Source: Hymenochaete sp. R1 (Eukaryota; Basidiomycota; Agaricomycetes; Hymenochaetales; Hymenochaetaceae). Taken from it: a stretch of DNA of 64,000 bases. The notes under the pieces were generated by a model. That model made no database searches and was not told the DNA's origin. It was given only the letters and a program-made list of their open reading frames with translations. Shown here one piece after another: positions 1 through 64,000 of the stretch. The stretch spans positions 1 to 64,000 of the forward strand of contig JAFREE010000112.1 of the NCBI GenBank assembly GCA_019400425.1, read 5' to 3'. How positions within the stretch are numbered: position 1 is the stretch's first letter; every line of letters starts with the position of its first letter. The position numbers and the translations under genes were made by a program.

Positions 1-250
1 AACTCGATCTACTGCCGATATGTCCCTTGACCCCCGGCCTCCGTGAGAGCCGGGTCCCGCGTATGTCCCTCGACCCCTGGCCTGTCCGCCAAAATCGGCC
101 GTCTGATCTGATATGTCCCTTCGCCTACGGCCTCCTTCCTTTTTGGGTCGATCGACGCTTAGCCGATATGTCCCTTGTTCCCCGGCCTTATTCCCGATTG
201 TCATGGGTCCTCGTGCCCGGCGTGCCAGCCGTGCGCGAAACCTCGTGACC
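1..250. repeat. Degenerate tandem repeat (TATGTCCCT..GGCCT units)
   Basis: Four diverged copies of a unit that starts TATGTCCCT and carries a GGCCT box downstream begin at 19, 62, 112 and 167, so the period drifts from about 43 to 55 bp. The array probably continues past the left edge of the window. It lies 3' of the MATH-BTB gene, and the short open frames across it look like by-products of the repeat. No function can be assigned. Confidence 0.6.
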
Positions 251-513
251 ATGCAATTTCCCAAACCGATACTTCACAAGCTGTACCAGTTGTCCTCTGT
301 TTTCAAGCAAATGAGATAAGGACTGTCAGACACTTGTAACAAACTTCGGGCAAAATAGTGAAATGGCAGTACAAAAAAACCAGCCCGAAGGCGCGTTCTA
401 GTCGATCAGGCTGCCAGTGAAGACTCCAGGCATGGTAAAATTACAACATTATTATAAGCACTGTGAATGTAGTATTGTACATGCATTAATTTAGTTCGTT
501 GTACGTCTTACTA

Positions 514-2962
514 TTAGGCGTTGGTCCCTTCTTGACCTTCCCGGATCGGCGCCTTGGTCTCGCAAGGTTTAAAGACAAGATTCATGGCGATGCGAGGCCA
601 CACTAAAGCCGCATCAATGAAGAGCTGATTAGCAATCATCTCGGTGAGCTCACCCTCTTCGAAGCCGGGATGGCGGCCGTCTCTGATTTGCTGCCACACG
701 GAAGCCATAGACTCAGAAACGCGTATTTCATCCCAGTGCTCCAGGAAGAAGGTGATTTGTGTCTGAGATTGGAAGATAAGCCAAATAAACGATAGTCAAG
801 TATTAGGATTCTCGAGCAGATTTACCTTCCTCACGTCTTCGAATCTGCAAGGGAACATTAATCGAATAAAAAGGTCATCAATGCGTCAAAGACTGACATG
901 GAAGAGAACTTTGAGAACATCTCATACGGCACGTTATCAACGGTTAGAGACTTAACGACGTGCTATGGGTGCAAGATAAGTGATGGCAGCACCTTGGGAG
1001 CTCTAATTTTCACACCTGAAACGCCCTGTCTTTAAGGTCACTTATCCCGAGCTCTGATGCACTGAGTATGTTATCGATCTCAAAGACGGAGAATAACGTA
1101 CTGTCAGCAAGGCGGTAGACAGCTTTGGCGCTGACTGGCCTTGATTGATTGGGATGTCGACCGACCCAGTCACGGATCCATTTTTGCCTTGACTATCACC
1201 CCAATGTAAGTCCATCTCACATCCATTCCTAATAGATCACAACATACCGATTCTTCTTGATCGGATGAAGGGAAAGACGACGAAAGCGGCGTGAATCGGA
1301 TAGCATCCGTGTACATCTGAAATAATGCGCTTCAGCTTGAAGTTTTTTTTAGCGGAAACAGTTGTCTCTTTACATAATATAGGACAGCCTTGTATGTCGC
1401 ATAAGCGACATCGTTAACCACGACTCTCCGTTTTTGTGGGCCACTCTGACTCCGTGATTTCGCTGTATTCAGAAGATTTGACATGCTTTCCGGAATGATG
1501 CCTTGTTCCTTTTCTTGGGATGCCTCCGTTGCAGGACGAGGGTGTTCGGCACTGGTATCGGTTTCCTCCCCAGATCCGGTCAACTCGAATCCATCATCAT
1601 TCGAGTTGCTAAGAGCATCCGCTTCCTCTCCTAGAGGTGACTCCGTTGGGTCGTCTGGCTTGTCAGCGTCTGATATGGATTTGTTTGGAGAGGTATGGCT
1701 GGAATCAACGCTGTCACCAGTGTCCAGTTCCCAATCTGAGCCGTAGACATCGTCGTCGTCATCTGAGTCTTCACAGGCATCGAAAGCGTTTGCTGCTGCC
1801 TCTGTGGAGCCTTCAGCAAACCCTGACCCAAACACTGTGAAATTGATTCGTCAATAATCTGAGACACACCACTATCAAGGGCTTAACCTGAACTTACTGG
1901 ACTCAAAGTATTCGAATCTTCGTAGCACTTTACTAGACGCATATAGCTTCTTCTCAACCACTTTGCCTTTCACCTTCCGCGGGAGCACGAATTCCACGTC
2001 CGAGAAAACCGGATCGTCAAGCAAGGTACCTACGGTCTTGAGGAGGTCAATAGGAGCCGAACGGTATGCAATGGTAGAAGGAGGAGCAATTGGAGCGAGC
2101 AAAGATGAAACAGTGCAAGTGATGACGAAGGCATCGCTGTTCCTGACACTGTTACTCTGATAGTAGATCGCATCCCGGCGAGCGAACTGTGCCCTAGAAA
2201 TAACCTGTTAGCTACGCCACCTGGAAAGAAGCACAGAGCTCACCAGCCCCAATTGTTTGACTGTGTGGCGTTTCAGGTTCAGTCCTTTTCACAGCTTTGA
2301 GATGAGGGAGGAACAGACCTTCCAGGAAAACGTATGGTTTGTGGCTTCCCTTTGACACAAAATGACAGTCTTTGCAATACTTTGAGATTTTAGTTGATAA
2401 TGTGTAGTACGGTCAACTTGAACTATTGGAAAAACGAACTTTTTGAACTCAAATGTAAAGTTGTAGGTGCCTTTGCGAGCCCATCTGAAGCCTTGCCTTA
2501 AGCACGCAGTGGGAACGAGACATGAATAAAAGAACCTACTTTCCATCTAGCGATTCGTCCTTCTCCTTTGAAGTCGGCTTTGTCGCGGAAGCAACATAAG
2601 GTAAGGTTTATATATCTCCTCATTTCTTGAGCTCACCTCACATGATAGGTAAAGACTGACGAATTGACCACTTTCACTTCCCGAGTTCGGATATAACAGA
2701 ACCTCAGAGGTTGATTGAATCATGGAATTTGACTTTAGACGATTACTAACGCACCTGCCATCGGCTACCACCAAACTTAGCCGACTTGATTGCCTTGGAC
2801 TTGCCTTCTCCTTTGCTTTAAAGACGAGCGAAACCTTGTCTCAATGGGATCCGACACTGTCCGGACTTGAGGACACACTCACCTAGAGTCAAAGAGTTCA
2901 CCCAGTCCTCGGACACACCACTCAATCGACACGGACGTGCTTTCTTTCGACTCCTCAGACAT
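514..2962 (-). CDS. MATH-BTB domain protein (putative Cul3 adaptor-type)
   Basis: Multi-exon gene. Exon 1 starts at 2962 (MSEESKES) and splices through a short exon ending GGSRWQ into VLLYPNSGSESGQFVSLYLSCE. That pattern is the MATH/TRAF-like fold of basidiomycete MATH-BTB proteins. An exon around 2440-2500 adds the KGTYNFTFEF strand. The BTB/POZ half begins near 2040 (LLDDPVFSDVEFVLP, then KKLYASSKVLRRFEYFES). It is interrupted by a roughly 120-residue acidic, Ser/Asp-rich insertion (1480-1830) and resumes with VAYATYKAVLYYVKRQLFP near 1350-1430. The last exon ends at 514. MATH-BTB proteins usually recruit substrates to cullin-3 ligases, and these families are expanded in Agaricomycetes. Function is inferred from domains only; internal splice sites around 780-1330 are uncertain. 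Confidence 0.75.
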
Positions 2963-3326
2963 GACTGTTTGTGATGAAATGCTCGGTGGGATTATTACCC
3001 ATGAACACGGAAGTTGAGTGAAAGGAGTATTAGTGAAAGGCTAAGTAAAAAGAAAGATGCAGCTCTGCTCATTCAAAGGCAAAGACCGGCTATTGCCGTC
3101 GCCGATCTGCGTCATTATTTGGAATAATATTAAAATTAATACCACGGGATTCGTTTTCAGAGAGACATAAACTTTTGAGGCCCATAACGCGCAATAGCTG
3201 ATGGTACAACAACGTTTCGCTTTACATCGATTAGTTCCTGGCAAGCTTAATAGAGTCGCTGTTTGTACGGGTCAAGCTATTCAAATTACAATGCAGAGAC
3301 AAAGAAAGAAAGCAAACGCGACAATC

Positions 3327-6300
3327 TCATGGCAGCAACTTCCGGAAATCATCTTGACTCTTCCCACTCTTTGAAGGCACTTCATCGCTAGGTTTCGATT
3401 TATTGGATGATTGAGCAGCCGCTGCTCCTTGCCTTGCAGTCTTTTTTGTTGCACCAATTCCTGCTCGTGGTCTTGTTGCCGCCCTTGGCACAAACATAGC
3501 TTGTCCGTCCGCCTTTTTAGTTTTTACCGCACCTTCTGGCAGCTCTTCTCTCATTTGCAGTATTTTCCCCTCATACTCGATCACGTCCCCCTGCAAGAGA
3601 AGCTTTCCAGCATCCTTTTGGAACCGATCAATTAATAATTTTTGTGTGCAATATTAAGAAAATTGGACATACAGAAACATTTTGTAGTTCTACGACTGCT
3701 TCCCCGAGGTCTTGGAATATTTCCAGCCTCTTTACGGGTACAACTTTCTCAAGGATCTGTTGCAGTAGACCCTCCTGCGTACCAATAGGGAGGGCAGAGA
3801 TGCGGACAGTCCGACTCATTGCGTCTTTCGTATGACTGAAACCGGTTTCTGTCGGCATGTTCTTGCGTTTCGCACGAACGCGTGGGTCAGACATGGTGAC
3901 GGAGATCCGACGATTCTTCAAATCTTGGTTGTTTGCCTGCAATGCTTGATGGGCTGAAGTCTGTACGATTATGTTAAGTTTTGGTACGTCATGATACAGG
4001 TTATAACGGGGACATGCCTCGTCTTCGAACTCAATGAAAGCCATTCCTTTGGGTTGCTTTGTCTTTTCATCCACTACGAGTTGTATGTCTTTCACATCTC
4101 CGTACTTTGCAAAGATCGATTAGACTTACTACCGATGAAGACAATGAATTAGACATTGCATACCTGTTTGAAAAGCTTGCTCAAGTCCTGTTCTGTTGCA
4201 AACTTGCTCAGACCCGCAACAACTATCCTCCTCTCATGAGCATTGGCATCCGTCCTTTCCTTCTTTCGTTCCGGGTTTGATATATAGACATTGAGTAGTA
4301 TCCCCTCTTCTAGCTCCTTACCATGCAATGATAACGCCGCTTGTGCGGCCGCCGGAGACGTGAATTGCACATAACAGAATCGGCGAGTGGCCTTGAACTT
4401 TTTACTGGGCCAACGGATGTCGAAAATAACACCGAACTTACGCAAGATATGTCAACGGCGACATGATTAAAGAAAGATATATTTGCTGACCTGACTAAAG
4501 AGCTGCCGCATATATGCGTCGTCTGTTTTCTCTGGGAAGTTCGTTACGTAGAGTGTTGACTGCCACGCAAGATGAACTGAAATCTCGTGATCGTCTACCC
4601 TTTTTTTGTCCTTCGTAAGACCAGCAAGAACGTCTTCCTAAAGAACATATCAGGCGAATTCGTAATTTTGACATTTCGAGCTTACCCTATCCTGAAACTC
4701 AACCGTCGCTACCGAAGAATTCGCCATCTTGGTGATCTTAATTTCGCGAATTGATCCACACTGCCGTAGCACTAAGAAACGAGCGTCACTGTTTCGATGA
4801 GAGTGAGACTTACATCTTTAAACACTTCACTAAGCTTCTGTTCAGTCGTAGTAGATGGAAGTTCCGATACAAAAATAGTGCAGTGTTCTCGATCTCGTTT
4901 GGCAGCGGGGGTAGGATCTATCAAACCCGTGTTAATTTCTATCAAGTTCACGCTTGAAATATTCATACCTGCCCTTGGTTTCTTGTTTGCACCCGGTTCA
5001 TTGCCACTACTCGACCTTGGTCTCTTTGCTGTGTCTGTCTCTCGTTCATCGACATCCATTGGCGCTGCCACAGGTACTTGCTCTACCGTAGACACCGAGA
5101 CTCCAGTAACTGAGTCTGCAATCAGCGAAGAAGCCGCAGACATCTGCTGCGATGCGTGATACGCTTCAGTCGCTGCCTTCTCGGCTTCCTTTGCTCGCCT
5201 TGAGTTTACAATTAACTGAGCCTGTCCCACCCTATCAATACATGTCTGAAGGTCATCCAACGTCCCGTATAAGTGTTCGAAAGAAATCCAGGCGTCGAAA
5301 ATCATTTCCGGCCAGTCCATTTTTCTGGAGACGTTATTTTTGAAAACCGATCTAACCTCGTCATGCTTCGCCTCCTTACTTGTAGAAGATATGTCAGCTG
5401 GAACAGTCCAAAATAGAAAGCCGGTGACTAGCTTACATGAGGCATTCCGTGTAGTTTATTAATGCCACGTAGCTAGTCTTGTAATGGTCTGCAGCACTCT
5501 CCCAGACCCCCGACGCACGTTCAGGGGACTGAGCGAAGTCTGAGTACTGGGGGATAGGTGAGATACCATAAGCGGATGCAAAAACATAAACCAAAAAGGA
5601 GAATAATATGAACATACAAGACTTGCAAGGAACTTTTCGAGGCGGTATCTGGGGTCGCCTTGTGGAAAAGCTTCTTTGTAATGAGAAAGACATAAAACCG
5701 AGGGGAAAAGGGGGAAGGGTAGCTTACTGGCTCGAACTAGGTCGATCCCTTCATGTACCGCATTAAATAGTATCTCCACAGCACCTGCGACTTGATTATT
5801 TTCGACTTGAGCATGAATGCAGTTGCAATGGATAGTATGATCCGCTCACGTTGCTCTTCTCCCAAAATCACCCTCTTAAAAAGACTGGCGCGAGCCATCA
5901 AGACCTGTACAAGATCTTCTATATCTTTCTGAACAAGACCGGTTGACAAAGCCTTTTCATATTGCTCTGCGCGACGTAAACGTGTCAGTGAAATCACCGC
6001 GAAACAAAAAGTGTACGCACCATTGGCATTTTCTAGTAGGGTTGTTTGGTCCTCAGCCATACTTTCCTAAACTGAATGTTAGACATCGTCTGCCTCGGTC
6101 GGTACAGTTTACTCACCGAAAGACGGAAATAACGCCCCCACACGTCCCCACTTCCAGGAACGCTTCTGGTCGCGCGTCGAAGTACATCAGTTTGTTGTTC
6201 TATAGATGCGTCGTTTTCTCTCTGGTGGCATATCCAGTAAGTCGAGAATAAACTTCGAATGTATAAGAAACACTCGTACAAGATGGTCGGCATAGCCCGC

Positions 6301-7493
6301 CCAAAACTTCCTTAGAGCAGCTTCGCATATTTCATCGCCCAATAACCGTCGCTTTGCTGTATCTGCAAGAGCTCGCTCATATAAACACGAAAGAAGAGCG
6401 GGGTCATTATTTTTTCCTCGGCGCTCATAGTTGATATAATAGTCGTAGGCTTCCGGCGAGAATTGAGCTTGCGACTGGTCGGACGAAAGGAATCAGTAAA
6501 TCATGTCCCACGACCATCAATCATAGCCACAGTCACAAACCAGATACATCTCATTTCTATCTCGTCTTTCGTACGCCTTGACAGCCGGCGCCTTTGCTTT
6601 GCTCGCAGTTATGAGCAGCTTTTCGTAGACCTCGTGGGGTTTGAATTGAGTCGTAAACGTCGAATAGTATTCGAATGTCTGTTCATGAGCTTCATGCACG
6701 AGTCAGCCAATGCTCTTGGGTACGAATGGCGCTCACGTACTAGAGTGAGGTTGCTGCAGACGGGTTAACAGTGCATCTTCGACGTCTACTATTCGTCCCG
6801 GACTGCGCAAACGTAAGTAGAGAGAAGCGTAATAATAATGAGTATTGACCTACCGCTCTTCAGTGGGGACATCCTCGATTCCAATTTGTTCAAGATCCCA
6901 ATGATAATACAAGTCCCAAACTAGGTGTCCCTATGTTTGTTTGTTTTTCATATAAGCGTGAGGGAATCTGACATGACGTTTGTGTAACCACTTACACTAG
7001 TCAAATGGAAAGATGCGCGCTGAGCGATGGATTTGAGCATTGTTCGCGTCCATGGTGTGGTGAACAAGTCGCTCATCTCCTCAGGTCTGCTTTCCAACGA
7101 GTTGTAAAACGCGTGTCTATCAATCAAGAACTCGGCGTGTCTCTTGAGGATCGGAATGGCTGGTAAGCTCGTTTGAGGATTGAGGAAGCGGAAGCAGAGA
7201 GTGCGAGGTGGATACTCACAGAAATAGTCGTCTTCAGCTGTCTGGAACAGCGCCATGACTTCCATCACATCATCCATGGCACCCAACCCCTGCTCAATAC
7301 GCTTTTCGATCATCGGCAGCCAGACTTCATCAGTAGCAGGCCAGAAGGCAGTGAACATTTGCCTTGCGATAGCTTGTTCCTCGTCTCCTATAGCCGAAGC
7401 CAATCGCAAGTGACGCGCATGCAGCGAGATATCGTATGGTGTTTGCGATAGTTCTTGTTGCGCCTTTTGGTATTCTTCTGTAGATTCCTCCAT
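3327..7493 (-). CDS. PRP24: U4/U6 snRNP recycling factor, SART3/Prp24-like
   Basis: Large multi-exon gene. The N-terminal half (about 7490-5400) is helical and HAT-repeat-like, for example ATDEVWLPMIEKRIEQG. A basic/acidic linker (KRPRSSSGNEPGANKKPR, near 5000) precedes several RRMs: HCTIFVSELPSTTTEQKL (RNP2-like, near 4860), RRFCYVQFTSPAAAQAAL, RRIVVAGLSKFATEQDL, KGMAFIEFEDEA, and a last one at TVRISALPIGTQEGL. The protein ends with FVPRAATRPRAGIG and SQDDFRKLLP, matching the C-terminal LSm-interaction motif of Prp24/SART3. The known role is annealing U4 and U6 snRNAs to regenerate the di-snRNP after splicing. The HAT plus RRM layout is SART3-like rather than the short yeast Prp24. I chose the ATG at 7493 (MEESTEEYQ); an in-frame ATG at 7556 would add 21 residues. 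Prp8 lies in the same window on the same strand, probably by chance. Confidence 0.9.
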
Positions 7494-8035
7494 GATGATT
7501 CGTTGTAACTTGAAGTCCCGAGGAAATGCGGAGGAGGTCGAGCACGACGCGTTCAAGATCGCCGGCGTCGCTCATCACACGCACGAGACGAATCTTATCA
7601 CCAACTTTATCATAGACCATCACCATCAACATCGGCCAGGCTCCTCCTTCAAATCACCATAAATGCGCTCGAACTTGGCACTCCACGACAAATATTTTGT
7701 ATATATTCTACGGATACATTCGATATGAAATACTCATTTGACTCACAGTCTCACGCACAAAAGACTTCGAACCATACAGTCTTCACTTAGCCGAATCTGG
7801 CAGGCTCAAGGCTTCAGGAGTCCCCCTTATTGTACACCTGTGCACTCGTTGCCCACCAGCTCGGACGTAAAGCTCCTCCTGAGCAATCGGAACTCCCAAC
7901 TCGCCTCCGGTGTCTCTAACTGGTATCCTAGGATGATATAAAACTAGCATAATCTCGAGAACTCCTATCAAGCAAGTCTTGCTCCCATTCCGCTGTGGTC
8001 GTACTCCTTTCTCGGCATCCGACATAGTTCCCAGT
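7494..8035. other. Divergent intergenic region, no gene seen
   Basis: About 540 bp between the SART3/Prp24 start (minus strand) and the F-box gene start (plus strand). Open frames here are short, overlapping and without recognisable motifs. It most likely holds both promoters; no specific box can be defended. Confidence 0.5.
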
Positions 8036-9399
8036 ATGCCATCGATCCTTAAACGTCGGTGCAGGCAAAGCCTAAGGCTCGATCAGCAAACCCGGCAGGA
8101 TCTGATGTCCAAAGTCCACTTGAATATACCCGATGCTATGACGAGGTGAGTCCACCTTCGAGTACATACTATCGCGTGCACTACATTGATGCACATTCAT
8201 CAAGTTCAGAGGCAGATCGCTTATTGAAGGGGAAATCGTCTTGCTCAACCTGCTCTAAGAGCAAACTACGAATTCGCCCTCGTTCACGCCTCTCCAGCCG
8301 TTCACCGACTTCGCTACGGTTCTCAAGAAGGCATTTACGACCCAAGGCGCCACTTCCGCAGAGGCCCCCTGGCTCATTTCTTCCTACTGAGATCCTGCTG
8401 TACATTTTCCGTCTGGGTACGGGCTTAGACTCCGAGTTTCCAATATCCATTTCTCAGGTTTGCACATATTGGCGGTTCCTCTCCATTCGCACACCAAGTC
8501 TATGGATTCGAATAAATCCCGACGGACGACACATTCTCACTGCGAAATGCGTGCGGAGGTCCAAACAATTGCCCCTCGACGTCAGTTTAACCTTCAAATC
8601 GGATACATTAAAGCGGGGTGCAACCGCAGACATCGCACATATACGCATGTCAATCGTCGCTTCTGGGATCTCGCGTTGGCGATCGATCTCTATCCAATGT
8701 GGGGAGTACAGTCGGTATTTTTGGAACACCACTCTTTCCCCGTTATGTTCTACGAGTGGGCGCCACCCGTTCCACGCGGACATGCTGGAGGAGATGGTGC
8801 TTGTTTTCCCACTCAACGATGACACGAAGGAGTACCATCTATTTAACGACCATGCACCACGCCTTCGGAAGGTCAAGCTCTGCGGTATACGCTTGAAATG
8901 GACAACGACGTTATTCGGCAATCTTACTAGTCTCAATTATACTCATCACAGGTTCAATCGCCACCGAGAAGCAGTCTTCGAAGTACTCACTATACTGAGT
9001 ATAACGCGTCTACACTTGCAAGAGCTGAAGCTGAGGTTCCCAAACGCCTTGAATACGTACGATGACGGATGGTTCCCACTCGAGCTTCCGACCATTGAGC
9101 TACCGCGGCTACAACAACTTACGCTAGGTGCAGAAAGAATACACGAGCCACAGGTTGAGCTGGTTGGAGTCTTGGCCAGGCTCATTCTTCCGGTGCTGGA
9201 GATGCTGACTCTGGAGGAATCGGTATGGTTATGTGGAGGAGCGGTGGTGAGCAAGAAAGTGATTCGATCGGTAACGAAAGCATTTCGAAGCCATCCAACT
9301 CTACAAAGTGTCTGGATTTCTCCAGGCTGGTTCCATCGTCGATGCATAGAATATTTTCTGCATACCCTTCCCAATCTCAGGATAGTAAATTATCAATAA
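8036..9399 (+). CDS. F-box protein, basidiomycete type
   Basis: The long frame 8205-9399 has no usable internal start before the F-box, so I place the start at the ATG at 8036 (MPSILKRRCRQ). It joins through a 59-nt intron (8146-8204, GTGAGT..AAG) that restores the frame exactly, giving 434 aa. The F-box is seen as PPGSFLPTEILLYIF..SQVCTYWRFLSIRTPSLW (about residues 95-150), a form abundant in Agaricomycetes. The rest is leucine-rich (LQELKLRF, LPRLQQLTL, LPVLEMLTL), like diverged LRRs used for substrate binding in SCF ubiquitin ligases. Target unknown. The N-terminal 90 residues are basic and Ser/Arg-rich. Confidence 0.8.
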
Positions 9400-9610
9400 T
9401 ATTTAAGCGGGTTTGGTTTTTCGAGTGTTGAGTGATGGATGAATGCTCATTGGTACATCGGATAACTCCGGGATGTGATGCCCCGTGGGAAAAAGTTGTC
9501 GAGTGAACGGCGAGCGACGGTTCTTCAGCCAGAAAAACTCCCTTCAAACAGTCCACGTCGGTCACCGTCCCTTCTCCTCGTCGTCATCGTCGCTGCCGTC
9601 GTCGACCACC

Positions 9611-11207
9611 ATGCACCGCGCTATGCTTGGCTCGAACATTAGACGTTCCCTTCGCAGCGCTGTGCGCACCTCCGTAAGTTCTTTACTCGTGTTTTCACAA
9701 TGACAAACGTTGACGCGACAACGCCCAACTTGAATCCAGCGGCCAATTCGCTCGTATGCCTCTGTCGTATCCCAAGCACCCACCACTGAAATCACCACGC
9801 TCTCGAATGGACTAACCGTCGCAACTGAATCTCATCCTCATGCGGAGACGGCCACTGTTGGTGTGTGGATTGACGCAGGTTCTCGTGCGGAGAACGATGC
9901 CAATAACGGTACCGCCCACTTCCTTGAACACATGGCCTTCAAGGGTACCAACCGTCGGACCCAGCATGGCCTTGAACTCGAGGTGGAAAACATTGGCGCA
10001 CATCTCAACGCTTACACGTCCAGGGAACAGACGGTTTATTACGCGAAGAGCTTCCGGAAGGACGTCGGCACGTCCGTTGACCTCATTAGCGACATCCTCC
10101 AAAACTCCAAATTAGATGCAACTGCGGTCGAGCGGGAGCGGGACGTGATCGTCCGTGAGCAGGAGGAGGTTGAAACTCAGTTGGAAGAAGTAGTCTTCGA
10201 CCACTTGCACGCGACAGCTTTCCAAGGTACGACTATGTGTCTCTTGAAGATCTCTTTGCCAAACGTATTTTTATTTTTCAAGGCCAACCCCTTGGGCGTA
10301 CCATTCTCGGACCCAAGAAAAACATCCTTTCAATTAAGAGGGATGACTTGGCATCGTACATCAAGACGAACTACACGTCTGATCGCATGGTCCTTGTCGG
10401 AGCTGGAGGCGTCGACCACCAGGAACTCGTCAAGCTCGCAGAGAAGCATTTCTCTGCCCTCCCTGTATCATCGAACCCCATCCCTCTCGGCCGTCAAGCT
10501 CATGGAAGGAACAGCTTTGTTGGCTCTGAGGTTCGGGTACGGGATGACACCATGCCCACCGCTCATATCGCCATTGCTGTCGAGGGAGTCAGCTGGAGCT
10601 CGCCGGATTACTTCCCTATGCTCGTCATGCAATCGATTTTTGGCAATTGGGACCGTGCACTCGGTTCATCCCCCCTCCTTTCTTCCCGCCTTTCACATAT
10701 TGTTTCGTCAAACAATCTTGCCAATAGCTACATGTCCTTCTCGACCTCATACTCGGACACGGGCTTATGGGGAATCTACCTTGTCACGGAGAACCTCATG
10801 AATATCGACGACCTCACTCATTTCACGATGAGAGAGTGGACCCGGATGTCCACGAACCCGACGTCCAACGAAGTGGAGCGTGCGAAGAGCCAGCTGAAGG
10901 CTAGCCTTTTGTTGACTTTGGATGGAACGACGGCGATTGCAGAAGATATTGGAAGGCAGTTGGTGACGACCGGTCGCAGAATGTCGCCCAAGCAGATCGA
11001 ATTTGCCGTTGATGCTGTAACACCGGCCGATATCCAACGCGTCGCTCAGAAATACTTGTGGGACAAGGATGTGAGTAGCTTATTTAGTCCTCCCGCGGCC
11101 CTTTTTGACCACTGTCTTTGCAGGTTGCTATTGCGGCTCTTGGAAGGATTGAGGGTCTCCTGGATTACAACCGTGTGCGGGCGGACATGTCGTCGATGGT
11201 CTACTAA
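9611..11207 (+). CDS. MAS1: Mitochondrial processing peptidase beta subunit
   Basis: Four exons: 9611-9673, 9740-10226, 10283-11070 and 11124-11207, giving 473 aa in frame. Residues 1-30 ([21 protein letters not shown]) form a basic, Ser-rich mitochondrial presequence. The M16 zinc-binding motif HFLEH sits in [14 protein letters not shown] near residue 80, with the downstream acidic stretch [17 protein letters not shown] supplying the distal glutamate ligand. This intact HxxEH marks the catalytic beta subunit rather than alpha. The enzyme removes presequences from imported matrix proteins and may also act as a core subunit of complex III. The protein ends [11 protein letters not shown]. Length and motif order are typical of the family. 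Confidence 0.96.
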
Positions 11208-12802
11208 GTGCTGCTACTTTATTTGTCTTAGTATCTTAGACTCTTTAGGCATGGGCTCACGTAGAAAATATTAGCCCCTCTACTGCAACTATAAAGTCCC
11301 AATAATTTGTTTGCAAGATATCCATAAGTACTCAGCGACGGTCAGAAACAAGTGAGTGCAAGTCGAAAAGCTGAAGTCATTCTAGTCCGGCTGTAAGCTA
11401 CTTTCTAGCGAGTGGTCCATGGGTTTCAATATACTATATTCATGATATAGATGAGAATGAATCTCATCCACCGTCAATGTTGCTCACCAATTTTTAAGTC
11501 CAAAAAGAAGTTGCTTGCCGTTTTCTTTTGTTCCGTTATGGCGAAGTATCAGATGAAGTATCAGATGAGATGGACGAGTCCTTCAATGAGATGCTCGCAT
11601 AGAAATATGTCAGAAGACAGGCAGCGGCCATCTTATTCAATAATTTGGTGTCATTCAGTGGGTACAATGGGCGAAGCATATGGTATTCAATCTTTGTAGG
11701 CTCGCCCAATACTGCTGTTCTAGTACGCGTCTACTGGCAGTTTCTCGATTTGAACGTTAGTCCCCTCCAGCATTACGACGACGGACAGTAATCTATCTTC
11801 AAGAATAATGCAGCGTTGATTACTTCCTTGCCAATTCGACATTCTTCTGAAGACTGTTTTCAGCCTGGCCGATATGATAAGGAGTTAGTGGAAAGGCTTA
11901 TTCTAGGACATCCTTCTTTCCCCGTCTCTTCTAGTCATGAATTGGATAATAGGGCGGCGGTGGTAAGAGGTGATGTCGTTCCCGGGCCAAAAATCCTTGA
12001 TAGCATTGGGGGGGGGGGGGTCTCCGATTTATAACTTAGGCGAGTCAATAAGTGCTCTTGCCAATCTTGATATTGCTCGTAACTGTCTATAAGGAGCTTC
12101 AAAATGTCGTCAAATATTGAATTACAACCCTTGAAGTAAACACGGCGAGTAAGAGCGTGCAATGGGCGCCCGAAAGATATTTCGAGAGTTTGAACTCGAA
12201 GGGCATTTGGCATGGTGATACGATCTCGCTTCCCATTTCTCTTCGAAGGCGATAAACTCTTTTGATGCCTCGATCCATCCCTCAGCTATGGAAAGCCGAG
12301 GTTCGAAAACCTATGGCATAGGTGTGGCTTCTCGACGCCTCCACCCGTCGTGATAATTCGTTGGTGAGTGAGACCGGTTGCGTCTGTTCGCCGAAGACAT
12401 TATCGTGTAGGAGAGGTAGTACGCGATATTCGTTTCGGGTCAAGGTGTATAATTATGCTTAAGACCGACTGGGAAGCCGGGAGGGCAATGCGGGTCGCTG
12501 GTGAGAGTCAGTTCATAAGATAGTAAGTCACAGTTGTGTTTGAGCAAAAAACATGCGACAAGTGCAGCCAAGTCCGTCAATTCAATACAGTGTCCGTCAG
12601 TCGCAAAGTCTTTTCGTAGCCCTTGTTTTTTGTCAATAAGGTTTGCGAGCGAGTTGAATAGAAAAGGGTGAGTCGACCACACAGACTTCGAATTCGAAGA
12701 AAATCATGATGAAAGTGTGTCGGGAAGAAGGTATTCTTCGAAAGAACTAAAGACGCGACCGGTCTTGCCTTCCTACCTCGACCTCCTCCACCTGCAGCAG
12801 CG
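11208..12802. other. Intergenic region with 13-bp poly-G run
   Basis: About 1.6 kb with no convincing gene. Frames up to 132 codons exist on both strands but lack motifs, plausible splice partners or consistent codon use. A run of 13 G occurs at 12008-12020. The last 150 bp should contain the ETFB promoter and 5' leader. Confidence 0.5.
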
Positions 12803-13956
12803 ATGAGACCGACTGCTGCACGCCTCCTCAATATTCTCGTCCCCGTCAAAAGGTGTGAAAATCTAGATAATTCCTTTCGAGTTGTCGCTGAGCCTTTCTT
12901 GTTAGATGTATTGACTACACAGTGAAGATCCGTGTCAACCCGCAACAGACCGGCGTTGACACCAATGTCAAACATTCCATGGTGTGTTCGCTTGCATCCT
13001 CAATGTCGTGAATCCATACTGATGAAAGGAGCTTTTTAGAACCCCTTTGACGAGATTGGTGCGTTGTATCAATCTTGCTGGTGAACTGTTGCCTTATTCA
13101 CTTACCTGGCTCATTGACTCCATCAGCCGTCGAAGAAGCCGTCCGTCTCCGAGAACGTCTTAAGGACAAGGTCAAATCCATCAAAGTCCTAACCATCGGC
13201 CCACCCAAGTCCGTCGACACCCTCCGCACCGCACTCGCTATTGGTGCCGACTCCGCTATCCACGTCGAGGTCCCCGAGAGCACACCGCCGCTCGAGCCCC
13301 TTGCCGTCGCCAAAACCATTCGCGCGGTCATCGAGAAACAGAAGGAGGCAGGCGACGTGGACATGGTCATCATGGGCAAGCAGGCAATTGATGACGACGC
13401 TGGCCAGACGGGCCAAATCCTTGCGGGGATTTTGGACTGGCCGCAGGCGACGTTTGCGAGTAAGGTGACGGTGGATACGGAGAAGAAGGTTGCGAATGTG
13501 GTGAGGGAGATTGACGGAGGGTTGCAGGAACTCAAGTGCAAGCTTCCTTTGGTGGTCACTACGGATTTACGGTAAGACTTGCTTACTTCTGCTAGGTTCT
13601 TAAAGCATCGCTGACCTCCATCCCTTTCTCAACAAGGCTGAATGGTAATGGCTGTCGACATTATCTGTATTCCTTCACGCTAACGTGATTGTGTAGAACC
13701 GAGATACGCGTCGTTACCGAATATCATGAAGGCCAAGAAGAAACCTATAGAAAAACTTTCCGTGGCTGATCTGGGTGTGGACCTGAAGCCTCGATTAGAG
13801 ACCATCAAGGTCACTGAGCCTCCAAAGCGTGTTGGAGGTGGAAAGGTGCGCAGTCATTTTCTTCACCTGTCTCGCACTTTTATTGAAGTATGTCAGGTTG
13901 CGAATGTCGACGAGCTTGTTGCGAAGCTGAGAGAAGCTGGAGTGGTCCCATCTTAG
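12803..13956 (+). CDS. ETFB: Electron transfer flavoprotein beta subunit
   Basis: Seven exons: 12803-12852, 12906-12981, 13040-13058, 13127-13571, 13637-13644, 13697-13845 and 13897-13956, giving 268 aa. Two exons are tiny: 19 nt (NPFDEI) and 8 nt (completing DLRLNE). Both are flanked by good splice sites and are needed to keep the frame. Family hallmarks are [76 protein letters not shown], and the beta-subunit signature [25 protein letters not shown]. With the alpha subunit it passes electrons from matrix acyl-CoA dehydrogenases to ETF-ubiquinone oxidoreductase. No cleavable presequence is obvious, as is usual for ETFB. The intron 2 acceptor was placed at 12905 so that [10 protein letters not shown] is retained. 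Confidence 0.95.
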
Positions 13957-14670
13957 GCACTGTAGTTGTTATATGCTAATTGACATGTGCTTCGGGAACT
14001 CAAAAACAATCGTTTCAACACGAGGCTATCTATCCCAGCAAACGTTTGCGCTTACGGTCGAGATGACATCTTCTCTACTTCAATGACCAATTCATCTCAA
14101 GCAGTCAACCCACATCATATATTTTGCCTGTTCATCAAGAGAGCGACCCTTATTGGAGCTCTGGTTCGCAGTGGGATACGATCCGACTTTCTGTTCGGTC
14201 TTTGATCCTATTCGTTCGGGTTCTTGATTTTTTTTTCTTGTGCACTCACAACCCCGACTACGTTCCAGTGATACTATGCAGCATGCGCATGTGGAACCCA
14301 ATCCATTTGGGTTCAAGCTGATAGATACACATGTGATGGTCTGCGTTTAGCAACCAGTCTTGACGTGAAGTCCAAATAGACTCGCGTTTTCTATGCGCCA
14401 ACGTGATCGATTAGGATGATGATTTCTTATTACCGCCTATTCCCCTGCGCAAATGCGATTGTAAGTGTTAGGATCTCTCTTAGAAAAAGCAGCGTAGAAC
14501 GCAAGGATAGATCAGAACCTGCCATCCTCGTATAATATGTTGAAGTGCATCAAATATAGGGAAGAGTCTCAAGCTGAAACGTAAGCATAGATTGTTTTCC
14601 TCTTTTTGCTTGGACGAAACGCTCAATAAGTGTATACAACAGAAAAAAAAGAGGGATGACGCCAAGTTTG
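13957..14670. other. Intergenic region, no gene seen
   Basis: About 700 bp between ETFB and repeat A. It is AT-rich and short frames overlap on both strands. No conserved motif, tRNA-like cloverleaf or repeat was recognised. Confidence 0.5.
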
Positions 14671-16164
14671 TGTCAGCATCCATCTGACCGCGTCAACAAC
14701 AACAATCATCAATAACGCGGTCCAAATGCGCCAAACTGCACAGCTTCCCGATGCGTGGATTGCATTCCACTCTTCAAATCAAGACCTGGCCAATCCCTTC
14801 GAGCAAACATTCGCCGATTTCATTGTTATTCAGGGAACAAAGGCTCAGTGACATCCCAACCAGCCCAGTCTCTTCTGCTATGGCCCAACCATTCCAGACT
14901 AGACTGGAATGTCGTGACCGTTTCTCGAGTGGTTGTTCTCTAGAAAGTAGCACAGCTTTCGAAATTTCCCAGGCTCTTTGGTCCAAATTCTATAAAAGAC
15001 GTCTCCTCTCGCTCACCTTTCGTCTCCCCATCTCTCCCTCGAACCACTACCATCCCTTTCAAGGGACGAGGGATCTTCATCATAGCCACTCAAGGCTTCA
15101 TCCTCTACTGTGCTCTCAGGCTCTGCGCGATGCCACACATCACTCCTTCATACTTCTGCCACTCCGCATCCTTATTCTCCGTCGTCTGCACCATATAACA
15201 CATACACATACACATGCACACCGCAGACGACACGAGCACACGTAGTACCACACTGGCCGGTTCGAGATAGAGGTATGTGTCACTCACAGTAAACTCTTCG
15301 TACTCATTCCTCCTTCAGACAGCATCATTGCGGGGCTGGCAGCTCCAACCAGAGTCCGCCACCGTGTCAGCCGCATCAACCAAGCATCTCTCGACGGCCA
15401 GGGCAACAACCCAATCCAGGCTTCTACGGTGGGGGTGGCCGCATCGTGGATAGTGAGGCATTGAATTGGCCATGTAAATATAGAGCTTTCCACTCAAGTA
15501 GTTAGCATACTGACTCACTGTCTCTGTCAGCCTCAGCATATTAATATTGGTCTTCCGCCTCAAAAAAGGCGTGTAGGCAGAGGGCTGTCATTTCAGTGAC
15601 AGCACAGTGAGTCTGGGTGGATGGGCCAGCTCACTCGAGGGTGCTTCTTCCCAGTCGCACTCTCGATACGCCGGGGTCAGGCGAAATGACCGGGGTTGGC
15701 CAGTCTTACGAGATTGGGTTAACAAAAGGAAGTGGGTGGCAGGGCCTCTTCTACTCCCGACGTACTATGGCGATGGGTTCGACTGAATTGTCGCTTCCTG
15801 TTCCTGGTGCTTATATGCGCGGAGCCATTCTTGTTTCGACCGAGTATTGGGCCGCCATTCTGCGGAGGCATGCTGATTCCTAGTTTCTGGTAAGTGGAAT
15901 CTTTCTCTTTATTGCAGGCTTCGGCTCACCTTGTTTATCAGGACCTGACGACAGATGGATATTATTTTATTGGGGGCAATATACTGATGATATATTGCAA
16001 TTTCTTTTCTTTCGAAAAAAACGATGCTTGGTCTGGCTCGAGACCGGGAGTCGGCGCAAGATATCCATTATGGAGCCGGCGGGAGGTGGGTGGGCGGGAC
16101 CACCTCCGACGGTGAGTGGCTTTTTTCTCCTCTCCTCTCGAGTAGATAGCTTCTTGTAATATCA
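14671..16164 (+). mobile_element. Solo LTR-like repeat, copy A
   Basis: About 1.5 kb, sharing long near-identical tracts with copy B (21833-23350) and the split copy C/D (29495-35865). The left boundary TGTCAGC is common to all three copies while the sequence upstream differs, so it is a real element edge. The right edge (TAGATAGCTTCTTGTA..) is accurate to about 20 bp, and no clear target duplication survives. A TATA-like box (TATAAAAG) lies at 14991 in a tract shared by all copies, fitting an LTR promoter. No reverse transcriptase, integrase or gag frame is present. The sequence between A and B holds ordinary host genes, so they are solo repeats and not the two ends of one element. Guanine deaminase starts 400 bp downstream. 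Confidence 0.65.
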
Positions 16165-16562
16165 TACTTTGAAACTGTGGTGCGCAAACGTGATTAACTA
16201 GTTCTTCCATCAATTATTTGTGAGTTGAGAGCTTGAGTTGAGTTGAGGGAGGTCCCACTGCCACTAGCAGACGGGTCGACAAGCTCTTCCTCGAACCATC
16301 ATTTTGGCTGTCGAATTGGTGAACACTTTTGTTTTTGGAGCATCGATGCTACTTGAGCACCGACGGAGAGGGCAGCATTCTTATCGATATTCTTGAATAC
16401 TTCCATCTTGAATAAAACTTTGACGGGAAGGGAAGAAGGAAGAAGGAGGAAGTCGAACGCGTCGTTGGGCGCGCCAGCTGAGATTTCGACTCGGAATCGC
16501 CCGCTGCTCACTGGCATGATGTCGGGAAAGCTTCGTTTCAACCACTTTGTAACATTTATCAA

Positions 16563-18254
16563 ATGACGGGGAAGGCAAAAGCTCGTCGATGTTTGGGCAC
16601 GTTTATCGATATGCCGGAACTTGGGACCGTCAGAGTTCTTCACAATCACTGTGCGGGTGAGTCTTTTCTGCTTCACAGCGGTCTACTAATGCATATTATC
16701 GCTTTTCTGCAGAGGTCAACAGTAAAGGTTTCATCACTGCTTTTTACCCATACTGTAGCTCGTATAAGGTCATCCTTCCAGACAAAGGAGAGCCAGGCAC
16801 TGTACTCCTTCCTCGTGGTTCATTCTTCCTTCCGTCTTTCGTCGACCTTCATCTGCATGCCCCGCAATTTCTCTACCAAGGCACGGGACTGCATCTCCCA
16901 CTCATGCAATGGCTCGACGAATACGCATATCGAGCTGAAGAACGTCTTGATGCGGATCTGGGTCTTGCACGGAAGGTGTACACAAGGCTATCGGAGAGGC
17001 TTAAGGAGCACGGCGTAGGAGCTGTGTCGCTTTTTGGGACGATTCGACTCGAGACAAAGTGCGTCGGGATTTGAATCTCTTTCCCAGCTGAAAACGCCAC
17101 TGGTACTAATTTTCGCGAATGCTATCAGCCTGATCCTTGCAGAAGTCATGCAGGAAGCTGGCATTCGCGCCTTCGTGGGCAAACTTTCGATGGACATCTC
17201 TTCTCGACCCACCTATATCGAGCCATCCGCACAAGCCTCCCTAGAAGCCGCTCGTCTCTTTGTACGAAAAGTCCGTGAGTCGGTCATGGATCTTCCACAG
17301 GAGCGTCGGCTCGTTGAGCCTGTTCTAACGCCAAGGTTCGTGCCGACTTGCAGTGATGAAGTCTTGGCTGGATTTGGGCGGCTTTCGGAGGAGCTGGACG
17401 TACGGGTGCAGAGTCATCTTGCTGAAGCGAAAGATCAAGTAGAGTGGGTGCTCCAGGAACGAGGGCAGGCTGATATTGATATATTTGACAAGGTGCATTC
17501 TCATTTAGCTTTCTTTCAACACAATCAAAGAGAGTGTTGACAACACCCACTTAACCTTGATTGTTTTCCTCTGGTTTTTACCAGCATAATCTCCTCTCCG
17601 AACGTTCGATCCACGCACATTGCACCTACCCCACACCTTCCGACCTTGAACGTCTGTACACCCGCGGAACGGCCATCGCCCACTGCCCACTTTCTAATGC
17701 CTACTTTTCTGCACGTCCATTCCCACTCCGTGAAGCTCTTTCAAGCTCTGTTCGCGTAGGGCTAGGATCGGACATCGCAGGTGGATACTCTATCGACCCG
17801 CTCGACGCTATGCGTCAGTGTGTAATGGTGGCGAAGATGCGGGAGGGGACGAGGCAGGATATGGAAGCTGCTGGTATGAGTGTAGATAGGGGGCGATTGG
17901 ACGTGAATTGGATGGAAGCGTTGTATCTTGCAACGAAGGGTGGGGCTGATACGCTCAGTCTTGCGCCTGGGTCTGGCACTTTTGTTCCTGGAGCACCATT
18001 TGACGCGCAGTCAAGTAAGTCGAGTTTTCTTTGAAACTTGCAATGCCTGCGCTGATACTAACGTCCATACAGTCAAAATTTACGAGGAAGACCCACCAAA
18101 GTCTGAGGAGTTTGTTGGTCTCGGTGAGATGGACTTGTTCGACGCACCGGATGAAACAGAGCCAATCACATTAGAAATGTTGGAGAAGTGGTGGTGCAAT
18201 GGAGATGCACGCAACATGAATGGATTATGGGTTCAAGGACAAAAAGTGTATTAA
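16563..18254 (+). CDS. GUD1: Guanine deaminase
   Basis: Five exons: 16563-16656, 16713-17058, 17129-17492, 17585-18014 and 18073-18254, giving 471 aa in frame. The zinc-hydrolase core is visible: FVDLHLHAPQF (HxH metal ligands), TNLILAEVMQEAGIRAFVGKLSMD, SIHAHCTY (third metal His), IAHCPLSN, and VGLGSDIAGG (metal Asp). The tract LYQGTGLHLPLMQWLDEYAY is the guanine-binding loop typical of this family. It deaminates guanine to xanthine in purine salvage and nitrogen scavenging. The second intron has a consensus TACTAAT branch site. Repeat A lies about 400 bp upstream. The start codon gives MTGKAKARRCLGTFID, agreeing with family N termini (..GTFI..P). Confidence 0.95.
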
Positions 18255-18449
18255 ATGCTCATATGCAAACAAAAAATTGAAAGATAATGCATTTCTCATT
18301 CATGAGTCAGTCAATTCCTACAAGAAGCTCAATTTTCGTTTCTCTGATGGTAAATTACAAATATTAGCTTTTTCATCGGTTGTGCAAAGCTCATCACGGA
18401 CAAGTCGTGGTGGAAAGTATCTTACTCGGGTATCTCCCAGAACTCTCAA

Positions 18450-21041
18450 TCATCTTAAAAATGAGTTGAAGAACGGTCCGGGATTATATCTCTCCCTTGG
18501 AAGGAAGCTATGCTGCTCAGGACCCACCAACTCGAGCTTCAGATTCTTGTTCGCCTCATTGACCTCCACCGACTTGTCACTGTAAGCTCGTCTGTCGGTG
18601 TCGGAGACCGTCGCTGTCCGACCAAGATCGATGAGACGGAACCTGCGGTGGCGGCTGCTGCGCTGCCAGGGAGGGGACTGCAGGGGTCCGTTTTGGACGA
18701 GAAAGTTGCGCTGGTAGACGGAGTTGTGGAGGTAGCCGGCTAAATGCAGACGACGGAGGAGGGACATGCATTCATATCTGAATTCGAGAGCGTTAGAATG
18801 GGGTGGATAGAGGAAAGGGGCGATGGGCTTACCTTTCGTCTTTGGTCATGGAGTCGATGTCGGCCATGACCCCGCAATGTTCGAGGAGTAAGATGGGACT
18901 CAAGAATCCCTTACTACCATCCACTACTTCCGTTTCCGTTTCCTTCCCCTTCCCTTTACTTTCCGTTTTGTCGTCGACGTCGTCTTCTTCATTCTGGCTC
19001 ATGTTTTCGTCCTCATCTACATCCATATCTGTTTCGTCACCTCCCGACTCCTTCTGCTTGCTTTTCTCATCCTTCACCTGCTGTTTTGGGACTCTAACTT
19101 TCTCATGCTCGTCCGGCACATAATACCCATAGAACTGCGGAACGACCGCCCCCACGGGCGTCGGCTCTGTCATTGGTGAGATGACATTATACCCATTCCA
19201 ATGTTCGTACATATGCTGAGGGAAGCGCATATAATTCCTGGCCTCACGTTCGAGCATCTTCTCATGGTTCTCGTATTGGTCATCGGGCAGTGACAACTTC
19301 GCCGTGATGCTTACGCGCTGACTCGGAGGCGCCGGCGCACGCGCACCAATGTGTTCGCAAAACGGAGGACGGAACTGCACGAACCACGCGCGCAACGTCT
19401 TGTACCTGACTGAATAGAGTTCCTCTTTTGTGATGGCGCTGACGTCCCCGCCCTTGTATATCGCCGCGTATTGCTGGCGCATACCGTAGTTATTGCGATC
19501 TTTCTCCTCAAGACGCTCGACTTCCTTCGGGTCGAGTTTCGATCGACGCTCGTCTTCTTCAAGGTACCGATCCATGATACACGACATGCATGGCTTGGGA
19601 TCGACGAGCTGCTCGCGCGGAAGCTCCCATTCGACCTGGTACACGAAGGAGTGATGACCCTCGCCAATACGACGGCGCGGGGAGATGTATAAATGTGCCA
19701 GAGGGGTAGGTTCGTAGCCCTTTGGGCGGTCACCCTCCATGCCCTTGAATGCATTTTTCTGCTCCTCGGACATCTTGAGGTGGTAGTACCGCGTCTTGTA
19801 CTCTCTGGTGCCCCATTTGCATTGGTGGGCTTCTAGGGGATTGCGCTGCAGCTTCTTGGCCTCTTCGGAAGTGACTGCGAGGACGTTCCAAGGGTCGTGT
19901 ACGACAAGGTGGCGCGGGAGGAAGGCAAAAGGGACTCTTTGTTGGAAACGCGGGAGCGGTGCGCTGAATGGCACGAGCGGCCATGGGTCTGGATATATAT
20001 TTTGCACGTACATGGAGTTTTTCCCCTGAAAAACTCAAAATCAAATACTGATCGTCGATAAAACGAATAAACCACATACCAAGCCTTCTACGGATGTCTT
20101 ATCGAATTTGAGAGGCCTCCCGGTCTTACCCTGTGCAACTTGTTCTTCCAACCATTCAAGGTACTCCCCAGTCCTGTATGGCTGAATCTGGTGTGGTTCT
20201 TCTTCAAGGTCCGCCTGCTTGAGCTGGTCGGCCGCAGCGTCGAGCTCGCCGACCTGGCGCATATATGCAGCAAGTTTGCTTCCGGAAGCTAGCGGAGTGG
20301 CCGGAGCGTTCCATAGCACCGTGTTCGACGCGTAAGATATGATAGATGATAAGCAATTTGATACAAATAGGTAGATAGACACGGAAAGACGTACAAATAA
20401 CCCAAAGGCTAGGGCATGACGGGACGCGCATAACACGATAGAGGTCGTAGAGAGTCGCTCCCCAGATTCCACATCCTATACGAATATACACCACACGGTT
20501 CCATACACACCCACGAAAGATGCACGATCAAACAACACGAAGATTCAATTTCACGTAAGCGTCACAGAAAGCAAGCGAGAACACACTACTAACCGTTCCC
20601 CGTGTGCTTGCCTGTCGGCGTCTCCTTGAACGACGGACCATTCGGATTTCTCGGCCAAGACAAGAATATGAACCTCTCCATTCTGTTTCTCACCTTCTCG
20701 ACCTCGCTCCGCCCGTCCCTCCCGTACTCAGTGAGAGCGCTAGCGTCTGTCTCCGCTTCCTCCTTCCCCTTGCCCTTAGATTCCGGGTGAATGGCAAACT
20801 CGTCTTCCTTATTCCACCAACGAATGACGCGCGCCCAATCTGCGTCGGACTTGCGGAAGGTCTCAAAATCATGGTCGTCGGGTACGCGTGGATAGGAAAA
20901 GGTGAGCATGCCTGCTGTGCCTTGCACACCTGGGGCGGAGGTGTCAAAGGACATGGGCGTTTTGGGGGGCGGTGGGGGTTGAGAAGGAGTTTGAGGCGCT
21001 TTCGCCTTTCCTCTTCTGACTCTCGTCTTTCCCTTGGCCAT
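18450..21041 (-). CDS. Protein-kinase-like fold protein, probably a pseudokinase
   Basis: Multi-exon gene starting at 21041 (MAKGKTRVRRGKAK, basic and Pro-rich). A middle exon near 20090-20280 carries a helical charged tract. The long exon 18829-20013 carries GEGHHSFVYQVEWELP, an ATP-loop-like segment, and a Cys-containing insertion (CMSCIMDRYLEEDERR). After an acidic Asp/Glu/Lys-rich linker comes GFLSPILLLEHCG (hinge-like). The last exon has RRLHLAGYLHNSVYQRNFLVQ, aligning with the catalytic loop but with Ser where the catalytic Asp should be, and RLIDLGRT in place of DFG. It ends at 18450. This matches a kinase-like/APH-like family common in basidiomycetes whose function is unknown. It converges with guanine deaminase, leaving 195 bp between stop codons. 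Confidence 0.7.
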
Positions 21042-21832
21042 GGTTAACGGATATGGGTGAGATGATGGTGATAGGAAGGAAAGGAGGGAGAGGGTGGTAT
21101 TTATTCACAGCGAGTTGACAAAAGCAGCATGGCATTTACCTCACTTCATTTCGACGCGTCTTTCGATCGTCTACAGCCTTCTTTCTTCCCTTTCACCCAC
21201 TCTTTGGCTCGTTCTCCGAGCGAGCCTTTCAATCAACCATTTTCACAACAACTCATTATTTCTTTCTGTTAAAAGGCTGTTCCGGGAAAATATGTGACGT
21301 CTAATAGACGTCATTTCATTTCAGCAATTTCAATTGTCAACGAAAAAAAGCATTCGAACCTGCATCAAGAAGGAGAGCTTCATATCTACTGTGGAAAAGG
21401 AACCAAATTGTACAAATTGAAATGGAGAGCCTGGTATCAAAAGAGGGACATTCCGATCTCGCATCCAAGTTACAACTCATTCAGTCGATAGCGATGTTGA
21501 GATCAAGTGAAAGAAATGGCGCAAGACTCTACTCTACGCGTACAACCATCACCAACAAATATTGCATGGCTTTGGATAAATTGCACTTACATACAGCTCA
21601 GCATATTTATATGGGAAGCTTGCTCCAATCCTTCGAAGGATGGTCGGATATTAGCACAAAAATGCCATAATGGGGGATGAACACTCTTTCAGGCCTTTAA
21701 ACAGTCCAAAGCTAGATGCGCCTCCAATGCCTTTCTGCCTGGAACCGAATGCTGTATGAGCGTTTCGCTCGGTTGAAAAGAATTGAAGATCAAAGCCCAA
21801 GTCGAGGGACGTCTTTGACAGTCGGCGTAAAG
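21042..21832. other. Intergenic region, no gene seen
   Basis: About 790 bp between the kinase-like gene and repeat B. Short frames on the plus strand have no recognisable motifs or splice continuity. It should contain the promoter of the kinase-like gene at its left end. Confidence 0.5.
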
Positions 21833-23350
21833 TGTCAGCCCTCGACGCGTCAACAAATGTCAACAGCGCGGTTCAAATTCATGGAAGCTACACAGCCTCT
21901 CCGACTCGTAAATACACCACAATCCTTCGCATCAGGTCAGGTAGAACTAAAGGCGTATGGTACTTCTTCCCCCTCCCCCCCTCCGGCCTTCCCCGCGAGC
22001 AGATCTATCTCTGCACCATGGGCTACAAAAGGGACGTCACTATCAATATCCTCTGTGGCACAACAACCCAGTCCTTTTCACCATGACCCAACCATTCCAG
22101 ACTGGACTACTGGAATATCGTGACCGTTTCTCGAGTGGTTGTTCTCTAGAAAGTAGCACAGCTTTCGAAATTTCCCAGGCTCTTTGGTCCAAATTCTATA
22201 AAAGACGTCCTCTCTCGCTCACTTACCGCCTCCCCATCTCTCCCTCGAACCATTACCATCCCTTCATAGGGACGAGGGATTCTCATCATAGCCACTCAAG
22301 GCTTCCTCCTCTACTGTGCTCTTAGGCTCTGCGCGATGCCACACATCATTCTTTCATACCTCTGCCACTCCGCATCCTTATCCTCCGTCGTCTGCACAAT
22401 GCCACACACATACATAACCACATTGCAGACGACACGAGCACAGGTACCACACTGGCCGCTTCGAGATAGAGGTATGTGCCACTCACCGTAAACTCTTCGT
22501 ACTCATTCCTCCTTCAGACAGCATCACCGTGGCGAGTGGCAGCTCCAACCAGAGTCTGCCACCGCACCAACCAAGCATCTCTCGACGGCCGGGGCAACAA
22601 CCCAATCCAGGCTTCCACGGTGGGGGTGGCCGCATCGTGGATAGTGAGGCATTGAATTGGCCATGTAAATGCAGAGCTTTCCACTCCTACACATAGCATA
22701 CTGACTCACTGTCTCTGTCAGCCTCATCATATTAATATTGGTCTTCCGCCTCAAAAAGGCGAGTTGGCAGAGGGCTGTCATTTCAGTGACAGCACAGTGA
22801 GTCTGGGTGGATGGGCCAGCTCACTCGAGGGTGCTTCTTTCCACTGCACTGGTAGTCGCACTCTCGATACGCCGGGGTCAGGCGAAATGACCGGGGTTGG
22901 CCAGTCTTACGAGATTGGGTCAACAAAAGGAAGTGGGTGGCAGGGCCTCTTCTACTCCCGACGTACTATGGCGATGGGTTCGACTTCATTGTCGCTTCCT
23001 GTTCCTGGTGCTTATATGCGCGGAGCCATTCTTGTTTCGACCGAGTATTGGGCCGCCATTCAGCGGAGGCATGCTGATTCCTAGTTTCTGGTAAGTAGAA
23101 TCATTCTGTAGTTCCTAGCTTTCGACTCACCTTGTTTCTTAGGACCTAGCGACAGATGGACCGAGGATTATTGGGGGCAATATACTGATGATATATTGCA
23201 TAATTTAAAAAAACGATGCTTGGTCTGGCTCGAGACCGGGAGTCGGCGCAAGACATCCAATATGGAGCCGATGGGAGGTGGGTGGGCGGGACCACCTCCG
23301 ACGGTGAGTGGTTTTTCTTTTCTTTCGGGTAGATAGTCTCTTTCAATACA
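21833..23350 (+). mobile_element. Solo LTR-like repeat, copy B
   Basis: Same orientation as copy A and colinear with it. It opens with TGTCAGCCC, then CGCGTCAACA and GCGCGGTTCAAAT. The shared promoter-like tract has a TATA box at 22197. The shared 3' part contains TATTGGGGGCAATATAC and CTCCGACGGTGAGTGG. Several short indels separate it from A, for example near 22390-22450, suggesting old, independently decaying copies. No coding capacity is evident. It lies about 200 bp from the 3' end of the V-ATPase d gene. Confidence 0.65.
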
Positions 23351-23562
23351 GTTTGTCCTCGAGAAACGCCTTTCTGGCGCAGCTTGGGTGATTATGAACT
23401 TCGAGAAATGGCATTCGGTAGCGTCACTTCCCAGCACTAAAGTTAACTCGGTTAATTATGCATTGAAATTCTTGAAAGATGAGAAGTGCAATTATGAAGG
23501 GAATGCAATGTACAAGAAATAAATACGAACGATGCGAGCGGACGCATTCATGCATGCTAAGA

Positions 23563-24834
23563 CTAGAAAATAGGAATGAAGTCCTGAATGCGATCCCTCG
23601 CGTCCTGAGCGATACACTCTGCAATCCACGTAATACTCCTGATTTCATGCTCTTTGAGCTTCAAGTAGCTATAAAAGACTGCGTACTGGAACTGCTGAAG
23701 GAACGCTTGTTTGTTGAGATGAACCTCCTGCGCGATGAACTTGTCCTCGAGCTGTGCCGCGAGGCTATTACTATCCGAAGATGACGACGCGGACCCAACT
23801 GACGCGTCGAAGAACGCCCTATACTCCGCCACATGCTCACAAGCCTGCCTGACCTGATCCATCTCGTCCGCCCTCGCAAGCGTATTGTTCCCTTCCGGGT
23901 ACAGCACCCCAATATCAGGGAAGAGCCGTGCACGCTGTTCCTTGGAGAGCTCGGTGTTGAACGAGTTGATGGTGACGGAGAGCGTGCGGCGGTCTGCTTC
24001 GAATGCGAGGATGCGGTGCATGACTTCGGCGGTGGGGCCGCCGATTTGGGAGGTACAGAAGTGGTGGAAGTCTTCGAGGTAGGATTTGTAGAGGGTGTTG
24101 CGGATGATTTCGATGTTGAGGTCGTCGAGGTCGGCGGCGGAGAGGCAGTCACGGAAATAGGGCGCTGTGGAGGTTGAGTCAGTATTACAGGATATATTTT
24201 TTCTTGTGGCGAGAAGGTATCGTACCGAGAGGCGTCTCGACGAGCACGCTCTGATAAAGCTCCTCCACGTTCGTCGCAACACACAGTGCAGGCATCGTAT
24301 CAAACACCCCGAGCGGGTGACACCGCTCAAGCAGCTCATGCGTATCGCGTTCGTGGAGCGTGCCGGTGATGAGGAGGACGACGTTGTCGATCATGTAGGC
24401 ATAGGTGATGTAGTCGAGGAAGGTGGCGAGGGGTTCGACGGCGTTCGAGCGGAGAAAGTTAAACTGGTCGACGAGGAGCTGCGTGGCTTTGTCGTTTATG
24501 GTTGAGGTGGATATGGGGAGGGGCTCGTTGGCGAGGAAGTTGCCGTAGTCGGTGGAGGAGAGCTGCATGCGGAAGTCTGCAGAGAGAGAGCGACATTAAA
24601 AACAAGACATCAGTATTGGGGAATACATGCTGAAAAGATGCAGGATATGCATACCTTCGAGGGTGTCGCACTGGGTGAGGTTGGCATAGTGAGATTGGGT
24701 GAGGATGCCTGCTTTGTAACCTCTGACGATGCCCTCCAAGAATCCTCCAGAGACCTATATGAATATTTTAATATTATTTCGAATACAAGATGATGTGGAA
24801 TGAACGGGCATACGTTGAAGAGAAGGGCCTCCAT
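23563..24834 (-). CDS. VMA6: V-type ATPase subunit d (V0 sector)
   Basis: Four exons on the minus strand. The first is only 21 nt (24814-24834, MEALLFN) and continues as [20 protein letters not shown]. Later exons give [75 protein letters not shown] and a C terminus ending [10 protein letters not shown]. These are hallmark tracts of the V-ATPase d/AC39 family, and the IPIF end is nearly invariant. Total length is close to the usual 345-360 residues. Subunit d sits on the c-ring and couples the V1 rotor to proton pumping into vacuoles. A Ser/Asp-rich insertion ([13 protein letters not shown]) near residue 270 is less usual. Confidence 0.95.
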
Positions 24835-25357
24835 GGTCGTCGCTGGTCAACGTTGAACGTCCAAGAGACTTGAAGGAAGAGAGCACTGCGCAGATCGTCG
24901 TCAGAGTCTGTTGCTGCTGCTGCTGGTAGGACTTGCGGGACCCCTGACACTTCTAGTCTTACAAGTCACGTGGCGCATTCTTCTCAATCCGGTGGGGCTT
25001 CAACAGAAATTAAGTCGATGAGGATTAATTTGCATTTATAATGCATTTATAATACATTTAAACTCTAAATCAAGAAAAACATTTGCCATTTAATAAGACA
25101 TTTGTGTTATACTTTTAGATTCCAGCTATTAGGGGTCCTGCTTTGGTTCTCGGACGCGGTCACGGACAGTGATTACGTAATGAATACTCTCGAGTCGCGC
25201 GCCTCGTTGTGTTCGACTTTACGCCTCTCTCTTTGACCAACGCTCTTTGTCTTGCCCTCAACATCATCAACACCCTTCGTCAAGATTCGACACCATCGAC
25301 AGCATTAGCGAATACAACGACAACGACGGCCTCATCACGTTTTAGCCCCAGTATCTC
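24835..25357. other. Divergent intergenic region between VMA6 and MPS1
   Basis: About 520 bp separates the two oppositely oriented starts. A short AT-rich stretch (25020-25130) contains a duplicated TGCATTTATAATGCATTTATAATACATTTA motif family. No gene is seen. It likely holds both promoters. Confidence 0.5.
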
Positions 25358-28300
25358 ATGTCCTCAACAACCCTCGATTCTCCAACCCCTTCGACCTCTC
25401 GCTCTCCGCGTTCATCCCCAAGTTTAGGCGACTCAGACGTATCACTCAACATCTCATTCGAGTACAAACTCAACGAGAATGGCCAGATTGTTCGCATATC
25501 GAAAGGCTCCCAGAACTCCCCTTCTTCAACCCCGCCAACGCCCCCCAAAACCCAGGAGCTACCTTCCGCTTCCTCAGCATCTCCCCCTGCTTCTCGTGCT
25601 TCTCTAACTAGGTCTGGCAGTTTGCCTGGGGCTGGCGCGTCGACATCAGACCACGCGCCCTCCATTGAGTCTCTTTTAGCTCCCGTTCAGCAATCTCGTC
25701 ATTTGACTCGAACCGCCTCAGGACCCGTCAACCTCGCAACGCCCGGTCAGGCAACCCGTCCAACATCCCTCATTGGTTCCTCTACTTCTGGTCTTCCCAG
25801 CACAGGTCGTAAAGTCGGAGGGGCACAGCGTATTCGCAGGGAAGATGTCGAACGTCAGAGACGTGAAGTTGAGGAACAGCTCGCTTTAGAAGCAGAGGAA
25901 AGGGAGCGTGAAAGAGCCAGGAAAGCCATCGAGGAGAAAGAGAACGCGTACGCCACCCATCACGAATCCCGCTACTCACCCCCTCCTTCCTCGTCCCTCA
26001 ATTCGCGTCCGATCCACTCTCTACCGTCCCGAACCAACTTCCACGGTATATCTCGCGTCGGGCGTCCCTTGGTGTCTGCCAAAAAGCTTCCGACCGTGTC
26101 CAAAATTGCCGAACACGAGACCGATGAAGCGGAGGCTGATAATGGGGGTGAATTTGGAGAACAGCTACAAGAGCATTACTATCAGCAGCATCGAAACTCA
26201 AATGAAGGGAAAACTGCCGAGTCGCAAGGCTATGTTCCGAGGACACGTTCAGTTCCTCCCCATAAGGTCCCTTTACCGGCCTCGCGTCCAAACTCGGTGC
26301 ATGGCGCTCCTTCACGAGCAAGACGCGTCACTCTCGAGGAGAAATTGCGACAGGAGCAGGAGATCGCGAACGAGGAAGCTCGAGGTGAGTGACTTTGCTT
26401 TCCACAAAACAAGTCGATTTTAAAAGACTTTTTAGCTCTTTTAGAAGAAGAGCAATCCAAACGCAAATCACCTTCGCCCACTCAGAAAGCCGTACAAGAC
26501 CCTCATCTTTCTCAACCTCCAGCTCACCTCCGTGGGCATCACCGACGCGACTCTGATACCCTCCGGTCTGGTCCACAATATTCGACGAGAGGGGACATGG
26601 ATCCAGATCCACACCAACTGTCGCCCTCTGCTCGCAGTCTGGGAGGCACAACGATGGTCGCGTCCAACTCTGGCGCCAACCGCGTTAGACGTAGTCCGTC
26701 TCAACTCACCCAAACCGACCGTGATACCCATGGAGGATATGCGAATGGCAAGAGCGGCAAGATGCAGGCTGCCGAGATGAACGGCGCCAGCCGATCTCAG
26801 CAAGCCATTCACCACCCACAACAACAGCAACACCAGCAACAACAATCACATTCACAGTACCAACAGGTGCTCCCCTCTGCAAAGAACCTCATCGTGAACA
26901 GACGGCCGTACGCGCGTCTCGACCTCATCGGGAAAGGCGGCAGTTCCCGCGTGTACCGGGTTATGAATGCCCAGAACGAAATATTTGCAATCAAGCGCGT
27001 TGCGCTCGACAAGACGGATGACGAGACGATTGGCGGGTATATGAATGAGATCGCGCTGCTGAAACGGCTGGAAGGGAATCATCGGATTATCAGACTGGTT
27101 GATAGTGAGGTGAAGGGAGGCGGGGGGAGTAGTAAGGGGAATTTGATGTTGGTCATGGAGTGTGGTGAAGTTGGTGAGTTGGTATTTTTTGCTGATATGA
27201 CTTTGCTTGGATGTGTGGCTTTTGTGCTGACGAGGACGGGCAAAGATTTGGCTCGATTATTGCAGGAACAACAAAAGGAGCCCATGAATATGGTTTGGAT
27301 CGCGTATTATTGGCAACAGGCACGACTTGTTTCCCTTCATATTTCTTGCACGTTATCTCACGCAGACCATTCGTGTAGATCCTTCAAGCTGTGCAGGTTA
27401 TTCATGAAGAGAAGATTGTCCACTCTGACCTGAAACCAGCCAACTTCGTCCTCGTCAAAGGTCAGCTGAAGCTAATCGATTTCGGTATCGCAAACGCCAT
27501 CGCAAATGACACTACTAACATTCAACGAGACCATCAAGTACGTTGAGACTACATTTCTCAAAATTATCTGTTCTCACATATTCCTTACGCGTTTGCGGCT
27601 CCCTCAAACCCCTCTTTAAGATCGGCACAGTTAACTACATGAGTCCCGAGGCAATAGAGCTCCCCGAGGGCATGCGCCGCCTCAAAGTCGGCCGTCCCTC
27701 CGACGTCTGGTCCCTCGGTTGCATCCTCTATCAAATGGTCTATGGCCAGCCACCCTTCCAGCATCTCAACGTTTACCAGAAAATGAAAGCCATTCCAGAT
27801 ACGGACCACGTCATCGAGTTCCCGGAAGAGTCTGTGCCAATACTGCCTGCGTCGAAGATACAAGCTCCGGCACAAAGTGGGACTGGGTCTCCGAGTCCGC
27901 CGCAGAGGCTGGAACACTTGGCGAGGAGCGTGCGGACGGATGTGATTGCGACGATGAAGAAGTGTTTGGTAAGGAATCCGAAGGAGAGAGCGACAATACC
28001 GGAGTTGTTGGATGACGATTGGTTGGCAATGAAAGAAGGCAAGTGAATGCGTTGGTGTGGACCGCCTCCTTCGTGTCGCTAACGAACACACTTGGATCGT
28101 AGTCCCCGCCCCAGCTCCACCACCCACACCTCCGCCCCCTCCAACACCAACACCAAAACTAAAGGAGGACGAGACGATCATAAACCCGTACTACATGCGC
28201 CAGCTCCTCCGGTACGCGATCCAGATCGCAAGCGAGGGTCCGCGGCGGATGTCGGAGCAACAGGAGGAATCAGAAGCTGCCGTACGTTTGTTTGCCTTTG

Positions 28301-28501
28301 AAACATGTGCTGCTACTTGAGTGCGAAGTTGACTTTGAGCTGACGGAACACCTTTTGTCGGCATATAGCGACTCGTGCAGGAGCTAAAGGCTATTTCGGA
28401 AGGTACGCGAAATTCTCTCCCGTATTCGTTGTTTTCTTCGCAATAACCCTTCTGACATTCACATTTCTGCATTTTCGATGATAGATAGGGTAGGACCCTA
28501 G
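25358..28501 (+). CDS. MPS1: Mps1/TTK-family spindle checkpoint kinase
   Basis: Eight exons, 881 aa: 25358-26384, 26436-27173, 27246-27319, 27379-27537, 27621-28038, 28103-28281, 28369-28402 and 28485-28501. The N-terminal 480 residues are low-complexity, Ser/Pro/Gln-rich, with a charged helical tract near residues 160-200. The kinase domain begins [17 protein letters not shown], followed by IFAIKRVAL (Lys), MECGEVDLARLL (the hinge sequence diagnostic of Mps1), [25 protein letters not shown] and [12 protein letters not shown]. The HSDLKPANF and NYMSPEA signatures are specific to Mps1/TTK. It phosphorylates kinetochore proteins in the spindle checkpoint and acts in spindle-pole duplication. 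Introns 3 and 5 start with GC rather than GT (27320 and 28039). The C terminus has a Pro-rich stretch, then [13 protein letters not shown]. Confidence 0.93.
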
Positions 28502-29494
28502 ACTCGAGGTCGGTAGGTATTCAACGATTCACGCGTGGACCATTTGCTACCTCTATTCATACATTTCATGAGCGGACTTTTTGGAATCGTGTGGCATATT
28601 CATTGACGGAAGCATCAGCATACATCTCGTTTACCTCACTCATCCCACTCATTCATACGCCCTTTCCCCTTCCTCTCCATGCATCTATCAATAAATTTCG
28701 TCCCCCTTTCGTTCCGACCAAACCATTTGTTCTTCTCACATCAACACTGAACGATATTTTTCCCTTCCGACTTCCCTACATTTCATGCAATCCCTATACG
28801 CATCTCATCACTCCCCATCCTTCTCCCTCACCCTTGACGACCTCGAGCACGTGTAAGAATAATGCTCGACCCACCTCATCCTCTTAGCCTTTTTTCTTCG
28901 AATTCCCCTCTATCCACTTGATACGCTTTCCACTTTCCATTTTCTTTTCCCTTCGAATTTCACTAGCAACATCATCGTCAATTCTTGTCCCCAATCTTTC
29001 ATTAATCCACGCAACGCGCAAATGTATATGAAACTGTTTATGAACCCACCTTTTCTTTCTGCAACGCCTTTCCGTTTTTCTTTTGACAACATCGTTACGA
29101 AATGCCTTCTTTTTCATTCTTTCCTTGTGACTATAGATTAGTCTAGTACCGCTCACTCGCTTGTTCGCTCGCTTTATTGCTTTCGTGTCCACTACCTCGT
29201 CTCATCTCCATTTCTCTACGCATCATTTTTTTCTACTTTCTACTTTTCTGAAATTTCATATTGACCTTTTCCGGGTACGTGATACATGTTTTCCAGTGCT
29301 GTGATGGTCAAAAAAATACTCCGGGATATACTTGCGTAGGCTGAGGCTGAAGTATGAGCGCCAATGATCGGCTTGGACACACAACTGTAAATACTTACCA
29401 AACAAGAGAGCCAGGAAAGGAGAAAAAAGAAGAAAAGCGCTTCTTTGACTCGCCCTCATCCTTGCTTCGGGCCAAGAAATATATTCGTAAAAGG
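28502..29494. other. Pyrimidine-rich intergenic region, no gene seen
   Basis: About 1 kb downstream of MPS1. The plus strand is strongly C/T-rich, especially 28600-29250, which creates spurious Lys/Arg-rich frames on the minus strand. No motif, splice structure or repeat relation to the rest of the window was found. Confidence 0.5.
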
Positions 29495-29837
29495 TTCAAG
29501 TAACAAGAAGCTATCTACTCGAGACGAGAGGAGAAAAAAAGCCACTCACCGTCGGAGGTGGTCCCGCCCACCCACCTCCCGCCGGCTCCATATTGTCTTG
29601 CGCCGACTCCCGGTCTCGAGCCAGACCAAGCATCGTTTTTTTAAATTATGCAATATATCATCAGTATATTGCCCCCAATAATCCTCGGTCCATCTGTCGT
29701 CAGGTCCTGAGAAACAAGGTGAGTCGAAAGCTAGGAACGCGAAATTGATTTCACTTACCAGAATCTACGAATCAGCATGCCTCCGCTGAATGGCGGCCCA
29801 ATACTCGGTCGAAACAAGAATGGCTCCGCGCATATAA
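29495..29837 (-). mobile_element. LTR-like repeat C/D, 3' fragment
   Basis: Inverted copy of the 3' part of repeats A and B: reverse-complement CTCCGACGGTGAGTGGC, TATTGGGGGCAATATAC and ATTGGGCCGCCATTC. Homology stops abruptly at CATATAA (29831-29837). The next LTR position resumes at 34718, nearly 5 kb away. The two fragments therefore form one LTR-like copy of about 1.48 kb split by the transposon at 29838-34717. The outer end near 29495 is accurate to about 20 bp. Confidence 0.8.
29831..29837. repeat. Target-site duplication, left (CATATAA)
   Basis: CATATAA directly precedes the TGGGGGTG terminus. The same 7 bp follows the right terminus at 34718-34724. The uninterrupted LTR copies A and B carry this site once, in the equivalent GCTTATATGCGCGG context, which confirms a duplication on insertion. 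Confidence 0.85.
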
Positions 29838-30267
29838 TGGGGGTGGGCAAGCCGTACTCGCGTTTGGGCGCGAAAATGTGAGTGTCGATCGACCGAAAAG
29901 GCAATTTTCGGTCTCAAGCTCTTATAGGCGAAGTTCGACACAATCTTCCCCACTCGTTTCCTCGGTCTACATAACATATTAAATTAAGCAGTAGTAATAA
30001 AAATTGTAGATATATATGAAATGAAGAGGCCCCCAAGAGGAATTTTTTTAAAATTGATTTTGAGCTGAGATATGGCCTGTTCAAAGGTCAAAATAGGCCA
30101 TATCTCGAGTGATAAAAAGAAATTTAAAAAACTGTCTTGGGAAATGGATAAGATAGCAGAGTAAAGCTTACCTGCAAAGTTTGAGGGTGCATTAAATGGC
30201 GAAAAGCGGAGAAAACAAGAACAGAAGAAAGAAGGGAATGAAGAGGGACGAAGCTGGAAATGGGAAG
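29838..30267 (+). repeat. Long inverted repeat, left arm (type a)
   Basis: About 430 bp pairing as an inverted repeat with about 30600-31024. The outer 104 bp (TGGGGGTGGGCAAGCCGTAC ... TTCGACAC) is strongly conserved between arms. Inner parts are more diverged but alignable, for example TTGAGGGT..GGTGGAAAGC..GAGAAAA. The first 104 bp also align end to end, at roughly 70 percent by eye, with the type-b terminus. Contains a hairpin at 30067-30106. Confidence 0.8.
30067..30106. repeat. Hairpin GAGATATGGCC/GGCCATATCTC
   Basis: Perfect 11-bp stem (30067-30077 with 30096-30106) and an 18-nt loop within the left type-a arm. A counterpart lies in the other arm at 30757-30796 with the terminal pair changed from C-G to A-T, so pairing is kept. 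Confidence 0.65.
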
Positions 30268-30371
30268 TGGGGGTGCGCAAGTGACCGATAACGTTTCTGA
30301 CTGAAATTTAGAGTGTCGATCATCGAAAAAGGAAATTTTGGCCTCGAGGCCTTGTAGGAGAAGTCGCGACA
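30268..30371 (+). repeat. Internal 104-bp terminal repeat (type b, left)
   Basis: Starts TGGGGGTGCGCAAGTGACCG and ends GTCGCGACA. It matches the reverse complement of 34614-34717 with about two differences over 104 bp. The upstream sequence (AAATGGGAAG) does not match the flank of the right end, so this copy is not bounded by its own target duplication here. Confidence 0.85.
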
Positions 30372-30599
30372 CGGAGCTCGCTTGACACAGTCAGCTCTTG
30401 TTGACCAAGAGAGTCATGATACCAAAAACTTAATAGACAAAGATGATCACTAATATGATAAATATACAACTTTATTTTTTTGAACCAGACTTAAGAATGA
30501 AAAAATTGTGTAAAGGGCTTGACATTCTGAGGTGTGAGATTGCCAAAGTGCATACACAATGGTTCACTGGCTGCTCGCGCGTCTGAAGCCCTGCGAGTC

Positions 30600-31024
30600 C
30601 TCACAAATATGCCTGTTTCCAGTCCAGTTCCCCTCTTTCCGTTCCCCTTTTCTCAGCTTTCCACCAAATAACCTACCCTCAAATATTGCATGTAGCCTTC
30701 ACTCCATCTTCTTAACAAACACCCAAGACAGATTTTTTATTTTCTCAATATTACTCGAGATATGGCATGTTTTGACCCCTATATATGCCATATCTCAGCT
30801 CAAACTCAGAAATTCAAAAATCCCTCTTGAGGGCTTCTTTATCTCGTGTATATCTACATTTTGTACTACTCATTTTAATTTAATAAGCTATGTAGACCGA
30901 GGAAACGAGTGGGGAAGATTGTGTCGAACTTCGCCTATAAGAGCTTGAGACCGAAAATTGCCTTTTCGGTCGATCGACACTCACATTTTCGCGCTCAAAC
31001 GCGAGTACGGCTTGCCCACCCCCA
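30600..31024 (-). repeat. Long inverted repeat, right arm (type a')
   Basis: Reverse complement of the left type-a arm, ending CTTGCCCACCCCCA at 31024. No CATATAA follows it (AAGGGAGCGGG instead), so it is an internal terminus copy and not the end of the mobilised unit. It lies about 185 bp upstream of the transposase-candidate start and may include its promoter. Confidence 0.8.
30757..30796. repeat. Hairpin GAGATATGGCA/TGCCATATCTC
   Basis: Perfect 11-bp stem (30757-30767 with 30786-30796) in the right type-a arm, the counterpart of 30067-30106. The innermost pair is A-T here and C-G in the left arm. Confidence 0.65.
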
Positions 31025-31209
31025 AAGGGAGCGGGCATGTGACTGGAGCGCACGTCTTTGCGCATACGCGTTACTCAACTAACAGTTTCTTAATGTCTCC
31101 TAACGTTTGCCCTTTCTTTACTAATTTCTAACCAAAACGCGTAAGGAAATATTAGGAATGGGTTATAAGATGTTCAGGAAACTCACATAGTGCGCATATA
31201 GTGACCAGA

Positions 31210-34200
31210 ATGACATGGAAGAGGTCGATTTCGGCCAAGGAACAGAGAGCCGCCGCCGCCGCAAGAGCTCGCACCGCTCGACATTCTGGATCTTCTGCGA
31301 GGTCTCACTGCCTTGAGGATGCATCTGCTGTACTGCGCGCATCTGGAAAGGCCCCAAAGATGCTAACAAGAGCTGCGAAAGCGCGCGAAAGCGACCTGGG
31401 GACCCATATCGAGCAGCTCTGCAGCGAGAACTACTCACTTCAGTCTGCGCTCAACTCTGGGCTAGAAGACCTTCAGGAGCTCATGAACCGGATTAATGAG
31501 AAAGAAAAATGCGAAAAAGAACAAGAAGACAAACTGAAAACGATAAAACGAAGCCAATATCTTGCCGTCTGGAACTTAACCGCTGCACGTGAGCGCAGCT
31601 CCTTGCTCTCGTCCTCCAATGTCTCCGCACGTCGCGAGCGCACTCGTCTTGCTCTCCGGAACAAGGAGCTGGAAGAAGAAAACAAGAAACTCAGAAACAA
31701 GAACCAAGAACTCGCAAATGAAAACAGAGAAGTTCTTACTACGTCGTCCTACAACCTTTGCACCTACTCCTCTGCTCTTCAGTCCGCACAAGACGCTCTC
31801 GGGGCTCTCCAACACCGATATGACTTACAGACTCAAGTCGTCATTGCCTCTACACAGAAACTTGAGTCAAATGAGCGCATTTTTCTGCAAAAAAACGCAA
31901 AACTTATTGAGGCACTGGAAAACTCTCGTTCTGAGTACCGCCGGGTGTATGCAGCGCTCGACTACTCCAAGGGCCGACTTGGTCTACTAGAAACGGTCGT
32001 CCAAGGCCTCTGTGATGCCCTGACGCTCTTCCGGGACCGCAGGTATGTCAACTCAGCTCGAGAGCTGATAGGAGACCTGGCATCTTTAGGATGCCCAGCC
32101 GCAAATATAGGAAAGGCAATTGAAGCCTTTCTTCGACTCATTTCGCGCCATTTGGATCTCAAGTCGATTGGTATCAAACTCCGCAATCTAGAAGGGTTAA
32201 ACCGTACCGTCTCCCGTGTCAAAATTGAACGGTTGGTCTGGTCGAACCTTCAGCTAGCCTCGGAGTTGGCAGAAGCAGAAAGTGAGTTGAAAGCCTGAAG
32301 GATAAAAGCAAATACTCACCAAATTAAAGCAATCACGCTCGAAGGTGACGGTACCTCACACAAAGCATTGACCTGGCAGTCTATGCATGTAAACTATCTG
32401 GTGCGCAATGAGGAAGGGACCCTCGAACCCAAATCCCGAAGCCTGGGCGCAACCCAGCTTTTTGACCATCGCTCAGAAACACAATTTGACGCGTTTTTGG
32501 ACCGCTTGAACAATATAGTCAATGCAGACCGTACAGGACTACTTTCGGCTGCTCGAGAGCCTCTGTCGATGACGAGTCTTGCGCTGAAGCTCGTTGGAAC
32601 CCATGGAGACCATGCCGAAGACCAAAAGAAGCTCAACAGGCTCTTTGGTCGATGGGTGGCGGCAGCAAAGGATCTGGTAGACAAAGCAAGGAATAACCTT
32701 GAAGAACAAGAAGTCGCCCAGACGCGAGTATTTTTGTTTGTCGGTTGTAATGCGCACAAGGCGCTGAATATGTCGAAGGGCGGGGACAAGGAGATGCAAG
32801 CGGAATGGGCGAGAATTGAGGGCGCAACACCGCCCAAACTCCTTCCCAATCGTGACAACAGGCAGGTTATTGCCTGTGCCAGTGCGCAGTCCGATAGTAC
32901 AGCGACGTCCGAGGCCGAACGATATGCGACCTCGAACTCATCTGGCGGCGCAACAAAAGCCACCAGCATTGCTGGTGGCCTTTTCAATCATTCAAACGAT
33001 AAAAAAGGCCACCATTACAAGCTGCGGGACTTTAAGGAGCTGGAGACGGGCATTAGGAAAGACTTTCCAGACGTCTCTAATACCAGGTATATATACCCTT
33101 TTGTCTTTCTCTTTTCGTTCACTAGTACAGGGTCTGTGGCTGCGTATATGCGCCAAATTCCTGGTCGCGCGACTCGCGCCGCAGCTGCCAGTGACCTAAC
33201 CTCTCATCTCATCATCTCTTTCTCTTTCGTACGCTCATCTCTAATACTTTCTCGTAGGTACATGTCTCATGAGGAAGCCGCGGCAGAGCTTCTGGCTCAC
33301 CGTGAGCTGTATATCAAATACCTAGAGCAACAGGATATCAAAAAAAACGGTAATAATAACATGGAACTCAACTTACTCGACGCGTTGGAAGACCCCTCGA
33401 CCCTCACTGAACTCGCCGCCCTCACACTCTACCATGAGGGAATTTCTTTCCCTTTTATGCTGGAAATCCGACGCCGCGAGCAAAAAAAACAGAACGCCCT
33501 CGATTTGGGCCCGTTCCATGAAAAACTCAAGGCCCACCTCAAGTCGCTTGAGGCCGACCCAAGCCCCCTGATCGCGCCAGACGCAGACCCAGCCAGAGCT
33601 TCGCTCATCGGCTTTCCAACCTGGCACAACAAGGCCGCTATCAATGCCATCGAGACCCTACGACCCAAGCTCCCTCATTTGGAAAGGCTTTTGAAAGCCT
33701 TCTTGCGCGGCGCGTTACGCAAAGCCGAGTCTTTCACCGAGGAATTCAAAGCCGGCGGCGCAATCGATCGCATGAGCCAAACCGACCGGGATAACATCGT
33801 ATTCCCGGTCACAAACGATATTAATGAGGGCCAGTTAGGCTCTCTTCGTTCGTTTTTGGCTCATAATATTCTAGGAAATATCGAAACGAATTTTAATTCG
33901 TTGCAGATGTACAAAAGGAACGAAACAGCCGGATTTGTAGCGAAATGGGGTGACACGGAGGGGATTCGGGAGTATGTAATGGGTGAGGCGCGAAGAATAG
34001 ATGAGCTCAAGGTCGACAAAGAGCATAGGAAGGATGCAGCAGAAAGGGCACAGAGGGAAATTGACGAAATGCGGCAGAAGAAAGACGACCGGAACCAGAA
34101 AGACAAGGAACAAGGCGAACGACTGAAGAATCTCTCATTCATTACTAACCCGGAAGCCCTCAAAATCGCCACATCAGCAACAATAGAGGACCAGCTACGT

Positions 34201-34332
34201 AAATGGAAGCTAACACAGCCAAATCTAACGACTTCGAAGGGTAACAAAGCTGAAAAACTACAGAAACTAATAGGTATCTTAAAGTCCGAGTTCCCATCTA
34301 ATTTTACTCAAATTTCAAACCCTGACCCTTAA
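31210..34332 (+). CDS. Candidate transposase: coiled coil, DGTSHK core, SAP-like end
   Basis: Exons 31210-32281, 32330-33086 and 33258-34332 join in frame to 967 aa. Residues 1-60 are basic and Ala/Arg-rich. Residues 60-240 are coiled-coil (RNKELEEENKKLRNKNQEL). The core starts right after intron 1 with TITLEGDGTSHKALTW, followed by GDHAEDQKKLNRLFGRW, FLFVGCNAHKALNMSKGG and LLPNRDNRQV. After intron 2 come YMSHEEAAAELLAHRELY, ALDLGPFHEKL and VTNDINEGQLGSLRSF, then a charged helix. A SAP-like tract (IEDQLRKWKLTQPNLTTSKGNKAEKLQKLI) closes the protein. I recall similar hypothetical proteins being widespread in Agaricomycetes, without an assigned function. Its place inside a TIR/TSD element suggests a transposase with an RNase H-like fold; DGT, GDHAED and NEG are candidate acidic sites. 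Intron 2 is 171 nt, stop-free and in frame. Confidence 0.65.
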
Positions 34333-34613
34333 TTATTTTTACTTATATTTCAACTTATTCATATCTGCTCTGCATATACTAAATTTTATTACAAGTTACT
34401 CATTAAAATTAATTAATATTCACTTTGAAAGTCGAAAGCAAGCTGGCATGTATGCATGTCGTAGCTATGCTTTGTGGGTCCGTTCCACTCAGCCGAATCT
34501 CGGAGAATTTTTGCACGCGCGATCTCCGAGATCTTCTCAACTGTTCTTCTCAATTTCAAACGATTCGATTCACCCGATTTAAAGTAAATACATGTTCTTT
34601 CGGGGAAGCGGTT

Positions 34614-34717
34614 TGTCGCGACCTCCCCTACAAGGCCTCGAGGCCAAAATTTCCTTTTTCGATGATCGACACTCTAAATTTCAGTCAGAAACGTTATCGG
34701 TCACTTGCGCACCCCCA
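34614..34717 (-). repeat. Right terminal inverted repeat (type b')
   Basis: 104 bp, nearly identical in reverse complement to 30268-30371. It ends GCGCACCCCCA at 34717, directly against the right CATATAA. It shares only about 13 of the first 14 bases closely with the true left end (type a), so the mobilised unit has unequal ends. Confidence 0.85.
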
Positions 34718-34724
34718 CATATAA
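34718..34724. repeat. Target-site duplication, right (CATATAA)
   Basis: Exact copy of 29831-29837. The following GCACCAGGAACAGG continues the LTR-like sequence that stops at 29831. Confidence 0.85.
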
Positions 34725-35865
34725 GCACCAGGAACAGGAAGCGACAATGAAGTCGAACCCATCGCCATAGTACGTCGGGAGTAGAAGAGGCCCTGCCACC
34801 CGCTTCCTTTTGTTAACCCAATCTCGTAAGACTGGCCAACCCCGGTCATTTCGCCTGACCCCGGCGTATCGAGAGTGCGACTGCCAGTGCAGTGGAAAGA
34901 AGCACCCTCGAGTGAGCTGGCCCATCCTCCCAGACTCACTGTGCTGTCACTGAAATGACAGCCCTCTGTCAACACGCCTTTTTTGAGGCGGAAGACCAAT
35001 ATTAATATGATGAGGCTGACAGAGACAGAGAGTCAGTATGTTATTTACATGAGTGGAAAGCTCATTTACATGGCCAATTCTATGCCTCACTATCCACGAT
35101 GCGGCCACCCCCCACCGTGGAAGCCTGGATTGGGTTGTTGCCCTGGTCGTCGAGAGACGCTTGGTTGATGCGGCTGACAAGGTGGCAGACTCTGGTTGGA
35201 GCTGCCACTCGCCGCGATGATGCTGTCTGAAGGAGGAATGAGTACGAAGAGTTTACTGTGAGTGGCACATACCTCTATCTCGAAGCGGCCAGTGTGGTAC
35301 ATGTGCTCGTGTCGTCTGCGGTATGTATGTGTATGTGTAGTATGGTGCAGACGACGAAGAATAAGGATGCGGAGTGGCAGAGGTATGAAAGAATGATGTG
35401 TGGCATCGCGCAGAGCCTAAGACTCGGAGCACAGTAGAAGAGGAAGCCTTGAGTGGCTATGGTGAAGATCCCTTGTCCCTTGGAAGGGATGGTAGTGGTT
35501 CGAGGGAGAGATGGGGAGACGAGAGGTGGACATACTGACCCGTCTTTTATAGAATTTGGACCAAAAAGCCTGGGAATTTCGAAAGCTGTGCTACTTTCCA
35601 GAGAACAACCACTCGAGAAACGGTCACGATATTCCAGTCCAGTCTGGAATGGTTGTGTCATAGCAAAAGTGGCTGGGCTGGATGAGATGCCAACGAGGTC
35701 GCCGCAAACCTGTCAGAAGTGAGAAGAAAACAGAGTACTGACTACCAAGATAATTGATGTAAAGGATCAGGGAAGGGTAAGTACGTTTCGTACAGGAAAG
35801 CTGTGCACTTTTCTAAATGTGGACCGCGCCGTTGACAACTGTTGACGCGTTGAAAAGGGCTGACA
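34725..35865 (-). mobile_element. LTR-like repeat C/D, 5' fragment
   Basis: Inverted copy of the 5' and middle parts of repeats A and B. It ends at 35865 with the reverse complement of TGTCAGC, the shared left boundary. The TATA-like box is at about 35544-35553 on the minus strand. Together with 29495-29837 it rebuilds a complete LTR-like copy in the same orientation. The outer flank (ATATTTATATCGC) shows no certain duplication. Confidence 0.8.
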
Positions 35866-36231
35866 ATATTTATATCGCAGGCACGTTCATCCAACTGGTA
35901 CTATCTAGAGCACCACGGCCCCGAGGGCGAAATACCGTTCGAATACGCCACAGAAGCGTTCATTGCCACTGTAAGGCTAATGTATTAGGCAGTATTTGCT
36001 ATTCTTCCAGGGTTTTCAGGAAGCTTTCACTGTGGTTCTCTATCCGGGCAAAACAAATATCCAAGTAGCTGGCCAATCGACCAATGGTGGTACATACAGA
36101 AGGCGTGGATTTTGGGAGGTGTTGAAGCATATAATAAAAGGCAACCAGAGCCCAGTAGCAGGTTTCCGGTTTTAGGTGTGTGCGAAGCGAGGGTGAAAGC
36201 AGAAAAGAAACGACGCAGAGCCTTGAATGAA

Positions 36232-37713
<1,482 letters not shown>

Positions 37714-38141
37714 CTGATATCCCGCTGGGTTGTGTCAGTATGGTCTCGAGTGTTAAGGCTTCTATATGAGCTGGACATACTTTTAGACATAGCGATGCCG
37801 TGTATGATGCAGCAAGGAGCAGAGTTCCAGTAAGATTGCGAGAGTAAGAGAGTGCCGGTAAAAGGATGAGCGTACCATGATGGAAAAGGCGGGGTGATGG
37901 TCTATATATGCTCTGAGCTGAGATGGAGGTTGTGAGTCAAATTGAAAACATGCGAGTCGCCGACACGCTCGCTCCCAATTTCCAAATTTTCGGGACTTTC
38001 TGACTTTTCTCGGATTTTCTCTTTTTCCGAAAGAAAATGATCGACGCATGTCGATCTTTGTCATTAACAACTCTACCGACGTTCTGCGTTCTGACGCCAA
38101 CTTTGGCCTTCGTCTTCACCGTCTGACCATACCTCTCAATC

Positions 38142-38682
38142 ATGGACTTTTCGCAATTCAACGCCGCCGAACAGGCACACATGACAAGACTCATAGAGCG
38201 GAAACAAGTAAGCAAGTTTATTCTGTGCCTCATCCAAACATAACGCGTTTTCATGATGAGCTGTCGAACTCATTGGTTGTCCCCCTCATCTTTAGATGCA
38301 AGACTTCATGAAGCTTTACTCGGGCCTGGTTGAGAGATGCTTTACATCGTGCTGTAATGACTTCACAAGTAAGACACTCGGGAGCAAAGAGGTCAGTTCA
38401 TCAATCTTTTCACGTCGCTGTATTGAGCTGACGGTCAATTGGGGTTTCTTATGCTTTTCTGGTTTATCTTCGTGATACATTGGAATTTTACTTCTGTTCA
38501 ACATTTATCCTGCTACAGGAGCAATGTGTAGCCAATTGCGCCGACAAATTCCTAAAATTCTCGGAACGAATCGGCGCCCGATTTGCTGAACACAACGCAG
38601 GTATGGCGTATCTCTCGCTTCCCTGCTCTAAATGTTTTTCAAACATTGTCGCCTCTTAGATACAGGAGGAAAAATGAATTGA
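38142..38682 (+). CDS. TIM9: Mitochondrial intermembrane-space chaperone Tim9
   Basis: Four exons: 38142-38207, 38296-38391, 38519-38600 and 38660-38682, giving about 88 aa. [38 protein letters not shown] is the Tim9 signature. The twin CX3C motifs are CFTSC and CVANC, followed by [16 protein letters not shown]. With Tim10 it forms the hexamer that escorts carrier and beta-barrel precursors to TIM22 and the SAM complex. The last exon (DTGGKMN) is the least certain: a later acceptor before 38790 would give a different 8-residue tail. The start lies about 430 bp from the divergent DAHP synthase start, so they may share a promoter region. Confidence 0.93.
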
Positions 38683-39428
38683 GAGAGAAAGAGTGCAGCC
38701 GAGTCAGCCGTTATGTTTTACTCTCGAGCTCGAAGTGCTTTGTGTTATGCTTTATTACCAACTTCACCACCGCATCTAATTCAGATATCATTAATACACG
38801 CCGCGCATGACCAAAATTGATAACTTATTGAAAATCTTCAGCCGTAGATTGGGGCAGAGAAAAAGCAAGCGGAGTAGTGATTCATTACCATGTCGTATGG
38901 AAAGTAGACATCTCGATCATCCCGCGGCGAAGTAGCAATATAATCCAGAAGCGGTGTGTAACTGTAATCGACGCTGCTTTCTAACGAATGTGGCCGAGGA
39001 AGTTGGATAGAAATTCTTTTTTTTTTTTCAAAAAGGCCAAACAGTAGATGGAAGTCTGGAAGTCTAGCGCTTTGGCCTCGACATTCAGTGACATTTTGGC
39101 GAACCATAAAAGTTCCTTTTTGAAAAGGCTTTGCTTGGAACCGTCAGGAACGATAATGCCCTCGACAAAGTACCATCGATCTATCATGGAAGTGATCATG
39201 TTTGGATAGGGAACTGAGGAAAAAAGGTATAATAACAAGTGTGTAGACGCTTCGAAACGAAATCATGAAGGGGGTTAAGAGATCGTTAAGCTACTGCTTT
39301 ACCACAGCACGAAGGAGCAAAGAAAAGAACGTCGCAATCGGCGCAAGGCAACTTGAACCCTATTTACATGGAAGTGTAAGAAAGCCAGAACAACAAGGAG
39401 GGTAACGAGAAATCACGCAGCACTGACA
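38683..39428. other. Intergenic region, no gene seen
   Basis: About 750 bp between convergent TIM9 and the Pali-like gene. Short minus-strand frames (38838-39238) lack motifs. One T-rich tract (39018-39029) is present. Confidence 0.5.
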
Positions 39429-41437
39429 CTACCGCAGTCTACTCGTCCTCTCATCCACTGCCCCCGAATCCATTCTGATCCCTTCACGATCAGACGTAGC
39501 CTGCTCGATACTCTCGTCGTCCTCGTCCACAGCAATGTCGTACTCAGACTCGTTGCCGTGCTCGAGGGGAGCGCCATCATCGTCTGTATACTCTTCCGGC
39601 GGGAGGTCGCGGGCATTTTGGTTTTGGTATTCTAGCGATTGCTCGGACCCGTACGATTGCTCGACGCTGTCTTCTTCAACGGGCGTCTCGCCATCCTCGT
39701 ATACTTCTGTCTCTTCTCTTTCTTCACTATACTCCCCGTTGACGTCTTCGGCAGATCGTGACTCTTGGCCGTCAACGTACTCACTCTCCTCGTATGATGA
39801 CGGCTCGTCCTTTGCGCCTGCGCTCCTTCCCACACTAAGAATGGATAAGTAATCACATGAGTACAGAACAATTTCCAGGGCACCAGGGGTGGAAAAGCAA
39901 AGTAAAAGGGACTTACACGACGGTGAGATCGACGAACGCTAGGAGAAAAGCGAGGAGGACGAGGACGAAACTGGCAATGACGAACCAAAACTATAATCAA
40001 AAAATCCATACTCAGATGTTATACGAGCGATAAAATTATGTGCTTAATACTCACTCCGACCCCAAAGTCCATCTTTGCACTCCCTTTGGATCTATCTTCG
40101 AGGTTATTCTTCGTCACTGAGAGCCCTGCAACATCGACGAGGAAGGTGAGAAGCATAGCAATGAGAGCGATGAAAATGACAAAAGCGACGATGGCGCGGA
40201 GACGCCGGCGTGCTTGGAAGGTGTCTGTAGGAGAATCTCCATCTGACGTCTCAGAGATTACCGCCTCTTCGTCTGAACCCTCTGCACGCTCCATAGCGCT
40301 TTCATTTTCGCCTTCTTCTCTACTTGACCCCTCGTTATATTCACCTGCAACTTCGCCCTCCGTTTCGTTCTCTAATTCTACCTCGCTTACTCTCTCGTCC
40401 TCCGTTTCTTCGTCAAAGACAGCTTTCCTTTCAATATCGGAATCGCTCATGCTTTGCTCTCGCTTATCAACAACGGTGTCTTCGTCCTCATCATAATCTT
40501 CGTCGTCGTCGTCGTCGTCATCGTCATCGTCTGACCCTTTGACGAGAGCATCAGGCTGGACGAGAGCGAATAATGAAACAAGAAGAGCGATGAGGAGGAA
40601 GATCGCGGCTGTAGATGCTTTTAGTACAATGTCCATACTGAATCAGCTATACGACGCACTTATCAAATGGAGGACTAAAGCTGCTGAAAGGCTCTCAGAG
40701 ATGCTGTCTTTAGATTCGAGGCTCAGTCCTGGTCTGAAGCGAATACGATGTCAGACGACGTCAAACAATCAGCAGGAAGATCACGTACATTTGGTCGAAC
40801 GTCCAACCCAGTTCACGGTCGGTGCAGGTATTCCTATTTAAAGAGTAGAAATCAATCTGGGTGTCAAGAAAGATGAGAGTACTTACGAAGCAAAAGGTCC
40901 AGAAGAACAGTACGCCCAAACACCAAAGTTGATCGTTTCTTTGAGGAAAGCGATTGTGACCGAGAACAGATAGAAAGAGTTCACAATGGGAGAGAAGGCC
41001 ACTAAAGACATGAAAGTGAGGGAGACTATGAGCAGCAAGACTTCAAGGACCCTGACAATGGCAGCCAGGGCTCCGCCAGAGCCTTTCGACTTGTGTTCTT
41101 GAGCTTCAACATCAGAGACAGCTTCATTCTCCGATGTTGGCTCCTCATCACTGGTGCGAACTTGATCTCCTTCGGAATAGATTTCTTCACTAGAAACAAT
41201 TGCCTCGCCTTCACGCGAGGTTTCGGCCTCGTCCGTGAAGTCAGCACCCGTCCTCGCCTGCTCGGCGTAGGCGCTTTCACCCTCCGCTACATCATTCACA
41301 GGTCCGCCGCCCGGACTATGTGCAGAGTAACCAGACGAGGGCGAGGCCTCGCCCTCGTAGACCTCTGAGTCTTGAAACTGTTCTGGATCTGACGACTCTA
41401 GCTCGGCGTCAGTTGGTGGTTCCGGCTCCCTGGGCAT
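39429..41437 (-). CDS. Pali/SUR7-like four-TM protein with acidic inserts
   Basis: Five or six exons on the minus strand. Order: an acidic Ser/Glu-rich N terminus (MPREPEPPTDAELE, about 125 residues), TM1 (AAIVRVLEVLLLIVSLTFM), an external loop with GVWAYCSS and TCTDRELGWTFD, TM2 (ALVLHLITAIFLLIALLVSL), a poly-Asp/Glu stretch, TM3 (RAIVAFVIFIALIAMLLTFL), TM4 (FWFVIASFVLVLLAFLVDL) and a Glu/Tyr-rich tail. The G-x-W-x-Y-C loop between TM1 and TM2 is typical of the claudin-like SUR7/PalI group, which acts at plasma-membrane eisosomes or in ambient-pH sensing. A 51-nt in-frame intron (40609-40659) is needed to fuse TM2. Without it a TGA splits the gene and a false start (MDIVLKAS) appears. The exact role cannot be inferred. 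Confidence 0.7.
40499..40535. repeat. GTC/ATC trinucleotide run coding poly-Asp
   Basis: (CGT/CAT)n-type trinucleotide repeat inside the Pali-like gene. On the minus strand it encodes a run of ten Asp. A likely length-variable site. Confidence 0.7.
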
Positions 41438-41950
41438 TTATGAAGGGGAAAGGGAGGGTATGGAACGGAGAAATGGTGCTCCTCTTCGTGTACTCGTCCA
41501 CGTCCTGCGTTGATTGAGTTGTCGCACAGAGGGTAAGCGAGATTGCGTAGGAAGGGAAGTCCAAAGCCTTGACGCAAAGTCGGCCAACCAGTCATATAGG
41601 TCAACTAGACACATTGCTTTGCAACCATCCCTCCAAAATTTCTGGGCCAGTAGTTTTACCAGGGCGCATAGAATGCAGAAGGCTGCATTTTCCATATTTG
41701 CTCTGTTCCAGAACCTGGCGAATGAGCAAACATTAATTTAACAAAGTAAAATGAATGTGGTAGCGTGAAGGTAAGAGGATCAGAGAAGGCCTGTGCAAAG
41801 TGGAAGTTGAAGCATTCCCACGATCACGCGCTTCTCCATGCCAACTTCCGGAATGATCGGCTTTCCTTCTTCCTTCTCGTTCTCCCACTTCTCTCACTAC
41901 TTTGACTTCCACCTCAGACTGCTTGAAGCACACAAGCACAAATTATAGCA

Positions 41951-42943
41951 ATGGGGAAACACTCTCTGGTCGGACAGAAAGCTCCGGAGCTGTCTATACC
42001 GAGCACATCCGATTCTGAGTTCAAGTTTACGCCGGGCGCGGATGCACGGCCAACAATACTTTTCTTTTACCCTGAATCAGGTCAATTGTCCCGGCAGTCT
42101 GCGCTTTGAACCTTCTGACATTGCAGGATTCGCCGATTTCAGGGACTTATGGATGTACTAGAGAAGCATGTCAATTCCAAGCTGCTATAACAGGTGAGGC
42201 AACTTTGCAACAGCTGTGAGCAATCTAATGCGGGCTGGGTTGTGGCGTATCTTCGCGCGACCAGAGGACAAGGATTTTAAGGCAACAGATGCACATGTCA
42301 TTGGGGTTAGCCCAGATGGTATTGAAAAACAGCAAAAATTTGTTGAGAAACACAAGCTCACGGTGCGTCTTTTCATTTAAGATAAGAGACTTGACTAAAG
42401 CAAATTACTTTAGTATCCCATCCTCAGTGACAAAGAAGGAACCGCTCGGAAAGCCTACAATGTCAACCGCGGGCTTTTGGGGCTTACTGCGTCAAGTCAG
42501 TGGAGATTCTTGTTTGGCATTCCACATAAACTGATACGAATTGGCATAGGCAGAGTAACCTTTTTGATTGATAAAGATGGCATCATTAGGTGAGCAGTTC
42601 AAGTCAGCGTTCTTAGGATAGAATGGCATTGATCATATCCTTTATCTCTTTCAGGAACGTATTGGATAATACGCTCAACTACTCCGCTCACCATACCTTC
42701 GCGCAGAAGTGGTTGGCTGAAATTAGCAAAGGTAATGAGACTCCCTCATCCAGGGAGGTCGAAACTTCGAAAAATGCACCGGACACTCCAGCTAAAGGGG
42801 TCAATGATGGTGGAGAGAACGCTGAGGCACCCGAGAACAATATTGACGCTGGTGCATCTGTTCTGGTTCCAAGTTCTTCTGGCCCGGAGAGTCCCAATGC
42901 GGTCCCTCCAGTTTCCTCATCGGTCTCCCAGCTTCCCGCTTAA
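41951..42943 (+). CDS. PrxQ/BCP-type peroxiredoxin
   Basis: Six exons beginning 41951-42080, 42143-42193, 42265-42362 and 42414 onward. MGKHSLVGQKAPELSIP and TILFFYPESG lead into GTYGCTREACQF, carrying the peroxidatic Cys and a second Cys five residues on, as in PrxQ/BCP. Then come AHVIGVSPDGIEKQQKFVEKH, YPILSDKEGTARKAYNV and RVTFLIDKDGIIRNVLD. It reduces hydroperoxides using thioredoxin; the yeast relative is nuclear Dot5. The acceptor at 42142 rather than 42126 is chosen because only it keeps the TYGCTREAC frame. A 65-residue Ser/Pro/Asn-rich tail after the fold (ETPSSREVETSK..) is not part of the enzyme family. It is divergent from the Pali-like gene. Confidence 0.88.
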
Positions 42944-43183
42944 CACCCTAACTCATGTACTCGTGAGAATTGTATTTGTAAATGGCTCTTGTTTGTGCTC
43001 CTGCTGACTGATGACAATGAAATCAACGAATCGGATACTGATTTAAGATTGGATACAGATAGGATTTAAGGTTTTTCGCCGACGATCTAGTGACGTTGTC
43101 GATCTTTATCGGCGACCCTGCAGGTATGGCGTGATCGAGCCTGACCTGACTTGATCCCGCCTTTTCTTCTGTCTCTCTCGCCC

Positions 43184-44785
43184 ATGCAGAACTTTTACGA
43201 CTGTGTTGTTGTGGGTAGTGGTCATGCCGGTTCCTGCGCAGCTCTGTCAGCTGTCGAATCTGGTTGTAAATCTGTCGTCATTCTAGAGAAAGCTCCAAAA
43301 GAATGGGCGGGTGGGAACGGTTACTTCACTGCAGGTGCACATCGGACTGCCCACGGCGGATTGCCAGATTTATCTCCAATAGTATGCAACATAGCTCCAG
43401 AAAAAGCGGCGCTCATAGACCTCGAACCATACTCACCCGATGACTTCTTGGGCGACATCATGAGACTAGGCGATAACAAGCCGGACAGGGCTCTTGTGGA
43501 GGAACTCGTGTACAACTCCCGCGAAGCTGTGGAATGGCTTGCGAAAAACGTCGGAGTCCGGTTCGCGCTCGCTTTCAACAGGCAAGCATACGAAGTAAAC
43601 GGCAGGCAGAAGTTCTGGGGTGGTCTCGTCCTCAGTGTAATCGACGGAGGAAAGGGACTAATCGCAGATGACCACGCCGCTCTCGCGAAGGCAGGTGTTG
43701 ACATCATCTTCGATACGACCGTGGTACGTCTTCTTATGGACGACAACACGCAGTCTATCTGTGGCGTTCTGGCCGAGAAGGGAGGCAATGAAGTGAAATT
43801 TTATTCCAATGCGGTCATATTAGCGTGTGGCGGATTTGAAGCAAGCAAAGAACTTCGTAGTCAATACCTCGGGAAACAATGGATCAATGCAAGAGTAAGC
43901 TCCCTTATCAGTGTGAAGCTATTTCCCTGCGTCTAATCGTGATAGGTTCGCGGTACTCCTTACAACACCGGAGACGGTTTGGCTTTGGTAAGAGCTGTTG
44001 GTGCCAGTCTCACGGGTGATTGGAGCAACACGGCTTGTCATAGCACTTGCTGGGACGCAAACGCTCCTCCTGATTCCGGTGACAGATACCTAAGCAACCA
44101 GTATACGAAGTCTGGCTATCCCCTTGGCCTGATGCTCAACGTAAAAGGCAAGAGGTTTGTAGACGAGGGCGTAGACTTTCGAAACTATACCTACGCAAAG
44201 TTCGGCCATGCTATCCTTGCGCAACCGGATGGAATAGCGTTTCAGGTGTACGATTCCCACGTAACACGCTGGCTTCGGACAGAAGAGTATTCGGAAGATG
44301 TCGTAAAATGGACGACCGCGGAAAGCTTGAAGGAACTCGCCGAGAAGCTTGTGGACGATGGATTACGAGATCCCGGAGCATTCGTTGACACCATTCGAAG
44401 CTACAACGAGGCAGTCTCCGTGCAACAGAAGCATCGACCTGGGGTTACTTGGGATCCTGCTATCAAGGATGGTCTATCGACCGGACCGGGCTTAGAGCCA
44501 CAGAAGAGCAACTGGGCGCTTCCGGTCGATAAGCCGCCGTTTCTCGCAGTCAAGGTTGCCTGCGGTATCACGTTTACATTCGGTGGCGTAGCCATTGATC
44601 CAAAGACTGCCGGGGTTATTTCAGGAAAGACCGGTCAACCGATCCCTGGCCTCTTCTGCGTTGGCGAGCTCGTTGGCGGATTATACTTCGGAAACTACCC
44701 CGGAGGAAGCGGATTGACTGCTGGTGCTGTGTTCGGGAGAAAGGCCGGAAGGAATGCTTCTCGATTGGTCAGGAATAATGGTTAA
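43184..44785 (+). CDS. FAD-dependent oxidoreductase, fumarate reductase/TcuA-like
   Basis: Two exons (43184-43894 and 43946-44785), 516 aa. The N-terminal dinucleotide fold reads YDCVVVGSGHAGSCAALSAVESG..VVILEKA. Then come GGNGYFTAGAHRTAHGG, VILACGGFEASKELR, TGDGLALVRAVGA and the C-terminal FAD site GLFCVGELVGGLYFGNYPGGSGLTAGAVFGRKAG. The layout matches the FAD-binding-2 family (flavoproteins of fumarate reductase, fumarate-reductase-like enzymes and bacterial tricarballylate dehydrogenase TcuA). The catalytic region MLNVKGKRFVDEGVDFRNYTY is preserved. The substrate cannot be read; a small dicarboxylate or tricarboxylate is the family expectation. There is no clear targeting peptide. The start at 43184 (MQNFYDC) is the first ATG before the fold. 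Confidence 0.85.
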
Positions 44786-46241
44786 AGACGGGGTATGGGC
44801 AGAAAAAGACCATCGTCAGGATATTTAGATAAATTCGCTTACCACTCATCTGAGTCTAGGTTAGAACCGTTGGACAATGTGAAGCCCACCCGGGTACACC
44901 GGTGCAAGAATCGAAGAGATTCAATTCAAATGGTTTAGAGCGCTTGAGAGCACACTGTTCTTCGAATTGGCTCGGCCTTGACGGAATAAACGATCGAGAA
45001 AGCTACGTCGACCATGGTTCTGGCATCGATAGCCACAAATGCCCGTTGCCGCCGTATCCTGCCAACTGACGTGTTTCGAAGAACGGTGCTTTGTCGGACG
45101 TGTCCCAAAATTGATTTCTTTCCCTCAACGAGTCCTCGTCGGTGACGACGTCCCTCGCCCGAGTCCGATCATACGAATCCCGTTGGCTTGATTGCAATTG
45201 AATCGGCCAAACGAGATCTCGGAAGTGTGGCTTCTGGCCGGAGAGTAAGTACACATACAGGGTCGTCTGTGGGTCCCGGCTCTGTCGTCAGCGTTGAGGA
45301 TTGCCCCACGTGTGGCGCACGCTCGGACAAACGGAGTGTAATCTCGAACTTCACTAGCCTTCCACGACCCAGCTTCTCCATGGCGCACCGCCTCGAAAGA
45401 AGTGGTTGGTTTCACATATACAGAGGAGAATCTATTCACCCGTTTCTATTTTTTCGCTCTCGGATAAATGAACAAAAATTTCGTTTTACCAGAAAATTGT
45501 TAGCCCTCATCGATCTTTCGTGACGCCTTCGCGAGTCGGCGAATTAAAAAGTCGTCAATGAGCTTGATGCAGCTTCGATTGATTGTTCTACGTTCTATGT
45601 CGAGCTAATATTCAAGCCGTTGGCTTAGACGAAAATGGAGAACGCGAAATGATACTTTGAGGGGAAAATAGCTTCTACGTGGCACTAGTTTATTGACTCG
45701 GATTGGTAAGGAGATAAACGGCGTTCGTGATAAACACACTTCGTATATCAATACTTCGAAATCAATACCTTTCTTGCCCTCTTAATGTCGGATATCTATG
45801 TACTTAAAGGCATTTATAAGTCAGAAAGAGAGTAGACAGCAGACTTTGTTGTTTTACTGTGTATAGATATAAAAAGGGACGAGAGCATACTGTAGTTTCG
45901 TGCAGTAGTGAGACACACGTCGATAGAATCCTGCGCTACAATCAAGAAACTACAAATACAAAAGGGGGGAAATCAGGGAGCGAACTGAGAGGGGGTTATT
46001 GAAATAGTGATCAAGAAAAAGGAAAAGACCATTCGCAAGATATTGTTTGTGCATCTTGAACGGATTCGTACTCAGGAAAAAGGGGAAATAATGCATATGA
46101 TGTGTATGTACACATGAGCTGAAAATGAATCGTTAGTTGTTGGAGCTCCGGCCGTACTTGCTCAGCCTATGCGAGGGTAGATGTAAGTACTTATGTTGAG
46201 GTGCAATGCGCTGTTCCGTACCACCAAGAGTCAGTGCCAGG
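44786..46241. other. Intergenic region, no gene seen
   Basis: About 1.45 kb. Overlapping frames at 45000-45520 are out of step on both strands, without splice support or motifs. The right part (45540-46180) is AT-rich and purine-rich. No tRNA or repeat relation was found. Confidence 0.5.
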
Positions 46242-47253
46242 TTATGCCTTGGGCGAGCGTAGGCTCAGAGACTCGAACTGTTCGCTCGTACCCGTTGTAG
46301 GAGTGGGTACATGAGCGCTAGAAGGCGACGTCTCCTCAAAACCCTGCTTGCGCGACTTGCACGAACGCATGCGCGAGCCGGGGACCTTGTCGGGTCCACG
46401 GCGCCTTGGCTTCGCATCATACTCGCACTCTTCGTTACGACGGACACAGTTTGAGCAGGTTGGGCGTCCTGCATCACATCGTATCTTCCGGTTCCGGCTG
46501 GACAGAGTTCAACGGTCAGTATAACTTAGCCATCGAGGTCGATGCATGTCGAGGTACGATACCATTGATGACACGCCATCACAATGCGCTTGGCAGACCC
46601 CCTACCTTCACTTCCCTGGTTCGCGCTTGGAGGGATAGAGATTGGCGGGAGACCTATGAATCCTCCGCTAGGTCCGATTACATTATCGGAAGTACCGGGA
46701 AGTCGTGAAAGTACCGATGCCCCCGGATGTGAACTATATTCCGGGTGATGTGTAGGGAAGGATGCAGAGGCTTGGTCTGCTGGCTGAGGGGGTCCTGGGT
46801 GTCGATATGGCTGAGGGTTGATGAACTGCGAAGGCGGCCTAGCGAGATGTTCTTGCGCGTACGAGCGAATGGGTGGCAAAGTGGTTGAAGTGTCCAGACG
46901 CCCTGATTCGCTATAAGACTGCAAGTGGGGCTCGTCTCGACCACGAAAATGGTCCCCTTCAATTCGCTGGGCCCTAAAGTCGTATGTATCATGCACTGGG
47001 TCGTAGACGGTATGACCACCCATGGAATATGCCCTATGTCTGCTCGGATCATGGGTTCCCCTCGCATCGTCCATGTTACTCCTCCTTTCGGTGCTGGCGT
47101 TGGTATGATGGTGATGCACTGGCCAACGGTAAGTTCCTTATCACTATCAAGACAGAAGAATAATCCCTTACTTCTTTCACTGGTCATGGAACTTGAATGT
47201 CTCTCGCCGAATTGAGAATAAGAGTGAAGATGGTTGAACTCGTCCGGAAGCAT
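46242..47253 (-). CDS. Zn2Cys6 transcription regulator with C-terminal zinc cluster
   Basis: Three exons: 47172-47253, 46563-47118 and 46242-46497, giving 297 aa in frame. Residues 1-205 are His/Ser/Pro-rich and disordered (MLPDEFNHLHSYS.., MHHHHTNAST..). The DNA-binding cluster is built across intron 2: ACHQC, RNRKIRC, DAGRPTCSNC and VRRNEECEY give the six cysteines of the Gal4-type binuclear zinc cluster. A basic linker (KPRRRGPDKVPGSRMR) follows. The cluster is near the C terminus, unlike the N-terminal place usual in ascomycete family members, and there is no fungal-specific activation domain. Targets unknown. Confidence 0.88.
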
Positions 47254-48818
47254 CCAACGTAAATGGTGAGAGGAAGAGCGAAGCGTGTAGATGGGGGGAT
47301 CTGTGACCGAAAGGGTGATCCACAGATATAGAAGGCAAACTTATCCAACGACTCCCCGGCTTAAGAATCAATTGTAAGCTTCCAACTCAATACAAGAATA
47401 AAGAAGAGGCTACGACTACGAGTGATCGAAATGCTAGATAGCACTGATTCGCGGAAAGATGTAGAAATTAAATAGTCAATGAAGGGGTGGTCCTTACCCT
47501 CAAGCTCAGACGCGGCTACAGTTTAAATAGTGCCCTTCAAAAGAGACAAAATGTCTTGGCCAGCTGACCAAGGTCTGTTAAAGGCTACGAAGTTCGACGG
47601 TCGGGTCTGTTAACTATTGTGGAGAGAAGGCGGAAACAGTAAGGGCATTTTGTCCCAAAAAAAAAAGAGAAGATGTTAGACTCACCAATGGGTTTTAATG
47701 CTTTCGGAAGGTCGCTGGATATTGAAAATGCAATACCGAGTCAGCTCAAAGGGGAACTCCACCGTTCTTGCCAGATGACAGCGAACGTCAGCCAGACCCA
47801 GAAGGAAAGAAATGGGACTGCGATTGATGATGGCCGAGATTCCCTCTACGTCAAAGCATGAGTTCAGTGACGACGGGGCGTAGTACGTTGACAGAGAATA
47901 AGAGTGGCGTCTGTGTACTAAATACGCTTTTTTGCAGAGTCGGCCGTCGCGTACTCGAAGGTCGGATGTTTTTTAACACAGTGGTGAACCGCAAAAGAAG
48001 CTTTTTCCATAGTAAAGCTTAACGGTATCATAGTCGATAGGCGAGTCGTCTCCGAAGTCATCGTAGTTTTGAATGGTGACTGTTTGCTTTACGCATCCAT
48101 GTTTTAATTAGTTTGCAAATTTGTATACAAAGCAATCTCAGTCATCGGACTTTCAATAGTAAACATTCTGAAGGAAACTTACCGATTTACCAGGTGAGTA
48201 TCTGTTTGACATTTCTAATGCACTTGGGCAGCGCCGAAGTGCTTAGCGCTCTACTAGTCGAGACGGGAAGCACATAGGTGAGACAGGAGCCGAAGGTACC
48301 ATGGCTACATAGATTCCGACGTTGCCTAGGAGCCCAAACCCACATGGCCGTGAGTTGCCGCGAGAGATAATGAAAAAGTAATGGTTAGCTCGGCTCACTG
48401 ATTTTCTGACCTGCAAGGTTTGAGAGAAAGAGCCCAAATCGAGCGAGGAAGGAGACGGTGTTGACTTCGCTTGATGTGATCTACGCGTAGTCGACTCGGA
48501 ATCCTCTCTTGACATTGAACTGCTTGAAGTCTTTATTCGCTTCGGTAAGCGCGAGATTGACCAGATTGATTGTTTCTGAATCTCTATTGCTATTGATATA
48601 GTCTAGCAGAGCAACCGAAGTGGGTTTCTTGACGCAAAAAAGACGAGGTTGTTGAACTTTCAAAGTCAACAACTTCTAATCCCAGAAACTTTTTTTGAAA
48701 AGAGCAAATGTGAGTCACGTGATAAAAATGCGCCGCCTGGATCGCGTAGTGCCTGCAGTGCGACGCCGCCTTGTACCGGAACGTCGACGACGACGGTGAC
48801 GAGGACTCTGATTTGTCC
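47254..48818. other. Intergenic region, no convincing gene
   Basis: About 1.56 kb. Small frames exist at 47673-47861 (+) and 48243-48672 (-) but show no domain, and joining them needs poorly supported splice sites. I treat it as promoter and spacer sequence between the two divergent genes. Confidence 0.45.
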
Positions 48819-51800
48819 ATGTCCTCTTCTTCCGTTGACGACGGCGGCAGAGGTCAACTTTCATCTGTTGTACGTCTTGCCTTAGCCGATTGACTCCGTC
48901 GTTGACGACCAATTTTTTGACTTCATCGACAGGAGACCTCAAAGCTGCAGGGCCAAGTGCTGTCCCTGCCTTCCATCATAGCATCCAACTCAGCGATCTC
49001 ACCGCCGTCTTCGCGGCCAGTTTCGCCTGTCACAAAGTCCTTTCGACCATTCTCATCGCAACAGTCAGACCTGACTGCAACTAGTTATCTTGGCAAGCCA
49101 ATACATCGGTTTTCAGACGCTCTAACAGGTCTCAACGGACGTCCCCGCACCTTGTCGACCGAAAAAGAATCTCGACCGTCAACCTCTTCGAGACGTACAG
49201 AGTCCAAACTGCGAGACATTGGAGATGCAGAAAGTTCCTTCGGACTTGGTGAGTTAATAATAATAATTCTGTACAACTATTTGGCATGGTTCCGAAGGAA
49301 AGTGCACGGCTCCGATTCGCTTTGGGCCTCGTCTGTTCCTGTACAAGAGGAATGGTGTGCCTCAGAAGATCTCGTACCATTGTTGTACTTGCTTTTCTTT
49401 CTCCTTCCAACTGGACTTTATAAGTGAGACGACTAATTTTGTATATTTCATGATTAGATGCGGATCCCTTTGCAAAGCATCCCAGTACGTCGGCGACAGC
49501 CTTATCGACTCGTACAATGGAGCCCAGCTTTGCGCCAGGGGATAATACCTCGAGCAAGAAAAGAGGCAGTCTTCTCCTTGCAGCCACTGATGCTTTTGGA
49601 TTCGGCCGGTCAAAGCGGCGGGGCAGGCGCAACTCTGTAGACGAACCAATTCCTCCTACTTCTTTCCCTCACACACGAACGCAATCACAGTCCGTAGCTC
49701 AACAACAACAGCAACGGAAAGTGCTACCTTGGAGAGGAAAGGGCAAGGCAAAAGGACAATGGGCTCTCCAACCGCCGTCTTCTTCGCAGCTTATGTCAGA
49801 AGTCATTGAAATCAGCGCAGCTAATGCGGGCCCAAGCTCAGTCCGAGATGATGAAGACGAATACGAGCGCAGAGAGCGTGACCGTCTACGTGAGGCTGCG
49901 GCCGAGTCCATTGGTATCAGCCCATTATTCAGGGAAGACAATTCTTCAGGGATCGCCAGGAGTGAGCATGAAGTTTTCGAGGATGACGAGACGCAGAATG
50001 GTGGAGCGACCTCAGCGGATGATATGACGCAAGGTTCAGGCGGGGTGAACGGCTCGAAGACTGAAGTTGCAGAGCCACTTTCGATTCGCCGAACCGCTCT
50101 TGCTTTCGGAAGTAGACATAGCCGGAGTGCCTCACTCACTGGAACACCGACACCTTCACTACTAGGTCATCAGTCATCCTCGTTCATACCAAAAAGCTCC
50201 CTTCCTGCTTCACTCACACAGTCAGATATCCCGCCGTTCCCGTGCACTTTCTCTTCGCTCGTATCGTACGCAGTGAAAACGTCTTCCGCGTCCAAGTTTT
50301 ACCCGCATTCAGCCCTTCTTTCCCTTGGGTTTTCCCGGCATTGGAGATCCAGGATACTTGTTTTGACATCTCTTTCGAAGTCAAAAATGTCGTCGGGTGT
50401 TGTGCACTCCATTTCTTGGCCTGAGGACATGGCGAACACGTGTAGGCTGCATCTTTTCAAGTCTTCTAATGCTGATGACAGGGAGCTGGAGCGTTTGGAG
50501 ATTCCTAATTCCTCCGCGATAATCAAGGTTGAAGAAGAACTGGCAGGAAAGCGGCACGTGGTCAAAATTGGCGGCGTAGATGTCGGTGGTAGAAAAAAGG
50601 AGTTAAATGAAGAAGAAAGTGGTCAAACTATTTGGTTTATCGCGCCGTCAGATCGAAACGAAGCTCAAAGTTTAGTTGCGGCAGTGAAAGAGGCCGTTCG
50701 TGACCTGAGGTAAGTGTATCATTTTTCTTTCTTTCTTTGTAGGAGTCTATTGCTCATGCGGTCCATTCCCCCCCTTTTTGGTACCCATTGGGACTGATAT
50801 CAAGGTCGGAGAGAATAGGATTTGGCATGTCAACATTTCTTTCGAATTCCTTCGAGTCGAAGGAAGCCGAGTCCCTCATTAATTCTTCCATTCATCATGG
50901 TCATCAAGACGAGCCATTGTCCATCCAAGAGCTCGGTCGATCGGGGCGATCAGCAAGCCCGACTCCAACGGTTCGTTCCTGGTCAGGTGATGGTAAAACT
51001 CTCCCGGTGCGCATGGTATCATTGAAGGGCCTTTTCTCTGTTCCAGGGCGAACTCGTTCGATGTCCCATGGCAATGAGCAGAATGACGACTCGCCGACCA
51101 CACCGAATGATGCTTCCTTCTCCTCTCGTGGTGCAATGCTTCTAAATATGATGCGCCCCTCCAATAACCATAATAATAACGGAACGGGGCCGACAGATTC
51201 CAGATCAGTCCCTCCTTCCCCAGTCGCAGATAGTCACAACAGAGCGGACTTATTCGCCCATCCGGGCGCAATTATCTCGAAAGCAGAATTGCATTCAGAA
51301 AGGTTAAACGGAAAAGAGTACGAGAAACTGAAGCCGGATTGGTATTCCTTTCAAAGCCCAGCAAGAAATAGGGGCGAAGTCCACCCAAGCGCTCAAACAG
51401 GCCCTTCTCTGTTGCCTCCGCCTCGCGTGAGAAGAACGTGGACGCCTACCCCGACATCGAATTCACCCGTACTCCGTGAGCAGATTCCGGAAGCTCCTTC
51501 GCGGAGGTCTTTCCAAAGCACTGTATCTCTGCGTGGTGCCAGGCTTAGTATGGATGGGAGCAGGAACTCGGTGGACTCGCACAGGGGCGCAAATGGAACG
51601 CCTAACTCCCAAGATATTCCTTCATCACAGCTACATTCCCGGTCTTCCTCTATTTCGTCATCGATGTCACCGTCCGACCGAGACCAAGCTGTGTCTCAGT
51701 CTCCATCTGGAACGCATCGCATCCGAGCAAGCAAGCTCCCTAAGAAACTAGCACCGCCGGCTGGGCCGCTGCCATCAGTTCCAGTCCCTCCGAATCCATT

Positions 51801-52806
51801 GGACGATGCATCAGAAGACCACTCTCGCTCTCGCTCAGCTTCTGAACCTACAACAAATACCGCGAATGTTACCTCTACGCATGCTTCCTCCGGGAGACGT
51901 CTTTCGGCGGCTTCTAATTTCAGTGTGTCCTCTGTTGCCACGAGTCATTCACGTTTGAGCAACTTCAGTACAATGCGTCGTTCGTTATCTTCTAAGCGTC
52001 GTTCGATTCCTCCACCCCCGCGCCCAGCGCCGAATTTTGCCCTTCCTCCGACGCCTCATTATACTGATACCGAGGGCGCGATAGATAAAAATGCCACCCC
52101 GAGACGGTTATCTTTTCGTGAATCATTATCTAATAGGTCTATAAGATTTTCTAATGCGACTCTCCCTAGTCGGGGTCCACCTCGTCCGCTGGACCCATTG
52201 CGCCGGAGAAGTTTGAGCAGCGGGGATGACTCTACGAACGGTCTTTCTATCCGCCCTCCAGCGCCCCCACCGTTGGGCCCCTTACCTCCGACGCCGGATA
52301 CCCCGACCACATCCAAATACTCACTTCGAGAGCGCTTGCGAATGAGGAGCACCCCATCAAATCCGTTGGGCTTGCGTGGAGCAACGGGCCCACCGACTAC
52401 CATGCCGGGTTCTCTTCCCCTTGTCACGGTCTCTTCTGTCGCTTCTTTGAGAGCAGCAGCTGACCTAGGAGAACCTATCGTACCCAAGGATTCCGATTTC
52501 CTCAATATGGACTCAGCCGAGGTGCCTACGCCTTCAACCGATGAGGCAAATTTCTTGAATTTGTCTACCCCAGTCGTATCCAGTCACCCAATAGATTTTT
52601 CTGTTCAGCATCACTCGTCTGGAGAACTTAGTAATAATTCCCCTCCTACTCATGAGATGACGGCCCTTCCACCCCCGCCGCGGCGCGCGCGGGCAGGTAC
52701 ACTATCTAATGTTGGCGAAGAATCGCATTCCCCTGCCGTTTCCCCCGCTATGGTGGATGGGATTTTGCCTTCATTCCATGCTTTGGAGCAAGTGAGCACA
52801 CTTTAA
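48819..52806 (+). CDS. Large disordered protein with PH-like domain
   Basis: Four exons (48819-48869, 48933-49248, 49458-50709 and 50805-52806), 1206 aa in frame. Most of it is Ser/Pro/Arg-rich and disordered. A folded module at about residues 370-540 reads FPCTFSSLVSYAVKTSSASKFYPHSALLSLGFSRHWRSRILVLTS .. LHLFKSSNADDRELERLEI .. IWFIAPSDRNEAQSLVAAVKEAVRDLR. This is compatible with a PH-like fold: beta strands, a VFK-like turn and a C-terminal helix with a conserved-type W. The C-terminal half has many SxxR and proline-rich tracts (PPPPRPAPNFALPPTP, PPAPPPLGPLPPTP) that could bind SH3 domains. Similar PH-like scaffold proteins occur in basidiomycetes. The role is unknown, perhaps in cortical or polarity signalling (inference). 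Confidence 0.7.
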
Positions 52807-53038
52807 GGTCTTCGCTTTCACTTTCATTTGCTTTCTTATCTTTAGTAATGCTCTCGTTCGTTCATGCACATCGATCTATCGTTCCTTCTTTTGCCTTAGC
52901 CAGTTTACGGATCGGAATTTCTTTTTTCACAGTTCATGTTGTAAAAGTAGCACGATAACATTATTTGGATACATAAGAGAATGACAAAAACAGCAAAACA
53001 ATAAGTCATAAGAAAGGACATCAACGAAATGAAGATTA

Positions 53039-61284
<8,246 letters not shown>

Positions 61285-61494
61285 GGTCGCGGTTTCAGGC
61301 AGAGAGGATGATGAGACTAGAGGAGCTCTGAACGAAGAGACGCTGAGTGAAAGTCTGATGACCAAGCAAGATTTATGTCACAAGGAGTTACTATATGTGA
61401 CGTCACGCGCCTTCCCCTCATCTTTGACCCGTAATGGCGGGGTTGCTCTCGCGCACTGGACATGACCTCTGCTATCGTTAACTGATTGACAACA

Positions 61495-62611
61495 ATGGCC
61501 GTTATGGACGACAGATTCGAAAATGATATTATGAGGCTATGGCAGCTCGTCGTGGAGCTTAGCGACCAACTATCACAAACGAAGCAAGTTGCGAGTTCAT
61601 TACACAACGAGACTATCAAGCTCAAGGTACGCGCCAAAGCCTGCCAGATTGCTCGTAATGATAAACAAGTATGATAGGCCCAAGCTCTACATACCGAGAC
61701 AGGATTCGTATTTAGGAGGTAAGTATCTTCAAAGGTTGAGTGTAGCCGTGATTGCTAATTAATTGTAGATTCAATACCCACCTTTCACAAGGTGAGCTGT
61801 TGCAGTCGTGGTGTCACTCCCTCCAACCTAAAGAATGCAGAGGAGTATGACAGCGAGTTGGAACGAATGAATACCGACTTAGCCGACGAGAATAGAGGCC
61901 TGCAACATGACAATAAACAGCTCAATGCATTACTGAAGGAATACGAGCAAACACTGGACACGGTTATGTCTTCTTTCCGCAAGCAAGCTGTGAGTTCTTC
62001 ATTGTATTTTTGTCGTTGGGCTCGTTACTGACTGTTGGTAACAGCACGATGTCCAACTCCACGAACTTGAAGCCATGCAGCGATACGAGTCTAATCTTAT
62101 TGCCGCAGAAACTGTTTCCCTCGATGCCCAACTCGCGTCTGACACTTCCGTCTCAGTCCTCATTGCAGAATGCTCCCGCCTCCTCCGTATGGTCCTCCGT
62201 CTCATGGGTGGCGAAGAACCTACGTCCTCCGAACACTCCCTCATACCTCTTTCAGTAGAAGACGACTATCCCTCAAGTATGTTCGAAACACGGTGTGCGC
62301 CTGAACTCGCAAATCCAGTTCCCGAGGACTGGGCGTTGGAGCGCGAGATCGAACTCGCTCGTCTCGAGCAAGAAAATGCCGAGCTACGTATGCTCTTGCA
62401 AGCCTCTCAGTCCGCCTCGACGTTTTCGTCGCTCCCTCTTTCGTTACCCAAGGTCCCTGTTTCTCGCATTCTATCAGAAATGCCGCGCCGGCGAGTTTTC
62501 AGGCGAGATTATGGACCTGAAGATTCACAAATCATCGAACTCCAGTCCAGTCACTACCGACCGCACGAAGAACATCATGACCTGTTAGCGATGTCTGAGT
62601 CTGCAATGTGA
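61495..62611 (+). CDS. SIKE/FGFR1OP2-type coiled-coil protein (STRIPAK-associated)
   Basis: Five exons: 61495-61626, 61678-61718, 61769-61791 (23 nt), 61841-61989 and 62045-62611, giving 303 aa. The first half is coiled-coil (MAVMDDRFENDIMRLWQLVVELSDQL). The core EEYDSELERMN..LADENRGLQHDNKQLNALLKEYEQTLDTVMSSFRKQA resembles the SIKE/FGFR1OP2 heptad core (..ENKELR..LEEHQSALELIMSKYREQ). In filamentous ascomycetes the SIKE homologue (SCI1 in Sordaria) is a subunit of the striatin STRIPAK complex, controlling cell fusion and fruiting. Assignment here rests on the coiled-coil pattern alone, so it is moderately sure. It probably shares a 210-bp promoter region with PRP8. Confidence 0.65.
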
Positions 62612-62766
62612 GCCCTTGTCCACAAAGGTTATACCCCTGCACTTATTCTGTCCCCTTCATGATTTAGTATAAATTAATGGTATCAGGTTATGTTATCACC
62701 GGCCTTTTTATGGAGGATCAATTTGTACTGCAAAGTAACGATCCTAAAATCATGCTGCCTGTCTTA

Positions 62767-64000
62767 TCAACGCTGCACTGGACAACCATTACAGTCACAC
62801 TGGAGTAAATCCATCCACGATGCCCATATCCCATCCTCTTCGCATCCAATTTCCATACCATTGTCACGCAGAACAAAGTACTCTCTGCCAACGGTTTGAA
62901 TGCTAGCTACTGCTGGGTGAAAATGCTGTCCAGACGAAGCGGAGAAGTGGACGCTCTCAACAAGGTGGTGCCTGAAAATCAATCAAGTGTATAAGTGTAC
63001 AAAATTCATTGAGTCTCTGTGAAACAGGTACTTTGGCGACACGCACTCTGGCAAATAAAGATTAACTTTCTGCCCTTTGGCACCGTAAGGCGGATCATCA
63101 AATTCAGATGCATTACCCGCAAACACTTGAGCCATGTGATTGGTGCTCATCCACTTTCCGCTAATGCTAAAACCGTTCTTAGTAACCATACGAGGCCTGC
63201 CAGAAAGTAATATACCTATTTCCGACGACACAGGCAAGCACATATCGCTGGGCAACCTTCTTTTTGTACTCACCGACTTCGCCCTCCGTTGCTGTGCGGT
63301 TGAGAAAAAGTTTGCTGATACCAATGGTATACTCTTCGGCGTTAGTCCACTTGATCATCGAGAAAAGGTTCTGGCCTGTATGATCTGGTTTCAGTCGAGC
63401 ATCAACGTAGTTTGACCAGTCAGATCGCAAAGTTGAAGTTTTAGATGACCGTGAGTTGATCTCATTCGTGTTTCCTTCTTTGATAATTGAAAGAGTTGGA
63501 CGACCAACGACTTCGCAAGTATGCTCCAAAACGTAGAAGTTCTCTCGTCTAGCTCGTGAGTATTGACGGTCGTATGCATCTACTGAAATTAACCACAATT
63601 CACCGTCTACAATCTCGTGAGCGTCGACGACCACCGATCTCTTCAGTTGGTCACGGTCCATCCCGTTAATGGAAACGGAGAACCATACCCGTGTCATCAA
63701 GAAACTGACCCAAATATATGAATCAGTCTTGAAATTTGAAATGCAAGATTGCATCTGTCTGACCGTAATGCTAATACCAATTGGTTCTCATGACCGGGAC
63801 AGCCCCAAATTCGGAGAGCGAGGGGGTTCCAAGTCCCGAAGAAGCGTGCGAGAAACGAGGTTTGCAAAACTTCTTGCCTAGATTCAGTCACTTCTCGAAG
63901 ATGACGGAGGAGAGGCCAGAAGTTTGTCATAGATGCATTGTATCTTTCAGGAAGGCCGTTCAACCGCCTTTTCCCAAAATCCCTTTCAATAATTTGAGTA
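62767..64000 (-). CDS. Unrecognised protein, N-terminal end outside window
   Basis: Exons on the minus strand suggest one gene running in from the right edge: NGLPERYNASMTNFWPLLRHLREVTES near 63880-63960, GMDRDQLKRSVVVDAHEIVDGELWLISVDAYDRQYSRARRENFYVLEH near 63520-63665, then WSNYVDARLKPDHTGQNLFSMIKWTNAEEYTIGISKLFLNR. A further exon gives GKWMSTNHMAQVFAG and FDDPPYGAKGQKVNLYLPECVSPKY. The last exon (62767-62975) gives HHLVESVHFSASSGQHFHPAVASIQTVGREYFVLRDNG and ends CPVQR. Codon use and intron spacing look genuine, but I recognise no domain or catalytic motif. Exon joins were not all phase-checked. Confidence 0.5.

What the first reader, a model, noticed from the sequence alone, without database searches (positions are those of the whole stretch)
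29831..34724. Complete DNA transposon of unassigned type, proven by an empty-site comparison
The termini TGGGGGTG(G/C)GCAAG at 29838 and 34717 are flanked by exact CATATAA duplications. The flanks are two halves of one LTR-like repeat whose uninterrupted form is present at 14671-16164 and 21833-23350. This gives element ends, insertion site and a 7-bp duplication from the window alone. A 7-bp duplication with 104-bp TIRs and a large coiled-coil/SAP-like protein does not fit the superfamilies I know (hAT 8, Mutator about 9, CACTA 2-3, mariner TA, PIF 3). It may be a new lineage or an under-described one.
Basis: partly seen in the sequence, partly recalled or inferred. Interest (0 to 1): 0.85.

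Follow-up and report, generated by a model that had tools for sequence, protein, structure and literature searches.

The report
Mushroom transposon with unnamed transposase family
This is a jumping gene of a mushroom-type fungus whose enzyme gene looks intact: it leaves a 7-base duplication where it lands, and the enzyme's predicted shape resembles a known (hAT) transposase although its sequence matched no known transposase family in the libraries searched, so it seems to be a branch of mobile DNA without a name.

The parts
29831..29837 (.). left target-site duplication CATATAA
29838..29851 (+). left terminal inverted repeat TGGGGGTGGGCAAG (start of a ~400-bp left end shared with the MITE)
29838..30267 (+). 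left end of the autonomous element, up to the nested MITE
30268..31024 (.). nested 757-bp MITE in inverted orientation: its bases 1-104 match the right end of the element, 361-757 match the left end; the middle (30372-30627) has no significant match in the element; flanked by AAG/AAG only
31210..32281 (+). exon 1 (ATG at 31210): long helical (coiled-coil, inferred) part and a three-helix, perhaps HTH-like, region before the catalytic core
   Evidence: splice model; secondary structure of relative P0001
32282..32329 (+). inferred 48-bp intron (GTGAGT...AAAG), removes the in-frame stop at 32296-32298
32330..33086 (+). exon 2: proposed catalytic D1 (codon 32347-32349), D2 (32608-32610), CxxH (32746-32757)
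33087..33257 (+). inferred 171-bp intron (GTATAT...CGTAG), open in frame
   Evidence: the homologues aligned lack the extra residues
33258..34332 (+). exon 3 to stop: helical insertion, proposed catalytic E (33826-33828, TNDINEG), helical C-terminal tail
34614..34717 (-). right end of the element (104 bp, 98% identical to the MITE's first 104 bp); terminal CTTGCGCACCCCCA
34718..34724 (.). right target-site duplication CATATAA
29503..29837 (-). one part of the interrupted LTR-like repeat
34718..35689 (-). other part of the interrupted LTR-like repeat

Best explanation
The interval is an autonomous cut-and-paste DNA transposon (4,123 bp of its own plus a 757-bp MITE of the same family lodged in its left end). 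Its 967-aa product is a DDE-type transposase with an RNase H core, a largely helical stretch of about 300 residues between a CxxH motif and the proposed last catalytic glutamate, a long helical (coiled-coil) N-terminus and a helical C-terminal tail. By analogy with Hermes (inferred, not shown) two or more subunits would bind the dissimilar ~100-400-bp ends that share TGGKGGTRGGC-like tips, excise the element, and join its 3' ends to target DNA at sites staggered by 7 bp, leaving 7-bp duplications that differ in sequence from site to site. The MITEs would be non-autonomous derivatives moved by the same enzyme. The lineage is spread through Agaricomycetes and has no name that I could find. Shown: ends, duplications, empty site, uninterrupted gene, paralogues, conserved residues, predicted fold. 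Inferred: introns, catalysis, staggered cut, mobilisation of the MITE.
Confidence: 0.85

Rival explanations
1. It is simply a divergent hAT family (in the sense of hAT5/hAT6/hAT7): inside the hAT tree, with a 7-bp duplication and no recognisable BED finger.
For: Hermes is the top fold in two models; hAT7 families make 7-bp TSDs (PMC12730594); Repbase speaks of hAT families with 7-bp TSD (PMC4455052); a CxxH motif follows D2 as in hATs of this and another fungus (RCMPH); dissimilar long ends with short imperfect TIRs as in Hermes (PMC10368747 passages).
Against: No hAT domain in any scanned member; hhalign probability 0.1 and 0.0 against fungal hATs, of low power with 1 and 4 sequences on the hAT side; the tips start TG, not YA as I recall for hAT.
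Confidence: 0.35
2. It is a KDZ (Kyakuja-type) element: the same host class and a 7-bp duplication.
For: Kyakuja-1_LB and -2_LB generate 7-bp TSDs in Agaricomycetes (PMC12730594). KDZ elements of Cryptococcus do have TIRs, with 4-8-bp TSDs (PMC12810828 passages).
Against: The two Kyakuja families have CA..TG ends without TIRs; PF18758 matches none of the scanned members but does match another locus of the same genome (C260). That broken locus reads DGNDSLKR / YDIGC / GHAH...C / GLEDFEGCER, with the acidic motif some 20-25 residues after the histidines, against about 300 here; which residues are catalytic in KDZ is recalled.
Confidence: 0.04
3. Composite artefact: two MITE-like units (29838-31024 and 30268-34717) overlap and the outer duplication is coincidental.
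For: The strongest inverted pairs are indeed 29838/31024 and 30268/34717.
Against: Empty site for the outer pair; C205 shows left end plus gene start without the MITE; the MITE exists alone with its own 7-bp duplication.
Confidence: 0.03
4. The gene is a passenger, and the true transposase lies elsewhere.
For: No transposase domain by sequence.
Against: RNase H/Hermes fold; the same gene gives the longest open frames in three elements with similar ends and equal TSD length; low dN/dS in the core.
Confidence: 0.05

Closest known systems
Hermes and the hAT superfamily
   Same: Predicted RNase H core with large helical insertion (best PDB match); CxxH between D2 and E; dissimilar long ends with short imperfect TIRs (PMC10368747 passages)
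   Different: 7-bp rather than 8-bp duplication; long helical N-terminus and no BED match; no hAT Pfam domain; tips TGGKGGTRGGC-like
hAT7 of rust fungi (PMC12730594, section 12 read)
   Same: 7-bp duplications; fungal
   Different: hAT7 transposases were classed as hAT by sequence; this family is not recognisable as hAT by the tests made here
Kyakuja (KDZ)
   Same: 7-bp duplications; Agaricomycetes (PMC12730594, section 19 read)
   Different: CA..TG ends without TIRs; other motifs and spacing in the KDZ locus of this genome
Dada (PMC3706591, passages)
   Same: 6-7-bp duplications; belongs to the C/DxxH group of transposases
   Different: Dada inserts into small RNA genes and lacks TIRs; here a TIR is present and the window's target is an LTR-like repeat
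Galileo / P superfamily (PMC2775673, passages)
   Same: 7-bp duplications
   Different: Galileo duplications have a consensus GTAGTAC and its TIRs are long; no P or THAP domain was found here

Membership tests
hAT superfamily | RNase H-like core with a large helical insertion between CxxH and E | tested here: met
hAT superfamily | Detectable sequence similarity to hAT transposases (e.g. PF05699 dimerisation region) | tested here: not met
   No hAT domain on 21 homologues and the window ORFs at E<=1 or E<=10; the PF05699 model does find hATs in this genome
hAT superfamily | Profile-profile similarity to hAT | tested here: inconclusive
   hhalign Prob 0.1 and 0.0 with a hAT side of 1 and 4 sequences
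hAT superfamily | Target-site duplication of 8 bp (5-8 in described variants) | tested here: met
   7 bp in five of six insertions; 7 bp lies in the widened range; 3 bp in the sixth
hAT superfamily | N-terminal BED zinc finger | tested here: not met
   No BED match in the window's ORF1 or the homologues scanned, some of which lack the N-terminus; long helix in the model instead
KDZ (Kyakuja) | PF18758 transposase domain | tested here: not met
   No match on the window ORFs or 21 homologues; positive control at C260 in the same genome
KDZ (Kyakuja) | CA..TG ends without TIRs, 7-bp TSD (as for the two Kyakuja families first characterised) | tested here: not met
   TSD length agrees, ends do not; other KDZ elements have TIRs
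P / Galileo | P transposase (THAP, GTPase insertion) | tested here: inconclusive
   No Pfam domain; P transposase not among the 50 listed structural rows, which does not exclude it
Dada | Insertion into small RNA genes, no TIRs | tested here: not met
   TIR present; the window target is an LTR-like repeat; targets of the other copies were not examined for RNA genes

The most novel reading that the evidence does not exclude
The family is a separate DNA-transposon superfamily of Agaricomycetes: a transposase that shares the hAT fold but branches outside hAT, with its own signature (TGGKGGTRGGC-like tips, 7-bp duplications, long helical N-terminus, DGT / DHAxDQ / GCxMHKxLN / TNDxNEG motifs), unlisted in the current classification.
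Probability: 0.4. Interest if true: 0.68.

Novelty: new variant of a known kind. Interest (0 to 1): 0.52.

Why it matters
Forty-eight database proteins found here, mostly called 'hypothetical protein' where they have a name, would gain a likely function: transposase. That would help repeat annotation in mushroom-forming fungi. A 7-bp stagger on a hAT-like scaffold also makes a structural question testable: what sets 7 versus 8 bp. The presence of uninterrupted full-length genes and small partners in one genome makes a simple excision assay feasible.

Tried and rejected
KDZ membership: judged unlikely on Pfam, ends and motif spacing. Overlapping-MITE artefact: rejected by empty site, C205 and the solo MITE. 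Further copies by the 14-bp tip: 10 exact matches in the genome, 8 accounted for; C198:3538 and C1:103583 showed no likeness to the element in the bases looked at by eye, and the reversed control pattern gives 3, so I take them as chance. With one mismatch, 51 sites against 21 for the control; not followed further. Relatives in viral contigs: none with the one peptide pattern used. PDB by sequence profile: nothing relevant; the 55 weak hits of A3 are mostly coiled-coil or helical proteins. Weak family hits not believed: DUF4763 (E 0.0007, one of 15 members), Dor1 (0.0022, window ORF1), Rad50/SMC models (down to 7.6e-5, far under their cut-offs). C231 holds a broken relic; no convincing end pair was found there. 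P, Kolobok and MuDR transposases were not among the 50 listed VIA rows, which excludes nothing. Papers: seven answered searches listed no paper that describes this family by title or abstract; only CC-licensed PMC papers are held. Passages of PMC12477816 and PMC9674265 brought nothing that bears on it.

Full report
Observation. The tips TGGGGGTGGGCAAG (29838) and CTTGCGCACCCCCA (to 34717) are flanked by CATATAA. When the flanks are joined with a single CATATAA, the 601 bases align in one piece to the two uninterrupted copies of the surrounding repeat, at 95.7% and 90.7%, and each of those copies has one TTATATG at the site. The element ends, insertion site and 7-bp duplication are therefore established. 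The claimed 104-bp TIR of the outer ends is not: the two 104-bp ends agree at 52 positions. The long inverted pairs that do exist are 29838-29987 with 30875-31024 and 30267-30371 with 34614-34718, both 98%.

Anatomy. These crossed pairs are explained by a nested 757-bp MITE at 30268-31024, inserted in inverted orientation into the left end of the autonomous element. The same unit stands alone at C24:322289-323045 (98%) between GAACAAC duplications. Contig C205 carries the left end and gene start without it. The MITE joins 104 bp like the right end to about 400 bp like the left end; its middle has no significant match in the element. At the nested site only AAG is repeated, and the uninterrupted form has one AAG, so here either 3 bp were duplicated or 4 bp of a 7-bp duplication were lost. 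This is the one of six insertions that does not show 7 bp.

Other copies. C205 (left end, GACCTAG before it) and C110 (right end, GACCTAG after it) are probably one second copy split in the assembly. At the break both contigs show GTCGC beside TGTTAG... and ...GTAACA, the look of an LTR-element insertion. Window and C110 differ by dS 0.216 and dN 0.024 over 597 codons (ratio 0.11); window exon 1 against C205 (179 codons) gives 0.40, so constraint there is weaker; C309 against C113 is saturated at synonymous sites. A protein search of the genome found two paralogues, 35% and 36% identical in their longest matches. A scan for any 5-9-bp duplication plus a 12-bp TIR (up to 3 mismatches) ranked first, in each, a 7-bp duplication with tips close to those of the window: C309:114711-118640, CTACTCA, TGGGGGTAGGCA; C113:141273-146318, TGGTAAG, TGGTGGTGGGC. 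In the window itself the same scan ranked the outer pair sixth of 13, because the 104-bp inverted pair supplies many internal matches. Shuffles reached a 7-bp duplication with at most 1 mismatch in the TIR in 0 of 300 and 1 of 300 cases. C309 has a perfect 36-bp TIR. A further locus, C231, is a relic with stops.

Gene. With two GT-AG introns (48 and 171 bp, inferred) the window element encodes 967 residues without a stop. C309 and C113 show two long open frames in the same order. The protein searches gave 16 and then 36 homologues (48 distinct ids; candidate lists were capped). Those with a source name are, as far as I know, all Agaricomycetes; most names are 'hypothetical protein'. In a 33-row tree (30 of the 48 homologues plus the window, C309 and C113) the window's protein groups with C309 and C113 (100/99) and then with two Sanghuangporus and two unnamed proteins (100/99), on long branches. 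Pfam gives nothing credible: 14 homologues and the window's ORF2 at E<=1 (best DUF4763, 0.0007, one member), 7 more homologues at E<=10, and the window's two ORFs (Dor1, 0.0022, under its cut-off). Six proteins against NCBIfam gave only coiled-coil look-alikes and chance hits under cut-off.

Relation to the known. Seven-bp duplications alone do not make it new: hAT7 and Kyakuja in fungi (PMC12730594; outline, sections 4, 12, 19 and passages seen), Dada at 6-7 bp (PMC3706591, passages), Galileo (PMC2775673, passages) and hAT families in Repbase (PMC4455052, passages). Kyakuja is argued against by ends, Pfam and motif spacing, though KDZ elements of Cryptococcus do have TIRs and 4-8-bp duplications (PMC12810828, passages). 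The hAT fold test is met, the hAT sequence test is not, and the profile test is weak. I therefore say that it works like a hAT transposon but do not file it as a member. Under the Repbase rule quoted in PMC4455052 (same TSD length, first 11 bases with at most 1 mismatch, stated there for non-autonomous elements), the window's left tip groups with both C309 and C113, while its right tip differs from each at 2 positions.

Limits. Repbase and Dfam were not available. Seven answered paper searches listed no description of this family.

Noticed in passing
window 14671-16164 and 21833-23350: The two uninterrupted repeats start TGTCAG, stand in the same orientation, and GTTTG lies before the first and after the second: they look like the two LTRs of one old retroelement. 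The one ORF of 250 aa or more between them (18829-20013, minus) has no Pfam match. The copy split by the transposon would be a solo LTR in reverse orientation.
   Followed up: partly
L009 4921-4995 (C205:18920-18994) and L011 1-76 (C110:1-76): Both contig ends, at the same element position, show a 5-bp GTCGC repeat beside TG.../...CA sequence, suggesting that an LTR element inserted into the second copy and broke the assembly.
   Followed up: partly
L045 (C260): A KDZ-family transposase remnant with stops in the PF18758 match.
   Followed up: no
G000:C113:143655-144674; C35:105198-105920; C304 three places: About 1 kb inside the C113 element matches dispersed repeats elsewhere at 84-87%, probably another insertion nested in it.
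   Followed up: no
window 23563-24339, 26597-27433, 57139-60986: Host genes around the element: V-ATPase AC39 subunit, a protein kinase, and Prp8 pieces; the element sits in gene-bearing DNA.
   Followed up: partly
window 29838-31746 versus C205, and 31743-34717 versus C110: The second copy is 77-78% identical to the window element in its left third but 93% in the rest, as if one of the two were a recombinant; its left end is closer (86%) to the MITE's left end.
   Followed up: no
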